NCBI GenBank assembly: GCA_013036105.1
Contig: JAAXCX010000005.1
Span: 62,001-126,000, forward strand
From: Vulcanimicrobiota bacterium
Lineage (GTDB): Bacteria; Vulcanimicrobiota; Vulcanimicrobiia; Vulcanimicrobiales; Vulcanimicrobiaceae
DNA length: 64,000 nucleotides
Direction of reading: 5' to 3'
Each line of letters begins with the position of its first letter. Position 1 is the stretch's first letter. This document shows positions 1 through 64,000 of this stretch, one piece after another. The notes below the pieces were generated by a model, which made no database searches, was not told the DNA's origin, and saw only the letters and a program-made list of their open reading frames with translations. The position numbers were made by a program, and so were the translations under genes.

Positions 1-531
1 GACGTCGGTCGATCCGTGGTGGTGCGGATGGTACCAGTAGAGTCCCGCCGGCTGATCCGCGGGAATCGAAAAATTGTACGTATAGGTGCTGCCCGGCTGG
101 ATGGCTACCATCATCGCCGCGCGATCACTGGTACCGATCGGGTCGAAAATGTGCGGCACGACTTGAACACCGTGCAGATGCAAGTTGGCGGTGTTGAAAA
201 GATGCGGGTTGTTCATCGGGTCGATGCCCGGCCCCGGCGTTGCTGCCGCGTTTGGCGGAAATCCGTTGACGACGTTGATTGTGAGCTGCTGGCCCGGCAC
301 GACGGTCATGGTCGGCCCCGGAATAATGCCGTCGAACGTACGCGTTCGCAGCGTCTTTCCGCCGAAAGTGTGGTCGGAATACTGCGTCGTCAGCGTAAAC
401 GCCGACGAAATGTTCGGAGCGAGCGATCCGCCCGAGGTGATGACGTTGCATCCTTCGACGGCCAACACGCCGGCGGTGGCGGCGGCCGCGGCTCCGCCAA
501 TGAGAAGTTCGCGCCGTGATATATCAGGCAT
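1..531 (-). CDS. Multicopper oxidase, N-terminal part (cut by window edge)
   Basis: The frame is open for 177 codons from the ATG at 531 down to base 1, so the C-terminal domains lie outside the window. The first residues hold a twin-arginine motif (SRRELL), a hydrophobic alanine stretch and a Cys at about residue 29, fitting Tat export of a folded copper enzyme, possibly membrane-anchored, although the lipobox is poor (Glu two residues before the Cys). The first cupredoxin domain is clear: GxxPGPTM near residue 74, then HLHG near residue 119, and at the cut end YWYHPHHHGS. These two His motifs supply type 2 and type 3 copper ligands in laccase-like oxidases, which couple substrate oxidation to reduction of oxygen to water. 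The substrate cannot be told from this part. It runs divergently from the endonuclease III gene. Confidence 0.88.
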   Translation of the reverse strand, partial: MPDISRRELLIGGAAAAATAGVLAVEGCNVITSGGSLAPNISSAFTLTTQYSDHTFGGKTLRTRTFDGIIPGPTMTVVPGQQLTINVVNGFPPNAAATPGPGIDPMNNPHLFNTANLHLHGVQVVPHIFDPIGTSDRAAMMVAIQPGSTYTYNFSIPADQPAGLYWYHPHHHGSTDV

Positions 532-574
532 GGCGTGAGGATACGTCGCCTGCAGCGGCAAACCCCGCCCGCTA

Positions 575-1324
575 ATGCCGAAGATCCCGTTCCCCAAAAG
601 CAAGGTAAGCAGGGTCATCGCGGAGCGCGAGCTGGCGATCCTGGAAAAAACCTATCCGCACGCCGTTACGGCGCTGCATTACTCCAACCCGTTCGAGCTG
701 CTCATGGCGGTCATTCTTTCGGCGCAGTGCACCGACGCACGCGTGAATTTGGCAACGCCGGCGCTGTTTGCAAAATATCCAACTCCTGAAAAACTCGCAA
801 AAGCCAAACAGAGCGATGTTGAACGGCTTATCCGGTCGTGCGGATTCTTCCGAATGAAATCCAAGAACATCATCAGCGCCTCGCGCGCGTTGGCCGAACA
901 GCACGGCGGCGTGGTTCCATCGCAACGCGAAGAGCTCGAAGCGCTGGCCGGCGTCGGAAGGAAAACGGCGAGCGTCGTTATGTCGGTTGCGTTCGAGCAA
1001 GCCGCGATCGCGGTTGATACGCACGTGTTTCGCGTCGCACACCGCTTGGGACTAACGCTCGGAAAGAACCCGCGCGACGTCGAGCAAGATCTTCAGAAGA
1101 TCGTTCCGCGCGAGCAATGGCGCCACGCCCATCATTGGCTGATCATGCACGGCCGCGCGATCTGTAAAGCGCCGATCCCGCGCTGCGGGGAGTGTCCGGT
1201 CAACCAGATTTGCCCGACGCCCAAGATACTGGCTAGAAGCTTAACGGCCCGGGCCCTTGCAAGTGCGGCGGGGGCTCCAAAGCCTCGTCCGCGGCGATCA
1301 GTTGCAGCAAAGAAGAAGCGGTAA
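575..1324 (+). CDS. nth: Endonuclease III (base-excision repair DNA glycosylase/AP lyase)
   Basis: A 249-residue helix-hairpin-helix GPD glycosylase that removes oxidised pyrimidines and nicks abasic sites. The hairpin LAGVGRKTA carries the catalytic Lys130 and the following VDTHVFR gives the catalytic Asp148. Cysteines 197, 204, 207 and 213 have the exact C-x6-C-x2-C-x5-C spacing of the 4Fe-4S cluster. The family is usually about 210 residues; here a basic Ala/Pro/Lys-rich tail of about 30 residues follows the cluster. The last 92 bases overlap the end of the convergent gene on the other strand, so part of the tail is read from sequence that also codes in antisense. Confidence 0.95.
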   Translation: MPKIPFPKSKVSRVIAERELAILEKTYPHAVTALHYSNPFELLMAVILSAQCTDARVNLATPALFAKYPTPEKLAKAKQSDVERLIRSCGFFRMKSKNIISASRALAEQHGGVVPSQREELEALAGVGRKTASVVMSVAFEQAAIAVDTHVFRVAHRLGLTLGKNPRDVEQDLQKIVPREQWRHAHHWLIMHGRAICKAPIPRCGECPVNQICPTPKILARSLTARALASAAGAPKPRPRRSVAAKKKR

Positions 1325-1745
1325 GCGCTTCACCATACCCCGCTTCGGTTGAAATTTTCGACAGGTTGATCAGTGACGGCGTCTGGGCGCCCGGATCGAA
1401 TTGCCACTCTCCGTCCAAACCCAGACCGGAGACACGCACGAGCTGATGGACTTCATCGAGATCCAACGTGACGCGCTTGTCTGCAAAGCGCAAGCGCAAG
1501 CGCAGCGGATGCAAAATCTTCACGAATTTCATGCCGCTGCGTCCGAGGATTGCATTGAGCCGTTTCGCACCGGCGGCAAGCCGCTCGCCGAAGGCGTCCA
1601 GAGCCTGTTCGGCGTCCTCAAATGGAACCGGCCCCTCGTCGATACCGTCGGCGGCGCGCGCAATCTCGCGGCGGGCGCGAATGCGCGTTGCCGCTTCCAC
1701 GATCGGATTCTGCTGCGTGAACTTCTCTTCAAAGGGGTTGGGCAT
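1233..1745 (-). CDS. Hypothetical protein, 170 aa
   Basis: I do not recognise this family. The reading frame stays open over 513 bases and starts at an ATG at 1745 preceded by GAGG eight bases upstream. The protein has no signal peptide or membrane segment. It begins with a charged helix-rich part (to about residue 75) and continues with an alternating hydrophobic/basic stretch (HPLRLRLRF) that looks like beta strands. The opposite strand also shows a long open frame here, an N-terminal extension of the peptidase gene, but that extension has no protein-like features and would put a signal peptide in the middle of a protein. The end overlaps nth by 92 bases. An upstream extension to 1862 would overlap the peptidase signal peptide and is unlikely. 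Confidence 0.6.
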   Translation of the reverse strand: MPNPFEEKFTQQNPIVEAATRIRARREIARAADGIDEGPVPFEDAEQALDAFGERLAAGAKRLNAILGRSGMKFVKILHPLRLRLRFADKRVTLDLDEVHQLVRVSGLGLDGEWQFDPGAQTPSLINLSKISTEAGYGEALTASSLLQLIAADEALEPPPHLQGPGPLSF

Positions 1746-1793
1746 TGGAGGTGCCTCAAGTATTCGCGGGGCCTTTCGGTGAACTCCGCTTCC

Positions 1794-3911
1794 ATGCTGC
1801 GCCGTTTCCTGGCTGCGCTTCCCGTTCTCGCGCTGCTCTCCGGCGCGCCCGCCCGTGCGCAATCGACGGCGCTGACGCTCGATCAGGTCTTTGGCGTTCC
1901 CGTGCCATGGGGCGCGCAGCCGTCGCGCATCACCTGGGCGCCCGATGGCAACTCGTTTTTATATGTGCTTGCGACTCAGGATCCGTTTCAAGCCGTTCCG
2001 CTGCACCTCTACGATGTGCGCGCAAGAAATGATCGCATTCTCATCGATCCGCGCTCCTACGGAAAAGGCGCCGGAACGCCCGGCTCGCTGGTGTGGTCGC
2101 CGGATGCGCGTTCTCTGGCATTTACCATTGGTGGAACGCTGTACGTGCGGAACATCACGACCGGGCAGGATCGCGCAATCGACCGGCGCGCGTCAGATCC
2201 GCAATGGTCGCCGCAAGGCGATGCGATCGCGTACGTGAAGGCAGCGGATCTCTACGTGGCATCGCTCGCGTCCAAAGTTTCGATCCGGCGGCTCACCGCG
2301 GGCGGCAGCGAGGATCGAATTCTCAACGGCGGTTTGGATTGGGTCTATCCGGAGGAACTCGGCACAGCGCATGGCTTTGCGTGGGCGCCCGACGGTAAGT
2401 CGATCGCCTATATGCGCATGGACGAGCGTCCCGCCACGGATTTCCCGATCGTCGACTTCATGCCGGTCGATAACGTGACCGGCGACGAAAAATACCCCCT
2501 CTCGGGTGAAAGCAATCCGAAGGTAACGCTCCGGCTTATCACGCTCCCGGGCGGCAAAGATTCACTCGTTTATGACGCCGGCGCGCAAGACCAATACCTA
2601 CCGGTTTTCGGCTGGCAGCCGCATCCGCAAGGCTTGATCTTCGAAGTACTGAACCGCGCGCAAACGTCATTGCGCGTCATCGCGACGTCCGGCGTGGGGC
2701 CGCATGTTATCTACCAACAGAGCGATCCGAAATGGCTCGACGTCGTGCCGCTGCCGGCGTGGCTTTCGGACGGAAGATCGCTCTGGATGCTCGACCGCGA
2801 TGGAACCAACGGGCTGTACGTGCTGGATGCACTGCGCAATTTCCACCGGTTGACCGGCGCATATCGCTCGGATGCGCTGCTGGGCGTGAACGCGTCTGCC
2901 GCAACGGCGTATGTGGCCGCGGCATACCCGACACGGCGCGATCGCGCGCTGCTTGCGATTTCGCTTAACGCCGGAGTCACCAACCTCACGCCCGCGACCG
3001 GCTCGCATAACGTTTCGCTCGCACCGGGCGGCGCTTTCTTCGTTGACACGCATTCAACGTTGACCGATCCGCCGCAAACGGACCTCGTCGCAATTGGCGG
3101 TTCTGCAGTAGTCTTAGCTCCGCGAAACGAGCCGCTGCGTTCGCAACTGTTGCCGGTTGAGATGCTTTCGGTGCCGTCTCCGTACGGGCCGCTCGATGCG
3201 ACTATGATCAAGCCGCCGGGATTTGATGCGGGCCATAAGTACCCGGTGATCGTTTACGTCTACGGTGGGCCGGCTGCGCCGACGACCGCGAACACATTTG
3301 GCGAACAGCGCGCGCTCTATCATCAACTGCTCGCACGGAACGGGTTTATCGTATTCAGTATCGATGGACCGGCCTCGCAGATCGACAGCGACGCCAACGT
3401 GCGCCTGCTCTATCACAATTTCGGTCCGGGTTCGCTGATGGGCCAGGAGATCGGCGCGCGTTACCTGCAGTCGCTCCCTTACGTTGACCCTGCGCGCATC
3501 GGTATTTGGGGTTGGAGTTTCGGCGGGTATGAAACGGCGTATGCGATGACGCACAGCACGCTGTTCAAAGCCGGAGCCGCGGTCGCGCCCGTGACCGACT
3601 GGCATTATTACGACACGATCTACACCGAACGGTACATGGGCAAGCCGCAAGACGATCTTGCTGCGTACAATGCGAGCTCCGTTCTCCCGGCGGCTGCAAA
3701 CCTCCATGGTGACCTGCTTATCAGTCACGGAACATCCGACGACAACGTGCATATGGCAAACACGATCTCGCTCTTGCAATCGTTCATAGACGCTGACCAA
3801 ACGAACGTAGACTTCATGGTCTACCCGCGCCGCACGCACAGCATCGCGGGAATAGCACAGCGGCGTCATCTCTACGGGCACATGCTCCACTGGTGGCTGA
3901 AACATCTGTGA
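1794..3911 (+). CDS. Secreted S9 prolyl oligopeptidase family peptidase (dipeptidyl peptidase IV-like)
   Basis: A 705-residue exported serine peptidase. The ATG at 1794 is chosen because it begins a good Sec signal peptide (MLRRFLAALPVLALL, cut near APARAQ). An earlier in-frame start at 1401 would bury this signal and overlap the gene on the other strand. Residues 30 to about 450 form the DPP-IV beta-propeller, with WAPDG/WSPDA repeats and the paired Glu segment VYPEELG, which in DPP-IV binds the substrate N-terminus. The C-terminal alpha/beta hydrolase has nucleophile GWSFGGY (Ser575), the acid in HGTSDDNVH (Asp649/650) and His682 in RRTHS. It would remove N-terminal dipeptides, often X-Pro, from peptides outside the cytoplasm. 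The transporter gene starts on its stop codon. Confidence 0.92.
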   Translation: MLRRFLAALPVLALLSGAPARAQSTALTLDQVFGVPVPWGAQPSRITWAPDGNSFLYVLATQDPFQAVPLHLYDVRARNDRILIDPRSYGKGAGTPGSLVWSPDARSLAFTIGGTLYVRNITTGQDRAIDRRASDPQWSPQGDAIAYVKAADLYVASLASKVSIRRLTAGGSEDRILNGGLDWVYPEELGTAHGFAWAPDGKSIAYMRMDERPATDFPIVDFMPVDNVTGDEKYPLSGESNPKVTLRLITLPGGKDSLVYDAGAQDQYLPVFGWQPHPQGLIFEVLNRAQTSLRVIATSGVGPHVIYQQSDPKWLDVVPLPAWLSDGRSLWMLDRDGTNGLYVLDALRNFHRLTGAYRSDALLGVNASAATAYVAAAYPTRRDRALLAISLNAGVTNLTPATGSHNVSLAPGGAFFVDTHSTLTDPPQTDLVAIGGSAVVLAPRNEPLRSQLLPVEMLSVPSPYGPLDATMIKPPGFDAGHKYPVIVYVYGGPAAPTTANTFGEQRALYHQLLARNGFIVFSIDGPASQIDSDANVRLLYHNFGPGSLMGQEIGARYLQSLPYVDPARIGIWGWSFGGYETAYAMTHSTLFKAGAAVAPVTDWHYYDTIYTERYMGKPQDDLAAYNASSVLPAAANLHGDLLISHGTSDDNVHMANTISLLQSFIDADQTNVDFMVYPRRTHSIAGIAQRRHLYGHMLHWWLKHL

Positions 3912-4702
3912 GCGACGTTCCCGAATTCAAAGTCGTCGTCGATACACCGGGCTGGCACAAGATCAAGCCGCGTATTCCCGACACGCCGCAGCGGCGGCAA
4001 CTGGAGCAGCAGCGTCGTGTGCGGGAATTCGTCTTCGGGGCGAAAGACGGTATCCTCACGACGATGGGCGTGGTCACCGGAGTGGGCGTCGCTTCGGGGG
4101 GCCGGGTCTCCGTACTCGTAAGCGGCCTGGTCGCGCTGATTGCGGGCGCGCTCTCGATGGCGGTCGGCGAGTACCAGGGAAGCAAATCAGAACGCGAAGT
4201 CGTGCGCAAATCCATCGAGATGGAGAAGCGCGAGATGGAAGAAAATCCGAAAGACGAGTTCGCCGAACTGGTTGCTTACTACAAGCTCAAAGGCTTCAGC
4301 GCCGACGAAGCGCACCTCATCGTGTCGCGTCTTGCCAAGAATCCTGAAATTTACTTGTACGAAATGATGCGCGACGAATTCGGGATCGATCCGCGCATCG
4401 CGGAATCATCCGATGTCGTGCCCGCTCTGGCAATGGGCAGTTCGTATGCGGGGGGCTCGCTGATTCCGATATTGCCATACTTTTTTGCGGCCCTGGCGGG
4501 ACGGCAGGCCGTTTTCACAAGCTTCGCCATCGCCCTGGTTGGGCTATTTGGCATCGGCGTCTACGCCGGCAGTTTGAGCGCGCGCAACAAGTGGCTGCGC
4601 GGCCTGGAGATCGCGTTTTACGGGTCGGTCGTTTTCGCGCTGTCGTTTGTGGCCGGACATTTCATTCCGCTGCTGTTTCACGAAAAGGCGGCCGGGTTCT
4701 AA
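3908..4702 (+). CDS. VIT1/CCC1-type iron/manganese transporter
   Basis: A membrane protein of about 264 residues of the vacuolar iron transporter family, which moves Fe2+ or Mn2+ out of the cytoplasm. The first membrane segment contains FGAKDGILTTMGVVTGV, the typical start of the family, followed by a second segment ending in SMAVGEYQGSKSE. A charged cytoplasmic region (residues about 80-140) rich in Glu and Met follows, the metal-binding part in this family, and then three more membrane segments. The GTG at 3908 overlaps the TGA of the peptidase (GTGA) and is preferred for coupling; an ATG at 3893 adds five residues and overlaps by 19 bases. A strong hairpin terminator follows the stop immediately. 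Confidence 0.88.
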   Translation: MSDVPEFKVVVDTPGWHKIKPRIPDTPQRRQLEQQRRVREFVFGAKDGILTTMGVVTGVGVASGGRVSVLVSGLVALIAGALSMAVGEYQGSKSEREVVRKSIEMEKREMEENPKDEFAELVAYYKLKGFSADEAHLIVSRLAKNPEIYLYEMMRDEFGIDPRIAESSDVVPALAMGSSYAGGSLIPILPYFFAALAGRQAVFTSFAIALVGLFGIGVYAGSLSARNKWLRGLEIAFYGSVVFALSFVAGHFIPLLFHEKAAGF

Positions 4703-4706
4703 AAAA

Positions 4707-4728
4707 AAGCGCAGCTCGCGCTGCGCTT
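4707..4728 (+). terminator. Rho-independent terminator after the VIT-type transporter
   Basis: A perfect 9-bp stem, AAGCGCAGC and GCTGCGCTT, around a TCGC loop. It lies four bases after the transporter stop codon and is flanked by eight A before and a T-rich tail (TTAGTTATT) after, so it may also act on transcripts arriving from the convergent gene. Confidence 0.85.
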
Positions 4729-4753
4729 AGTTATTGAATAAAGACGGGTGGAT

Positions 4754-5065
4754 CTACGGTTTCTTTGTGGGTCTCGGGGTCGGTTTGCCGGGCTTCATGC
4801 GGTTGCGGCGCCACGGCTTTTTGGTCGGGGTCGGTTTGGGGGTCGGTTTGGCTTTCATGCGGCTCGTCTTGGTGCGCTTAGACGCTTTCTTGGGTGCCGC
4901 TTTGGTTGCCGACTTGGCGGTCGATTTAACAGTTGACTTGGCGCCGACTTGGACCTTGGCCTTGGCTTTGGTCGTGGTCTTGGGGGCTTTCGACTGGTTC
5001 GCGGCCATGGCCGTGCCGGTCATAAGGAAAGCCGCCGCCGTCAATGATGCGAGTAGCTTTTTCAA
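4754..5065 (-). CDS. Lysine/proline/threonine-rich exported protein
   Basis: A 103-residue protein starting at a TTG at 5065. The start is set by a strong ribosome site (AAAGGAGG, 7 bases upstream) and by the signal peptide that follows (LKKLLASLTAAAFLMTGTAMA). The longer frame upstream (to 5356) has no such site and overlaps the acyl-CoA dehydrogenase. The mature part has almost no acidic residues; it is made of Lys, Thr, Ala, Ser and Pro, ending in near-repeats of the type KPTPKPTPTKKP. It resembles disordered polycationic exported proteins or histone H1-like tails. No enzymatic role is evident; binding to anionic cell surface or DNA is a guess from charge. Confidence 0.7.
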   Translation of the reverse strand: MKKLLASLTAAAFLMTGTAMAANQSKAPKTTTKAKAKVQVGAKSTVKSTAKSATKAAPKKASKRTKTSRMKAKPTPKPTPTKKPWRRNRMKPGKPTPRPTKKP

Positions 5066-5169
5066 AATGCGTTCCTCCTTTCCGCAAAAGTAGCACCGCG
5101 CTCCCAATAAGGAAGCCGGTCGGAGCGGTAACGTTTCGCCCCTCCGGAAAGTGCCCCTCTCCGGGGAAA

Positions 5170-6312
5170 CTAGCCCTTCCAGCGCCCCACCAGAGCCCGG
5201 GAAATGACCAGGCGCTGGATTTGCTGGGTGCCTTCGTAAATCTGGGTGATCTTCGCGTCGCGCATCATGCGTTCGACCGGATAATCTACCGAGTAACCGT
5301 AACCGCCCAAGACCTGGACGGCGTCGGTCGTCACCCGCATCGCGACGTCGCCGCACTTCAATTTACACATCGCCGCCCAGAGCGTGACGTCGTCGGACTC
5401 TTCGTCGCATTTGCGCGCGGCTTCGTAGAGCAGCAGGCGCGACGCTTCGACCTCGGTTTTCATATCCGCGAGCATGAACCCGACACCTTGCTGCTGGCCG
5501 ATGGGTTTGCCGAACGCCATGCGCTCTTGCGCGTACTTGGTGGCGTACTCGAGCGCGCCTTGCGCAATGCCGAGCGCTTGCGCAGCGATTCCGGGGCGCG
5601 ATTTGTCGAGCACCTTCATCGCTATTTTGAAACCGTCGCCTTCGGGACCGATGAGGTTGGCGGCGGGAACTTCGCAGTTGTCGAAAATCAATTCGACCGT
5701 CGGCGATCCGCGAATGCCCATTTTTTTCTCGATTTTGCCGACTTGAAATCCTGGAAATGTCTTCTCGACGAGAAAGGCGCTAATACCGTTAGCGCCCTTC
5801 TTCGGATCGGTGACCGCAAAGACGCAAACCGCGTCGGCCACGCTGCCGTTGGTGATCCAAATCTTCTGACCGTTTAAGATGTACTTGTCGCCGCGTTTCT
5901 CCGCGCGCGTGCGCATGGAGCCGGCCGCATCGGAGCCGCTGCCGGCTTCGGTCAGCGCGTAAGCGGCGATCCATTCGCCCGACGCGAGTTTCGGCAGATA
6001 CTTGCTTTTCTGTTCGCCGGTGCCGGCGATCAGGACCGGCAGCATGGCCAGTTCCTGGACCGCGACGATGAGCGAGCTCGACGCGCACGCTTTGGCGACT
6101 TCTTCGACGACTCGAACGTAGGTGAGGAAGCTGCCGCCTAGCCCGCCGTATTCGACCGGGATCGGAATGCCGAGCATGTCGTTTTCCGCGAACAGTTTGC
6201 GGATGTCTTGCGGGAACTCGCCGGCGGTGTCGATGTCCGCCGCGCGCGGTGCGACTTTTTCGGCAACGAGCTCGCGCACGGCCGCGAGTATTTGTGCATC
6301 TTCGTCGGGCAT
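5170..6312 (-). CDS. Acyl-CoA dehydrogenase
   Basis: A 380-residue FAD enzyme that makes the 2,3 double bond in acyl-CoA, the first step of beta-oxidation or of branched-chain amino acid breakdown. The FAD-binding signatures YALTEAGSGSD and KIWITNG are present, the catalytic base is the Glu in QIYEGTQQIQR near the end, and VLGGYGY is present. The start MPDEDAQILAAVRELV is preferred; an upstream ATG at 6348 adds a basic 12-residue tail not typical of the family. Chain length specificity cannot be read with confidence, though the sequence is closest in look to short-chain/butyryl types. It is divergent from the CoA-transferase genes, with about 60 bases between, suggesting a shared control region for acyl-CoA use. 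Confidence 0.94.
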   Translation of the reverse strand: MPDEDAQILAAVRELVAEKVAPRAADIDTAGEFPQDIRKLFAENDMLGIPIPVEYGGLGGSFLTYVRVVEEVAKACASSSLIVAVQELAMLPVLIAGTGEQKSKYLPKLASGEWIAAYALTEAGSGSDAAGSMRTRAEKRGDKYILNGQKIWITNGSVADAVCVFAVTDPKKGANGISAFLVEKTFPGFQVGKIEKKMGIRGSPTVELIFDNCEVPAANLIGPEGDGFKIAMKVLDKSRPGIAAQALGIAQGALEYATKYAQERMAFGKPIGQQQGVGFMLADMKTEVEASRLLLYEAARKCDEESDDVTLWAAMCKLKCGDVAMRVTTDAVQVLGGYGYSVDYPVERMMRDAKITQIYEGTQQIQRLVISRALVGRWKG

Positions 6313-6373
6313 GCGCCGCTTGTTCGGCGGCCGCCAGGGTTTCCCCACGCGAAAAGCCTATCACGCCAAACGG

Positions 6374-7129
6374 ATGGATAAAGTTATCGCCACGTGCGCC
6401 GAGGCCGTCAAAGATATTCCCAGCGGCGCTTCGATCGCGGTCGGCGGGTTTGGCCTCAACGGCATTCCGTTTAACCTGATCCAGGCGCTGCTGGAGCAGG
6501 GCGCCGGCGATCTCGTAACCGTTTCCAATAATTGCGGCGTGGACGGTTGGGGGCTCGGGGTGCTGCTCGACGCAAAACGCATCAAACGGACAACGGGTTC
6601 GTACGTCGGTGAGAACCGCGAGTTCGAGCGTCAGTATCTGCAAGGCGAATTGGAAGTCGAGCTCGTTCCGCAAGGAACGCTGGCCGAGCGTTTGCGCGCC
6701 GGCGGTTGCGGGATTCCGGCATTTTACACGCCGGCCGGCGTCGGAACGCAAGTCGCCGATGGCGGGCTGCCCTGGCGGCACAACGCTGACGGAAGCATCG
6801 CCAAGGAGTCGCCAAAGAAAGAAACGCGCTCGTTCGACGGTGTGGATTACGTCCTCGAACGCGGCATCGTCTGCGATTTTGCGCTGGTCCGCGCGAGTGT
6901 CGGAGACCGCACGGGGAATCTCATTTTTCACAAATCGACGCGAAACTTCAATCCGCTTTGCGCGATGGCCGGTAAAATTACCATCGCCGAGGTTGAAGAG
7001 CTGGTCGAGCCCGGCGAGATCGATCCGCAAGACGTTCATCTGCAGGGCATTTTCGTGCAACGCGTCGTGAGCGTGGGCAGCGAAGGCAAACGCATCGAGC
7101 GCGTGACCACCCGAAAGAAAGCGCCATAA
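6374..7129 (+). CDS. scoA: 3-oxoacid CoA-transferase, subunit A
   Basis: A 251-residue alpha subunit of a family I CoA-transferase, which moves CoA between succinyl-CoA (or acetyl-CoA) and a 3-oxoacid such as acetoacetate. The glycine-rich CoA loop GGFGLNGIP is at residues about 23-31, followed by [13 protein letters not shown], the usual family pattern. The ATG at 6374 is chosen because the longer frame upstream (from 6122) reads through the antisense of the acyl-CoA dehydrogenase. The stop shares bases with the start of subunit B (TAATG), so the two are translationally coupled and made in equal amounts. Confidence 0.93.
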
Positions 7130-7800
7130 TGCCTTTGACGCGCACGCAACTTGCAGCCCGCGTCGCGCAGGAACTGCGCGACGGCGAGTACATCAATCTA
7201 GGCATAGGCTTGCCGACACTGATTCCCAACTACGTTCCCCCGGGCGTAACCGTCGTGCTGCAGAGTGAGAACGGTATTCTCGGCATGGGTCCTTATCCGT
7301 ACGAGGGTCAGGAGGACGCTGATTTAATCAACGCCAGCAAAGAAACCGTCACCGTTCTCCCGGGTGCTTCATTTTTCGATTCGGCGCTTTCGTTCGGCAT
7401 GATCCGCGGCGGCCACATCGATCTGGCGGTGCTCGGAGCCATGCAGGTATCCGAAAAGGGTGACCTTGCGAATTGGATGATTCCCGGCAAGATGGTCAAG
7501 GGAATGGGCGGCGCAATGGACTTGGTGCACGGCGCCAAGTACTTGATCGTCATGATGGAGCACGTCGCAAAAGGCGGCGCGCACAAAATCGTCAAGGAGT
7601 GTTCGCTGCCGCTCACTGGGAAAGCCGTCGTCGACCGCATCATCACCGACATGGCCGTCATCGACGTGGAGTCTAAGGGATTGATTCTTCGCGAGCTCGC
7701 GCCCGGTGTTACGGTCGATGACGTAAGAAACGCGACGGGCCCCGAAGTGCACGTGCACGCGGAGCCCACCGTGATGAAAATTCCCGCAGGCGTCGATTAG
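7129..7800 (+). CDS. scoB: 3-oxoacid CoA-transferase, subunit B
   Basis: A 223-residue beta subunit. The catalytic glutamate that forms the CoA thioester is Glu47 in [10 protein letters not shown], and [14 protein letters not shown] and GMGGAMDLV are conserved family blocks. It overlaps subunit A by one base. With the divergent acyl-CoA dehydrogenase the pair points to use of ketone bodies, branched-chain acids or short fatty acids; whether the acceptor is acetoacetate or 3-oxoadipate cannot be decided here. Confidence 0.94.
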
Positions 7801-7873
7801 CTCTTCGTACAGACCCTCTCGCCGGCACTCGCCAAGACCGCGGGCAGCGCCGCGAAAATATTTTTGATCGAAG

Positions 7874-8326
7874 TCACCGTTTCGTGCACGTTTCATGGAT
7901 GCTTTCGGTTTTTCCATGGGACACCGTGGAATAGACCTCGCTAAACATGTTGGAGGACGGCACGTTTTCTACCATCGTGTCGGTCTTGGCCGGATACACC
8001 TCGCGATAGTTGATCGTACGGCCGGTCGCCCTGCCTTCCATTGTTTCGTACCCGCCGCGCGAGTCGGCGTATTCCGCGATGTAAACGCTACGCGCAGGCA
8101 CGTAGGTGATGACGTACTCACTGTCGGCATAACTTGCGTGCGATTCGACGCGAATCGCTCTGCCGTCGAGTTCCGACGATATGGACATGGGGTAGTGTTC
8201 GTTACCGGCCGTGCAGTTGTAAGTGCCCACGTATCCTGCTAGGTAATGGTCTTGTGCTCTTACCGTTGCAACGGCGGCAATCGACGCCGCGCATGCTGCC
8301 GCCAAAACGAATCTCCAACGCTTCAT
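7874..8326 (-). CDS. Hypothetical secreted protein, 150 aa
   Basis: Not recognised. The ATG at 8326 is favoured by a GGAG six bases upstream and begins a signal peptide (MKRWRFVLAAACAASIAAVATVRAQ). The mature part of about 125 residues is polar, with alternating strand-like stretches (VITYVPARSVYIAEY, TINYREVYPAKTD) and two cysteines (NCTAG and ETCTKR near the end) that could form a disulfide joining the first and last strands. It is probably a small periplasmic beta-sheet protein. It follows the ABC permease gene on the same strand after 34 bases and may be the last gene of that run. Confidence 0.6.
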   Translation of the reverse strand: MKRWRFVLAAACAASIAAVATVRAQDHYLAGYVGTYNCTAGNEHYPMSISSELDGRAIRVESHASYADSEYVITYVPARSVYIAEYADSRGGYETMEGRATGRTINYREVYPAKTDTMVENVPSSNMFSEVYSTVSHGKTESIHETCTKR

Positions 8327-8360
8327 ACAACGCTCCATTTCTCCCGTGAAGTAACGGGCT

Positions 8361-9947
8361 CTAGGCGGCTTCGGCTTGGGCAAAAGTCGCGCCGCGCCCT
8401 TGTATTCTTGCCGCTGCGAAGACGATCAGCAGCAGCGCCTCGCAGAGCGCGCACGCAATGCCCGCAATCGCGGCGGGAACGAACGAGTGTGTAAGCACGG
8501 CGGCGGTTACTGCTGCGGCGATCGCCGGAACCGCGAAAATATACGTCAAGAGCGCGCGCAGCATCGCCAAGGGTCCGCGCTGATCCAGTCCCGACGGCAA
8601 CAACGCATAGAGCGCCAGGCCTATGCTGCGCAAGTAAACCGCGATCGCGATCGCGATCGGTATGGCGGCTAGAGCCACAGGATACATCCCGAGCATTGCA
8701 GCGAACGCGATCGTGCCCGCCGCGATGCAAACCGACAATCGCCACGACGTTGCCAGCACCCACGCCAGCAGGCGCACCCAAATCGGGTCCGGCCCCATCC
8801 ACCAAAGCGGTTTGCGAAGGTCGGCGGCGAGACCGAAAGACGAAGCGACCGTGATGAGGATGATCACCATGTTTGAGATGCTGCCCGCCATGACGAGCGT
8901 CGTTTCAAGCGGATTGCGCGACTGCTTGGCGGCGGTTCCGAGGATCGTACCCGCAGCAATGCAGCCGGCGAGCCCGATAACGAACATCCGTTTCGCTCCC
9001 GGCGCGCGAACGAACGCGATCCATTCTTTCCACGCGATGGTCCACGCGCCTGACGCATTCTCGAAGAACTTGAACCTCGCCGGCGCGCCCATGCGGTAAG
9101 CGCGTTCCGAGGTAAGAACGCCCGGGAGGCGGCGGCGGCGCTGACGGTAGGCGAGCACGCGCAGCGACGACGAGTAGAGCTCCGGATAGAGATCGCGTCC
9201 GGTCGCGAACGACAGCGCTAGCATTCCGGCGGCCGCGGCGTAAAACGAACCAATCGCCGTTCCATTACCGTGGAAGAGCGCGTTGATGGCAAGACCGGCG
9301 CCGGATCTCTGCACATCGGAGGCCCAGACGGACAAGCCGGGATTCAGTAAACTTCCCAGTAGAACGGCGAGCGGCAACAATCCGGCTGCGACGATGGCGG
9401 CGGCGACCGTTTGCGCAACTCTGGCACCGGCGGTAGCGCGCAATTTCAACATCGGCACTGCGGTGGCCGTAGTGAAGAGCGTGGCGGCGATGATACTCAC
9501 GCCCACAACACCGGTAATACTCACGTGCCTGCTGCCCGAGGGAAGAACGAGCGCATAGAATAGCACGGCGAGCGCGGTGCGCAAGACAACCGACGCGCAC
9601 CGGCGCAGCTGCAGCCACGTCACGACCGCGGTTTCGGACAAGTGCGATCCGCATAAAAAACGAGCGTCCGCTGCCGAAGAGAAGACGCCGACGAAGCCTG
9701 ACGCGGCGCCATACATGATAATGCCGAGCAGCGCGATGAACGCAAACATAATCGCCGATGCAAACGGTTCGGGCACCGTCATCGCAAGCATCGGAGGACG
9801 CGTATGCGCGCGCAAAAATCCCATCAGCACGAACCAGCCCGCGATGACGAGATAGACGATGGCGCGTCCGGGCTGGCGGAAAACCGTTTGCAACCGGTGC
9901 AAGAATTGATGGGAGTCGAGGTAGGCCAGCGTGAGGAAGTCGCTCAC
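8361..9947 (-). CDS. ABC exporter permease
   Basis: A 528-residue membrane protein with a dozen or so hydrophobic stretches and no signal peptide; it looks like the putative ABC exporter permease class that pairs with single ATPases. The start is the GTG at 9947, which overlaps the TGA of the ATPase gene (GTGA). The long upstream frame shown to 10472 only mirrors the ATPase. Features are a TM-rich first half (LVIAGWFVLMGFL onward), a soluble stretch rich in Arg around residues 290-310, and WTIAWKEWIAFVRAPGAKR before the second membrane block. Substrate unknown. It belongs to a minus-strand run that starts at dnaK. Confidence 0.75.
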   Translation of the reverse strand: MSDFLTLAYLDSHQFLHRLQTVFRQPGRAIVYLVIAGWFVLMGFLRAHTRPPMLAMTVPEPFASAIMFAFIALLGIIMYGAASGFVGVFSSAADARFLCGSHLSETAVVTWLQLRRCASVVLRTALAVLFYALVLPSGSRHVSITGVVGVSIIAATLFTTATAVPMLKLRATAGARVAQTVAAAIVAAGLLPLAVLLGSLLNPGLSVWASDVQRSGAGLAINALFHGNGTAIGSFYAAAAGMLALSFATGRDLYPELYSSSLRVLAYRQRRRRLPGVLTSERAYRMGAPARFKFFENASGAWTIAWKEWIAFVRAPGAKRMFVIGLAGCIAAGTILGTAAKQSRNPLETTLVMAGSISNMVIILITVASSFGLAADLRKPLWWMGPDPIWVRLLAWVLATSWRLSVCIAAGTIAFAAMLGMYPVALAAIPIAIAIAVYLRSIGLALYALLPSGLDQRGPLAMLRALLTYIFAVPAIAAAVTAAVLTHSFVPAAIAGIACALCEALLLIVFAAARIQGRGATFAQAEAA

Positions 9948-10654
9948 TGCGTCAGTTCCAGGAACAGATCCTCGGCCGTGCCGTGGCTTGCCGAACGCGC
10001 CTGCAATTCTTCGAACGTGCCGGATGCCACGATGCGCCCATTTTTGAGAATGACCACGCGATCGCATATGGTTTGCGCCTGCTCGAGCATATGCGTACTC
10101 ATGACGATGGCCGTTCCGCGATCGCGCAGATCTTTTATGATGGCGCGCAGTTCGCGCTGGCCCAGCGGATCGAGTCCAACCATCGGTTCGTCGAATAAAA
10201 TGACGGGCGTGTCCGCGAGCACCGTCGCCGCCACGAGCGTTTTTTGCCGCATGCCTTTGGATAACGCGGTGCCCAGCGTGTCGCGCTGCGGAGTCATTCC
10301 GAACCGCTCGAGCAGATCGTTCGCGCGCGTCTCCCAGCCCGCGGGGAGGCGGCAGCTCTTGGCAACGAAGACCAGATGCTCCCAAACCGTGAGCATCGGG
10401 TAGACGTCGGGCGTTTCCGAAATCAACGCGATGTTTTGTCCGCGCTTGGATCCGAGCTCGCGTCCATCCCAAGAGAACGTGCCGGCGTCGGGACGAAGCA
10501 GTCCGGCCGCGCAGAGAAACGTGGTGCTCTTACCTGCGCCGTTTGGTCCGAGCAGCCCGACGATCTCGCCGCCGCTCACGTTGAACGAGACGTTGTCGAC
10601 CGCGACCGTGCGGCCGTAGGCCTTACGCAGATCCGCGATCGCCAATTGCGGCAT
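9944..10654 (-). CDS. ABC transporter ATP-binding protein
   Basis: A 236-residue ATPase: Walker A GPNGAGKS (about 36-43), signature in the variant form LSKGMRQ (131-137), Walker B VILFDEP (151-157) and switch His188 in STHM. A Glu replaces the usual Gln of the Q-loop (ISETPDVYP), common in ABC-2-type ATPases. It is coupled on both sides: its ATG shares a base with the TGA of the upstream exporter, and its stop overlaps the permease start. It energises the permease at 8361-9947. Confidence 0.92.
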   Translation of the reverse strand: MPQLAIADLRKAYGRTVAVDNVSFNVSGGEIVGLLGPNGAGKSTTFLCAAGLLRPDAGTFSWDGRELGSKRGQNIALISETPDVYPMLTVWEHLVFVAKSCRLPAGWETRANDLLERFGMTPQRDTLGTALSKGMRQKTLVAATVLADTPVILFDEPMVGLDPLGQRELRAIIKDLRDRGTAIVMSTHMLEQAQTICDRVVILKNGRIVASGTFEELQARSASHGTAEDLFLELTQ

Positions 10655-12462
10655 CAGGTCGCGATTTTCGTTTCGTCGCGAAATTGCTTATTGTACAGAC
10701 GTGAATATGGGCCGTTGCGCGCGAGGAGCACCGCGTGCGTCCCGCTTTCGACGATGCGCCCGTTTTCGACGACGAATATCACGTCGGCGCTTTTGATGGT
10801 CGAAAGGCGATGGGCGATGACCAAACTCGTGCGCCCGCGCATCAGAGGAACGAGCGCATCTTGAATTGCGGCCTCGCTGTGTGAATCGAGCGAACTGGTC
10901 GCTTCATCGAGAATCAAAATACGCGGGTTCTTTAACAAAACGCGCGCGATCGCCAAGCGCTGGCGCTCGCCGCCGGAAAGTTTGTGGCCGCGCTCGCCGA
11001 CGACGGTCTGATCGCCTTCGGGCAGCGACCTGACGAAATCGTCGATGTTCGCTGCGCGCGCCGCCGCGCGCAGCTCGTCATCGGTCGCGTCGGGCTTGGC
11101 GTAGCGCAGATTGCTCGCGATCGTGTCGTGAAAGAGATACGTTTCTTGGGTCACGATGCCGATGTCGCGCCGCAGCGATTCCAGCGTCAGCGTCCGCACG
11201 TCGTGCCCGTCAACCAGCACACGGCCGCTTTGCGGGTCGTAGAAGCGGGGAACGAGTTGAGTGATCGTCGTCTTGCCGGCGCCCGACGGTCCGACGAACG
11301 CTGCGACCTGACCGGGTTCCACGGTAAAACTTACGCCGTTGAGCGCCGTGCGATCGTTTCCGTACGAAAACGTGACGTCCTCAAAGCGGATTTCTCCATG
11401 CGCGCTATCCAGCGCTACGGCGCCTTCGGGCTCATACTGCTCGGGCGTCAGGTCGAGATATCCGAAGATGCGCTCGAAGACCGCTAGCGCGCTGACGATC
11501 TGCACTTGAATGCCGGCCAATGTCGCGGCCGGCCCGTAGAGCCGGAATTGAATGTATTGAACGAACGCCACTACGACGCCGACGTCCAGTGCTCGCGTGA
11601 GTGCCAGCCAACCGCCGCCGAACCAAACAATCGCGGGCCCCACGGTGACCATGGCGCCGATCGCCGAAATGAACCAGCGGCCGACCATGGCCAGCTTGAT
11701 CTCGAGCTGCATCAGGTCGGTTCCGGCGCGATAAAAACGGCTGCGTTCGAATGCCTCGCGCGTGAAAGATTTGATGAGGGTAATGCCCGAGATCGAGAGC
11801 GTTTCTTGCGTGATCGATTCGATCTGGTCGCGTTTCTCGCGCGTCTGCCGGCGGACGTTGTACATCCGGCGTCCAACGGGAGCCAGGGGAAGGATCATGA
11901 GCGGAACGATTGCGAGCGAAATGAGCGCAAGCCGCCAGTTCCAGAAAAACATCCAGATGACGGTGGTCGCGATCGTCACGACATTGGTCACGATCGACGT
12001 CAGCGTCCCCGTGACGACGTTGTCGATGTTGTCCACGTCGCTCGAGACGCGGTTCATGATCTCTCCGGTCTTCGTGCCGGTGAAGAACGAAAGCGGCATT
12101 TTGTGCAAATGCGAGACGAGACTGGTGCGCATGTCCCGCATGATGCCTTCGCCGACGATTGAATTCAAATAGCCTTGCACGACGCCGAACGCGATCGACA
12201 CGAGTGCCGATCCGATGATGACGGCGACGTCGACTCCCAGTTCGCGCAGGCTGCGGTGCGGAATGGCGCTGTCGATGATGCGCGCGATCATAAATGCCGG
12301 AACGAGTCCGAGCAGCGCGGCGACGACTATGCAGAAGAGAACGGTGGCTTCCTGCCGCCAATAGGGCAAGAAAAATGCGCCTATGCGCTTCCAGTCCACG
12401 CGCAGGTGCATCTTCGGCTTCTCGCCGTACATGTTGCCCCACATGAGGTGTCCGCCGAACAT
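10654..12462 (-). CDS. ABC exporter with fused membrane and ATPase domains
   Basis: A 602-residue type IV (MsbA/BmrA-like) half transporter. Residues about 30-320 form the six-helix export domain with long cytoplasmic extensions; residues about 355-600 form the ATPase with Walker A GPSGAGKT, LSGGERQ, Walker B ILILDEATSSLD and the His in AHRLST. Such proteins dimerise to export lipids, drugs or peptides; the substrate cannot be read here. The stop of dnaJ lies three bases before the ATG, so it is likely cotranscribed with the chaperone genes. Internal Met codons in the first 18 residues leave the exact start open. Confidence 0.93.
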   Translation of the reverse strand: MFGGHLMWGNMYGEKPKMHLRVDWKRIGAFFLPYWRQEATVLFCIVVAALLGLVPAFMIARIIDSAIPHRSLRELGVDVAVIIGSALVSIAFGVVQGYLNSIVGEGIMRDMRTSLVSHLHKMPLSFFTGTKTGEIMNRVSSDVDNIDNVVTGTLTSIVTNVVTIATTVIWMFFWNWRLALISLAIVPLMILPLAPVGRRMYNVRRQTREKRDQIESITQETLSISGITLIKSFTREAFERSRFYRAGTDLMQLEIKLAMVGRWFISAIGAMVTVGPAIVWFGGGWLALTRALDVGVVVAFVQYIQFRLYGPAATLAGIQVQIVSALAVFERIFGYLDLTPEQYEPEGAVALDSAHGEIRFEDVTFSYGNDRTALNGVSFTVEPGQVAAFVGPSGAGKTTITQLVPRFYDPQSGRVLVDGHDVRTLTLESLRRDIGIVTQETYLFHDTIASNLRYAKPDATDDELRAAARAANIDDFVRSLPEGDQTVVGERGHKLSGGERQRLAIARVLLKNPRILILDEATSSLDSHSEAAIQDALVPLMRGRTSLVIAHRLSTIKSADVIFVVENGRIVESGTHAVLLARNGPYSRLYNKQFRDETKIAT

Positions 12463-12465
12463 GAG

Positions 12466-13482
12466 TTATTTCTTTCCGTTGCGGATCGAGGCGAGTTCTT
12501 TGAAGAGTTTCTTCTCTTTGTCGGAAAGGTTCGCCGGCAGCTGTCCGATGAGCCGGACGTACTGATCGCCCGCGCCGCCGTCGCGCACTTTGGGCATGCC
12601 CTTTCCGCTCAGGCGTAAGAGCCTGTGGCTTTGCGTGCCGGGCGGAATCGTCATCGCGACTTGCCCTGCCATCGTCGGGACCTTCACTTCACCACCCAGT
12701 GCCAGATCGTAAACGCTGACCGGCATATCTACATAGAGGTCGTCGCCTTTGCGCTTATATGTCGGATCATCGGCCAACTTCACGATCAGGTACAGCTCGC
12801 CGTTGGGGCCTCCGCCGATTCCGGCTCCGCCCTGTCCGGCCAAGCGTATGCGCTGACCCTCGCGGATGCCGCGCGGAATCGTCACTTCGAACTTTTTCGT
12901 TGTGAGCAGGCGGCCCGTGCCGTGGCATTGCGGACAGAGCGTCCCGTGTTCGGTGCCGGTTCCGCGGCAGCGCGGACAGACGTCTTCCAGCTGCAGCGAG
13001 ATCGATTTTTTCCCGCCGTCGTAGATGTCGCGCAACGACAGTTCGATCGTCGTTTCGAGATCCTGGCCGCGCTGCGCGAACCCGGCGCTTTGCGCGGTGG
13101 TGCGCCGGCCGACGCCCGAGAAAAACATGTCGAAGAAATCCGAGAACCCGCTAGGGCCTGCGCCTTGGGCGCCGCCGAAATCGCTGAAATCGTACTGAAA
13201 GGCGTCGCTTTGCGCGTTGCGGTAGCGGCGCTGCTGTTCGGCTTGGCCGGCAGCCTCTTTCCAGTTGCTGCCGAGCACGTCGTACTTGCGGCGCTTATCG
13301 GAGTCGCCTAAGACTTCATAGGCCTCTTGGAGATCCTTAAATTTTTCTTCGGCTTCTTTTTGATTGTTGGGATTGGCGTCGGGATGCCATTTTTTCGCGA
13401 GCTTGCGATAAGCCGATTTGATATCTTTTTCAGCCGCGTTCTTGGGAACGCCAAGGATCTGATAATAATCCTTATAGTTCAT
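12466..13482 (-). CDS. dnaJ: DnaJ-family co-chaperone with a reduced zinc region
   Basis: A 338-residue Hsp40. The J domain (1-70) has the HPD motif at 33-35 that drives DnaK ATP hydrolysis. A Gly/Phe-rich linker (about 100-125) follows. The zinc region holds only two CxxCxGxG motifs (Cys169/172 and Cys183/186) where classical DnaJ has four, so one zinc site instead of two. Beta-sandwich client domains and the dimer tail follow. It overlaps grpE by four bases (ATGA) and closes a dnaK-grpE-dnaJ unit, so it is named dnaJ here, but structurally it is between DnaJ and CbpA. Confidence 0.92.
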
Positions 13483-14009
13483 TCAGCTTTGGAAACGACG
13501 ACTTTGGCGGGGCGCAAGAGTTCGTCGCCTATAGTGTAACCTTTTTGCGCCTCTTCGAGCACGATGCCATCGCCGTCGCTCGAAGGCTGCGTCGCGATCG
13601 CTTCGGCAAACGCGGGATCGAACGGCGTGCCTTTGACGCTTAGCGGTTTCACGCCCTGCGATGCGAGCAGCGCTTCAAAGCCCTTGAGCGTTTGCGAAAC
13701 GCCTTCGCGCAGCGGCCCGCTTTCGGCGCCTTCGTAGGAAAGCGCGCGCTCCAAGTTATCGATCACCGGCAACAAGCTCTTGAGCAGATCGCGGCGCTTG
13801 TGCTCGGTGATATCGCGGTTGTGCCGTTCGCTGCGTTTCTTGTAATTTTCGAAGTCTGCCATCGCGAGCAGCAGTTTGTTGTAATTCTCGTCCGCGCGCG
13901 CCACCGCGGCGGCCAGCTGCGCCTCGAGATCGGGCGCTTCGGTCGCGGGTGCTTCGAGCTCGTCCGAGACGGGCACGTCGGCTTGCGTAGTTATTAAATC
14001 GTCATTCAT
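13479..14009 (-). CDS. grpE: Nucleotide exchange factor GrpE
   Basis: A 176-residue GrpE that releases ADP from DnaK. The first 35 residues are acidic and Ala-rich, followed by a long helix (to about residue 90) with the family pattern [12 protein letters not shown], then the C-terminal beta domain ending in [18 protein letters not shown]. It sits between dnaK and dnaJ; a long inverted repeat separates it from dnaK. Confidence 0.95.
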
Positions 14010-14047
14010 ATAGCAGATTATTCAGAATCTAAAGTAGATAGCGAGCC

Positions 14048-14099
14048 CCGTCGTCGACCCGAAGGACTAAACATACGCTGTCCTTCGGGGCGACGATGG
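14048..14099 (-). promoter_or_regulatory. Long imperfect hairpin between dnaK and grpE
   Basis: Two 20-base arms (14048-14067 and 14080-14099) pair at 18 positions around a 12-base loop; the inner ten pairs are perfect (CCGAAGGAC type). No run of U follows on the minus-strand transcript, so it is a poor terminator. It may be a processing or attenuation site that keeps dnaK mRNA above grpE-dnaJ mRNA, which is a guess from position. Confidence 0.55.
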
Positions 14100-14109
14100 G
14101 CGAGCTAAC

Positions 14110-15960
14110 TTATTTAGATTCCTTGAACTCCGCGTCGATGACGTCTTCGGAAGGCTTCGGAGCCTCGGCTTCGCCTTCGGCTTGCCCGTTTGACGAGCCG
14201 TTTCCGGATGGTTGCTGCCCTTCGGGCGCAGCCTTCTGGTAAAGCAGCTCCGCCATTTTGTAGCTGGCCGCTTGCAGCTTGTCGATCGCCGGTTTTATTT
14301 CGGCGGCCGTACCGTTCTCGCTGACCTTTTTGAGATCGGCGAGCGCGGCCTCGACTTCACCGCGAGGGCCCGCTTCGAGCTTTTCGCCGACTTCTTTGAG
14401 CGATTTCTCGGTCGAGTAGATCAGGCTGGATGCTTGGTTGCGAATCTCCGCTTCCTCGCGCTTTGCCTGGTCGCTAGCCGACGAGATTTCGGCGTCTTTG
14501 ACCATCCGTTCGACTTCCTCTTTAGAGAGGTTGGTCGAAGACGTGATCGTGATCTGCTGCTCTTTGCCCGTTCCCAGATCTTTTGCGCCGACGTTCACGA
14601 TGCCGTTGGCATCGATGTTGAAGGTGACTTCGATCTGCGGAACGCCGCGCGGAGCCGGTGGAATGCCTTCCAAACGGAAGCGTCCCATCGTGCGGTTGTC
14701 GGCGGCCATCGGACGTTCGCCCTGCAGCACGTGGATGTCCACAGAGGTTTGACCGTCGTCGGCCGTCGTGAAGATTTGCGATTTCTTCGTCGGAATCGTG
14801 GTATTGCGCTCGATGAGCTTCGTCATCACACCGCCGAGGGTTTCAAGGCCCAGCGAAAGCGGCGTCACGTCGAGCAAGACGACGTTGCTGACTTCACCCG
14901 CAAGCACGCCGGCTTGAATTGCCGCACCGACCGCGACGACTTCGTCGGGGTTGACGGTGAGGTTCGGATCCTTACCGGTGAGTTTACGAACGAGTTCCTG
15001 AATGACCGGCATGCGCGTCGCGCCGCCGACCATAATCACTTCGTTGATCTGCGAGACGTCGAGTTTCGCATCGGCGATCGCGTTCTTGAATGGCTGCACG
15101 CAGCGATCGGTGAGATCGCTCGTGAGCTCTTCGAATTTGGCGCGCGTCAGAGTAAAGTCCAGGTGCTTGGGACCATTTTGATCGGCCGTGATAAACGGCA
15201 GATTGATGGTCGTCTGCACGACGGAGCTCAGCTCCACCTTCGCTTTTTCGGCCGCTTCGGTCAGACGTTGCATTGCCTGCTTGTCGCCCGAAAGATCGAG
15301 GCCCTGTTCCTTGCGGAACTCGCCGACCAGCCAGTCGACGATGCGCTGATCGTAATCGTCGCCGCCCAAATGCGTGTCGCCGTTGGTGGCTTTGACTTCG
15401 AAAACGCCTTCACCGACATCCAGGACGGAAACGTCAAACGTTCCGCCGCCGAGATCCCAGACGAGGATCGTTTCGTTGCCTTTTTTCTCCAAGCCGTAGG
15501 CCAGCGCGGCAGCCGTCGGCTCGTTGATGATGCGCAGCACTTCGAGGCCGGCGATCTTGCCGGCATCTTTGGTCGCTTGCCGCTGCGCGTCGTTAAAATA
15601 TGCCGGCACGGTGATGACGGCTTTGGTCACGCGCTCGCCGAGATAATTACTTGCGTCGTTGACGAGCTTTTGCAGAATCATCGCCGAAATTTCTTGCGGC
15701 GTGTAATCCTTGCCGTCGATTTTGACGGCATGATCCGTACCCATGTACCGCTTGATCGAAGAGATCGTGCGGTCCGGGTTCGTAATCGCTTGCCGTTTGG
15801 CGAGCTGTCCGACGAGACGCTCACCGGTTTTTGTGAATGCGACGACGGAAGGCGTGGTACGCGATCCTTCGGCATTCGGGATAACTGTGGGCTGCGAGCC
15901 CTCCATAACGGCGACGACCGAGTTGGTCGTGCCGAGGTCGATACCGACCACTTTTGCCAT
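14110..15960 (-). CDS. dnaK: Chaperone DnaK (Hsp70)
   Basis: A 616-residue Hsp70. The ATPase domain opens with [15 protein letters not shown] and contains [33 protein letters not shown] and [14 protein letters not shown]; the linker is [11 protein letters not shown]; the substrate domain and helical lid fill the rest. The tail ends in a Gly/Asn/Gln stretch and an EEVD-like acidic end ([11 protein letters not shown]), as in bacterial DnaK. It is first in the dnaK-grpE-dnaJ unit. Confidence 0.98.
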
Positions 15961-16061
15961 ACTAAAACTACCTTTCCGAGCCCCGGACCAGCTTTTGCGG
16001 GCGCTAAAGAACGCTCACTGAGCCTTGCCGCTTACGGACTACAAGGACAACAGGGATACCG

Positions 16062-16067
16062 ATTATA
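16062..16067 (-). promoter_or_regulatory. dnaK: Possible -10 box of the dnaK promoter
   Basis: A perfect TATAAT is read on the minus strand about 100 bases upstream of dnaK, in the only long gap (231 bases) of the region. No good TTGACA is seen 17 bases upstream, and no CIRCE inverted repeat for HrcA is visible. The remaining leader is otherwise featureless to my reading. Confidence 0.45.
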
Positions 16068-16141
16068 GTACGCCATCGGCTCCGTCCTGTTCCATTAAGT
16101 TAAACAATTTCACGCGAGCCTGGGTTGCAGGACGATCCTGT

Positions 16142-16170
16142 ATAAAAAGGGACCGCTCGCGCGGTCCCTT
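16142..16170 (-). terminator. Rho-independent terminator of htrA
   Basis: Read on the minus strand, a perfect 10-bp stem AAGGGACCGC / GCGGTCCCTT with a GCGA loop is followed by TTTATA. It lies 22 bases after the htrA stop and isolates it from the dnaK promoter. Confidence 0.88.
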
Positions 16171-16191
16171 GGCCTCTCCCTTTGCGGTTCG

Positions 16192-17427
16192 TTAAGGCTG
16201 TTGCTGGTCGGGCTGTTGGTCGCCGCCCTGTTGGCCGAGGTCGGGCTTGGCGCCCAGCATGACCTGGGCCAGCCGCTTGGAGCCTTGAGACCAGATCTCG
16301 ACGCTGACGCGATCACCCGGGTGCAGCTTGCCGATGGCCGTTGAAAGGGTGGCGCCGTCGTTGTAGTCCTTGCCGTTGAGCTTCAGGATGACGTCACCGG
16401 GCTGGATGCCCGCCTGGTCGGCGGGCGAGCCGCTGACGACCTGGATGACGGCTACGCCGCCTTGCCCGCGATAGTTGGTTTGATTGCGGAAGCCGGAGCT
16501 CACCGACTGCAGCTCGACGCCCATAAAGGCTGCGGCCGGCGGCTGCGTGATGCCCGGATGCGCGATCATCTGATCGACGACGCGCTTGACCGTGTTCGAC
16601 GGAATCGCGAAGCCGATGCCTTGCGCGCGTCCGCCCAGCGTTGACTGATTGACGCCGATAACGTTGCCGTTCATATCGATGAGCGGGCCGCCGGAGTTGC
16701 CGAAGTTGATCGGCGCCGACGTTTGAAGCAGACCTTTGAACGTGATCGACTGTCCGCTCTCAGTTTGAATCGGCTCGCTGCGGTCGAAGGCGGAAACGAC
16801 GCCGACGGTGACACTCTGTTGCAGTTCGTATGGCTCGCCGATGGCAATCGCCCATTGACCCTGCTCGAGTTTATCGGAATCGGCCAGCGCAAGCGAGGCG
16901 GGCAGATGATGCCCGTCGGTCACTTTGAGAAGCGCGAGATCGGCGCCGACGTTAGCCGCGACCAGTTTGGCCGGTGCTTTCTCGCCGTTGGGAAAGACGA
17001 TCGTGATCGACGTGGTCTGCGCTCCCTGAATCGGGCGCACGACGTGCGCGTTGGTGACGATGTAGCCTTGCGATCCGTAGACGAATCCCGAGCCCGAGTC
17101 TTTCGCGCTGAAGGGCTGGATGACGCCCGGCCCTTGCTGTCCGAAAAACTGCTGCATGATCGGGTCGACCGGAATGTACTGACGCCCATTAACGGAGACG
17201 TCGATGGCCACCACCGACGGCTTGGCGCGCTTCACCGCGCTGATGATCCGCTCTTGATCGCTGCCCCCGCTATTCGAAAGCGGAGCGGCCGCGGCGGCCG
17301 GCGGATCGTGCGGCGGTCCGGTGACCGCGACGAAGTGCGTGCTGGCGTAGAGCATCATCAGGAAAGAACCGATGACTGCGCCGGTGAGCCCGATAATGGC
17401 GGCCGGCAAAATGCGTTGTCTCAACAT
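16192..17427 (-). CDS. HtrA/DegP-type serine protease with one PDZ domain
   Basis: A 411-residue envelope protease or chaperone. Residues 8-28 form an uncleaved N-terminal membrane anchor, followed by an Ala/Pro linker. The trypsin-like domain has the triad His128 (TNAHVV), Asp163 (GADLALL) and Ser245 (NFGNSGGPL). A single PDZ domain covers about 298-390 and the tail is a Gln-rich stretch of about 12 residues. It faces the periplasm and degrades or refolds damaged proteins. The ATG has GAAGGA just upstream. Being next to the heat-shock genes but with its own terminator, it is a separate transcription unit. Confidence 0.95.
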   Translation of the reverse strand: MLRQRILPAAIIGLTGAVIGSFLMMLYASTHFVAVTGPPHDPPAAAAAPLSNSGGSDQERIISAVKRAKPSVVAIDVSVNGRQYIPVDPIMQQFFGQQGPGVIQPFSAKDSGSGFVYGSQGYIVTNAHVVRPIQGAQTTSITIVFPNGEKAPAKLVAANVGADLALLKVTDGHHLPASLALADSDKLEQGQWAIAIGEPYELQQSVTVGVVSAFDRSEPIQTESGQSITFKGLLQTSAPINFGNSGGPLIDMNGNVIGVNQSTLGGRAQGIGFAIPSNTVKRVVDQMIAHPGITQPPAAAFMGVELQSVSSGFRNQTNYRGQGGVAVIQVVSGSPADQAGIQPGDVILKLNGKDYNDGATLSTAIGKLHPGDRVSVEIWSQGSKRLAQVMLGAKPDLGQQGGDQQPDQQQP

Positions 17428-17512
17428 ATATCCTTCAATGTTGTCCGTGCAGGAGAGTTTTGCCTAACCTACCTCGCATGGCCCTAAAGGTTGCTGAAAG
17501 CGAGATTAGAGA

Positions 17513-18217
17513 CTAGGCCGGAGCGCCCGCGGGCGCATCACTCATTATAACGCCATCGAGCATGCGCAGGATGCGCCTCGAGCGCTTGGCGACGCCTTCG
17601 TCGTGGGTGACTACGATGATGGTGCGGCCGGTCGCGCTCAGGCGGTCGAAGAGCGCCAAAATCTCCGAACTGGTTTTCGAGTCGAGGTTGCCGGTCGGTT
17701 CGTCGGCCAGCAGCACGGCCGGGTCGTTGACCAGCGCCCGCGCGATAGCGACGCGCTGCTGCTCGCCGCCCGAGAGCTCGGTCGGTTTGTGCCGCGCGCG
17801 TTCGCCGATGCCGACCTCGGTGAGGCGTTCCAGGGCCCGGCGCTCGCGCTCTTTGGCGGGCATGCCCGCGTAGAAGAGCGGCAGCGTCACGTTGCGCAGC
17901 GCGTCCGTGCGTGCCAGCAAGTTGAAACCTTGGAAGACGAATCCGAGCTTTTTCAGGCGGATCTCGGCCAGCTGGTTGTCGTCGAGCTGCGAGACGTCGA
18001 TGCCGTCGAGTTTATAGGTTCCGGTCGTTGCGCGATCCAGGCAGCCAAGCACGTTCATGAGCGTCGATTTTCCCGAACCCGATGGGCCCATGATCGAAAC
18101 ATACTCGCCGCGCTTGATCGAAAAGGTCAGTCCGCGCAGAGCCTGCACTTGCAGCTCGCCGCTGGCGTACGTCTTGGTAAGGCCGGCGATGTCGATGACG
18201 TTGTCGGCTCTATTCAT
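17513..18217 (-). CDS. MacB/LolD-type ABC ATPase of tripartite pump
   Basis: A 234-residue ATPase with Walker A GPSGSGKS (44-51), Q-loop FVFQGFN (Gln96), signature LSGGEQQ (148-154) and Walker B VLLADEP (168-174). In MacB proper the ATPase is fused to the permease; here it is separate, as in LolD/YknY-type systems. It overlaps the preceding permease by eight bases and ends the operon. Confidence 0.95.
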
Positions 18218-19415
18218 AGCGCAGCGCCTGGATCGGATCGAGCTTGGCCGCGCGGTACGCGGGATACGTTCCGAAGACGAGCGTGACGATTGTCGCGAAT
18301 CCGACGGCGATAACGATCGCTTCGAGCCACGGAATGCTGCCGGTTACGCCGGATATTCGCGCGATGAATCCGCGATCGACGATTGCGCCTAGACCGACCC
18401 CGATCAGCATGCCGGTAATGCATCCGAATGCCGAAAGCAGCAGCGACTCGATGAAGAATTGCAGCAGCACCTGCGAGCGCCGCGCGCCGATCGCTTTGCG
18501 TATTCCAATCTCCCGCGTGCGTTCAGTGACGGAGACCAGCATGATGTTCATGATTCCGATTCCCGCGACAAGCAGCGAAATAGCACCAACAGCACCGACA
18601 ATCAGCCCTACGATGTTAAAGAAGCTGCCAATGATGCTCGCGATAAAACCAAAATCAAACGCCTGGTACTGAGAGCCGTGGGTTGAGGCGAGGAGTTTGA
18701 CAGTCTGCGCTTCGACCGACTTGAGATCCGCGCTGGTCGCGGCCAAGACGGACAAGAACGGAAACGTGCCGCCGCGCTGGTAATTCTTGTAAAAGGTTGT
18801 GTATGGAATGGCCACATCGGTGCTGATGTCCAATCCTAGCGCCGCGGTATCAATTTTCGTCTTTCCAAGCACACCGACTATCACGTACCGCTTGCTGCCG
18901 ACATAGACCGAGCGGCCGATGATGTCGGACGCCGACGGCGCTTCCGGAAACAGGCGGCTGAAGGCGTTGTCCGATATCACGCACACGGAACTTGCGCCGG
19001 CCACGTCATCGGCGTTGATCGTCCGGCCCGCGACAAGTGGCGCGGTACTAAATCGTTTGTCGGACTCTCCACCGAAACGCAATCGTATTCGATGATGTCC
19101 GACGTCGACGATCGTCTGACTCCTTGAATACGGAATGACGCTAACCACGCCGGGAATTGTTTCCTGCACGAGCGCCAGATCGCTTACGCGAAATGCAGCG
19201 CGTGCGGCATTACCCTGCGTTATCTTCGGAAACACGATAAACGTGCTCGCATTCGTGCCTTTGAATATGCCGCTGACCGCGCCGGCCATGCCGTTAGCCG
19301 CAACTTGCACCGAAACGATCGTAGCGACGCCCGCGACTAGCCCGATCAGAGTGAGAATCGATCGGGTCCGGTTGGCCATCAGCACTTGAGCTGCCTCAAT
19401 GAAATAGGCGAGCAT
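18210..19415 (-). CDS. MacB-type ABC permease, second copy
   Basis: A 401-residue permease with the MacB/FtsX fold: one N-terminal membrane helix (about 17-40), a large periplasmic domain (about 45-275) and three C-terminal helices, with the conserved loop [19 protein letters not shown] after the second helix. The ATG at 19415 shares a base with the stop of the other permease (TAATG); the longer upstream frame mirrors that gene. It is clearly related to its neighbour but the periplasmic domains have diverged, which suggests a heterodimer. Confidence 0.93.
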
Positions 19416-20626
19416 TAGCCGCGCAGCGCCTCGACAGGATCGAGTCTTCCAGCGCGCGCTGCAGGATAGGAGCCAAAGCCGACTCCAACCGAAATCGAAA
19501 ATCCGGCCGCGACGGCGATGACAATTCCCCAAGGAACAGGTGCGGCACCCACACTTTTTATGATTGCCGGCCGCATCAGTAGAACTGCCAGCACGCCTAG
19601 GATCGAGCCGATGATGCCTCCGCCGAGCGAAAGCAGTGTCGCCTCGACGAGGAACTGCGTCGCTATTTCATGTGCGCTAGCACCGATCGCCTTGCGAATG
19701 CCAATCTCGCGCGTTCGCTCACTTACCGAGACGAGCATGATATTCATAATCCCAATCCCAGCAACAAAAAGCGATACGCCACCGATAAATGTTAGACCCA
19801 CGCCGATGAACGACAAAACGTTCACAAAAATACCGCTGACCGCGAGCTGGTCCTGAACCCTGTACTGAGCGCGAGGGTGTATACGGTCCAGCGCTGCCGT
19901 GGCCGCGGTGATTACCGTAACAGGGTTTTGCGACCGGCTATAACCCCAAAATTGTACGAAATCAATCGGGCCGGGTGCTAAGCGGTGCATTGTCGTGTAT
20001 GGCAAATAAATTGTCTCGCCGACGAAACCGCTAAAGAGACTGGCCTTCAGCGAAAAAACCCCGACGATTGTTAGCCGTTGCGAGCCGACGTTTATCGACC
20101 GTCCAACTGCGCCGCCACCGGGAAAGAGTTTTGCGGCAGCCTCGTGAGATAACATGCCCACACTGCTTCCACTGAGGACGTCATCCGAATCGATGAGGCG
20201 TCCCGAATCGGCGTTGAAGCCGTTAGCCTCGTTCAGTTCCCCGCCGGTCGAGTTGACCTGAACGAAGTCGCTGTGTCCGTTAACGGTGACTCGGTATGTT
20301 CTCGGCTGGCTTCCCTGACTGCTATAAACCGGAATAGCTCTTCGGATCTGATCACTGGCGTAGGCTTGCATTAGCGCGGCGTCGCGGTAATACAAGGTAG
20401 CTAAGGCCGGGTTGTCTTGCGATGGGTCGGCAACCGCGATGAAACCTGGGTCGCCGCCGCGCGCAATCTCTTCCTTCATTCCGCCCGAAGCGGCTTGGCT
20501 CAATCCGAGGACCGCGATCACCGACGCGATACCGATGATCATGCCGAGCGCCGAAAGTGCCGAGCGCGAGCGGTGGCGCCAGATGCTTTCGAACGCTTCC
20601 GGGATGTAGGCCAGAAAGCGCGACAT
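19415..20626 (-). CDS. MacB-type ABC permease, first copy
   Basis: A 403-residue permease of the same architecture as the next gene: N-terminal helix (about 22-43), periplasmic MacB core, three C-terminal helices and the loop [19 protein letters not shown]. Its start is coupled to the stop of the adaptor gene by one shared base. MacB-type permeases do not carry substrate through the membrane; they act as mechanical levers that push periplasmic substrate through the TolC channel. Confidence 0.94.
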   Translation of the reverse strand: MSRFLAYIPEAFESIWRHRSRSALSALGMIIGIASVIAVLGLSQAASGGMKEEIARGGDPGFIAVADPSQDNPALATLYYRDAALMQAYASDQIRRAIPVYSSQGSQPRTYRVTVNGHSDFVQVNSTGGELNEANGFNADSGRLIDSDDVLSGSSVGMLSHEAAAKLFPGGGAVGRSINVGSQRLTIVGVFSLKASLFSGFVGETIYLPYTTMHRLAPGPIDFVQFWGYSRSQNPVTVITAATAALDRIHPRAQYRVQDQLAVSGIFVNVLSFIGVGLTFIGGVSLFVAGIGIMNIMLVSVSERTREIGIRKAIGASAHEIATQFLVEATLLSLGGGIIGSILGVLAVLLMRPAIIKSVGAAPVPWGIVIAVAAGFSISVGVGFGSYPAARAGRLDPVEALRG

Positions 20627-21921
20627 CAGCTCGCCGGCGTCGCTTTACCCGCGGGCATTGTCGTAACGTTTTGTCCGTCGTGAAGAACCGGGTCCTTCGC
20701 CGAAACGATCGAGTCGCCCGGAAGCACTCCGGACTTCACTACCGTCTGCGTATCGTTTTTCGGACCGGTGCGCACGTACGTTTTGGCGAGTTTGCCTTTG
20801 CGCACGACGTAAACGTAAGAACCTTTGCCGTCGGTGTTGAGCGCTGCGCTTGGAACGACAACGGCGTTGCGTACGTCGGTCGTCAGAATGTCCACGTCGA
20901 CGCTCATGCCGTCGCGCAAGAAACTCGGTGAGCCGTCGAGGCGGATCGTCGTCACCACCTGTTTGGCCGTGCTCGACGGGTCGGTGGACTTGGTCGCGAC
21001 GGGAGCGATCGAGGCAACGTAACCCGTGAGCGTGCGCCCGGGAAAATCTTCGCCGGTGATCTTCACGCGCTGCCCGGTCTTGACGTTGATGATGTCCTGT
21101 TCGTCCACTGCCGCCTTCACGATGAATCCGCCCCCCGCGGCGATCGTGAAGAGCGCTTGCCCCGCGACGACCGGATCGCCGGGCCGCAGGGATGTCAGCG
21201 GATCGGCCGGTTGCGACGCAACCGTTTGGATGGTCCCGTCCACCGGCGCGGTGATCCGCGTGAAGCCGAGCTGCTGCTGGTTGGATTGATTGACGATCGC
21301 CGCTTTTTGCGCGGCCGCTTGCGCGTATTGCACGCTATTTTGACCGTAGCCCGTAACCGCTCCAAGCTGCATTTGCCGCAGAGCCTGATCGTACTGCACC
21401 TGCGCCTGATCGAGCTTGGCCTTGTCGACATCAACTTGGTTGCGCGGGATGGCTTTGTTGTTATAGAGGTTGACGTCGGCTTTGTAAATGCGCTGCGCTT
21501 CATCGAGGTTGGTTTTCGCGGTTTGCACGGCGGCTTCGTAGGAAACCTTGGCGTTTTGCTCGTTGACCTGCGCCGTGCTGATGTTTGCCGCCGCGGAATT
21601 ATAATCGGCCTGCGAACCGGCGGCCGTCGCTTGAAGCGTCGGATTGACGACCGTGGCGAGCAACTGTCCGGCGCTAACGTTATCGCCGGCCTTGACGTAA
21701 ATCTGCTCGAGATTACCGGCGATCAGCGCAGGGATTGTCGCGACGCGCGGACGCTGGACCGTTCCGGTCTCGGGAAGGTTGGTGCTGAATGTCGTCCGTT
21801 TTACGCTGGTGACGGAAACGGTGGCCGTGGAGCGCTGACCGCGCCCTGCCAGGACCGCTACTACGACGAGCAAAACCAGCGCTGCGACGATGATGACGAG
21901 ATTGCGTGTGCGTTTGCTCAT
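20626..21921 (-). CDS. Periplasmic adaptor (MacA/HlyD family)
   Basis: A 431-residue membrane fusion protein. Residues 7-26 form the inner-membrane anchor. The order lipoyl half, long coiled-coil hairpin (about 100-220, rich in Gln, Ala and Asn), lipoyl half, beta-barrel and membrane-proximal domain matches MacA. It bridges the two permeases in the inner membrane to the TolC-like channel. The gene lies 18 bases after tolC. Confidence 0.93.
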   Translation of the reverse strand: MSKRTRNLVIIVAALVLLVVVAVLAGRGQRSTATVSVTSVKRTTFSTNLPETGTVQRPRVATIPALIAGNLEQIYVKAGDNVSAGQLLATVVNPTLQATAAGSQADYNSAAANISTAQVNEQNAKVSYEAAVQTAKTNLDEAQRIYKADVNLYNNKAIPRNQVDVDKAKLDQAQVQYDQALRQMQLGAVTGYGQNSVQYAQAAAQKAAIVNQSNQQQLGFTRITAPVDGTIQTVASQPADPLTSLRPGDPVVAGQALFTIAAGGGFIVKAAVDEQDIINVKTGQRVKITGEDFPGRTLTGYVASIAPVATKSTDPSSTAKQVVTTIRLDGSPSFLRDGMSVDVDILTTDVRNAVVVPSAALNTDGKGSYVYVVRKGKLAKTYVRTGPKNDTQTVVKSGVLPGDSIVSAKDPVLHDGQNVTTMPAGKATPAS

Positions 21922-21939
21922 CGATGATTCTCCGTTGGC

Positions 21940-23334
21940 TTAGAGTCCGGCGACCGCGCCCGGCGCGTCATAAATGCCGAGGGCGACGCGCAGTTTAATG
22001 ACCGCTTCGACGTATGCGACGCGCGCGTTGTACAAGTCGATCTGTGAAGAGAGCGCCGCTTCTTGCGCCTGCAGCACGTCGCTGATCGCGATGAGCCCGT
22101 TTTGATACTGCAGCTGTGCGACGCGCGCGGATTCGACCGCGGCGCGCACTTCGCCGCCGGCGTATTGCAGCTGCGCTTTGGCGGTTTGTGCGGCTCGATA
22201 CGCTTGGCGCACTTCGAGCGCAACCTGCCCGTTCGTTGTAGCAAGCGCGTTTTGCGCCGCGGCTACTTGCGCGTCGTCGCTCTCGCGTTCGGACTGGCGC
22301 GCGCCGTAGTCCCACAGCGGTAGCGTGAACGTGCTGACGGCTTGCAGTTGCCAGAATCCGGGCGATCCGCGCGGGAGTATAGGCGCTTGTCCGGGCGGGA
22401 ACTGCGAGTTGATTTGCTGCTGAAGAAGCACGGCATTGGTCGGCGAGAACTGGTTACCGAAGAACGCCGACATCTGCACCTGCGGAAAAAGCTCGCGATC
22501 GAAACCTTTGCGCGTGAGCTGCGCTGCCGCTAAAGTCGATTGTGCGCTAACGACGTCCGGACGGTTGGATTGTGCGATTGCGATCAAACGATCGAGCGGC
22601 TCCGCCGGAAGCGGCGGCTGTGCGATCTGCGCCGGTATATCAAAAGCGGTGTCCAGCGGAGCGCCGATCATCTGCGCCAGCGTTTCGCGCGCGTCGGCGG
22701 ACTGCGAACGGTCGGCGATGAGGGTGGATCGGCTCTTCTCTTCCGATGCTTGCGCGCGCAGCACGTCAACGCCCGCGGCGACGCCCGCGTGCTCCTTAGC
22801 TTGGGCGACCGTGAGCAGCACGTGCTGATACTGCACGTCGGAAGCGGCGAGGCGCGCCGTTTCGTCCTTGGTGGCGATGTCGTAAAAATCGGCCGCTACG
22901 CTGTTGGCGAGCTGATCGCGAATCTGCCGCAGATCCGCTTGCGCGCCCGCTTCTTGCGCCTTAGCCGCGAACGCCTGCAGCGATGAGAGAAAGCCGGTAT
23001 CGAACGTATAGTTCGTGCCGATCTGCGCGGTGTTCTGACTGAACGTGCGCTGCTGCGACAGTCCGGCGATTGCGAAGTTGCCCTGCAGATTGTTGGATTT
23101 CTGCGCGAAGTTTTGCAGCTGTCCCGTAAGGTTCGGCAGTGAGTCCGAATGGAGTTTGACGTATTGCTGATGCAGTTGCGCGACGGTCGCCTGCTGTTTG
23201 ATGACCTGTGGGCTGTGCGAGATCGCGTAGCGCACCGCCGCGGCCAAATTCAAACCTGCGGCGCCGGCTGATGCCGGCGCCGCAAGTGAGAGAACGATCG
23301 ACGCTGCCGCTACCGCGGCGCCGCGGACAGCCAT
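21940..23334 (-). CDS. TolC-family outer-membrane efflux channel
   Basis: A 464-residue outer membrane factor. The ATG at 23334 starts a signal peptide (MAVRGAAVAAASIVLSLAAPASAG), and a weak AAGG lies just upstream. Two internally similar halves are rich in Ala, Gln and Leu heptads, the helices of the tunnel, with short barrel strands such as NYTFDTGF and FTLPLWDYGAR. Its presence shows that the cell has an outer membrane. It lies between yip1 and the adaptor gene in one minus-strand run. Confidence 0.92.
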   Translation of the reverse strand: MAVRGAAVAAASIVLSLAAPASAGAAGLNLAAAVRYAISHSPQVIKQQATVAQLHQQYVKLHSDSLPNLTGQLQNFAQKSNNLQGNFAIAGLSQQRTFSQNTAQIGTNYTFDTGFLSSLQAFAAKAQEAGAQADLRQIRDQLANSVAADFYDIATKDETARLAASDVQYQHVLLTVAQAKEHAGVAAGVDVLRAQASEEKSRSTLIADRSQSADARETLAQMIGAPLDTAFDIPAQIAQPPLPAEPLDRLIAIAQSNRPDVVSAQSTLAAAQLTRKGFDRELFPQVQMSAFFGNQFSPTNAVLLQQQINSQFPPGQAPILPRGSPGFWQLQAVSTFTLPLWDYGARQSERESDDAQVAAAQNALATTNGQVALEVRQAYRAAQTAKAQLQYAGGEVRAAVESARVAQLQYQNGLIAISDVLQAQEAALSSQIDLYNARVAYVEAVIKLRVALGIYDAPGAVAGL

Positions 23335-23341
23335 TGTTGCC

Positions 23342-24094
23342 TTACGCGAATCCCGCGTTGTGCGCCGCGCCGAATGCTCCGGCTGCCAACAGCGCGCCGA
23401 GGAGTGTGATAAGAACAGCAAACGTCCACGCGACAGCTGGACTCGTTCGCGCGGTCACGCGAAGCATTGTGGCATTCAGAAACAAACCCCAGAGCGAGAA
23501 GATGCTGATTCCCGTCAGAAAGGAAACCATGGCCGGTGACGCGCTGTGCGGAGCGAGGTACGCCAAGCTCGGCATCGTTCTGGCGATGTCCATGGAACTG
23601 TTGAACGCATCGGGGCCGCGCACCATCGTGATGACGCCGACGATGAGGGAACCGAGGGCAAACGTCGGAACCGCGATGTTCATCGAGCCGGCCCACAGAC
23701 GTTTGAAGTCGGCTTGCCCTTTTCCGACCGCGTTTCCGATCAGCGTGAAGAGCGTGTTGAAGAGCACGACGACGAAAAGAATAACCGCGATGAAGAAGTA
23801 AGGGAGGACCGACGGCTGTCCGGCGCGCGCAACGATTTCCGCTTTCTTCTCCGGTGTTAAATTCGCGAAGAAAGAGCTTGTGGCCATCATCTGCTGTGTT
23901 TGAATCTTGCCGGCGTGAAGCGCCGCGGGTGCTTGCAGAAACGTTCCGATCGCGAGCAGTACGATCGCGATGAGGCAAGCCCAACCCCAGGTCGGAGCAA
24001 CCCGCAGCGTCTCAAATGCGTCGGAGGGCGCCGCAATCGTATTCATAACGGTAGTTAAACCGTTTGCTTTAGCAGCCGGAGCTGTGCTTTCCAT
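23342..24094 (-). CDS. YIP1-family membrane protein
   Basis: A 250-residue integral membrane protein of the Yip1 type with five hydrophobic segments (about 38-56, 100-122, 142-162, 188-212, 220-242) and the start pattern of the family (MNTIAAPSDAFETLR, then W at the first helix). It is preceded by GGAAGGA. Bacterial Yip1 proteins of this kind often lie next to MacAB-TolC genes; a role in assembling or regulating the pump is likely but not shown. It is the first gene of the efflux run. Confidence 0.82.
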   Translation of the reverse strand: MESTAPAAKANGLTTVMNTIAAPSDAFETLRVAPTWGWACLIAIVLLAIGTFLQAPAALHAGKIQTQQMMATSSFFANLTPEKKAEIVARAGQPSVLPYFFIAVILFVVVLFNTLFTLIGNAVGKGQADFKRLWAGSMNIAVPTFALGSLIVGVITMVRGPDAFNSSMDIARTMPSLAYLAPHSASPAMVSFLTGISIFSLWGLFLNATMLRVTARTSPAVAWTFAVLITLLGALLAAGAFGAAHNAGFA

Positions 24095-24186
24095 GAATCT
24101 TCCTTCCCGTTCGAAACGGAACGTCGCCGTCCGGCAATACGCCGTCGGCTCCCGGATTGTTTCACGGACGCGCCGAGCGCCGCCTT

Positions 24187-24444
24187 TTAGGGATGCGGGG
24201 ACGCGGTAATCTGCCCTTCCACCGCCCGTCTCACGCGGTCGAGCTGCAGTTGGTGCAATTCTAACAGTTTCAACTGCAGGATGATGCGCGCGCGGCGCAA
24301 GGCGCGGCGGGAGTAGATTTCGATTCCCGCGGCCGGCGGTGTGAGGTTCGGGTGCCGGGAGTGGCTCGCGTGGCGATGGGCCGGCGCGGCCGCGAGCAGG
24401 CAGAGCGAGGTCAGCGCCAGCACGGCGCGGTATCGGTCGAGCAT
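24187..24444 (-). CDS. Small secreted protein, 85 aa
   Basis: Not recognised. The ATG at 24444 is marked by a strong GGAGG five bases upstream and opens a signal peptide (MLDRYRAVLALTSLCLLAAAPA). The mature part starts with a His/Pro/Ser-rich stretch (HRHASHSRHPN), which could bind metal, then a highly basic amphipathic helix with Arg and Leu/Gln alternation. The start codon faces RNase J across about 70 bases, a divergent control region. Confidence 0.6.
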   Translation of the reverse strand: MLDRYRAVLALTSLCLLAAAPAHRHASHSRHPNLTPPAAGIEIYSRRALRRARIILQLKLLELHQLQLDRVRRAVEGQITASPHP

Positions 24445-24513
24445 GATGTCCTCCGCCGCTCCAATCACGCTCTACGGCTTGAATGTAAAGATGCGGTGAA
24501 CGTAAACGCGCTA

Positions 24514-26190
24514 ATGGTCCCGGAGCCCCCGGCCGGCCCCTACCTCCGAGTCATTCCGCTAGGCGGCTGCGGCGAGATCGGCCGCAACATGACCGTGATC
24601 GAGACCAATGAAGACCTGGTCGTCGTCGACTGCGGGCTGATGTTTCCCGACGAAGAGATGTACGGCGTCGATATCGTGATCAACGATTTCACGTACCTGC
24701 GCGAGCGCCGCGACAAGTTCCGGGCGCTGCTCGTAACACACGGGCATGAAGATCACATCGGCGGCATTCCCTATCTTTTGCGCGAGTTCAACGTTCCCGT
24801 GGTCGGGACGGCGCTGACGATCGCGCTGATCAAAGCGAAATCACGCGATCATAAAATGATTGGGGAAGCCCAGCTGGTGACCGTGAAACCGGGCGACCGC
24901 GTGCGTTACGGATCCATCGAAACCGAATTCGTGCACATCAACCATTCGGTTTCGGGTGCGTGCGCGCTGGCGTTGCGCACCGAGACGGGCACGGTCTTTC
25001 ACACCGGCGATTTCAAGTTCGATCAAACGCCTATCGACGGAAGGCCGGCGGATTTTGCCTCGATCGCGCGCATCGGCGACGAAGGCGTGCTCTGCATGCT
25101 TTCCGACAGCACCAACGCCGAGCGTCCCGGTCACACGCTTTCGGAACGAATCGTCGGGGAAGCGTTCACTAACGTCTTCTCGCACGCTAAGGGACGGATC
25201 ATCGTCGCGTCATTTGCTTCGAACGTTCCGCGCATCCAGCAAGTGATCGATCACGCGATTACGTTCGACCGCAAGATTGCGTTTCTCGGACGATCGCTGA
25301 CCAACGTGGTGCACTTCGCATCGGAGCTCGGCTATCTCAAAGTTCCGGCCGACCGCACCATGCGCGTGGAAGAGATCGAAGAGCTTCCGCCCGAGAAGGT
25401 CGTCGTGATGACGACCGGTTCGCAGGGCGAGCCCATGAGCGGACTGACGCGCATGTCGGTGCGTGACAATCCTCGGCTGAAGATCGTGCCGGGAGATACG
25501 GTCGTGATCAGCGCGACGCCGATTCCGGGCAACGAAAAAGGCGTCTACAAAACCATCGACAACCTGTACCGCCTCGGCGCCATCGTGGTGCACGGCACCG
25601 ACGGACGCTCGCACGTTTCCGGACACGGATCGCAAGAAGAGCTGCTGCTGATGCTCAATCTGGTGCGGCCAGAGTTTTTCGTTCCGGTGCACGGCGAGTA
25701 CCGGATGCTCGTGCAGCACGGCAAGCTCGCGCAGCGCACCGGCGTGGACGCGCGCAGCGTCTTCGTGGTGGAGAACGGCGACGTACTCGAGTTTACCAAA
25801 GACTACGGCGACAAAATCGGCAAGACGTACGGGGGCCACGTGTTTGTCGACGGCTCGGGCGTCGGCGACGTCGGCGAAGCGGTCTTGCGCGATCGCCGGC
25901 TGCTTGCGGCCGACGGTTTCATGATGGTCGTCGTCGCGATCGACAGTGAGGAAGGACGGGTCATTACCGGCCCCGACATCATCTCGCGCGGCGTCTTTTA
26001 CATGCCCGACGCCGGCGGCGTGATGGAAGAGCTGCGCACCGAGCTGACGGAGCTGATTCAGAAGGTTTCGCTCGAAGGAATTCGCGACGTGAATACGGTC
26101 AAAGAGCATATCCGCGAGGGGTTGGCCAAGGCCATCATGACTCGCTATAAGCGGCGCCCTGTTATCGTTCCGGTCGTTATGGAGGTATGA
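24514..26190 (+). CDS. rnj: Ribonuclease J
   Basis: A 558-residue metallo-beta-lactamase/beta-CASP RNase that trims RNA from the 5' end and cuts internally, a central mRNA decay enzyme in lineages without RNase E dominance. The metal motif THGHEDHIGG, the HTGDFKFDQTP block and the beta-CASP motifs (SDSTNAERPGHT, TTGSQGEP, HVSGHGSQEEL, PVHGEYRML) are all present. The start is uncertain: the ATG at 24514 is chosen, but no good ribosome site precedes it and an in-frame GTG lies at 24496. Confidence 0.96.
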   Translation: MVPEPPAGPYLRVIPLGGCGEIGRNMTVIETNEDLVVVDCGLMFPDEEMYGVDIVINDFTYLRERRDKFRALLVTHGHEDHIGGIPYLLREFNVPVVGTALTIALIKAKSRDHKMIGEAQLVTVKPGDRVRYGSIETEFVHINHSVSGACALALRTETGTVFHTGDFKFDQTPIDGRPADFASIARIGDEGVLCMLSDSTNAERPGHTLSERIVGEAFTNVFSHAKGRIIVASFASNVPRIQQVIDHAITFDRKIAFLGRSLTNVVHFASELGYLKVPADRTMRVEEIEELPPEKVVVMTTGSQGEPMSGLTRMSVRDNPRLKIVPGDTVVISATPIPGNEKGVYKTIDNLYRLGAIVVHGTDGRSHVSGHGSQEELLLMLNLVRPEFFVPVHGEYRMLVQHGKLAQRTGVDARSVFVVENGDVLEFTKDYGDKIGKTYGGHVFVDGSGVGDVGEAVLRDRRLLAADGFMMVVVAIDSEEGRVITGPDIISRGVFYMPDAGGVMEELRTELTELIQKVSLEGIRDVNTVKEHIREGLAKAIMTRYKRRPVIVPVVMEV

Positions 26191-26196
26191 CTCGCT

Positions 26197-26511
26197 TTGA
26201 AAACGCGCAAACAATTTATCGCGGTAGCCGCCGCCGGTGCCGGCGCGCTGCTGGCAACGCCCGCGGGCGCGCAGACGCCGCCGATGCCCGCCCCTACGGC
26301 CACGCCCGCGCCTAAGAGGGTGTCCGACGCTGCGACCGCGCTGGCGGCTCGCATGCGTGCGTTCGATCCGAAACTCACCGACGACGAGCTTGCCACGATC
26401 GCCGAGGGCATTGACGGAAATCTCCAAATCGGGCGCGGACTCAATCCCAAGGGCACGGCGATTCCCAATTCGGTCGAGCCGGCAACTTCATTCAAGGTAT
26501 TCACGCCATGA
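26197..26511 (+). CDS. Small exported protein coupled to amidase
   Basis: A 104-residue protein, family not recognised. It starts at a TTG at 26197, with GGAGG (inside the RNase J end) about 11 bases upstream. A signal peptide (KTRKQFIAVAAAGAGALLATPAGAQ) is followed by a Pro/Ala/Thr linker and a compact acidic domain (SDAATALAARMRAFDPKLTDDELATIAEGI) and a tail. The pattern of a helix pair after a twin-basic leader suggests a Tat-like exported partner. Its stop overlaps the amidase start by four bases (ATGA), implying that the two proteins are needed together. Confidence 0.7.
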   Translation: MKTRKQFIAVAAAGAGALLATPAGAQTPPMPAPTATPAPKRVSDAATALAARMRAFDPKLTDDELATIAEGIDGNLQIGRGLNPKGTAIPNSVEPATSFKVFTP

Positions 26512-27911
26512 CCGAAGAGCAATTGGCCTTTTCCGACGCTACGACGCTGGGCTCACTGATCGCGGCCAAGAAAGTCTCGTCGCTCGAACTGACCAAAATG
26601 TATCTCGCGCGTTTGGAAAAATACGGGAACACGTACGGGGCCGTCGTGACGATTATGCACGACCGCGCGCTGCGCGAAGCGCGCAGCGCCGACGCCGAGC
26701 TGGCCGCCGGGAAATCGCGCGGCCCGCTGCACGGAGTTCCGTACGGCGTCAAAGACTTGCTCGCCGCCGTCGGCGCGCCGACGACGTGGGGCGCCGCGCC
26801 GTACCGCAACCAAGTTTTCAACTACGACGGAACGGTCGTGCAGAAATTGCGCGCGGCCGGCGGGGTACTGCTCGCAAAACTTGCGATGGTGGAGCTGGCC
26901 GGCGGATTTGGTTACGACGACGCCGACGCATCGTTCACCGGTCCCGGCAGAACGCCGTGGAATCGCGATTACTGGAGCGGCGGATCGTCAAGCGGACCGG
27001 GCGCGGCGGTCGCGGCGGGTTTGGTCGGCTTTGCGATCGGATCCGAAACCAACGGCTCTATAATGGCGCCGGCCGCATACTGCGGCGTCACCGGATTGCG
27101 TCCGACGTACGGACGCGTGAGCCGTCACGGCGCGATGGCGCTGATGTGGACTTCCGACAAGCTCGGGCCGATGTGCCGCTCGGCGCGCGATTCCGAACTC
27201 GTTCTGCGCGCGATCGCCGGTCACGACCCCGCCGATCCCACGTCGCTCAACGCGCCCTTTCCGAAAGTCCGCGGACGCAAGCCGAAGATCGGCGTACTCG
27301 CGCGTGCGACCGAACGCATCATGCCCGCGGTCGCGAACAACTTCATGGCTTCGCTTGAGGTACTGCGCGAATTCGCAGATGTCACAACCAACGTCGCGCT
27401 GCCGCGCGGAAATTACGGTTCCACGTTTGAGGCGATCTTCAACGGTGAATGTGCTTCGGCGTTTCGCGATCTGATTGAAAGCGGGAAAGCTCGCGAGTTG
27501 CAATCTACCGACGATCGCTTAGGCGGCTATCAGGTCTATAATGCGCTGGCCGTGGATTACGTGGACGGCATGCGCCGGCGCACGATGCTGAACGAATTGG
27601 TCGGCAAAGCCTTTGCGGGGTACGATGCAATCGTGCATCCGACGCGATCGACCGTTTCCTATCCGGTCGGCATCAAGTTCGACAAGGCTTATCCGGCGAA
27701 ATATAACGGCGTGACCGGTTTGGGAAGTCCGGGGAACTTAGCGGGACTGCCCGAGATTAGCGTTCCTAACGGTTTCGGCGATCATAATTTGCCGACGGGA
27801 CTTGCGATGATGGGTCGCGCCTGGGGCGAGATGCAGATCACGCAGATCGCCAAGGCGTACCAAACCCGCACGAAGTTCCATACGATGCATCCGAAGCTCG
27901 TCGTAGTGTAA
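26508..27911 (+). CDS. Amidase-signature family hydrolase
   Basis: A 467-residue amidase with the Ser-cisSer-Lys triad: Lys82 in VPYGVKDLL, the glycine/serine loop SGGSSSGPG at 157-165, and nucleophile Ser184 in GSETNGSIMAPA. It resembles GatA but stands without gatB or gatC, and the sequence around Ser184 has Asn where GatA usually has Gly, so a free amidase (aliphatic or aryl amide, or peptide amide hydrolysis) is more likely. It has no signal peptide of its own although its coupled partner does. Confidence 0.9.
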   Translation: MTEEQLAFSDATTLGSLIAAKKVSSLELTKMYLARLEKYGNTYGAVVTIMHDRALREARSADAELAAGKSRGPLHGVPYGVKDLLAAVGAPTTWGAAPYRNQVFNYDGTVVQKLRAAGGVLLAKLAMVELAGGFGYDDADASFTGPGRTPWNRDYWSGGSSSGPGAAVAAGLVGFAIGSETNGSIMAPAAYCGVTGLRPTYGRVSRHGAMALMWTSDKLGPMCRSARDSELVLRAIAGHDPADPTSLNAPFPKVRGRKPKIGVLARATERIMPAVANNFMASLEVLREFADVTTNVALPRGNYGSTFEAIFNGECASAFRDLIESGKARELQSTDDRLGGYQVYNALAVDYVDGMRRRTMLNELVGKAFAGYDAIVHPTRSTVSYPVGIKFDKAYPAKYNGVTGLGSPGNLAGLPEISVPNGFGDHNLPTGLAMMGRAWGEMQITQIAKAYQTRTKFHTMHPKLVVV

Positions 27912-27919
27912 CTCAAATA

Positions 27920-27970
27920 GACTATGCTGGGCTCGCTTTGTGCATGGTTAATCGCTCGCCCAGCATAGTC
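27920..27970. promoter_or_regulatory. Perfect 13-bp inverted repeat between amidase and DppC-like permease
   Basis: GACTATGCTGGGC at 27920-27932 is exactly reversed and complemented at 27958-27970, with a 25-base spacer. The right arm ends 10 bases before the ATG of the permease, where a ribosome site should be. It could be an operator for a dimeric regulator or an RNA hairpin affecting translation; there is no T-run for a terminator. Confidence 0.6.
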
Positions 27971-27980
27971 CATTCTCGTA

Positions 27981-28862
27981 ATGGATGTTAGCTTAGCAGC
28001 TGCGACCGAGCAGATCGCGCCCGGGCGCGGGTATTTCGCGGACGTTTGGCGGAGGCTGCTCAAATCGCCGGGTGCGCTGATTGGCCTGGGCTTGATTGGC
28101 GTGCTGATATTCACGGCGGCGTTCGCGCCGCTGATCGCGCATACGGATCCGCTGGCCCAGAATTTGGCGCAGCAGTCCCTGCATCCGAGCTGGGCACACC
28201 CGTTCGGCACCGACAAACTTGGGCGAGATTTGTTTTCGCGCATCGTCTACGGTTCGCGTATTTCAATTCGCATCGGATTTCTGGCGGTCGGGATCGCCAT
28301 TACGATCGGCACCTTTTTCGGCGTTGCCGGCGGTTATCTGGGGAAGACCACCGACAGCGCGATCATGGCCGTGATGGATCTGATGCTCGCGTTCCCGTCA
28401 ATTATTTTAGCGATTGGCATAACGACGATACTGGGCCCGAGCATTAACCATTTGATGATTGCCGTCGGCATCGTCTACATTCCGCAATACGCGCGGCTGG
28501 CTCGTTCATCGGTGCTCGGTGTTAAGGAACTCGAATACGTTGAAGCGGCCAAAGCGCTGGGAGCGCGCGTTCCGCGCATTCTGTGGCGTCACGTTCTGCC
28601 GAACATTCTTGCGCCGCTTATCGTGCAGGCGATGCTGGGCATCGGAACGGCTGAGTTAGAAGCGGCCGGCCTTTCCTATCTCGGATTGGGCGCGCGTCCG
28701 CCGACGCCCGAGTGGGGCGCCATGCTGAATGATGCGCGCGACTACTGGCTCTCGGCGCCGTGGGCACTGATCTTTCCGGGTGTTGCAATCACGCTGATGG
28801 TGCTTGGTTTCAATCTTTTGGGCGACGGTTTGCGGGACGCGCTCGACCCGACGCAGCGGTAA
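27981..28862 (+). CDS. DppC-type peptide/nickel ABC permease (orphan)
   Basis: A 293-residue inner membrane permease of the oligopeptide uptake class. After an N-terminal helix it has HPFGTDKLGRDLFSRIVYGSR, the typical DppC segment, then five helices and the EAA loop EAAKALGARVPRILWRHVLPN that contacts the ATPase. No partner permease, ATPase or binding protein lies nearby, so it must work with genes elsewhere. No clear ribosome site is seen; the start is inside or just after an inverted repeat. Confidence 0.92.
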   Translation: MDVSLAAATEQIAPGRGYFADVWRRLLKSPGALIGLGLIGVLIFTAAFAPLIAHTDPLAQNLAQQSLHPSWAHPFGTDKLGRDLFSRIVYGSRISIRIGFLAVGIAITIGTFFGVAGGYLGKTTDSAIMAVMDLMLAFPSIILAIGITTILGPSINHLMIAVGIVYIPQYARLARSSVLGVKELEYVEAAKALGARVPRILWRHVLPNILAPLIVQAMLGIGTAELEAAGLSYLGLGARPPTPEWGAMLNDARDYWLSAPWALIFPGVAITLMVLGFNLLGDGLRDALDPTQR

Positions 28863-28865
28863 TCC

Positions 28866-29702
28866 GTGGCAGTCGTTCTCGGGTTGCTCGCGGCGGTTTT
28901 TTACGGCTCGGCGGATTTTTGCGGCGGCCTGGCGACGCGGCGCAGTCCGATGTTTGCGGTAACCGTCATCTCGCAGGCTGTCGGTCTGGCGATGATTCTC
29001 ATCGCGCTGCCTTTCTTTCCGTCGCATCCCACATGGTGGGCGTTGGAGACAGGTTTCATCGCGGGAATGTGCGGTGGTCTCGGACTACTGCTGCTCTACC
29101 ACGCGCTTTCGATCGGCAAGATGGGCGTCGTCTCGCCGATTACCGCAGTGTTGGCCGCGCTTACGCCCGTTATCGTCGGCGCCGTGCGCGGCGAACATTT
29201 GGGAAATCTGAAATTGGCCGGCATCGGCGTTGCGCTCCTTGCCGTTATTCTGATTTCACTTTCGACCGAAGCGGACGGCAGGTTCGAGTTTTCAACAGCC
29301 GGAGTGAAAGAGGCGTTGGCGTCGGGAGTCGTGCTCGGCGGATTTTATACATTTCTCGCGCTCGGTGGACAACAGAGCGGGCTCTACCCGATCGTCGCCG
29401 CGCGTATCGGCTCGATCGCTCTGTTGCTTGTGATCGCCGTCGTCATGCGGCGGAGCATCGTCGTCGCTGCGCCTGCTGCGCTGGGCGTTATCGCGCTCGC
29501 GGGTGCGCTGGATATGATGGCTAACGCGTTTTATGTGCTCGCGGCTTACGCAGGTTATCTCTCGATTGCCGCCGTCCTCACGTCGCTGTATCCGGCAAGC
29601 ACAGTTTTTCTCGCGCGCATCGTGTTGGGCGAGCGGCTTGGCGCGCTGCAGAAGGCCGGCGTCGTCTTCGCGCTCGCCGGCGTGGCGCTGATCGCGAGTT
29701 AG
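28866..29702 (+). CDS. EamA/DMT-family transporter
   Basis: A 278-residue membrane protein with ten predicted helices in two EamA repeats (1-130 and 145-278), the second ending in the pattern SLYPASTVFLARIVLGERL. Members export amino acids or other metabolites; the substrate is not predictable. A GTG start lies three bases after the preceding stop. Its stop overlaps the stop of the convergent dehydrogenase gene (TTAG). Confidence 0.88.
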   Translation: MAVVLGLLAAVFYGSADFCGGLATRRSPMFAVTVISQAVGLAMILIALPFFPSHPTWWALETGFIAGMCGGLGLLLLYHALSIGKMGVVSPITAVLAALTPVIVGAVRGEHLGNLKLAGIGVALLAVILISLSTEADGRFEFSTAGVKEALASGVVLGGFYTFLALGGQQSGLYPIVAARIGSIALLLVIAVVMRRSIVVAAPAALGVIALAGALDMMANAFYVLAAYAGYLSIAAVLTSLYPASTVFLARIVLGERLGALQKAGVVFALAGVALIAS

Positions 29703-30775
29703 AGGCTCGACCATACGTCCAGCTTGCGCTTCACGCGATCGATGACCGCGTCGGTGAAATCCGTCGTGGAAGCGTGGCCGCCCAGATCGCTGGTTGCAAT
29801 GCCCTCGTGCACGGCTTCGAGCGTCGACTCGTAAATCGCGCGCGAGGCGTTCTGTGCGCGTTTGTCTTCCATATAAGAGAGCAGCGCGCCGCCGGCGAGG
29901 ATCATCGCCATCGGGTTGGCGACGTTCTTGCCGAACAGGCGGGGCGCGGTGCCGTGCGGGGCTTCGGTCATAACGACCGTCGGTTTTAGGCCCTCGTCGA
30001 ATGCAAGCAGCACGGATTCGGCGCCGGCGATGGAACCGAAGAGCTGCATGACCAAATCTGAGAGACAATCGCCATCGCGATTGAGCGACGGAATGACCAG
30101 CGGAATTTCACCGTCGGTGCTCAGCAGAAGCGCGTACGTGGCGTCGATCAGTTGGGGATCGTACGGAACCTCGGGATGCCGCGCAGCCGCTGCGTCGAGT
30201 TCTTCCTTGAACATCCCCTCATAGACGGGGCTGACGGTGAATTTAGGACCGCCGAAGACTTTGGCGTGCATGCGCGCTGCGTGTACGAACGAGTACTCGG
30301 CAACTACCTGGCAAACGCCGCGATCGATCGATTCGGTGCGGTAAGCGATCTCGCTGGACCCTTCGCCTTCGCGCCATTCTTTTGCGCCGTAAGCGTCGCC
30401 GACCGCCATGCGCACCACCGAAATCGGCGCGTGTACGCCCGCAACCGGACGAATGCGCGGCAAACGCCGCCCCGTGCGTACGATGACTTTTCCGCCGATG
30501 GCTTTGCGCAGAATTGCATTGGGCGAACCGACGTCGCCTTTATCTTCCGGCGTAATCGTGGCCGCTTTCAAACCAAAATGCGCCCGCTTCATCGCCTCGG
30601 CGGCTTCTTGCACCACGGCGTTGCTTGTCGCGCGCCGGTTTTCCAGCGAAAGATCGAACCGCTCCATACCCAGTTCGACGTCGATGACCGAGCGGTCGAG
30701 AACGCGCAGCGCTTCGGCCAGCAGCTCTTGCCCGGTCTGGTCGCCTTCGAGAATCACGATGGATGTCGGGCTCAA
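29699..30775 (-). CDS. Isocitrate/isopropylmalate family dehydrogenase
   Basis: A 358-residue NAD(P)-dependent beta-decarboxylating dehydrogenase. The TTG at 30775 has AGGAG five bases upstream and places the first strand (TSIVILEGDQTGQELL) at the N-terminus as in the family; the longer frame to 30817 would overlap ftsK. The C-terminal block TEAPHGTAPRLFGKNVANPMAMILAGG is standard. The metal site is written NRDGDCLSDL, where the family usually has NxYGDxLSD, and the tyrosine is missing, so the sequence is divergent. Isocitrate is the likeliest substrate but isopropylmalate or homoisocitrate cannot be ruled out. Confidence 0.8.
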   Translation of the reverse strand: MSPTSIVILEGDQTGQELLAEALRVLDRSVIDVELGMERFDLSLENRRATSNAVVQEAAEAMKRAHFGLKAATITPEDKGDVGSPNAILRKAIGGKVIVRTGRRLPRIRPVAGVHAPISVVRMAVGDAYGAKEWREGEGSSEIAYRTESIDRGVCQVVAEYSFVHAARMHAKVFGGPKFTVSPVYEGMFKEELDAAAARHPEVPYDPQLIDATYALLLSTDGEIPLVIPSLNRDGDCLSDLVMQLFGSIAGAESVLLAFDEGLKPTVVMTEAPHGTAPRLFGKNVANPMAMILAGGALLSYMEDKRAQNASRAIYESTLEAVHEGIATSDLGGHASTTDFTDAVIDRVKRKLDVWSSL

Positions 30776-30810
30776 ATGAACTCCTATTAGAATGAAGAAG
30801 TAAGCGGTCC

Positions 30811-33105
30811 ATGGCACGCGTGCGCCGCAGGGCGGCGAAATCGCGATTGAATTACGAGATCGCGGGCATGGCAGCGATTGGCATCGCCGTTCTGCTAGCG
30901 GTCGCGCTGACGTTGGCTCCCGCGCACGCCGGGGCTGCCGGCGCCGTAACCGCGCGAGCGCTCCACTGGACCTTTGGATCAGCTGCCGGACTTTTCCCCG
31001 TTTTGATCGCGCTCTTCGGCGCGATCGTCTTCTTGGAGATCAATCTTCCGCGAATCATGGCGACGTTCGGCGTCGCCGCGCTGGGATATTTCATTCTGAT
31101 CGACACGTCGCTCGCAAAGCGCGGCGGCTTCGCCGGCACGGAGATGTGGCGCGGGCTCTACGCGCTGCTGGGTCTTACCGGTTCGCGCGTCGTCATCGGC
31201 TTGCTCGCTTTATTGCTGGCGGTCTGGATCAGCGATGTCTCAGTGAAGAAGATCATCGGCTGGCTGGTGTTGGTATTTTCCAAAATTCGTATGCCGAAAG
31301 TCCGTCTGGCGCTCCCGGAGGGCCACGAAACGCTGCGGGATGCATTCGCTTTGCCCGCGACGGAGCCGAATCGCAAGAAAGAACGCGCATCCGAAACCGC
31401 CACCGCACTGGTTGCGGTCGAGCCGCTGATGCCGACGGTCGCGCCGCCGCTCCCAGTTGATTACGAAGATGAAGAAGTTCTCGAAGATGATGCGGCCGAG
31501 GACGAGGATCCCGATGAGGAAGAAGCCGACGGCGACCCCGACATCGACGAAGAGGAAGACGACGAAAAGCTCGATGATGAGGAAGACGATGAAGAGATAG
31601 AAGACGAGGAAGAAGAATCCGAAGATGTTGAGGGTGAGTACGAAGGCCCCGCGGTAGCCGGCGGCCCGCGCAACTATAAACTCCCCGATCTCTCGCTCTT
31701 CGATCCGCCGCAAGCGCAAGTTGTGGACGACTCGACGCGCTCGGCTGTGCTCGAAGATACACTCGCGTCGTTCGGCGTCGGCGCAAAGGTCGTTCATATC
31801 GAGCGCGGCCCTTCGGTTACGCGATATGAACTAAAGCCCGACCGCGGCGTAAAGATTTCAAAGATCGCCAACCTCGCCGACGACCTCGCGCTGGCGCTGG
31901 CTGCAACCAGCGTGCGCATCGAAGCGCCGATTCCCGGAAAGTCGGCAGTCGGCATCGAGGTTCCGAACAAAACGGTTTCGATCGTTTCGATTCGCGAGAT
32001 TCTCGAGGCGCTGCCGCAACGCGGACAAGTTCCGCCGCTCTGGATGGCGCTGGGCAAAGACGTTCCGGGGCGCGCGGTCTTCGGCGACCTTTCGCGGATG
32101 CCGCACATGCTGATCGCCGGCGCGACCGGTTCGGGCAAATCGGTCTGTTTGAATTCCGTGATCGCATCGCTTCTGGTGAGCGCGACGCCCGACCAAGTGC
32201 AGATCTTGATGATCGATCCGAAGCGCGTCGAGCTCGTGATGTACAATGGCATTCCGCATCTCATCAAAGATGTCATCACCGATCCGCGTCTGGCCGCGGG
32301 CGCGCTTTTCGAAATGACCAAGGAAATGGATGCGCGTTACGAGCGCTTTGCCAAAGCCGGCGTGCGTAAAATTGAAGAATACAATGCCAAATACCCCGAC
32401 GAGAATCTGCCCTACGTCGTCATCGTGATCGACGAGCTTGCCGACCTGATGCTGATTGCGCCGGCTCGCGTCGAGACGACGATTATGCGGCTCGCGCAAC
32501 TGGCGCGCGCGACGGGCATTCATCTGATTGTGGCGACGCAGCGTCCGTCGGTCGACGTCATCACCGGACTCATCAAAGCGAACATCCCGTCACGCATCGC
32601 CTTCGCGGTGACGTCGCAAGTGGACTCGCGCACGATTCTGGATATGGTCGGCGCGGAACGGCTGCTCGGCCGCGGCGACATGCTCTATCTGCCGATCGAT
32701 TCACCGAAACCGATCCGGGCGCAAGGCGCCTTCATTTCCGGCGGCGAGTTACAGCGGCTCATCCACTTTTGGACGAAGCAGGCTCGGCCGGAGAATCTGC
32801 TCGACGTTGACATTCAGCCGATCGCCGACGAAGAGAAGAAAGACGTCGACCCGCTCTGTTACGACGCCGCGAAGTTTATCATCGAGAGCAACTACGCTTC
32901 GACCGCGGCGCTGCAATCGCAATTCTCTATCGGTCATCCGCGCGCTGTGCGAGTCATGAAGCAACTCGAAGAACTGAAGGTCGTGGGTCCGCACGAAGGC
33001 ACGAAACCACGCCGCATTCTCTTCGGGCTCGACGATCTCGAGCGCGTCTCGGATCGTTTCGGGCGCGAACGGGGACAACAAGATCTCTTTGCCGCCGGAT
33101 CTTGA
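30811..33105 (+). CDS. ftsK: FtsK/SpoIIIE DNA translocase
   Basis: A 764-residue septal DNA pump that moves chromosome ends out of the division site. Four membrane helices lie in the first 150 residues. A linker at 217-279 is about 70% Asp/Glu. The alpha/beta motor has Walker A GATGSGKS (437-444), Walker B VVIVIDELADL and the ATQRPS sensor motif, and the C-terminal gamma winged helix (about 700-745, SIGHPRAVRVMKQLEEL) binds orienting sequences. The start lies 35 bases from the divergent dehydrogenase. Confidence 0.96.
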   Translation: MARVRRRAAKSRLNYEIAGMAAIGIAVLLAVALTLAPAHAGAAGAVTARALHWTFGSAAGLFPVLIALFGAIVFLEINLPRIMATFGVAALGYFILIDTSLAKRGGFAGTEMWRGLYALLGLTGSRVVIGLLALLLAVWISDVSVKKIIGWLVLVFSKIRMPKVRLALPEGHETLRDAFALPATEPNRKKERASETATALVAVEPLMPTVAPPLPVDYEDEEVLEDDAAEDEDPDEEEADGDPDIDEEEDDEKLDDEEDDEEIEDEEEESEDVEGEYEGPAVAGGPRNYKLPDLSLFDPPQAQVVDDSTRSAVLEDTLASFGVGAKVVHIERGPSVTRYELKPDRGVKISKIANLADDLALALAATSVRIEAPIPGKSAVGIEVPNKTVSIVSIREILEALPQRGQVPPLWMALGKDVPGRAVFGDLSRMPHMLIAGATGSGKSVCLNSVIASLLVSATPDQVQILMIDPKRVELVMYNGIPHLIKDVITDPRLAAGALFEMTKEMDARYERFAKAGVRKIEEYNAKYPDENLPYVVIVIDELADLMLIAPARVETTIMRLAQLARATGIHLIVATQRPSVDVITGLIKANIPSRIAFAVTSQVDSRTILDMVGAERLLGRGDMLYLPIDSPKPIRAQGAFISGGELQRLIHFWTKQARPENLLDVDIQPIADEEKKDVDPLCYDAAKFIIESNYASTAALQSQFSIGHPRAVRVMKQLEELKVVGPHEGTKPRRILFGLDDLERVSDRFGRERGQQDLFAAGS

Positions 33106-33731
33106 TACAGCATAAACACGCAGCCGGCCATGTCGTTCTGTCGTGTATTCTGCTTGCCGCGTTCTTTTGGCTCGGATTTTACGTTACCAAACACGGCGAA
33201 CCGCATGCGTTAAACGCTTTCGCGCTGCAATTGCGCGGACACGGTACGGCGATTGCGTGGAGGTTCACCGAGATGGGCTGGGGCTACGTGCTCGGCCCTC
33301 TGTATGTCGCGCTCATCGTCCTTGCGATTTTCCGGCCCGAGTGGCGGCGGCCGGCGCTCTTCGCCGTCGCGATTGCGCTCATTTGCTGGGGCGCCGCAAC
33401 GGGGTTCCAGCATTTCTTCAACCGTCCGCGCCGCTTGGATTGGCTGGTGCGCCACGAGACCGCGGGTTCATATCCCAGTTCGCACGCGGCGATCTCCACC
33501 GGGTTTTACTTCTTGTGCGGGCTGCTCGCGCTGCGTTCGAACATGAAGGCCTGGCTGCGCTACACGCTATTTGCGCTACTGACTTTTGTCACACTTGCGA
33601 TCATCTGGTCGCGCATCGAGTTGGCCGCGCACAACATCACCGACGTCATCGGCGGTGTGATGCTTGCTTTGGTGATCATCTCGCTTGGTGCGGCCGCCGC
33701 TGAATTTGCGGGAAGGCCGGTCGTAAGCTAA
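33102..33731 (+). CDS. PAP2-family membrane phosphatase
   Basis: A 209-residue membrane protein with six helices. The phosphatase motifs are NRPRR (about 106-110), GSYPSSHAA (about 119-127) and SRIELAAHNITD (about 163-174); the Lys usually found seven residues before the first Arg is replaced by Gly. It probably removes phosphate from undecaprenyl pyrophosphate or another lipid phosphate. The TTG start overlaps the ftsK stop by four bases (TTGA), and the mqnE gene follows after nine bases. Confidence 0.85.
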   Translation: MIQHKHAAGHVVLSCILLAAFFWLGFYVTKHGEPHALNAFALQLRGHGTAIAWRFTEMGWGYVLGPLYVALIVLAIFRPEWRRPALFAVAIALICWGAATGFQHFFNRPRRLDWLVRHETAGSYPSSHAAISTGFYFLCGLLALRSNMKAWLRYTLFALLTFVTLAIIWSRIELAAHNITDVIGGVMLALVIISLGAAAAEFAGRPVVS

Positions 33732-33740
33732 CCAGGGGGG

Positions 33741-34916
33741 ATGCCGCCGACTCCGAAGCATCGGCTCATGGCGGCGCACATGAGCGATCCGGCTCTCAAA
33801 CCCATCGAACGCAAGGTCGAAGAGGGCATCCCGCTTTCATTAGAAGACGGGCTGACGCTCTTTCGGACGCGCGATCTGCATTCGCTCGGGCGTATGGCGC
33901 GCGCCCAAAAAGAGCGCAAGAGCGGAAAAAACGTTTACTATATCCTGAACCGGTACGTAAATTCGACGAACGTCTGCTACGCGGGCTGCAAGTTCTGCTC
34001 GTTTGCGGTGGGTGAATTCAAGGAAACGGATCGCGTCGTACGCATGGCCGCCGATCAGGTCATGACCAAGGCGCTGGAGACCGGTACCAACTTCAACCAA
34101 ATCCACATCGTCGGCGGCCACGACCCGCGCCAACTCTCGCTGGATTACTGGCTGCCGCTGATGCGCCGCTTCAAAGAACGCGTCCCGCACGTTCAACTTT
34201 CGCTGTTCACCGCCGCGGAACTCGACTATATGGCCAAACGACACCGGATGAAGTATCCCGAATTGATCGCGACGCTGAAATCGGCCGGCCTGGATAACGT
34301 CAACGGCGGCGGCGCGGAGATTTTTGCGCCCGAAACGCGCGCCAAAATTTGCCCGAACAAAGTCGGCACCGACAACTGGCTCGAGATTCACGAGGAACTG
34401 CACCGGCAAGGTGTCGCTTCAAATGCAACGATGCTCTATGGACACATCGAATCGCTTGAGGATCGCGTCGACCATTTGATCCGGTTGCGCGAATCGCAGC
34501 GCCGCTCGCCGGGCTACAACGCATTCATTCCGCTGGCGTTCCATCCCGACGGCAACGAACTCAACGACTGCGGCTGGACCACCGGCCTAGACGACCTGCG
34601 TATCTTTGCGGTTTCGCGCCTAATGCTCGATAATTTCGACCACATCAAAGCGTATTGGATGATCCAGGGTTTGAAGATCTGCCAAGTCGCGCTGCATTTC
34701 GGCGCCGACGACATGGACGGCACGCACGGCAGCACCGACGAAGAGATGATCTACCATAGCGCGGGCACCCAGTCTGGGCAGTATGTCGACGACCGTGAAT
34801 TCCGCCGTTTAATTGAAGAAGCAGGCTACGTGCCGATCCGTCGCAACAGTACGTACGATGAGTTCCCGCACGACTGGACCCCTCCGCCGGCCGACCGCGA
34901 AGAAGTGTATGCTTAA
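33741..34916 (+). CDS. mqnE: Aminodeoxyfutalosine synthase (menaquinone, futalosine route)
   Basis: A 391-residue radical SAM enzyme that joins the chorismate-derived 3-enolpyruvylbenzoate to the adenosyl radical of SAM to give aminofutalosine. The cluster motif CYAGCKFCSF (C-x3-C-x2-C) is near residue 78, followed by IHIVGGHDP and NGGGAEIFAPETR, which mark MqnE rather than CofG/CofH. The first ATG at 33741 has a G-run too close for a ribosome site; ATGs at 33768 and 33780 are alternatives. The stop overlaps mqnA by eight bases. Confidence 0.93.
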   Translation: MPPTPKHRLMAAHMSDPALKPIERKVEEGIPLSLEDGLTLFRTRDLHSLGRMARAQKERKSGKNVYYILNRYVNSTNVCYAGCKFCSFAVGEFKETDRVVRMAADQVMTKALETGTNFNQIHIVGGHDPRQLSLDYWLPLMRRFKERVPHVQLSLFTAAELDYMAKRHRMKYPELIATLKSAGLDNVNGGGAEIFAPETRAKICPNKVGTDNWLEIHEELHRQGVASNATMLYGHIESLEDRVDHLIRLRESQRRSPGYNAFIPLAFHPDGNELNDCGWTTGLDDLRIFAVSRLMLDNFDHIKAYWMIQGLKICQVALHFGADDMDGTHGSTDEEMIYHSAGTQSGQYVDDREFRRLIEEAGYVPIRRNSTYDEFPHDWTPPPADREEVYA

Positions 34917-35739
34917 CTGCGGACGCATCAAATACACGAACGACCTGCCGATTTACGCCGCCTTCGACGAAGGCGTGATCGAGTATCCGGGGACGCTGCA
35001 CGCTGACGTTCCGGCGGCGCTGAACCGCATGATGCTCGACGGCACACTCGACGTCGGCCCCGTCAGCGCGTTTGCTTACGCTAAAGATTTCGAACGGTTC
35101 GTTCTGCTGCCCGACCTCTGCATCGGTGCGCGCGATGAAGTCATTTCCGTCGTCCTCGTCTCGAGCGTTCCGCCGGCACTTCTTGATGGAGCTGAAATTG
35201 CCGTCAGTTCCGAATCGGCGACCGGACGAAATCTGCTGCGCGTACTACTTGAACGCCGCTACGGCGTGCACGCTCGCTTCATCGAAAGCGCCGACGCTGC
35301 GGCGGCCGCCAACGAAGGCCGCGCAGCCCTGCTGATCGGCGACGTCGCGATCGACGCGCAGTTATCGCTGCCGGTCGAACAGGTCTACGATCTCGGAACG
35401 TTGTGGCACGATTGGACGGGCGAGCAGACAGTTTTCGCCGTCTGGGTGGCGCGGCGCGAAGTCTACGCGCAGGATGCACAAGGCGTGCGCGCCTGCATGC
35501 ACGCCCTGACCGACTCTTACACGTGGGCCCGCGGAAATATGGAAACGGTCATCGCTCGCGCGCAAACGATTATCGCGCGTCCGCCGGGATTTTACGAAAA
35601 CTACTACGCCAAACTGAACTTCACATTTCATTCGGCCGCGCAGCGCGGACTTGCCGCCTATTGCCGCGAGCTGCTGACAATTGGTGCAATAGAAACGATG
35701 CCACGCGTTCTTCCGGAGGCGATCGGTGTCGGTAACTAG
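34909..35739 (+). CDS. mqnA: Chorismate dehydratase
   Basis: A 276-residue periplasmic-binding-protein-like enzyme that dehydrates chorismate to 3-enolpyruvylbenzoate, the first step of the futalosine route. The family start GRIKYTNDLPIYAAFDEG and the block DVGPVSAFAYAK are clear. The ATG at 34909 is inside the end of mqnE; the longer upstream frame is antisense-like filler. It overlaps mqnC by 14 bases. Confidence 0.93.
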   Translation: MLNCGRIKYTNDLPIYAAFDEGVIEYPGTLHADVPAALNRMMLDGTLDVGPVSAFAYAKDFERFVLLPDLCIGARDEVISVVLVSSVPPALLDGAEIAVSSESATGRNLLRVLLERRYGVHARFIESADAAAAANEGRAALLIGDVAIDAQLSLPVEQVYDLGTLWHDWTGEQTVFAVWVARREVYAQDAQGVRACMHALTDSYTWARGNMETVIARAQTIIARPPGFYENYYAKLNFTFHSAAQRGLAAYCRELLTIGAIETMPRVLPEAIGVGN

Positions 35740-36811
35740 CCTGCTCGACCGCGCGGCGTCGGGCGGAAGACTTTCCTTTGAAGAAGGCGTACGGCTCTAC
35801 CGCGAGGCCGACATTCACGACCTGGGCGCCGCAGCGCACGCGCGCCGCATGCAACTATATCCGGAAGACGTCGTCACCTACGTGATCGACACCACCATCA
35901 ACTATACCAACGTCTGCAACGTCCACTGCACGTTCTGCGCATTCTTCCGTCCCGAAAAACACGGCGAAGGCTACACGATGTCGCACGACGACGTGCTCGC
36001 GCGAGTGAAATTTGCCGCCGACCAGGGCGCGACGCAGATCATGATCCAGGGCGGCGTCAATCCCGAGCTGCGGCTGTCGTGGTTTGAAGAACTCTTCGCG
36101 CGGGTGCGCGCCGAATATCCGAAGGTCGATATTCATTCGCTCTCGGTCTCTGAAGTCGTCGGCCTTTCCACTGTCGAGCAGTTGCCGGTGCCCGAGATTT
36201 TGGTTCGCCTGAAAGAATCAGGCATGAAGTCGCTGCCGGGCGCAGGTGCCGAGATTTTGGTCGAACGCGTGCGCAAGCGCATCAGCGCGCGCAAGGTCAA
36301 GCCGGAGGAATGGATCGGCGTCATGCGCGAGGCGCAAAAACTCGGCATGCCGACGACGGCCACCATGATGTTCGGCTCGATCGAGACCGACGAGGAACGC
36401 GTCGAGCACATGGACGTCATACGCAACCTCCAAGACGAAATGGGCGGCTTCACCGCCTTCATTCCATGGTATTACGTGCCGTGGAAGACGCCGCTGCGCG
36501 GGAAAGAAGCGACCGGATTAGGGTACCTGCGCGTGCTTGCGGTTTCGCGCTTGTATCTCGACAACGTTCCGCATCTGCAAGCGTCCTGGCTCACGCCAGG
36601 CTTGAAGATCGGACAGGTTGCGCTGTACTACGGCTGCGACGACATGGGCGGCACGATTCTCGAAGAGCAGGTCGTGCACGACGCCGGCTCCACCAACGCG
36701 GCCACGCGCAAAGATATCGAAGAGGTCATCATCAAGGCCGGATTCACACCGGTCATCCGCGACACATACTGGAATTTGCGGCCTGAAATGGCCCTCGCGA
36801 CGGTTGGCTAG
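35726..36811 (+). CDS. mqnC: Cyclic dehypoxanthine futalosine synthase
   Basis: A 361-residue radical SAM enzyme that closes the spiro ring on the way to menaquinone. The cluster motif CNVHCTFC is near residue 65, preceded by DTTINYTNVC, and GGVNPELRLSWFEELF and the C-terminal HDAGSTNAATR are typical of MqnC. A GTG start lies inside mqnA. mqnB (or the equivalent nucleosidase) and mqnD are not in the window and must be elsewhere. Confidence 0.95.
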   Translation: MSVTSLLDRAASGGRLSFEEGVRLYREADIHDLGAAAHARRMQLYPEDVVTYVIDTTINYTNVCNVHCTFCAFFRPEKHGEGYTMSHDDVLARVKFAADQGATQIMIQGGVNPELRLSWFEELFARVRAEYPKVDIHSLSVSEVVGLSTVEQLPVPEILVRLKESGMKSLPGAGAEILVERVRKRISARKVKPEEWIGVMREAQKLGMPTTATMMFGSIETDEERVEHMDVIRNLQDEMGGFTAFIPWYYVPWKTPLRGKEATGLGYLRVLAVSRLYLDNVPHLQASWLTPGLKIGQVALYYGCDDMGGTILEEQVVHDAGSTNAATRKDIEEVIIKAGFTPVIRDTYWNLRPEMALATVG

Positions 36812-37328
36812 GCGAGCTCTCGCGGCGGCGGCGCTCGTCCTCGCCTGCGTTGTCCCAGCGCGCTCAGCGGACGTTCCCATCTTCACGCCACCGAGCGGTT
36901 GGAACAGCATTTCCGGCGACAGCATGACGGGCGGCATGCTGAATATATGGCCGGGGCCGCTTCCGTTCAGCCCGGATCAATTCAAGATGCTCGGAATGTG
37001 GGTCGGCGACGGGCCGATGCAAATGCTGGCGCTGACGCGTGGACGCGCCCTCGCCTCACCCCAAATGATCGCCGGCTTATTTCCTTCGCGCGACGTGAGC
37101 CAAGGTCAAGTGCAATACCACGTTGCGACGCAGTCTTACCGTTTCTGCGGTTTGCCGGGAACGCTCGTCAACGTGCGCTTTGGCGGGCTCATGGGATTTA
37201 CAATGGCCTACGATATCGCCGTGACGCAAGCCGGCGGCGTTTCGTACATGCTTTCGTATTTCCACATGGCGGACGCCGGCGATCCGGCAGCTGAGCGCGC
37301 GTTACGTAGTCTCTGCCCTACGCGCTAG
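36804..37328 (+). CDS. Hypothetical secreted protein, 174 aa
   Basis: Not recognised. The TTG at 36804 overlaps mqnC by eight bases and starts a signal peptide (LARRALAAAALVLACVVPARSA). The mature part has a Gly/Met-rich middle and SYRFCGLPGTLVNVRFGG, with Cys residues only at about 117 and near the end (SLCPTR), possibly a disulfide. It reads like a small folded periplasmic beta protein. Being coupled to mqnC may simply reflect gene packing. The stop overlaps the convergent gene by four bases. Confidence 0.6.
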   Translation: MARRALAAAALVLACVVPARSADVPIFTPPSGWNSISGDSMTGGMLNIWPGPLPFSPDQFKMLGMWVGDGPMQMLALTRGRALASPQMIAGLFPSRDVSQGQVQYHVATQSYRFCGLPGTLVNVRFGGLMGFTMAYDIAVTQAGGVSYMLSYFHMADAGDPAAERALRSLCPTR

Positions 37329-37712
37329 CGTTTCGGCAAGACCGTTACGAAATAATGAACGGTGCGGCAGCTGACGCAGACCATTTTGTTTTTTGGTAAG
37401 GTCAGAAGAAGGTTGCCGCTGACCTGTCCCGCCTTGATCGCCAGATAGGCTTCGCCATGGGGTGACGGCACACCGTAATCCATGCCGCGCCAAAGATCGC
37501 GTTTTGCAATGGAGCGAATGCCCAGCCTGCGCAGCGGTCCGCCGCCCAACATAAAGCCCTTCTTCGCATCATAGAGTGGAAAAACGATCGTGTCGCCGAC
37601 GTGCACCGTGTTGCGAACCTCGGGTTTTGCGACTACGACATGCGACATTGCGGCCGCGCCTATCGCCGCGTTGGTCAATCCCTAGTGCTGCCAGTAATGA
37701 AATCACTCTCAT
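37325..37712 (-). pseudogene. Small exported protein with probable frameshift in its signal peptide
   Basis: An open frame from a TTG at 37678 gives 117 residues (VVVAKPEVRNTVHVGDTIVF onward) but it has no ribosome site. In the next frame an ATG at 37712, with GGAG six bases upstream, begins MRVISLLAALG and is then put out of frame; removing one base near 37679 joins it to LTNAAIGAAAMSHV to give a normal signal peptide. So either the gene is broken, the base is a sequencing error, or there is slippage. The mature part is about 90 residues, has Gly/Leu turns (GFMLGGGPLRRLG) and ends with CVSCRTVHYF, a CxxC pair. Function unknown. I list the whole span. Confidence 0.5.
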
Positions 37713-37763
37713 GCGTTACTCCGTTTCATGCGGGCCTCGACAAGCTCGGCCGTGGTTCGACTG

Positions 37764-37784
37764 GGCGTTCGCCATGCGAACGCC
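37764..37784. repeat. Perfect hairpin in mnmA downstream gap
   Basis: GGCGTTCGC and GCGAACGCC are separated by three bases in the 163-base gap between mnmA and the next minus-strand gene. There is no T-run. The neighbouring sequence CTCGACAAGCTCGGC (37736-37750) resembles dispersed intergenic repeats of GC-rich bacteria. The rest of the gap shows nothing I can name. Confidence 0.4.
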
Positions 37785-37875
37785 GCTCACCATGACACAT
37801 CAAAGCGCCGCGCTACTCTCGCCGTGCTACCCCCGCTGCTAAAACCGCTTAAAACATCGCTCACCACTACAACGC

Positions 37876-38955
37876 TCAAAATGTCGACTCAATCGTGGCG
37901 GCGCCGAGTACTTCTTCGCCGTCCAGATCGAATAGCGCAACCAGCTGGCCCGGCGAGACCGCTTTTTGCGGCGATTCGAACTCCAGGCGCAGTGTGGAGC
38001 TGTCGATCGTTGCGGCAGCCGGCTCCAGCTTCGCGCGGTAGCGCGTCATCGCAAGCACACGGACCGGCGAACCGTTGAATCGCTCGGGCCGAATGAGGTT
38101 GACTTCGTCCGCAGTGAGACCACTGACGGCCAGCTCATCCTCGCGTCCGATGACGACGGTATTCGTCGCTGCGTCGATGCGCGTCACGTAACGCGCGCCG
38201 TCACCGCTCGCGGGCAAACCTTGGCGCTGCCCGATCGTATAGCCGGAAATTCCGGCGTGACGGCCGACGATCTCGCCGGCAATGGTTACAACGTCGCCGG
38301 CTTGCGCCGATTCGGGACGGAGCTCCGCAACGATGTCACGATAGTCGGCGCCTTCCACGAAGCAAATGTCTTGCGACTCGATCTTATCGTGCACCCGCAT
38401 GCCGAGGCGTTTCGCATGCGCGCGCGTCGTTTGCTTGTCGAGCTCGCCGAGTGGAAGCAGCAATCCCGAAAGTTGCGCCGGCGTGAGCTGCGCGAGCGCG
38501 TAGGCTTGATCTTTGGCATGCGTTCCGCGGAAAAGATGCGGCCCGTCCGCGCGAATATCGATACGCGCGTAGTGTCCGGTTGCGACATATTGCGCGCCAA
38601 GTGAGCCGGCGTACTTTCGCAGCGTTCCGAGCTTGACGAAATTGTTACACGAGACGCACGGATTCGGCGTTCGGCCGGCGGCGTATTCCTGCGCGAACCG
38701 ATCGATCACGCTGCGCCGGAACGTTTCCTCGAAATCCAGCACGTAGTGCGGAATGCCGAGGGTGGCTGCGCTGCGCCGGGCGTCGTCAAAGTCGTCCACG
38801 CCGCAGCAGCTGCGGGCATGCGGAGCACGCGTCTGCGAATACATCTTCATCGTCACACCAATGACGTCATAGCCCGCTTCCACCAGCAAGCCGGCCGCCA
38901 CCGCCGAGTCGACTCCGCCGCTCATTGCGGCGATTACACGCGTTTTCTCCATCAT
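37876..38955 (-). CDS. mnmA: tRNA 2-thiouridylase MnmA
   Basis: A 359-residue enzyme that puts sulfur on U34 of tRNA(Lys), tRNA(Glu) and tRNA(Gln). The ATP-binding PP-loop SGGVDS is at 12-17, the sulfur-carrying cysteine is in TPNPCVSCN and its partner in SQDICFVEGADY; the tRNA-binding beta-barrel fills the last third. The start is next to rodZ, on the other strand, separated by only 46 bases. Confidence 0.96.
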   Translation of the reverse strand: MMEKTRVIAAMSGGVDSAVAAGLLVEAGYDVIGVTMKMYSQTRAPHARSCCGVDDFDDARRSAATLGIPHYVLDFEETFRRSVIDRFAQEYAAGRTPNPCVSCNNFVKLGTLRKYAGSLGAQYVATGHYARIDIRADGPHLFRGTHAKDQAYALAQLTPAQLSGLLLPLGELDKQTTRAHAKRLGMRVHDKIESQDICFVEGADYRDIVAELRPESAQAGDVVTIAGEIVGRHAGISGYTIGQRQGLPASGDGARYVTRIDAATNTVVIGREDELAVSGLTADEVNLIRPERFNGSPVRVLAMTRYRAKLEPAAATIDSSTLRLEFESPQKAVSPGQLVALFDLDGEEVLGAATIESTF

Positions 38956-39001
38956 CTAAAGACACAGGATAACAGGATAAGGACGCTAACAGAAGCTCCA
39001 T

Positions 39002-39703
39002 ATGGGGCTGGGCGAACGCTTTCGAGCAGCGCGCGAAGAACGGGGCCTCACCCTCTCCGAGGTCGGCGAGCAGCTGCGCATCCGCTCGGTCTATCTTTCC
39101 GCAATCGAGGAAGAAAACTGGAAGGCGATCGGCGCGCCGGTCTATATCCGGGGCTTCCTGCGCACCTATGCCCGCTTCTTGGGGCTCGATCCGGAAGAAG
39201 CCGTCGGCGAGTTCAACACCGCCAGCGGCGTCGCGCCGTCGTCGGCGCCCGCGATCGAGAGTCGCGTCAGTCCCGGACAGCGGAGCATGAAGCCGTTGCT
39301 GTGGATCGCCGGAATCGTCGCGATCGCGCTGATCGGTTTCGTGATTTACGTCTACGTCTCGCCGCCCCGCGCCGTGACGACGGCCCAGCAGAGCGCCGCG
39401 CCTGCCGTCTCTCCCTCGGCGGCTGCCGCCGCCGTTACCGCGCATCCGTCGCCGCGCCCCCAGCCGCTGCTCTCGCGGACGCTGGCGCTCAACGTAATCT
39501 CAGCATCTTGGCTCAGGGTAACCATTGACGGAAAGGTGAGCATGGAGGGAATATTTCCGCGCGGTACGAGCAAGATATTTCACGGCAAGACCGCGGTCGT
39601 GCGCGCCGGCAATGCCGGCGGCATCCAGCTGACCGTGAACGGTAAGGCGGCTCCGAAGCTGGGCGGAGTGGGCGACGTCGCTGAAAAGAGTTTTACTTTA
39701 TAA
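39002..39703 (+). CDS. RodZ-type membrane helix-turn-helix protein
   Basis: A 233-residue bitopic protein. Residues 1-70 are the Xre-like helix-turn-helix that binds MreB in RodZ (FRAAREERGLTLSEVGEQL, VYIRGFLRTYARFLGL), a membrane helix lies at about 98-119, then an Ala/Pro/Ser linker, then a DUF4115-type beta domain (SASWLRVTIDGKVSMEGIFPRG). It is expected to tie the cell-shape cytoskeleton to the wall machinery. It heads a plus-strand run with yajQ, rimO and envelope genes. Confidence 0.88.
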   Translation: MGLGERFRAAREERGLTLSEVGEQLRIRSVYLSAIEEENWKAIGAPVYIRGFLRTYARFLGLDPEEAVGEFNTASGVAPSSAPAIESRVSPGQRSMKPLLWIAGIVAIALIGFVIYVYVSPPRAVTTAQQSAAPAVSPSAAAAAVTAHPSPRPQPLLSRTLALNVISASWLRVTIDGKVSMEGIFPRGTSKIFHGKTAVVRAGNAGGIQLTVNGKAAPKLGGVGDVAEKSFTL

Positions 39704-39706
39704 TTT

Positions 39707-40201
39707 ATGCCAACCGATGCATCGTTCGATATCGTCTCGCGGGTCGATCAACAAGAGCTCGATAACGCGCTGAACCAAACGCGCAAAGAGATTGCCGGGC
39801 GTTTTGATTTCAAGAACAGCAAAACGACCGTAGAATACGACGGGAAAAAAGTCATCACGATCGTCTCCGACGACGAGTTGAAGATGAAGAACGTCGTCGA
39901 CATGCTTCAGTCCAAAGCGGTCAAGCGCGGCATCGATCTGAAGAGCTTGGAACTGGGCACAGTGGAGCCCGCGGCCGGCGACACCGTGCGGCGGACGGTG
40001 ACACTCAAGACCGGCATTCCAAAAGAGAAGATCAAGCCGCTGATGGACGCCATCAAAGATATGAAACTCAAAGTGAACGCGCAATATCAGGACGATCAGA
40101 TTCGCGTTTCGGGAAAAAATAGGGACGACTTGCAGAAAGTCATCGCGCGGCTGCGCACGCTCAGTTTCGAGCTGCCGCTGCAATTCGTCAATTACCGGTA
40201 G
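39707..40201 (+). CDS. yajQ: YajQ family nucleotide-binding protein
   Basis: A 164-residue protein with two ferredoxin-like halves and the family motifs SFDIVSRVDQQELDNAL, RFDFK and VRVSGKNRDDLQ-like near the end (IRVSGKNRDDLQ). YajQ binds cyclic di-GMP in some species and nucleic acid in others; the role here is unknown. It sits three bases after rodZ and shares a base with the rimO start. Confidence 0.94.
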   Translation: MPTDASFDIVSRVDQQELDNALNQTRKEIAGRFDFKNSKTTVEYDGKKVITIVSDDELKMKNVVDMLQSKAVKRGIDLKSLELGTVEPAAGDTVRRTVTLKTGIPKEKIKPLMDAIKDMKLKVNAQYQDDQIRVSGKNRDDLQKVIARLRTLSFELPLQFVNYR

Positions 40202-41520
40202 TGTCCAAACGCGTCTCGTTTGTCAGTTTGGGGTGCGCGAAAAACCTCGTCGACACCGAAGTCATGATCGCGAAGCTCGGCGAGGCCGGCTGGGAGCTCT
40301 GCGCGGATTCCGCGCAGGCCGATACGATCGTCGTAAATACGTGCGCGTTCATCGATCCGGCCAAAGCCGAGTCAACCGACGCCATCATGGAACAGGCGCA
40401 ACGCAAGAAACCCGATCAACAGCTGATCGTCGCGGGGTGTCTGGCGCAGCGCTATGGCGAGCAACTGCAAGCGCTCGTCCCCGAGATCGACGGCGTCGTA
40501 GGGACCGGCGCCTACGCGAGCATCATCGAGGTGCTCACGGAGGCCGCCGCCGGCGCGCGGCCGGCGCGTCTGGGCTTCGAGCCGGAACCCGAACACGATT
40601 TCTTGCCGCGCCTGGTCACCACGCCGCGAGCCACGGCTTACCTGAAGATCGCCGAAGGCTGCGATCACCCGTGCACGTTCTGCATCATCCCGCAGCTGCG
40701 CGGCCGTTTCCGCAGCCGCAGCGAGGAGTCGCTACTAAAGGAAGCGCGAGCGCTCGCCGAAGCGGGGACGCGCGAACTGGTGCTCATCGCGCAAGACTCG
40801 TCGATGTGGGGACGCGATCGCGGGTGGCGCCGCGGCGGGTTGGCGCATTTGCTGCGCGGCTTGCACGACATTGAGGGCCTGGAGTGGATCCGGCTGCTCT
40901 ATCTCTATCCGGCGACGATCGACCGCGAGCTGATCGCGGCCATCGCCGACCTGCCGAAAGTTTGCAAGTACATGGACATGCCGCTGCAGCATGCGCATCC
41001 GGAGATCTTGCGCGCTATGCTGCGTCCCGGAAACGGCGAGCGGTACTTGGAGATTCTCGAGGATTTTCGCACCCGCGTTCCGGGAATCACCATGCGCTCG
41101 ACGTTCATCGTCGGATTTCCGGGCGAGCGCGAAGAACACGTCGCGTACATGGAAGAGTGGATCGGTCGCGCGCAGCTCGATCGCGTCGGATTTTTTCAGT
41201 ACAGCAGCGAGCAAGGAACCCCGGGCGCGACACTTCCGGATCACGTGCCGGCGCGCGAGCAGCGGCGCCGCTTGGTTCGTTTGCGCGAGGCTCAGCGGAC
41301 CGCATCGTTGGCGTCGCGATCGCGACGCCTTGGCAGCACGGTTCGAGTCCTCGTTGAAAACCGCACGCGCCGCGGGTGGACCGGCCGTTCGATGGGCGAG
41401 GCGCCCGGCGTGGACGGCGCCATACATTTTACGGGCGACGCGGCTCCAGGCGAGTTTGTGCATGTCACGCTCGAACGCACGACCGCGTTCGATTTCCATG
41501 GCCGGTTAGCGCATGGGTAA
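40201..41520 (+). CDS. rimO: Ribosomal protein S12 methylthiotransferase RimO
   Basis: A 439-residue radical SAM enzyme. The N-terminal UPF0004 domain opens with SLGCAKNLVDTE, the signature that separates RimO from MiaB, the SAM cluster motif CDHPCTFCIIPQ is near residue 155, and a TRAM domain ends the protein. It methylthiolates Asp of S12. The GTG start overlaps the yajQ stop, and its end overlaps the LCP gene by eight bases. Confidence 0.95.
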   Translation: MSKRVSFVSLGCAKNLVDTEVMIAKLGEAGWELCADSAQADTIVVNTCAFIDPAKAESTDAIMEQAQRKKPDQQLIVAGCLAQRYGEQLQALVPEIDGVVGTGAYASIIEVLTEAAAGARPARLGFEPEPEHDFLPRLVTTPRATAYLKIAEGCDHPCTFCIIPQLRGRFRSRSEESLLKEARALAEAGTRELVLIAQDSSMWGRDRGWRRGGLAHLLRGLHDIEGLEWIRLLYLYPATIDRELIAAIADLPKVCKYMDMPLQHAHPEILRAMLRPGNGERYLEILEDFRTRVPGITMRSTFIVGFPGEREEHVAYMEEWIGRAQLDRVGFFQYSSEQGTPGATLPDHVPAREQRRRLVRLREAQRTASLASRSRRLGSTVRVLVENRTRRGWTGRSMGEAPGVDGAIHFTGDAAPGEFVHVTLERTTAFDFHGRLAHG

Positions 41521-42904
41521 ACACATACATCCCGACGATTTTTCCGAACCGCAGGTGCGCACGCGCGCGCCGGTATTCAAACGCATCGCGGTCGTCGCGG
41601 CCATTGTCGTCGCAGGCCTTGTCGCCGTGCTCGCCGGCATGTCGGTCGCGCAGCGCAAACCGGTTTGGCAGATCGTCGCAACGGTGCTGACGCCCTCGCC
41701 GCAGCAAGTCTTCGGAAAAAATAACATTCTGGTTCTTATCGAAGGCCTCGACTACGACTATACGTCCAACGATGAGGAGTATTCGTCGCAAGCGCGCAGC
41801 GACGTCATATGGGCGGTCAACGTCGATTTCATCACGCACCGTATTTACCAGTTGGCGATTCCGCGCGACATGGTCGCGACGTACCCCGGAGGACGCCAGC
41901 AAAAAATCAACCAGGCTCAATCCGACGGCGGCGTCCGGGAAGCGCAGTCGGTTATCTCGCAATTTCTTGGCATTCCAGGCTTCGACCGGTACATGGTTTT
42001 CCGTGCCGAGTCAACCGAAGATTTCGTCAACTCGCTCGGCGGCATCGACGTTAAAGTCGTGAACTCCGATTGCCTGATGCATCCGAATAGCTGCACCAAC
42101 GGCCCGCTGGATTACGACGACAGCTGGGGCCATCTCCACATTCACCTCAAGCCCGGCTTTCAGCATCTCAACGGTGTCCAAGCGGTGGGATACATGCGTT
42201 TCCGCCACGACTGGTGCGGCGATCCGTGCCGGATTATGCGCCAGCAAATCGTTCTGCACGCGCTGCTGCACCGGCTGACCGCCGACAAAGTCAACACGCT
42301 GCTCCATATGAACGACCTGCTGGGCGCCATCAACCGCGACGTGCAGACCAATCTTTCGCGCCAAGAGGAAGTCAGTATTGCCACCGCTTTTGCCGATATG
42401 GCCCCCCATGCGCTGATAACGAAGCAAGTGCCGTACGTTGCCGACGTCACACTGCCCGACGGCGGCGCCGCGATCACGCCGGATGAAACGCAGCTCGCGC
42501 AGCTGGTCCGTACGATGCTGATCGCTCCTCCGCAGCCGACGACGCCTCCCGACGCCGGAGCTTTGGCCGCCGTAGCAGCCAGCTCGGTGCGCGTGGATAT
42601 CGAAAATGGCACCGGCGTACCCGGTCTGGCGAAACGGGTCGCTGCGTTGCTGCGTTCGGAAGGCTTCAAGATTGCACAAGTCGGCAATGCCTCTTCCGGA
42701 AACGTCGCGACCACCGAAGTGCACGAGCACTCCCGCGTGGCAATGGCGGGACTGAAAGTGCGAAGCGGCCTGGGATCGCGTGCAAGCCGCGTGCCGGTGA
42801 TTTCCGAAGCGGTCTCCTCTCAGACGCCTTCTCCAAGCGACGTTACGGTGATTATCGGTGACGATCTCGTCAACGCGATGAGTTCTCCGCCCGCATCGCA
42901 ATGA
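41513..42904 (+). CDS. LytR-CpsA-Psr family protein with LytR_C domain
   Basis: A 463-residue membrane-anchored enzyme that attaches anionic or capsular glycans to peptidoglycan. One membrane helix (24-43), the LCP core with the sugar-phosphate loop DVIWAVNVDFITHRIYQLAIPRDM and RFRHDW, a linker, and a LytR_C domain (VDIENGTGVPGLAKRVAALL) are seen. It follows rimO by overlap and is coupled to the deacetylase through ATGA. Finding LCP with a TolC channel in one window fits a diderm of Terrabacterial descent. Confidence 0.93.
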   Translation: MGKHIHPDDFSEPQVRTRAPVFKRIAVVAAIVVAGLVAVLAGMSVAQRKPVWQIVATVLTPSPQQVFGKNNILVLIEGLDYDYTSNDEEYSSQARSDVIWAVNVDFITHRIYQLAIPRDMVATYPGGRQQKINQAQSDGGVREAQSVISQFLGIPGFDRYMVFRAESTEDFVNSLGGIDVKVVNSDCLMHPNSCTNGPLDYDDSWGHLHIHLKPGFQHLNGVQAVGYMRFRHDWCGDPCRIMRQQIVLHALLHRLTADKVNTLLHMNDLLGAINRDVQTNLSRQEEVSIATAFADMAPHALITKQVPYVADVTLPDGGAAITPDETQLAQLVRTMLIAPPQPTTPPDAGALAAVAASSVRVDIENGTGVPGLAKRVAALLRSEGFKIAQVGNASSGNVATTEVHEHSRVAMAGLKVRSGLGSRASRVPVISEAVSSQTPSPSDVTVIIGDDLVNAMSSPPASQ

Positions 42905-43725
42905 AACATTGGCGCGCAATCGCGATCGCGCTGGTGTGCGCGGCGCTGGCCGCCGTTGCGTTCCGTCTTTTCGAGCATACCGCGCATCTCCAGCCCGCGC
43001 TGGTGACGCCGAACATGGACGCGCAGCAGGCGCTCTCGCCATCCCTGGCCGGGCACGTAAAGCGGTTGCTGCGCGAACAGGAACTCTACGGCAGCCGGGC
43101 AGGCCGGCCGAAACTTATCGCGCTGACTTTTGACGACGGACCATATCCGGTGTTTACGCCGCTGCTTCTCGATGCGCTCGACAAGTTGAAGATCCCGGCG
43201 ACGTTCTTCCTGATCGGTCACGACGCACAACATTGGCCTGAACTCACTGCGCGCATCGAACAGAGCGGCGACGAAATCGGCAATCACACGCAGACCCATC
43301 CCGACCTCGACCTTTTGCCCGACGCGCGGGTGCGCAGCGAAATCGTGGACGGACGCACGTCGCTGGACGGGCTCGTGAAAGATCCCGCGATCGACCGGTT
43401 TTTCCGGCCGCCGCATGGCCGCTACACCGTGGCGGTGGTAAAGATCGCCCAATCGCTCGGCTACACGACCGTCCTGTGGAACGACGATCCCGGGGACTGG
43501 CGAACGAGCATCAGCACGCCGCAGGAGCTGGACCGGCACATCCGCCGGTTTGCGACGGCGCCCGACATCGTTCTGCTCCACAGTGGAAAAATGGCGACCA
43601 TCGAGATGTTGCCGAGTCTGGCGGCCGCCTTCCGCGCGGCAGGCTACCGCTTCGTGACCTTGGGGACCCTCATGCGGGCGGTCCCCTTCGATGACGTGAA
43701 CCATCCGGCCAAGCATCCCGTTTAG
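42901..43725 (+). CDS. Polysaccharide deacetylase (NodB domain)
   Basis: A 274-residue exported or membrane-anchored deacetylase with an N-terminal helix (4-22). Motif 1 is TFDDGP (Asp78, Asp79), the metal histidines are in NHTQTHPDL (His129, His133), and RPPHGRY supplies the catalytic Arg/Pro block. It removes acetyl groups from peptidoglycan or another glycan. It overlaps the LCP gene by four bases, so wall attachment and deacetylation are made together. Confidence 0.93.
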   Translation: MKHWRAIAIALVCAALAAVAFRLFEHTAHLQPALVTPNMDAQQALSPSLAGHVKRLLREQELYGSRAGRPKLIALTFDDGPYPVFTPLLLDALDKLKIPATFFLIGHDAQHWPELTARIEQSGDEIGNHTQTHPDLDLLPDARVRSEIVDGRTSLDGLVKDPAIDRFFRPPHGRYTVAVVKIAQSLGYTTVLWNDDPGDWRTSISTPQELDRHIRRFATAPDIVLLHSGKMATIEMLPSLAAAFRAAGYRFVTLGTLMRAVPFDDVNHPAKHPV

Positions 43726-43732
43726 AGCCTGA

Positions 43733-43867
43733 ATGCCCCGGCAAATCATCGATACGGAATCGAGCCGACCGCGCTACGTTCGGCGGATGGTCTGGACGAT
43801 CGTGAGCGTCGTCCTCGTCGTTGGCCTGCTGGCAATCGCCTTCGCCCTGCATTTTCCAGGAAAGTGA
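43733..43867 (+). CDS. Small single-pass membrane protein, 44 aa
   Basis: A short frame from the ATG at 43733 to the TGA at 43865. The sequence has a polar, arginine-rich N-terminus (PRYVRR) and one strong membrane helix (VWTIVSVVLVVGLLAIAFAL), ending in HFPGK. The positive-inside rule puts the N-terminus in the cytoplasm. It lies seven bases after the deacetylase and 44 before the lipoprotein, in the same direction. Ribosome site weak. Function unknown; a small membrane subunit or regulator is possible. Confidence 0.55.
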   Translation: MPRQIIDTESSRPRYVRRMVWTIVSVVLVVGLLAIAFALHFPGK

Positions 43868-43911
43868 TCCGCCCGGCGGGTATCCTGGGAAGCCACCCCT
43901 CTAGGAGAACT

Positions 43912-45039
43912 ATGCTGCGCCGTTCCTTCCCCGGACTGATCTTTGCCCTGGCTTGTGTTGCCTCGTTCGCCGCGTGTAGCGGTGCAAACGGCACTTACGG
44001 CGGCGTGCCCTCGAGCGGCGGCGTCAGCGGAATCGGGCCGAATTTCGTGACCAATACGCTCTACGTGACCAACACAACGCAGAACGTAGTGGAACTCTAC
44101 ACGCCCAGCCCGGTCGCGGCAGCGACTCCGCAATATGCCATCGGCGGATCGAATACGCAGCTGAACGGCCCGCTCTACGATGCTTTCGACAGCTCGAGCC
44201 GCCTCTACGTCACCAATTATAATCCGGGCACCCAGGTCGGTGCGCTCAACATTTACCAGACGTTTGCGACAGGTAACGTGCTGCCGCTGGCAACAGTGGG
44301 CGGCGCCGGGACGCTCATCGATCAGCCGCACGGCGTCACGATCCTGAGCGACGGCACGGTCGTCATTGCCAACACGTCGCCCAACGGTTCGTTTCCCAAT
44401 GCCGTGCTCATATTCACGCCGCTGAATGCGAGTTCGGTTCCCCTTCTTTCCGTCGTTATCGCTGGAAACCTGACGCAGCTCAGCGCGCCGACAGGAGTCG
44501 CATCGGACTCGACCAAGAAAATTTTCGTCGCCAATCGCGGCTCCGGGACAATCACCGCCTACGTCGTCCCGACGCCGACGCCGGTTCCGTCGACCACCCC
44601 TTCACCGGTCCCGACCACGACGCCGACCACGAATCCGTCGGCCACGCCTTCGCCGACCCCCGCTCCGTTCAACAATAACGTTGCGCCGAACATCGTTATC
44701 GGTGGTGCGCTCACGGGTTTGATCGCGCCGACCGGCATCACCCTCGACGCGAGTAACGTGATCTACGTCGCCGATCCCGACAACGGCGTTCCCAGCATTC
44801 GCATCTTCGCAGCCGGCGCCAACGGTAACGTCGCCCCCGCGCGCGTTATCACCGGGCCGCTGACGCAGCTTTCAAATCCGGTTGACGTCAAAGTGGATTC
44901 CGCCGGAAACATCTACGTTACCGACGCCGGCGCGAACAAACTCTTGATCTACGGGCCAGGCGCGAATGGTAACGTCGCGCCCACGGTCGCGATTACGCTG
45001 CCGGCCGGCAGCGTGACGGGGCTCGCACTATCGCCCTAG
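43912..45039 (+). CDS. Six-repeat (NHL/propeller-like) lipoprotein with Pro/Thr insert
   Basis: A 375-residue lipoprotein. The ATG at 43912 follows AGGAG at four bases; the leader ends in a lipobox (FAAC, Cys at about 22). The rest is six repeats of about 45-60 residues, each with an LYVTN or IYVTD-type strand, an IFxPG-type strand and NVAPxxxIxGxxTxLxxP, as in NHL propellers. A linker of alternating Pro, Thr, Ser and Val, about 33 residues, sits inside the fourth repeat. It would be a surface binding protein. A homologue lies at 59412. It is followed without a gap by the histidine kinase. Confidence 0.85.
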   Translation: MLRRSFPGLIFALACVASFAACSGANGTYGGVPSSGGVSGIGPNFVTNTLYVTNTTQNVVELYTPSPVAAATPQYAIGGSNTQLNGPLYDAFDSSSRLYVTNYNPGTQVGALNIYQTFATGNVLPLATVGGAGTLIDQPHGVTILSDGTVVIANTSPNGSFPNAVLIFTPLNASSVPLLSVVIAGNLTQLSAPTGVASDSTKKIFVANRGSGTITAYVVPTPTPVPSTTPSPVPTTTPTTNPSATPSPTPAPFNNNVAPNIVIGGALTGLIAPTGITLDASNVIYVADPDNGVPSIRIFAAGANGNVAPARVITGPLTQLSNPVDVKVDSAGNIYVTDAGANKLLIYGPGANGNVAPTVAITLPAGSVTGLALSP

Positions 45040-45227
45040 AGCATCGTGCGCCGGCCGCCGATCGTGAAGCCAAGCTCAACGCACTGCTTGCGCTCATTAA
45101 CGAACGTGCCGGACACATTCTCGACCGGCGGCGCATTCTCGAATCACTGAGTGAAGATATCCGCGCCGCTTTCGGCGCGGACCGCGCGGTCATTTACGGC
45201 CGCGGTGAAACCGCGCAAGACGCAATT

Positions 45228-46730
45228 TTGCTTGCATCCGCGCAGACCGAGCGCGCGTGGACCGATCTGCCTCCCACGGCCAAGATCGCGCAGACGTGGC
45301 TCGACGAAGCTTTTAGCGGCTCGGTCGTCACGAGGGCGCGCACGACCAGCGACCCGCGAGACGGGTTGTTGCGCTCGCTCGGCGCGGGGTCGGCGATCAT
45401 CGCGCCGCTGGTCATCGAGGGACGGGTCGAACACGCCATTTCGCTGCATTTCAACCAGCCCAACGCGTTCGACGAAATCGATGCGCTGCTGGTCCGATCG
45501 GTGGCCTCGCACGTGGCGCTGGCACTGGCCAACGTGCAGGTCTACGACCTCGAGCGCTTGCGCCGGACGCGCGCCGAATCGCTCGAACGAGTTGTCCGGA
45601 TGCTGCGCGACACGCGGACGACCGAGGAAGTCGTGCTCGTTTTTGCGGTGACGGTTTCGCATGAAGTCAAAGTTGCGTGCGCTATCTATGAAATCGATCG
45701 CACCATGGCCACGCGGCGCGCCGTTCGCACGTTGGAACCGGCGCGGCGCGGCATGCCCGCTCGCGTTGACGCATCGCATCTGTTGCCCAAGCTCGAGCGC
45801 GGCGAACTCACGCTTTCTTCGAAGCTTCCCGAGACCGAGCGCAAACGGCTCTTCGGCACGAACAGCGGCGCGATCGTTCCGCTGCGCAGCGACGGCAACG
45901 TGTGGGGTTTCGTGCTCTACATGGATTCGCCCGGAGCATTTGATTGGGAAGACGTCGAGCGCCGAGTCTACTTGCGTACGCTCGCTTCGCATCTGGAGCT
46001 CGCGCTCTCAGCGGCCATCGGATTCGAACGCATTCAGCAACTGGCGCGCGCGCTTTCTGAAAGCAACGAATTCAAAGACGATCTGCTCGCCATGCTGGCG
46101 CACGACTTCAAGGGTCCGCTGACCGTGATCGCCGGGTACTGCGAACTGCTGCTCGAAAGTTCTCCGCCGGCGCTTCACGAGGAGCTCGAAACGATCTATT
46201 CGCAGACGCAGCGTTTGGTGCGGCTCTCCGATGACGCCGTCGCGCTGGCGCAAACGCAGGCCGGCGGATTTTCGCTTGACCGTTCCGTATTGGATCTGCG
46301 CGAAGTCGTCGGCGAGAGCGTAAAGGCGCGTAACCGCGCCGCCGACCGCATCCGGTTCGAGGCGCCGCCCCAGCCGGTTCCGGTTTCGCTCGATCCGGGC
46401 CGCTTCAATCACGTACTCGATAATCTGCTGATGAATGCGCTAAAATATTCGGACGGGGAAGTTCTCGTGCGCGTGAGCCGCGGCGAAGAGAATGCGTCGA
46501 TCGCGGTCACGGATCGCGGCATCGGCATCCCCAGCGAAGAACTCGCGCAGGTCTTCACGCGGTTCGGCAGGGCCAGCAACGCCCGCCGGAAAGGGGTATC
46601 GGGTTCGGGGGTGGGGCTTTACGTCAGCCGCAAGATCGTCGAGGTCCATGGGGGCAGCATCTCGGTTGCTTCGGCCGAGGGCCGCGGAAGCACGTTTACC
46701 ATCTCGCTTCCGCTCTCCGACTCGCCGTAA
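45228..46730 (+). CDS. GAF-domain sensor histidine kinase (true start unclear)
   Basis: A soluble kinase with two GAF-like domains, a HisKA helix with the phosphorylated His in AHDFKGPLT (codon at 46101) and a HATPase domain with [25 protein letters not shown] and [14 protein letters not shown]. The first usable start is a TTG at 45228, which falls inside the first GAF domain. The same frame is open upstream back to 44973 and codes a convincing GAF beginning (LLALINERAGHILDRRRILE, then RAVIYGRG) but has no ATG, GTG or TTG. Initiation at a rare codon (ATC 45030, CTG 45084) or a frameshift is needed. No response regulator lies nearby; the partner and signal are unknown. Confidence 0.85.
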
Positions 46731-46768
46731 AGCAACCCTCTTACTCGCCGGACGGTACTAAGAACGGT

Positions 46769-49366
46769 ATGTCGATTCTCAAGGCTATTTTCGACGGCAA
46801 CGAACGCGAGATCGGGCGCATGCGCCGCACGGTCGAACGCGTCAACGCGCTCGAACCTGCAATCTCGGCGCTCAGCGACGACGAACTGCGCGCCAAAACC
46901 CCGTATTTCCGAGAGCGGCTGGCCGCGGGCGAGACGCTCGACGACATGCTGCCCGAGGTCTTCGCCGTGGCGCGTGAGGCCGGAAAGCGCGCCGCCGGCA
47001 TGCGTCATTTCGACGTACAGATTATCGGCGGCCAAGTGCTCTACGAGGGGCGCATCGCCGAGATGAAAACCGGCGAAGGCAAGACTCTGGTCGCGACCCT
47101 GCCCGTCTACGCGCGCGCGCTCGAAGGACGCGGCGTTCACGTCGTTACCGTCAACGATTATCTCGCTCGGCGCGACGCCGAATGGATGGGTCCGATCTAC
47201 GAAGCGCTCGGACTGACCGTCGGCATCATTCAGCACGACCTCGACAGCGCGCAGCGCCGCGCTGCTTATAACTGCGACGTCACCTACGTCACCAACAACG
47301 AAGTGGGCTTCGACTACCTGCGCGATAACATGGCGTGGCAGGTGGAAGACATGGTGCAGCGCGACCTGTACTTCGCACTCGTCGACGAAGTCGACTCGAT
47401 TCTCATCGATGAAGCGCGCACGCCGCTCATCATCAGCGGCCAGGGCACCGAGCCGACCGAACTCTACGAAAAATTTGCGCAGATTATCCCGCGCTTGAAA
47501 AAAGGCGAAGATTTCACCGTCGACGAGAAAGCGCACGCGGTTCCAATTACCGAAGCCGGCGTCGCCAAAGTCGAGAAAATGCTCGGCGTCTCGAATCTGT
47601 ACGAGCAGCGCAACATCGAGTTGACCCATCAGCTCAATGCCGCGCTCAAGGCGTGGAATCTGTTCCACCGCGATCAGCAGTACATCGTCAAAGAGGGCGA
47701 TGTCGTCATCGTCGACGAGTTCACCGGACGCTTGATGTACGGCCGCCGGTATTCCGACGGCATTCACCAAGCGATCGAAGCCAAGGAAGGCATCAAGGTT
47801 CGCAGCGAGGACCAGACGCTCGCAACGATCACCTTCCAGAACTACTTCCGTTTGTACGAGCGGCTAGCCGGCATGACCGGTACGGCCAAAACCGAGGAGC
47901 GCGAGTTCCGCGACATTTACGGTCTCGACGTCGTCGTGGTGCCTACGAACCAGCCGATGATCCGCAAAGACACGTCGGATATCGTTTTCAAAACCGAAAA
48001 CGCGAAGTTCAAGACCGTCGTTGATGAAATCATTACCGAGCACGGACGGGGGCGGCCGGTTCTGGTCGGTACGCGCTCGATCGAGAAATCCGAAATGCTG
48101 GCCGCGATGCTGCGCAGGCGCGGCGTCGAGTGCAACGTGCTCAACGCGAAGTATCACGAACAGGAAGCCGAGATCATCAAGGACGCCGGCCAAGGCGGCC
48201 AGGTGACGATCGCGACCAACATGGCCGGACGCGGCACCGACATCAAATTGGGCGAGGGCATCGCCAACAAAGGCGGACTGCACATCATCGGTACCGAGCG
48301 GCACGAGTCGCGGCGCATTGACAATCAGCTGCGCGGCCGTTCGGGACGGCAGGGCGATCCGGGATCGACGCGCTTTTACGTCTCGCTCGAGGACGAAGTC
48401 ATGCGGCTCTTCGGCGGCGAGCGCATGACGAACATCATGGAGAAGGTCGGCTTCAGCGACGAGGCGCCGATCGAGTCGGGCATGGTCACGAAGTCTTTGG
48501 AGCGTGCGCAAAGCAAGGTCGAAGCGCACAACTACGAGATCCGTAAGCACGTTCTCGAGTACGACGACGTGATGAACAAGCAGCGCGAAGTCATTTACGG
48601 CGACCGGCGCGCAATTTTGCGGGGCACGTTCGACTCGCGTGAGTTCATGCTGCAGACGCTCACCGCCAAAGTTGACGGCGTCGTGCAAGGCAACGCACCC
48701 GAGAACGCGCATCCGAGCGACTGGGATCTCGAAGAGATGCTCAACGAGCTCGAACTGATCTTCCCGATCAAACAATCGGTTTCGGTGGAAGACATCGAGA
48801 AGAAAGACCGCGAAGAAATTCGCCGGATTCTCCAAGAGAAAGCCGTCGAAGCGTACGAAGCCAAAGAGGCCGAGGTTACGCCCGAGATTTTGCGCATGGT
48901 CGAGCAGCGTTACTTGTTGCTGCCGATCATCGATCGCATGTGGGTGGACCACCTTTACGTGATGGATCACCTCAAGAGCGGCATCGGACTCCGCGGCTTT
49001 GGCCAGATCGATCCGCGCGTCGAGTACGAAAAAGAGGCGTACGAAATATTTGAGGATCTGAAGAGCAACATCGCCGACGAAGCGATCAAGGGCGTTTTCC
49101 GCGTCGTGATCGAGCAAGGTCCACCAGGGCCTGATACTGACTCAGGTTTCGGCGGCAGTCCGATCTCGCCGATCGGGCCGGTGCCCACCATTCCATCGGG
49201 CGAGATGCTCCCGCAGCCGTCACGCCCGCGCGAAGTGAAGACAAATCGCGACGACGACGAGCCGGCGAAACCTATGCAGCGCGATCAGCGGAAGGTCGGA
49301 CGTAACGAATTGTGCCCGTGCGGCAGCGGAAAGAAGTACAAGAAGTGTCACGGGGCGGCCGCCTAA
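46769..49366 (+). CDS. secA: Preprotein translocase ATPase SecA
   Basis: An 865-residue motor that drives proteins through SecYEG. Walker A is in KTGEGKT (100-106), the DEAD-type box is [16 protein letters not shown], the second helicase motif is [13 protein letters not shown], and the C-terminal zinc site is [14 protein letters not shown] (849-862), which binds SecB or ribosomes. The helical wing region reads [20 protein letters not shown] as usual. The start is 38 bases after the histidine kinase. Confidence 0.98.
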
Positions 49367-49385
49367 TTCGCCTGAACGAACCCGC

Positions 49386-49943
49386 GTGAGTCCAGAGTGG
49401 GTCACCGCGATTGCTTCGTTTGCAACCTTTGTCGTGATTGCTGCAACGGCCATTGCCGCACTCGTTCAGTTGCGGCACATGCGCAACAGCAATCAGATTG
49501 AAGTTCTCACCGAATTTCGCCGTGCGATGGATTCTCCGGAGTTTCGCAGCGCATTTCACTTCATACGGTACGAGCTGCCGGGGCTTATGACTGATCCCCA
49601 ATCCCGCCGAAGACTATTGGTTTTGGATTCTCCCGAATCGCAAAAAGTAAATCTGGTGGCAAACTACTTGGATTACGCATGCACGTTTGTGAAGCACGGC
49701 GTCGTGAATCGGGACCTTGCTTGCGACCTTTGGTACGCGCCGGTCGTGCGCAGCTGGGACGCTTTAGCTCCGCTTATTGCAACCCGCCGCGCCAATCTCG
49801 GCTACCGGCTATGGGAAGATTTCGAGTACTTAACGTTGCTGTGCAAACGATTCCGTGAAAAATATCCCGCCGGAACGTATCCGCAGGGCGAAGAAGCCCT
49901 GCCGCTTCCCGAGCCTTGGCCTGAGGCCGCTCCTGAAACCTAA
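49386..49943 (+). CDS. DUF4760-like membrane protein
   Basis: A 185-residue protein with a single N-terminal helix (about 5-28) followed by a cytoplasmic helical domain beginning LRHMRNSNQIEVLTEFRRAMDSPEFRSA, the pattern of DUF4760-type proteins. Function unknown. A GTG start lies 19 bases after secA. The next small gene begins one base after its stop. Confidence 0.7.
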   Translation: MSPEWVTAIASFATFVVIAATAIAALVQLRHMRNSNQIEVLTEFRRAMDSPEFRSAFHFIRYELPGLMTDPQSRRRLLVLDSPESQKVNLVANYLDYACTFVKHGVVNRDLACDLWYAPVVRSWDALAPLIATRRANLGYRLWEDFEYLTLLCKRFREKYPAGTYPQGEEALPLPEPWPEAAPET

Positions 49944-49944
49944 A

Positions 49945-50112
49945 GTGGAAAAAATTCGAATCTCGCAGACGAGCGCAGCTGGGACGCTGTGGTTTGCGGG
50001 GTGGTTGTTTACGATCGGGTTTCTGCACCTGACGCTCTTGAGCGGACTGCTTGCGCTCGTCCTGTGGCCTTATGACTTAGGCCTGTACTTCAGCGCGCAG
50101 AAGGCGCCGTAG
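49945..50112 (+). CDS. Small membrane protein, 55 aa
   Basis: A GTG at 49945 opens a 55-residue protein with one long hydrophobic segment (TLWFAGWLFTIGFLHLTLLS to about LALVLWPY), which may be two short helices. The longer frame from 49855 reads through the end of the previous gene in another frame. Not recognised. It is convergent to the aspartyl protease, with seven bases between the stops. Confidence 0.6.
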   Translation: MEKIRISQTSAAGTLWFAGWLFTIGFLHLTLLSGLLALVLWPYDLGLYFSAQKAP

Positions 50113-50119
50113 GCCGCAA

Positions 50120-51595
50120 CTACGCGGGCTTGATGTACAGTTGCCGTTTGGCGTAGTCGAAAAACAACTGGTACTGCGATAGAACGTCGCGCCCCAGGAT
50201 GCCGTCGTAGTCGCTCAGATTAAACGTCGACGAACTGGGAACGAAAACCGACGCGTCGCCGAAATGAATACCGCCGAACTCGAGATCGGTCAAACGCCTG
50301 AGCTGAGCCGGCACCACCCCGCCGACGACGCTGAGACTCATGCCTTGCTCGACGACCGGGGCCGACGATCGCAGTTTCTGCACGTAGGTCTGATAGGCGA
50401 CCGTGCCCGTCGCGCCGGTGTCCACCAAGAAGAACCCCGGAACGCCTTCGAACGAAGCCTGCACTCGCGGCACGCCGTCGTCGAGCTGCAGGGGCAGCGA
50501 AAACATCCCAAGTGCATGTGGATCGAAACCGGACGGATAGAGCGTGATGGTTGACTTTTGGAAGTCGATACCGAGCACGGCCGACGCGATGAAGTCGCAT
50601 CCCAAGATACCGACGATGCGCGAGCCTTCGGCATAATGGGAAATCGGAACGACGGAAAACGCGACGTCGTGCAAGTGCAGCGGGCCGACGAAAAGATCGG
50701 GCACGCGCGTGCGCGATATGTTCACGTCGCCGCCGATCGTCTGATTCGTTACGCCATAGGTTGAGAGCCCAAGTTGGTGAGCGACGCCCGGATCGATCGC
50801 CAGTCCGGATGCGCCCGAATCGAGCAGAAAATCCAGGCCACGCCCGTTGATCGTCACGCGTACGACGATGCCGCTACTCGAAAAGGCCGCGGGTATGACA
50901 ACCGGCTGATCGATCGTGTAGAGGGCGCGCGACACGGGCATCGTTACCGGCGGACTATCCGCGGGGGCGCGTTCGAACGAGATCGTCTCGGTGACCGTAT
51001 CGTTTTGCGGGCGTCCGTCGTAGCTGTGGATGCGGAAGGGACGCATGCTTCCGAAGACCGGCCGGTAATCGCTGAACTCGGTGACGTGCTGGTGCATGTC
51101 GGCGTCGAACGTTATAAACCGGTCGACTAAAAACGTCTTTGCATCGTAGTAACGCAACTGATCGCTTCCGTCGGGCGGATTCGCTTCGACGACGTACTCT
51201 TGCGGCTGCGTCGCGGTCAGGCCCAGAACCGTAACGCGGTTAGCCGGATCCTCGGGGTGTAATAGCGCTTTGTTATTCGGATCGACGAAGCGGCGGAAAT
51301 CGCTGCGCATTAAGACCAGACCGTTTTCGTCTTGATTCCATCCTTGGCCGTTGTACAATCCCGATGCGGTCGTGTATTGACCGTTCTGTACGATCGCGAT
51401 GGAATTCGCGCCATCGATCCGGGTCGTGCGGATACGATCCATTCCGCCGCCTCGAATGCGGTCGATGATGACATAACGCCCAGTCGTGAGCGTTCCGCGC
51501 GCCGTTCTGCCTCTGGCCACGATCTCCGGTGCGCTCAGATTCGTGGGCAAGTACCCGACCAAGAGGAGAACGGCTGCTCCGAGCAGTGCTCCCAT
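50120..51595 (-). CDS. Double retropepsin-like aspartyl protease, exported
   Basis: A 491-residue protein. An N-terminal hydrophobic helix (1-20, MGALLGAAVLLLVGYLPTNL) serves as signal or anchor. Residues 25-230 have a LolA/outer-membrane carrier look (GTLTTGRYVIIDRIRGGG, a beta-rich domain with no known motif). Two retropepsin-like domains follow, each with its own active-site triplet: DSG at 259-261 (LDFLLDSGASGLAID) and DTG at 392-394 (FFLVDTGATGTVAY), with partner strands GILGCDFI and GILGRDVL. Retroviral enzymes need two DTG copies, one from each subunit; here one chain supplies both. The start is nine bases after the GDPH protein. Confidence 0.82.
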   Translation of the reverse strand: MGALLGAAVLLLVGYLPTNLSAPEIVARGRTARGTLTTGRYVIIDRIRGGGMDRIRTTRIDGANSIAIVQNGQYTTASGLYNGQGWNQDENGLVLMRSDFRRFVDPNNKALLHPEDPANRVTVLGLTATQPQEYVVEANPPDGSDQLRYYDAKTFLVDRFITFDADMHQHVTEFSDYRPVFGSMRPFRIHSYDGRPQNDTVTETISFERAPADSPPVTMPVSRALYTIDQPVVIPAAFSSSGIVVRVTINGRGLDFLLDSGASGLAIDPGVAHQLGLSTYGVTNQTIGGDVNISRTRVPDLFVGPLHLHDVAFSVVPISHYAEGSRIVGILGCDFIASAVLGIDFQKSTITLYPSGFDPHALGMFSLPLQLDDGVPRVQASFEGVPGFFLVDTGATGTVAYQTYVQKLRSSAPVVEQGMSLSVVGGVVPAQLRRLTDLEFGGIHFGDASVFVPSSSTFNLSDYDGILGRDVLSQYQLFFDYAKRQLYIKPA

Positions 51596-51604
51596 GCCGC
51601 ATGG

Positions 51605-52357
51605 TTAAGTGTGGCGCACCAAATCCCCGCCCAAAGTGACGGCGCTCGCATCGACGCTGACGTCGACACCTTGACCGCTACCGCGCAGCGTCGTGGTGAT
51701 CTGTCCGCCCGAGCCGTTGTCGTCGGAGATGACCAGCGAGCCGTCCGCGTTTCGTGACACCGTTTCGCCCCGGCCCAGCTGCATGGATTGGCCCGCGGCC
51801 AAGCTCAGCGACTTCCCGTTGCGAAGTACCTGCGCGTGGCCTTGGTTGTCGAGCGAGACTTGCGTGCGGCCGAAGCCCGTCGTGACGGCGGCTTGCCGGT
51901 TCCACGTGACGCCGTTGGCGCCCGGCGGCGTTACCGACGTGCCGATTTGAAATCCGCCGCGGAACGAATCGGAGTCGAGCAGGTCCGGCTGGTCGTTCAT
52001 GCTGTCGAAGCGCGACTGCTGCGTGCCCGCGGCGGTCGTGCCGTCGAATGCGAGGTGCGGATCTCCGGTGGACGACCCTTGGGCGCTGCTGAAGAACGGC
52101 TGCGCGGTATTTCCTTGGCCGCCGATCGCCGACAGTAATTGCTGCAGCAGGTTCATGATCTGCGAAAGGAGCGCGTTGACGCCGCCGCCCGCCCCGGCCG
52201 CCGAAGGCGAATCCGAAAAAGGCGGGCGCCGAATGAGATCGGCGTGTTTGGGTCGAGCCTGATCCGGGGGCGGTGCATCCAATCCCATAATGCCTCCGGC
52301 GTCCGCGGGATTTTGGATGGCGCCGAAGAGCGAAGCGTTGCTCTGCTGAATTTGCAT
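51605..52357 (-). CDS. GDPH-motif protein (possible DUF1521/VWD-like self-cleaving module)
   Basis: A 250-residue protein without signal peptide; the ATG at 52357 has GGAGG five bases upstream. The first 90 residues are Gln/Ala/Pro/Gly-rich, with a helix LLSQIMNLLQQLLSAIGG. The motif GDPHLAFDG at 98-106 and the following Asp-rich loop (NDQPDLLDSDSFRGGF) then lead to repeating beta strands to the end. GDPH is the cut site in metal-induced self-cleaving modules (DUF1521, as in rhizobial NopE1) and the GDPHxxxFDG pattern begins VWD domains. I cannot decide between them from sequence. It lies in one unit with the aspartyl protease. Calcium or metal binding is likely from the Asp content. Confidence 0.6.
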   Translation of the reverse strand: MQIQQSNASLFGAIQNPADAGGIMGLDAPPPDQARPKHADLIRRPPFSDSPSAAGAGGGVNALLSQIMNLLQQLLSAIGGQGNTAQPFFSSAQGSSTGDPHLAFDGTTAAGTQQSRFDSMNDQPDLLDSDSFRGGFQIGTSVTPPGANGVTWNRQAAVTTGFGRTQVSLDNQGHAQVLRNGKSLSLAAGQSMQLGRGETVSRNADGSLVISDDNGSGGQITTTLRGSGQGVDVSVDASAVTLGGDLVRHT

Positions 52358-52440
52358 ACAGTCCTCCGTTTGCGTCTCTCATTCACGCCGCAGCGGCGTT
52401 TTGGAAAGGGCCGCGCCGCAAACCGCAGAAGGCGCGGGGC

Positions 52441-53542
52441 ATGAGCGACTCTCAGCTCACCGCCATCGGCCGGCTCTCCGAGCGTCTCGTGACGCTCAAG
52501 GAGCGTCTTTGACTATTCCGGCAAGACGCGGCTGATCAGCGAGCTCGACGCCCGCACCCGCAACGAAGACTTCTGGAACGATCCCGACTCCGCGCAGCGA
52601 GTGATGAAGCAGCTCTCCGACGTGCGAGCCGACGTTGATGCGATGGATGCGGTTTCGCGCGCGCTCAGCGAGGCCCGGGAGCTGCTTACGCTCTTCCCCG
52701 ACGACGGTTCCGCGGACAGCGAGATAAACGCGAACCTCGCGCTTGCCGAGAGGCATTTAGATGATGCCGAGATGGCCGCGAACTTCGACGGCGAGTTCGA
52801 TGCGCACAACGCTATCGTTAGCATCTACGCCGGAGCGGGCGGCGTCGACGCTGCCGACTGGACGGCGATGCTCGCGCGCATGTATTCGCGCTGGGCCGAA
52901 ACCAAGGGTTTCCTGACGCACGTTGTGGACGAATCACCGGCCGAAGAAGCCGGGCTAAAATCCATTACGTTTTTCGTGCGCGGACGCAACGCGTACGGAA
53001 CGCTCGAAAGCGAACGCGGCGTGCACCGGCTGGTGCGCATCTCGCCGTTCGACGCCGCCCACCGCCGGCATACGTCGTTTGCGGCGGTCGACATCATTCC
53101 GGAGATCGAAACCGGCGAAAACGTCCAGGTCGAGATCAATCCCGAAGATTTGCGGTTCGAAACGTTTAAATCCGGGGGCGCGGGCGGGCAGTACGTCAAC
53201 AAGACGGAGTCGGCCGTGCGCATCATTCACGAGCCGAGCGGTTTGATCGCGGCTTCGCAGCAGGAACGTTCGCAAGCGCAGAACCGCGACGTCGCGATGA
53301 ATATTCTGCGTGCCAAACTCGTACAGCGCGAATTGGAAACGCGCGATAAGAAACTGGCCGAACTGCGGGGCGAGCGCAGTGCCAACGAATGGGGATCGCA
53401 GATCCGCTCCTACGTTCTCAACCCGTATCAGCTCGTCAAAGACCACCGTACGAACGTTGAAACGGGAAACACATCCGCCGTGCTGGACGGCGAGATCGAC
53501 ACGTTCATTTGGCCGTATCTGCAACAGCGCCGCGCGATTTAG
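52441..53542 (+). CDS. prfB: Peptide chain release factor 2 (programmed +1 frameshift)
   Basis: Release factor for UAA/UGA stops, 366 residues after the shift. The zero frame codes MSDSQLTAIGRLSERLVTLKERL and meets TGA at 52510-52512; one base forward, from 52511, the frame runs on to 53542. The site CTT-TGA-C with AAGGAG three bases before it is the classical recoding signal by which RF2 controls its own level. The RF2 selectivity motif SPF is in SPFDAAHRRH, and the catalytic GGQ is in GAGGQYVNK. The coordinates include the skipped base at 52510. Confidence 0.97.
52498..52513 (+). promoter_or_regulatory. prfB: RF2 recoding site
   Basis: AAGGAGCGTCTTTGAC contains a Shine-Dalgarno-like AAGGAG, the slippery CTT codon and the TGA stop followed by C, a weak termination context. 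Pairing of the SD-like bases with 16S rRNA is known to push the ribosome one base forward when RF2 is scarce. Confidence 0.95.
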
Positions 53543-54981
53543 CGCCTTCCAATAGCCTACGCGACGGCGTGCTCTGGGCCGCTGTCGCGGCTTATGCCGT
53601 CGTCTACTTTGCGCTCGGGTATGTCAAATATGCCGCGCATCGCAATTTCGTGGACCTCGGCATCTTCGCGCAGATGACGGCCAGCGCGTTCGGGTGCTTT
53701 TGCAACCCTATAGAAGGCAGCCACTGGGCGTTTCACTTTTCGCCGATCCTCTATGCGGTTGGCGCTGTCGTGCAAGTGTGGCACTCGGCGCTCGCGCTGG
53801 TGGCCGTTCAAGCGATTGCGGGCGCATTAACCGCGCCGCCGGTTTATGGAATCGTGCGCCGGTATGCGGATCGCAAAACGGCGCTGCTCGCCGCGCTCGT
53901 CGTGGTGCTCTATCCGCCGCTGGCAGGCGTTGTGTTCAACGACTTTCACGAAAACGGACTCGCGCCGGCCGCGATCGCATGGCTGCTGTGGGCTTTTGAC
54001 GGCGGATTCGTTGCCGCAACGCTCGTATTTGCCGCGGTTGTCTTAGCGATCAAAGAAGACCAAGCCATCTTTCTCACGGCAGCCGGCGCCATCGGCGCGT
54101 TTGCCTACCGCCGAGATCCGAAGCGCCGCGCTCTGGCCGTTACGGTAGCCATCGTATCCTTTGCGATCTTCATTCTTTTCTTCGCGGTCATTCAGCCCCA
54201 TGCGAACGCCAATCCGCATTGGGCTCCGGCGCGCTTTTACGGCTGGAGCGAAGCTCCCGGCGGCGCGGCGGCGATCGTCGTCAGTGAGGCGTTCCAACGC
54301 GTCGGCTATCTGCTGCTTGCGTTTTTGCCGCTCCTGTTCATCCCGTTTCGCAGTCGCATGATCGTTCTGGCGATTCTGCCGCTGGTCGAAGTGCTGGCTT
54401 CGAGCATGTCGACGACGTTCACCATGGGCTCTCACTACGCGGGCGCGTGGATCGGTTACGTGTTTGTTGCCTTTGCACTCGGTACCGCGGCGATCGCGCG
54501 AGCGGATATGCGGCGCGCTCACCGCCTGCTCTACTGGTGCATCGGCCTCTGCGTGCTGGAGTTTGCGATCGCCGATCCGCTGCATCCCGGCTACTTCTTG
54601 CATCCGCCCGCAGCGCGCGATGCACAGCTCGATCGTTTTCTTCATGCTCTTCCGGCGAATATTGACGTGGCGACGCAGGAAGAAGCTTACACGCACTTAG
54701 CCGCAACCGATCCGCGAGCGACGCTGCTGCCGGAAACCTCCAAGCTCATGGCCGGCCGCGACGTTCGTGGATGCTACATTTTGATCGACGCCGATTTTCC
54801 TGATTCGGTCCGCTTGATTGAATTCGGGGCGGTCGTCAAGAAACTCGTTGCGGCCGGAGAGTACGTCGTCGCAACCCGCTCCGGAGGCATCGTGCTCTAC
54901 AAAGCCCGGGTTTGCTCCAGTTCTTCGAGCGCGTTGCCGGCAGCATTCGCCCAGTCTCCGCTAATTTCGACGAGTTTGTAA
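53509..54981 (+). CDS. DUF2079-family polytopic membrane protein
   Basis: A 490-residue membrane protein with about nine to ten helices and the DUF2079 opening (FVDLGIFAQM, GSHWAFHFSPI) and NDFHENGLAPAAIAWLLWA. Members look like glycosyltransferase-C-type or lipid-linked sugar membrane enzymes, but no activity is proven. The TTG at 53509 overlaps prfB by 34 bases; a GTG at 53569 is an alternative. The last 85 bases overlap the convergent GT9 gene, and the final 24 residues, rich in Ser and Ala, look like an unselected extension. Confidence 0.8.
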   Translation: MAVSATAPRDLAPSNSLRDGVLWAAVAAYAVVYFALGYVKYAAHRNFVDLGIFAQMTASAFGCFCNPIEGSHWAFHFSPILYAVGAVVQVWHSALALVAVQAIAGALTAPPVYGIVRRYADRKTALLAALVVVLYPPLAGVVFNDFHENGLAPAAIAWLLWAFDGGFVAATLVFAAVVLAIKEDQAIFLTAAGAIGAFAYRRDPKRRALAVTVAIVSFAIFILFFAVIQPHANANPHWAPARFYGWSEAPGGAAAIVVSEAFQRVGYLLLAFLPLLFIPFRSRMIVLAILPLVEVLASSMSTTFTMGSHYAGAWIGYVFVAFALGTAAIARADMRRAHRLLYWCIGLCVLEFAIADPLHPGYFLHPPAARDAQLDRFLHALPANIDVATQEEAYTHLAATDPRATLLPETSKLMAGRDVRGCYILIDADFPDSVRLIEFGAVVKKLVAAGEYVVATRSGGIVLYKARVCSSSSSALPAAFAQSPLISTSL

Positions 54982-55832
54982 GGCGCCGCCCAGGGCGACC
55001 AGCGTCCGGTTTGCAAGGCGAAGCGCTTCGCGGCGAAAGCTGCAACGACGGGCGTTCCGGTCATGCCCGCTACGTGAACGGCGCCCGAGTCCGGCGCGAC
55101 GACGGCGTTCGCGGCCGCGATCGCTTCTTTCCAAGGGCCGAGCTCGCGAAAATACTCGACGGAAATTCCCGCCGAAGCGGCAACCTCTTGTGCGTATCCC
55201 CGTTCGCTTTCCGCGGCGACAAACCGCATCGCGTGACGTTGCTGCAAGGTTCGCGCGAGTTCCGCAACGGCTTTGCGCTCAGCTCCGAGGCGTTGCCACT
55301 TATCCGTTACCTGCATGACGATGCGCTCGTCGCGTCGCGGTTCCGCGTCCACGACGAATCCGCGCAGCATGCCGGCGTCGCGCGGAATTGGTGATGTGCC
55401 CGTCATAGCGGTGCCGAGTTGGAAGAGCACCTGACTTTCATGCGGCGCCTGCGGATCCAGTCCGGCCGTCCGAAATACGGTTCGCGTGAGCAGCGAACGC
55501 ACCCATAAGGATTTCAGCGGCTTGCCCCAACCGTTTTGGAAACCGATTCGGTTGGGCGCGGCCGAGTCGCGCGCCAACCGGTAGCCCGATGCATCTTCGG
55601 TGGCGACCAATGCATAGTCGTAGCCGTTTTGCGCGAGGCGATCTCCCAATCCGGGCGCCTCGACAAAAACGCGGTCGACCGCGCTCTTTGAAAACGCGGC
55701 GGCATTTTTCGGCGAGAGCACGACGTCTATGCGCGCCACCCGCTTCCGCAGGGCGGCCAGCAACGGAACCAGCGCGAGCGCGTCGCCGATCGCGTCCAGA
55801 CGGACGATGAGGACCGATGGGGAAGAATTCAC
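54897..55832 (-). CDS. Glycosyltransferase family 9 (heptosyltransferase-like)
   Basis: A 311-residue two-domain GT-B enzyme. The N-terminal strand VLIVRLDAIGDALALVPLLAAL and the C-terminal donor site VVAPDSGAVHVAGMTGTPVVAAF are typical of ADP-heptose:LPS heptosyltransferases. It would add a sugar to LPS core or a similar glycan. The GTG at 55832 is chosen because the preceding 36 codons are the antisense of ybjQ. No LPS gene cluster is nearby, so it stands alone. Confidence 0.85.
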   Translation of the reverse strand: MNSSPSVLIVRLDAIGDALALVPLLAALRKRVARIDVVLSPKNAAAFSKSAVDRVFVEAPGLGDRLAQNGYDYALVATEDASGYRLARDSAAPNRIGFQNGWGKPLKSLWVRSLLTRTVFRTAGLDPQAPHESQVLFQLGTAMTGTSPIPRDAGMLRGFVVDAEPRRDERIVMQVTDKWQRLGAERKAVAELARTLQQRHAMRFVAAESERGYAQEVAASAGISVEYFRELGPWKEAIAAANAVVAPDSGAVHVAGMTGTPVVAAFAAKRFALQTGRWSPWAAPYKLVEISGDWANAAGNALEELEQTRAL

Positions 55833-55841
55833 GACAAGGCA

Positions 55842-56168
55842 ATGATTGCGAAGGAGAATCTGGTAACCCTGGATGCGCCCGACGGTTTTAGCGTCGCATG
55901 CAGCCTGGGGCGCGTGACCGGGAGCGCCAGCCGCCCGCACAGTATGCTGCGCGCGACCTTCCGCAGCATCGGCGCGTTTATCGGGCTCGCGCCGATCGAA
56001 TATCTGACCGATGCCGAACGCGCGCGTGAAGAAGCGCTCGAAGCGTTGCGCGTAAGCGCTTCGGCCTTGGGCGCCGACGCGGTCATCAAAGTTCAGTTCG
56101 ATGCAGTGGAAGATGAAAGCGGCATCACTGCGGTGGTCGCGAGTGGGGAAGCGGTGCGCCTACAATGA
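55842..56168 (+). CDS. YbjQ/UPF0145 family protein
   Basis: A 108-residue protein resembling YbjQ: beta-strand opening, a helix ERAREEALEALRVSASALGADAVIKVQFD and a final strand ending in SGEAVRL. YbjQ forms pentamers; its function is unknown. It diverges from the GT9 gene with nine bases between the two start codons and overlaps the uracil-DNA glycosylase by four bases. Confidence 0.75.
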   Translation: MIAKENLVTLDAPDGFSVACSLGRVTGSASRPHSMLRATFRSIGAFIGLAPIEYLTDAERAREEALEALRVSASALGADAVIKVQFDAVEDESGITAVVASGEAVRLQ

Positions 56169-56845
56169 GCTTGCAGGAACGCGCGCGCCGCGAGCGCTTT
56201 CTGGAAAGAGCCGCTGCGACGGCAGCAGCGTGCCGCAAGTGCCAGATCGGCTTTGAGCGGCGCCACAATGTCTACGGCGAAGGCGATCCATGCGCGCGCC
56301 TGATGGTGATCGGCGAAGGCCCTGGGGAAACAGAGGATCTGCTTGGGCGTCCATTTGTCGGACGCGCCGGCGAGCTGCTCGACAAAATGCTCGCCGCAAT
56401 CGACCTTCCGCGCGAAGACGTCTACATTTGCAACACGGTCAAGTGCCGCCCGACGGTTCTCGACGGCGAAAAACTGCGCAACCGCGCGCCCGTACCGGCA
56501 GAGATGGCGAACTGTCGTCCGTATTTGGACGAGCAGATCGAAGTCATCGCGCCGCAAGTCATTCTTGCGCTGGGAGCTCCGGCGGCAAAATCGTTTTTAG
56601 GCCCGCAGTTCAGCATCACCCGGTCGCGCGGCATCTGGTACGAAGGGCCTAACGCTATCCCGTTGATTGCCACGTTTCACCCCGCCTACATTTTAAGGCA
56701 GGGCGGAATGGCCATGACCGAGACCAAGCGCCAGGTCTGGTCAGACCTGAAGCAAGTGCGCGAGAAACTCGATTCGCTTCGACAGGCTCAGGATGACAAG
56801 CAACCGGAGCAGGCGGACTTGTTCGAATCGCCGCCCGTGATATAA
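56165..56845 (+). CDS. Family 4 uracil-DNA glycosylase (iron-sulfur)
   Basis: A 226-residue enzyme that removes uracil from deaminated cytosine. The family motif GEGPGETEDLLGRPFVGRAG is near residue 50, the four cluster cysteines are Cys23, Cys26 and two later ones (CRP near residue 98 and one near 119), and HPAYILR is the C-terminal motif. The last 25 residues (REKLDSLRQAQDDKQPEQ) are read from a sequence that looks like a dispersed repeat and lie outside the usual fold. Confidence 0.92.
   Translation: MSLQERARRERFLERAAATAAACRKCQIGFERRHNVYGEGDPCARLMVIGEGPGETEDLLGRPFVGRAGELLDKMLAAIDLPREDVYICNTVKCRPTVLDGEKLRNRAPVPAEMANCRPYLDEQIEVIAPQVILALGAPAAKSFLGPQFSITRSRGIWYEGPNAIPLIATFHPAYILRQGGMAMTETKRQVWSDLKQVREKLDSLRQAQDDKQPEQADLFESPPVI
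56777..56798 (+). repeat. Dispersed-repeat-like sequence inside udg 3' end
   Basis: TTCGACAGGCTCAGGATGAC and its flanks match by memory a short sequence found in intergenic spaces of many unrelated bacteria. Here it is inside a coding region, in the part that encodes the dispensable tail. I see one further loose match at 37736-37750. I cannot count copies genome-wide. Confidence 0.4.
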
Positions 56846-56854
56846 TCGGTCGCC

Positions 56855-57979
56855 GTGGTACGGAACGCTCAAGAGATTTGGTTTGCGGAAAAAGTCCGCC
56901 GCGCCGGCTTTGCCGATGCCGGCGCTTTTGCCGCGCACTTTCAGCTCAAGCCTTACCGCCTCGAGCAGATTTATCGTGCCGCCGCCAAAGAGTTGGCGGA
57001 GAACATCGCGGCGGTAACGCCTCTCCCTAAAGAACTGCGCACGCAACTCGAAGCGAGCGGGTTCCGCTTCGACAGCGTCGCGCCGGTTGTGATGCAGCGT
57101 TCGAACGACGGGCAGACCAGCAAAGGTTTATTTCGATTGACAGACGGCGCCGAGATCGAAGCGGTCCTTATGGAGCACTTCGGCAACCGCAATACCGTCT
57201 GCATCAGTTCGCAGGCCGGTTGCGCCTTCGCGTGCGCGTTCTGTTCCACTGGCCAAGCGGGCTTTACGCGAAATCTGACTGCGGACGAAATCTTCGATCA
57301 GGCGCGCTATTTCGCGCGCGAGCTCGCGGCCAAGGGCAAGCGCATCACCAACATCGTTTTTATGGGTATGGGCGAGCCGTTTCACAACTATGACGCCGTG
57401 ATGAAAGCGGTCGCGCTGCTGCACGATCCGCACGGTCTGGGTTTAGGTCACCGGCACATCACGATCTCCACGGTTGGCCTGGTCGATAAGATCGACCGCT
57501 TCGCCGGCGAGCACGTGCAAGTCAATCTGGCGATTTCACTGCACGCGCCCAATGATGCCGTCCGCAGCGCGATGATGCCGGTCAACCGGAAGTTTTCACT
57601 TGAAGAAGTCATGGCTGCGTGCGAACGCTACATCGCAAAAACCAACCGCAAAATTTTCTTCGAATACGTTATGCTGCGCGACGTCAACGACTCCGAAGAG
57701 AACGCGCGCGAACTCGCGGCGCTCATGCGCGGCCACCTCTATCACGTGAACCTGATTCCGTATAACACGACGCCGGGCGCGTCGTACGCCGGGACCGATC
57801 AGGAGAAGATCTGGCGCTTCGCGGGAATTCTTGAAGCGGCAGGCGTCCCTGTCACCGTGCGCCAGAATATGGGACGCGACATCGCCGCAGCTTGCGGCCA
57901 GCTTCGATCCGAATCACAGCCGAAGGCCGGTGAATCTGTAAGCGCACCGCATAAAGGACGCTCCGTCTCGGTAACCTAA
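56855..57979 (+). CDS. rlmN: 23S rRNA/tRNA (adenine-C2)-methyltransferase RlmN
   Basis: A 374-residue radical SAM enzyme that methylates A2503 of 23S rRNA and A37 of some tRNAs. The cluster motif CAFACAFC gives Cys123, Cys127 and Cys130, and the conserved blocks QAGFTRNLTADEI and GMGEPFHNYD are clear. A GTG start lies nine bases after the glycosylase. The last 30 residues, after the usual end of the fold, are polar and not typical. Confidence 0.94.
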   Translation: MVRNAQEIWFAEKVRRAGFADAGAFAAHFQLKPYRLEQIYRAAAKELAENIAAVTPLPKELRTQLEASGFRFDSVAPVVMQRSNDGQTSKGLFRLTDGAEIEAVLMEHFGNRNTVCISSQAGCAFACAFCSTGQAGFTRNLTADEIFDQARYFARELAAKGKRITNIVFMGMGEPFHNYDAVMKAVALLHDPHGLGLGHRHITISTVGLVDKIDRFAGEHVQVNLAISLHAPNDAVRSAMMPVNRKFSLEEVMAACERYIAKTNRKIFFEYVMLRDVNDSEENARELAALMRGHLYHVNLIPYNTTPGASYAGTDQEKIWRFAGILEAAGVPVTVRQNMGRDIAAACGQLRSESQPKAGESVSAPHKGRSVSVT

Positions 57980-57992
57980 ACTCAGGATCTCT

Positions 57993-59342
57993 ATGGAGAG
58001 GGAGCCCGCAGCGGGGCAAGTTTCGATGGAAGATATCGCGGCGCTGGCCAAGCGCCGCGGCTTCATTTTTCAGTCGAGTGAAATCTATGGCGGCATCGGC
58101 GGCTTTTACGATTATGGCCCGCTGGGCGCAATCCTCAAGCGCAATGTCAAAGATGCCTGGTGGCGCGATATGGTGGAGTCGCGCGATGACATTGTGCCCT
58201 TCGATTCGTCAATCGTGATGCACCCGAAGACGTGGGAAGCTTCGGGCCACGTCGAGGCATTCAACGACCGCTTGGTGGACTGCAAAGTGTGCAAGCACCG
58301 CTTTCGAGCGGATCACTTGAAATCGCGCGAGCAATGTCCCGATTGCGGCAGCAAAAACTCGTTCACGGAAGAGCGCGCTTTTAACCTTATGCTCCGTACG
58401 TTCGTGGGTCCGATGGAAGACTCGGCGTCGATGACGTATCTGCGGCCCGAAACGGCTCAGGGCATGTTCGTGAACTTCAAGAACATTTACCAGAGCGCGC
58501 GCAAACGCCCGCCGTTTGGCGTCGCACAGATCGGTAAGGCCTTTCGTAACGAAATCACGCCGGGGAACTTTACCTACCGGCTTCGCGAGTTCGAGCAAGC
58601 CGAACTCGAGTATTTCGTTCCCGACGACGGACAGGATCTCAAGCGGTTCGAAGAATGGGTGCAACTGCGCAAAGCGTGGTATTCGAAATACGGCATCAAA
58701 TCGGAACGGCTGCGTTTTGCCGAGTTAACCGCCGGTGAGCGGCCGCATTATGCCAGGGCGGGTATCGACGTCGAGTATCTTTTCCCGTGGGGTTGGGGTG
58801 AACTCGAATCGATCGCGCACCGCGGCACCTACGATCTCGACGCGCACATGCGCCTATCCGGTAAAGACCTGCGATTTTACGACGAAGCGAGCAAGACGCA
58901 TTATACGCCGTTGCTGATCGAAAGTTCGGCGGGAATGGATCGCACGACGCTGGTGATGCTCGTCGATGCGTATGAACGTGAAACGGCCACCGATCCGGCC
59001 GGCAAACAAACCGAGCGCACCGTGCTGCACTTTCATCCACAGATCGCTCCAGTACAAGCGGCGGTGTTTTCGCTCGCGCGCAATAAACCCGAACTGGTCG
59101 AACTCGCGCGGTCGATCGAAACGGGGTTGCGGCCGAAGTTTCGCACGCAATACGACGAGGGGAATATCGGCCAACTCTACCGGCGCCAAGATGAGGTCGG
59201 GACGCCGTTGTGCATAACGGTGGATTACGACAGTTTGGCCGGCCGCGATGTGACCGTGCGCGAGCGGGATTCCATGCGGCAAGAGCGTGTCGGCGTCGAC
59301 GCGGTCGAATCTTACCTGCGGGAGCGTTTGACGGGAGCCTAG
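57993..59342 (+). CDS. glyQS: Glycyl-tRNA synthetase (dimeric type)
   Basis: A 449-residue class II synthetase of the single-chain alpha-2 type. Motif 2 is FRNEITPGNFTYRLREFEQAELEYF, the insert with two Cys pairs (CKVCKHRF and CPDCGS) is a zinc site, and the C-terminal anticodon domain begins about residue 340. The start ATG at 57993 has GGATCTCT upstream, not a clear ribosome site. This single-chain form is typical of Terrabacterial lineages and archaea rather than Proteobacteria with separate glyQ and glyS. Confidence 0.96.
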   Translation: MEREPAAGQVSMEDIAALAKRRGFIFQSSEIYGGIGGFYDYGPLGAILKRNVKDAWWRDMVESRDDIVPFDSSIVMHPKTWEASGHVEAFNDRLVDCKVCKHRFRADHLKSREQCPDCGSKNSFTEERAFNLMLRTFVGPMEDSASMTYLRPETAQGMFVNFKNIYQSARKRPPFGVAQIGKAFRNEITPGNFTYRLREFEQAELEYFVPDDGQDLKRFEEWVQLRKAWYSKYGIKSERLRFAELTAGERPHYARAGIDVEYLFPWGWGELESIAHRGTYDLDAHMRLSGKDLRFYDEASKTHYTPLLIESSAGMDRTTLVMLVDAYERETATDPAGKQTERTVLHFHPQIAPVQAAVFSLARNKPELVELARSIETGLRPKFRTQYDEGNIGQLYRRQDEVGTPLCITVDYDSLAGRDVTVRERDSMRQERVGVDAVESYLRERLTGA

Positions 59343-59365
59343 GGTATGCGGGCCTGCCCGAGCGC

Positions 59366-59381
59366 CGGGGCGAACGCCCCG
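59366..59381. repeat. GC-rich hairpin after glyQS
   Basis: CGGGGC-GAAC-GCCCCG lies 23 bases after the synthetase stop in the short gap before the lipoprotein gene. It lacks a T-run, so a terminator role is uncertain. Confidence 0.35.
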
Positions 59382-59411
59382 TACTCACGATCCGGTTGGA
59401 AAGGGGCTCTG

Positions 59412-60335
59412 ATGATTCGCAAGTCCACTGCGTTTTTAGCGCTAGCCGGTCTACTCGCCGGCTGCAACGCTGCCGGCACCGGCACGACGCCTCCAGTTGT
59501 AACGGTTCAGCACCTCTACGTCGGCAACGATAACACGCCGGGCACGGTGCAGGCCTACACGCTTCCGATTACGTCGGCTTCGACGCCCGCTTTTTCGTTC
59601 GCATCGAATAATGTCGTTTCGATCGGACTCGATGCAAACAACGACGCCCTCGTCGGCGATAACGCCGGTCATCTACAATTTTTCACTGCTCCGCTGAGCG
59701 CGTCGAGCACTCCTTCAGTAACATTCACTAACGGAGGAGCGTCCAACAACGGACAGATCGTGTTCAATGCCGGCGGACAAGTGTTCGTCGCGAATGTTTC
59801 AACGGCCGTGAATATGTTCACGCCCCCGTTCACCGCTGCGACTACTCCCTCTACGGTCGTTAGCGGTGGGCTGGTCTCCGCAATCGGCGATGTACTCGAC
59901 AACGCCGGCAGTCTTTATGTCGCCAATGCGGGCACCGGCGGAGGAACCGGTAGTGACCTTGAGGTCTTTACACCGCCATATACAGGCGCGCCGGCCGTCA
60001 CGACGCCGAACGTAGGGGGCTTGACCGCATACCGGAAAATGGCGGGCAGCGGCAGCACGCTCTACGTCTGCGCCCTTGCCGGAACGACGACGGGCCGCAT
60101 CGACGCGTACGGCCTGCCCCTGTCGAATACGAGCGCGCCGGCATTTGCGATAACCACCGGAATAAATGTCCCAGAGGCAATCGCGTTCGATCAGAACGGC
60201 AACATGTATGTCGGAAACTTCGGAAACTCGACGATCACCGTCTATGCGCCGCCGTTCAGCGCCGCGAGCGCTCCCACGGTGACGCTGACAATTCCCGGTT
60301 CATTCGCGATCTTCGGAATAGCCATCGGAAGATAA
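59412..60335 (+). CDS. Six-repeat (propeller-like) lipoprotein
   Basis: A 307-residue lipoprotein whose leader ends in LAGC (Cys18). AAGGGG lies five bases before the ATG. It is made of six repeats of about 45 residues, each with an aromatic-x-x-P turn (AYTLPITSASTP, FFTAPLSASSTP, MFTPPFTAATTP, VFTPPYTGAP, AYGLPLSNTSAP, VYAPPFSAASAP) and a strand that often reads LYVGN or MYVGN. It is clearly the same kind of protein as the one at 43912 but without the Pro/Thr linker. Surface binding is likely; ligand unknown. Confidence 0.85.
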   Translation: MIRKSTAFLALAGLLAGCNAAGTGTTPPVVTVQHLYVGNDNTPGTVQAYTLPITSASTPAFSFASNNVVSIGLDANNDALVGDNAGHLQFFTAPLSASSTPSVTFTNGGASNNGQIVFNAGGQVFVANVSTAVNMFTPPFTAATTPSTVVSGGLVSAIGDVLDNAGSLYVANAGTGGGTGSDLEVFTPPYTGAPAVTTPNVGGLTAYRKMAGSGSTLYVCALAGTTTGRIDAYGLPLSNTSAPAFAITTGINVPEAIAFDQNGNMYVGNFGNSTITVYAPPFSAASAPTVTLTIPGSFAIFGIAIGR

Positions 60336-60341
60336 CCGTAA

Positions 60342-63011
60342 ATGGCCACGACCGCTACCGCTGAAAAACCAATCTGGTTTTTCGAAGAAGGCAACGGCGA
60401 CATGCGCGAGCTCCTGGGCGGGAAAGGCGCTGGACTCGCCGAGATGACGCGCGCCGGGCTGCCCGTGCCGCCCGGATTTACTATCACCACGCAAACCTGT
60501 CTACAGTATTACGAACTGGGACGGCGCAATCCGCCGGGGCTCGACGACGGGATCGGCGCGGCGATGACCGAGCTCGAGCGGCGTACCGGCAAAGGCTTCG
60601 GCGATCCGGCAAATCCGCTGCTGGTGTCGGTGCGCAGCGGCGCGCGCGCGTCGATGCCGGGCATGATGGATACGATTCTCAATCTGGGCCTCAACGACCA
60701 AACGGCGGAAGGGCTAGCGAAGCTTTCCGGCAGCGACCGTTTTGCTTGGGATGCCTACCGCCGTTTTGTCATGATGTTTTCGAGCGTCGTCTTGGGTATC
60801 GAAAAAGATCTCTTCGAAGAGCAGATTACGGCGCGCAAGAAAAAACTCGGAGTTTCCACCGACCCCGAAATCGACGCGGAGAATTGGCGCGAGCTGGTCG
60901 CCGACTTCAAACAGACGGTTCGCGATCACGCCAAGCGTGAGTTTCCGCAGGACGTGCACGAGCAGCTGAAACTGGCGATCAACTCAGTCTTCGATTCTTG
61001 GTTTTCCAAGCGCGCAACGGACTACCGCCGCTACAATAAAATTCCCGACAATTGGGGCACCGCGGTCAACGTCTGCTCGATGGTGTTCGGAAATCTGGGC
61101 GACGACTCGGGCACCGGCGTGGCGTTCACGCGCGACCCGAACACCGGCGCGAAGCAGCTCTACGGCGAGTATCTGCGAAATGCGCAAGGAGAAGATGTGG
61201 TCGCCGGAATTCGCACGCCCGAGAAAATCGCCGATCTGGAACGGGCGCAACCGGAAGTCTATCATCAGTTTCTCGATATCGCGGGCAAACTCGAGCGCCA
61301 TTACCGCGATATGCAAGATCTCGAGTTTACGATCGAACGCGGGAAGCTTTACATGCTGCAGACGCGCAATGCCAAGCGGACGGCTGAAGCTGCGGTCAGG
61401 ATCGCGCTCGACATGGTCGCCGAAAAGCTCATCACCAAGAACGAGGCGTTGAGCCGCGTCAGTGCGTCTTCACTCGATCAACTCTTTCACGCGCGCATCG
61501 ATCCGAAAGAAAAGTACGAAATCGCCTGCACGGGTCTGAACGCCTCGCCCGGCGCCGCCGCCGGGCAGGTAGCCCTCGATGCGGATATCGCCGAAAAGTG
61601 GGGCAGCGAGGGAAAAGCCGTCGTGCTCGTGCGCGTCGAGACCAATCCCAACGACGTGCACGGCATGTTTGCCTCGCGCGGCGTGCTGACCGCAAAAGGC
61701 GGTGCGACCTCGCATGCGGCCGTCGTCGCGCGCGGTATGGGAAAGCCGTGCGTCGCCGGATGCGAAGGCTTGCAGATCGATATGCGCAACCGCACGGCGA
61801 CGCTGGGTGGAAAGCCGATCGCTGAGGGCGACTGGATCACGATCGACGGAACCACCGGCGATGTCATCGCAAGCGGTTTAAAGTTGATCGATCCGCCGTC
61901 AACATTGCCGGAGTGGCTTGCGACGTTTTTATCGTGGGCCGACGAAGCGCGCACGATGGAAGTCTGGGCCAACGCCGACACGCCGCAAGATGCCGTGAAG
62001 GCGCGCGAACTCGGCGCAATGGGGATTGGCCTCTGCCGTACCGAGCACATGTTCATGCAGCAAGAGCGGCTGCCGATCGTTCAGGAGATGATTCTTTCGG
62101 ACACGCATGAAGCGCGCGCCGAAGCGCTCGCCAAACTCTTGCCGTTCCAGCGCGAAGATTTCCACGGCATTTTGGAAGCGATGCAAGGCCTTCCGGTAAC
62201 GATTCGGTTGCTGGATCCTCCGCTGCACGAGTTCTTGCCGTCGCAAGAAACACTGCTGGTGGAAACCACTGAACTGCGTCTGCGCGAAGGCGAAGAGTCG
62301 CCGTCCTATCGCGAGAAAATGCGCATCCTTAAACGCGTGCAGCAGATGCACGAGCAGAATCCGATGCTGGGATTGCGGGTGTGCCGCCTGGGCATTCTGT
62401 ATCCGGAGATCTACGCGATGCAGGTACGCGCGATCTTCGAAGCGGCGTGCGATTTAAAAAAGCATGGCGTCGACGTGCGGCCGGAAGTCATGATTCCGGG
62501 CGTCGGCACGAAAGAAGAGATGAAGTTTACGGGTGACGCGGCACGCAAGGTGGCTGAAGAAGTCATCGCCGAGCGCGGCGTGAAGGTTGAGTACCACGTC
62601 GGTACCATGATCGAGTTGCCGCGCGCGTGCACCGTTGCAGACGAACTGGCGGATCACGCGCAGTTCTTTTCTTTTGGCACGAACGATTTGACGCAGACGA
62701 CCTACGGCTACAGCCGCGACGACGCCGAGGCGACGTTCATTCCGCGCTATCTCGAACTCAAGATTCTCGCGGATGATCCGTTCCAAGTGCTCGACCGGCA
62801 GGGCGTGGGCTCGCTGATGCAAGACGCGGTGCGCCGCGGACGCGAGAAGCATAAGGAACTGAAGATCGGCATCTGCGGCGAGCACGGCGGCGATCCGTCG
62901 AGCGTCGCTTTCTGTCATGGTTTGGGTTTGAACTACGTTTCGTGCTCGCCGTACCGTGTGCCGATCGCGCGCCTCGCGGCGGCGCAAGCCGCGCTCGGGT
63001 CGCTGAAGTAA
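60342..63011 (+). CDS. ppdK: Pyruvate, phosphate dikinase
   Basis: An 889-residue enzyme that converts pyruvate, ATP and phosphate to phosphoenolpyruvate, AMP and pyrophosphate, reversibly. The N-terminal ATP-grasp begins IWFFEEGNGDMRELLGGKGAGLAEM, the swivelling His is His458 in GGATSHAAVVARGMGKPC, and the C-terminal barrel has Cys868 in NYVSCSPYRVPIARL. The ATG is six bases after the lipoprotein stop. It supports either gluconeogenesis or pyrophosphate-using glycolysis. Confidence 0.97.
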   Translation: MATTATAEKPIWFFEEGNGDMRELLGGKGAGLAEMTRAGLPVPPGFTITTQTCLQYYELGRRNPPGLDDGIGAAMTELERRTGKGFGDPANPLLVSVRSGARASMPGMMDTILNLGLNDQTAEGLAKLSGSDRFAWDAYRRFVMMFSSVVLGIEKDLFEEQITARKKKLGVSTDPEIDAENWRELVADFKQTVRDHAKREFPQDVHEQLKLAINSVFDSWFSKRATDYRRYNKIPDNWGTAVNVCSMVFGNLGDDSGTGVAFTRDPNTGAKQLYGEYLRNAQGEDVVAGIRTPEKIADLERAQPEVYHQFLDIAGKLERHYRDMQDLEFTIERGKLYMLQTRNAKRTAEAAVRIALDMVAEKLITKNEALSRVSASSLDQLFHARIDPKEKYEIACTGLNASPGAAAGQVALDADIAEKWGSEGKAVVLVRVETNPNDVHGMFASRGVLTAKGGATSHAAVVARGMGKPCVAGCEGLQIDMRNRTATLGGKPIAEGDWITIDGTTGDVIASGLKLIDPPSTLPEWLATFLSWADEARTMEVWANADTPQDAVKARELGAMGIGLCRTEHMFMQQERLPIVQEMILSDTHEARAEALAKLLPFQREDFHGILEAMQGLPVTIRLLDPPLHEFLPSQETLLVETTELRLREGEESPSYREKMRILKRVQQMHEQNPMLGLRVCRLGILYPEIYAMQVRAIFEAACDLKKHGVDVRPEVMIPGVGTKEEMKFTGDAARKVAEEVIAERGVKVEYHVGTMIELPRACTVADELADHAQFFSFGTNDLTQTTYGYSRDDAEATFIPRYLELKILADDPFQVLDRQGVGSLMQDAVRRGREKHKELKIGICGEHGGDPSSVAFCHGLGLNYVSCSPYRVPIARLAAAQAALGSLK

Positions 63012-63014
63012 ACA

Positions 63015-64000
63015 ATGAAAGCATTTAGCGTTGTCTTCGCGGCCATCGGGATTCCGCTGGCCTTGATATTGCTGTTTGCTCCGGTGACGTGGGGTTATGG
63101 CGGTATCACCGTGCGATGGGTCACCGGAAAAACGGCCGACCCCGGCTTTGGTCAGGTGCGGAATATCGATCCCGCCGGGCCCTCAGCGCGCGCGGGGCTT
63201 CACGTTGGCGATAAGTTTCTTTTAGACTACGGCAACCGCGTGACGTGGAATTCGGGCCGCGCCGGCGACTCGGTGCCGATCCGGGTTTTGCGCAACGGCA
63301 CGTACCGAACGGTGCGTGTGGTTTGGGGTCCGTTTACGTCAATGCTCGCGGAGGTCGAGCAATGGCGAAAAACTGGTTACGCGATCACGGCGCTACTCGC
63401 GTTTGTGCTGGCGCTCTTGGTGGGATTTCGTGCGCGAGAGTCGCGCCTAGGCTCGATTGCAACGTTCGTTTTGCTGGCGCTTGGATGGCGCGCGATCGCG
63501 GGCGCGACGACCCTGGCAGCCACAACGACCGGGCTGAGCGAAGGCGCGCAGTATGCCGTTTGGTTCACCGACGGCGTCATTCTGTCGGCGATGCTGTTCC
63601 TTTTAGGAACATTTCCACCCAATGCCGGCATCGTGCGGCGCGTGCTGCGGTACGCAGCGATTCCCGCCGGTGTGATTGCATGGCTTGCGCCGACCGCTCC
63701 TTACGCTGCGTTTTATCTGCCGTTTGCCTTTGCGCAGCAATTCAGAACGCAGGTCGCAAACAATGGTATTCTCCTGGCAAGTTTGCTGCAGCTGTTATTG
63801 GTCGCCGCCTGCGTCGACGCCCTTGTGCGCGCGCCGGTTCTGTACCGCGCAGCAACGCGATGGTTGGCGGGATCGTGGCTGCTCGCTGCCTTGCTTATGG
63901 CGGCCTACGGCGTTGCCTACGATCTGCTTGTCGGCACCTTTGGTTTCCATTCCGTGGACCCGTTGCCGTTTGTAGCCTCTCTTCTGTTCGCTTTTGGTAT
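63015..64000 (+). CDS. PDZ-domain polytopic membrane protein (cut by window end)
   Basis: The frame from the ATG at 63015 is open to the end of the window, 328 residues. After one N-terminal helix (4-25), a PDZ-like domain (about 35-112) contains VRNIDPAGPSARAGLHVGDKFLL and IRVLRNGTYRTVRVVWG. Then six or more membrane helices follow to the window end. PDZ followed by such a membrane block suggests a sensor histidine kinase or an S2P-type protease with a C-terminal part beyond the window; no HExxH is seen up to the cut. Confidence 0.7.
   Translation, partial: MKAFSVVFAAIGIPLALILLFAPVTWGYGGITVRWVTGKTADPGFGQVRNIDPAGPSARAGLHVGDKFLLDYGNRVTWNSGRAGDSVPIRVLRNGTYRTVRVVWGPFTSMLAEVEQWRKTGYAITALLAFVLALLVGFRARESRLGSIATFVLLALGWRAIAGATTLAATTTGLSEGAQYAVWFTDGVILSAMLFLLGTFPPNAGIVRRVLRYAAIPAGVIAWLAPTAPYAAFYLPFAFAQQFRTQVANNGILLASLLQLLLVAACVDALVRAPVLYRAATRWLAGSWLLAALLMAAYGVAYDLLVGTFGFHSVDPLPFVASLLFAFG

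Follow-up and report, generated by a model that had tools for sequence, protein, structure and literature searches.

A bacterial protein family with a predicted VWD fold and a GDPH self-cleavage motif that is hidden from sequence models

The window analysed here, a stretch of 64,000 nucleotides from a Vulcanimicrobiota bacterium, carries on its minus strand a 250-aa GDPH protein (gene A), which, judged by its structural model, is a member of a bacterial VWD-fold family that has a self-cleavage motif and is hidden from sequence models. The pair that gene A forms with the adjoining aspartyl protease gene (gene B) is ordinary.

Gene A (51605..52357, minus strand) starts with an ATG at 52357, with GGAGG just 5' of the start, and is separated from gene B (50120..51595, minus strand) by the 9 nt CCATGCGGC; the two minus-strand genes with a nine-base gap described in the original prediction were found as ORFs. 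The gene has homologs in the family, and purifying selection was detected on the whole gene (dN/dS 0.21-0.31) and on its domain (0.15-0.25), substitution patterns that indicate a translated and constrained sequence. Residues 1-60 (52178..52357) form a low-complexity tail, predicted to be disordered (pLDDT 40-53), and residues 61-78 (52124..52177) an amphipathic Leu/Gln helix, supported by the model and by its hydrophobic moment. The predicted VWD-fold domain occupies residues 88-250 (51608..52096). The GDPH motif, with the proposed cut at Asp99/Pro100, lies at residues 98-101 (52055..52066), within GDPHLAFDG (residues 98-106), and the Asp-rich stretch that had been noticed after it, FDSMNDQPDLLDSDSF, is present. 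No hydrophobic signal was seen in the N-terminal sequence of gene A, as had also been remarked earlier. The protein of the window contains no cysteine, and 31 of the 57 A domains compared are likewise Cys-free. Searches of gene A against Pfam, NCBIfam and PHROGs gave no meaningful match.

The fold was assessed with AlphaFold2 on a single family member (one model, 49 homologs). The pLDDT was above 90 over residues 88-250, with block means of 93-98 for residues 91-250, and the model placed GDPH (98-101) between strand 1 (88-97) and strand 2 (101-108). When the model was compared with the PDB by Foldseek, the top 26 matches were all VWD-containing (best E 1.1e-4, probability ~1). In VIA-align, ranks 1-33 were VWD-containing, with Z from 15.5 to 9.7, with rank 22 (an insect pigment protein) as a possible exception; the first non-VWD fold in the list had a Z of 5.5. 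The top match was MUC5AC (Z 15.5 over 141 residues, 2.5 Å). In the same alignments, residue 100 of gene A falls on residue 169 of RGMB (4ui2_D), which we take to be the first residue after the GDPH cut, and Pro100 falls on the first residue past the cut in FCGBP D10 (8qci_B 4081). The motif Asp of FCGBP D10 is Asp4080 (PMC10880436). A VWD fold for the domain of gene A is well supported by this model, and the earlier comparison of the GDPH entry with VWD domains finds strong support at the level of the predicted fold, in which GDPH takes the position that it has in the self-cleaving VWD domains.

Sequence profiles would have led to a different answer. The Pfam VWD model (PF00094), against which a search had been proposed, gave no match to A or to any A relative, and in none of 149 genomes of the phylum did it score above the cut-off. 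Because the score never reaches the Pfam cut-off, we call A a VWD-fold protein and not a member of Pfam VWD, a family that has some bacterial members. As this model is blind to A, a profile test alone would have wrongly dismissed the VWD idea. When a profile of A was searched against all PDB sequences, FCGBP was listed second (E 0.12), with GDPH aligned on GDPH in several VWD domains and 8.9 bits for the best single FCGBP domain. The E-value alone is unconvincing, and the GDPH register lends it support. The same search returned 9gtr_q, a VgrG-like match (E 0.011), which was rejected as a repetitive beta stretch that did not include GDPH. In a literature search of PubMed Central, no paper was found on bacterial GDPH VWD domains. 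A small protein of a soil bacterium with the predicted fold and the GDPH site of VWD domains such as those in human mucins suggests a hidden bacterial version of this module.

Animal VWD domains are extracellular and have conserved cysteines, and a disulfide links their strand 1 to the rest of the domain. Gene A has the fold in common with the GDPH-containing VWD domains of FCGBP D10, RGMB and MUC2/MUC5AC (Z up to 15.5), as well as the GDPH between strands 1 and 2 in the same register, the F-[DN]-G that follows it and the invariant Asp and His of the motif. It differs from the animal domains in being bacterial, in being missed by PF00094 and in standing without C8, TIL or E domains. In place of a signal peptide it carries a disordered tail that includes an amphipathic helix, and in the protein of the window the disulfide from strand 1 to the domain is impossible, as there is no cysteine.

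The GDPH protein had also been likened to self-cleaving DUF1521 modules. GDPH is the cut site of the type III-secreted DUF1521/MIIA proteins (PMC6506597); in VIC_001052 the cut falls behind the Asp of this motif and takes place with Ca2+ or Mn2+, and the MIIA domain, which is highly acidic, is disordered when Ca2+ is missing (PMC6506597). Gene A has GDPH, a low-complexity N-terminal region and the absence of a signal peptide in common with these proteins (PF07481; NopE1, NopE2, VIC_001052). However, the DUF1521 identity was rejected, with no match to PF07481 by hmmscan or by genome-wide profile search, and hhalign of A against 15 DUF1521 members of the same phylum gave a probability of 8.5% and, with bridges added, an alignment limited to 19 columns around GDPH. 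The domain of A is neither highly acidic nor disordered, unlike MIIA with its Ca2+-dependent order, and the gene lies between prfB and secA, away from the type III-like locus, which is on another contig. DUF1521 members are present in the phylum, only in families other than that of the window. The model of one of them (L117, pLDDT 88) resembled no PDB structure clearly, with a best Z of 5.2 and VWD rows only at 3.8; a missing VWD match does not prove a different fold.

GDPH was found in 81/81 distinct A domains. These were gathered by profile or protein similarity in which the motif was not required, so its presence is not due to chance; one further match, a fragment without the GDPH region, stands outside the 81. 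A profile built from 18 A domains detected the domain in 77 genomes of the window's family and in two distant genomes of the phylum, and in none of 16 sampled genomes from other families of the order and class. Among 45 related loci, those in named genomes were from Candidatus Eremiobacterota (Vulcanimicrobiota), except for one record labelled Rhodospirillales, which was placed in the window's own family by genome search. No A relatives were found in plasmids, phages or viral contigs.

In two species of the window's genus (genomes G001 and G004; loci L019 and L020), the whole GDPH/VWD domain has been deleted in frame and the N-terminal part is kept, leaving proteins of 105 and 110 aa in which the helix-bearing tail is followed by a short C-terminal end. 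The dN/dS between the two truncated proteins was 0.17, showing that selection persists. In another genome (G075, L190), gene A is split into two pieces about 113 kb apart, at C1:184015-184098 (the GDPH part) and 297668-298072 (the rest), which suggests that a rearrangement broke the gene.

In most of the loci A and prfB, the gene for release factor 2 (52441..53542, plus strand in the window), are divergent, and A is often tail-to-tail with secA. Among the loci compared there was no conserved co-directional partner of A, and gene B lies between A and secA in genus g1 only. The programmed frameshift site of prfB, CTTTGACTA, is of the usual type and the gene is ordinary.

Gene B encodes a 491-aa double retropepsin-type aspartyl protease with a hydrophobic N-terminus. 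Both active sites that had been predicted in this one chain were seen, a DSG (LLDSGASG) in the first domain (residues 245-335; 50591..50863, a Pfam match) and a DTG (LVDTGATG) in the second (about residues 376-485; 50141..50470, from profile matches), and Pfam Asp_protease_2 (PF13650) matches the protein in two stretches (E 4e-29). The score for TIGR02281 was 48.5, below its cut-off of 57.95. Gene B is under purifying selection (dN/dS 0.05-0.14), and paralogs occur in all 41 genomes searched, with up to 12 per genome. With two DSG/DTG domains per chain and many paralogs it resembles the retropepsin-like proteases of clan AA (PF13650, TIGR02281), and nothing unusual was found in comparison with them.

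For gene A, we consider it fairly probable that the protein is a bacterial, cysteine-free VWD-fold domain which would cut itself at Asp99-Pro100 once folded. The protein would have two parts: residues 1-87, a disordered tail that contains a short amphipathic helix, and residues 88-250, which form the compact VWD-fold domain. As the domain folds, the chain around Gly98-Asp99 would be held in place, and the side chain of Asp99 could attack its own backbone carbonyl, so that the Asp99-Pro100 bond breaks, probably via an anhydride and with no need for a protease. The products would be a 99-residue N-terminal piece (tail, helix and strand 1) and a 151-residue remainder. They would not be tied by a disulfide, because the protein of the window has no cysteine, and the N-terminal piece could either be kept clipped in by beta-sheet pairing or be released. 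From known VWD chemistry we infer this folding-driven self-cleavage; the computations themselves gave the fold, the placement of GDPH between the first two strands, the invariance of the motif and the fixed locus of A across the family. For FCGBP D10 to be cut, both the Asp and the His of its motif are required, and a Gln close by assists; cleavage is abolished when the motif Asp is changed to Ala or Asn or the His to Asn, and in simulations the favoured route is an attack by the Asp side chain on the carbonyl of the same residue, with the Gly-Asp bond in cis (PMC10880436). Both of the residues that are essential in FCGBP are invariant in A. The Gln that helps cleavage in FCGBP D10 corresponds to Met in A according to the profile alignment, and Met is also found at this position in other GDPH domains of FCGBP.

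It could be argued that A has the VWD fold but keeps GDPH for structural reasons, as a tight turn from strand 1 into strand 2 that is uncut or only slowly cut. The Met in place of the helping Gln would fit such a role, as would the Gly and Pro, which can be structural in a turn. However, all four residues, including the Asp and His on which cleavage of FCGBP depends, are invariant in the 81 domains, in which very few other columns are. The VWD fold itself needs no GDPH, because solved VWD domains without a cut GDPH retain the fold (PMC10880436), and we regard a purely structural motif as unlikely. Another outcome, quite improbable in our estimation, is that the anhydride formed at Asp99 would react with a lysine or other amine, so that the N-terminal piece of A becomes joined covalently to another molecule. 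It would be in keeping with a protein that has no cysteine to hold its two pieces together, and there is a precedent: in the RTX protein FrpC, a self-processing module that cuts at Asp-Pro when induced by calcium couples its anhydride to an amine, and the same has been proposed for MUC2.

The cleavage could also take place outside the cell, if A left through a type III apparatus, of the flagellar or another type, and then cut itself like the NopE/DUF1521 proteins. A lacks a signal peptide and its N-terminus is disordered, GDPH is cut in the type III-secreted DUF1521/MIIA proteins (PMC6506597), the genome of the window has a FliF-FliH-FliI-FliP-FlhB-FlhA locus, and all DUF1521 carriers of the phylum have at least five FHIPEP genes. 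However, genomes with many FHIPEP genes are also the largest ones, and the surroundings of DUF1521 or bridge genes, inspected in 17 regions of up to 20 kb, contained no export gene. Type III export is not required for keeping A, because two genomes that are 96-98% complete (G005 and G006) lack FlhA and FliP and have A intact and under selection, and many genomes have the export locus but not A; export by this route therefore appears improbable. The idea that A and B form a processing system, in which the exported protease B would trim or activate A, fares worst and is very unlikely to be correct. The genes are on the same strand, with the 9 nt gap in the window, and are neighbours in 6 of the 7 genomes of the genus, but when relatives were checked for side-by-side conservation, no B adjoined A outside genus g1, and A stands alone beside prfB across the family. 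B paralogs are present in every genome searched, G004 retains B although its A has lost the VWD domain, and B looks exported whereas A does not. Since B adjoins A in this genus only, has widespread paralogs and is kept beside a domain-less A, the two are not a unit held together by evolution. Gene B is a separate, ordinary aspartyl protease that became the neighbour of A in one genus.

A self-cutting VWD-fold domain, which we prefer for A, may also have a wider setting in the phylum. A DUF1521-type protein (L112) and an A/VWD-type protein (L126) have an N-terminal domain in common (42% identity), so the two GDPH modules hold the same place in similar proteins. It is possible, though this can be offered only tentatively, that the phylum uses two structurally different self-cutting GDPH modules, with VWD and DUF1521 folds, as interchangeable C-terminal parts of proteins with a similar build, and that one family fixed the VWD type in the form of a self-processing protein, in many cases cysteine-free, which would free or hand over its N-terminal helix on folding. 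If true, the mucin/VWF self-cleaving domain would have a branch outside the animals that has diverged beyond the reach of current sequence models. The GDPH proteins observed in other families of the phylum were L112, L122 (G045), L126 (G136) and L127 (G045).

The best-studied cases of GDPH cleavage are mucus and signalling proteins of animals, in which the presence of disulfides makes the work harder. With a soluble, Cys-free bacterial VWD-fold domain of about 160 residues that carries this motif, the Asp-Pro reaction could be studied in a minimal system; such a domain would also give a clue to how the VWD fold arose early on and could possibly serve as a tool for tag removal, like the MIIA domain. 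The family also illustrates that a group of proteins defined by its fold can escape current sequence models entirely.

The flagellar-type export locus of the window's own genome (L132; contig C1, 104000-123000, 1587-15488, plus strand) contains genes for FlgC-like, FliF, FliH, FliI, FliN, FliP, FliR-like, FlhB and FlhA proteins, and the Pfam matches run Flg_bbr_C (below cut-off), YscJ_FliF, FliH, ATPase, SLT, Asp_protease_2, FliMN_C, FliP and Bac_export_2. The phylum has a cultured member, Vulcanimicrobium alpinus, which lacks both flagella and a flagellin gene (PMC9758169). The genomes with DUF1521 matches and at least five FHIPEP genes each (G045, G051, G054, G132-G137, G139 and G140) would therefore have several type III-like systems per genome, with genome size as a confounder. 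A transglycosylase and a B-like double aspartyl protease sit inside the L132 locus. In many genomes of the class (G002, G003, G008, G009, G014, G015, G020, G023, G025-G027, G033 and G038), the distance between a B-like aspartyl protease gene and the FHIPEP (FlhA) gene is about 6-26 kb, and a protease therefore seems to be part of the export locus.
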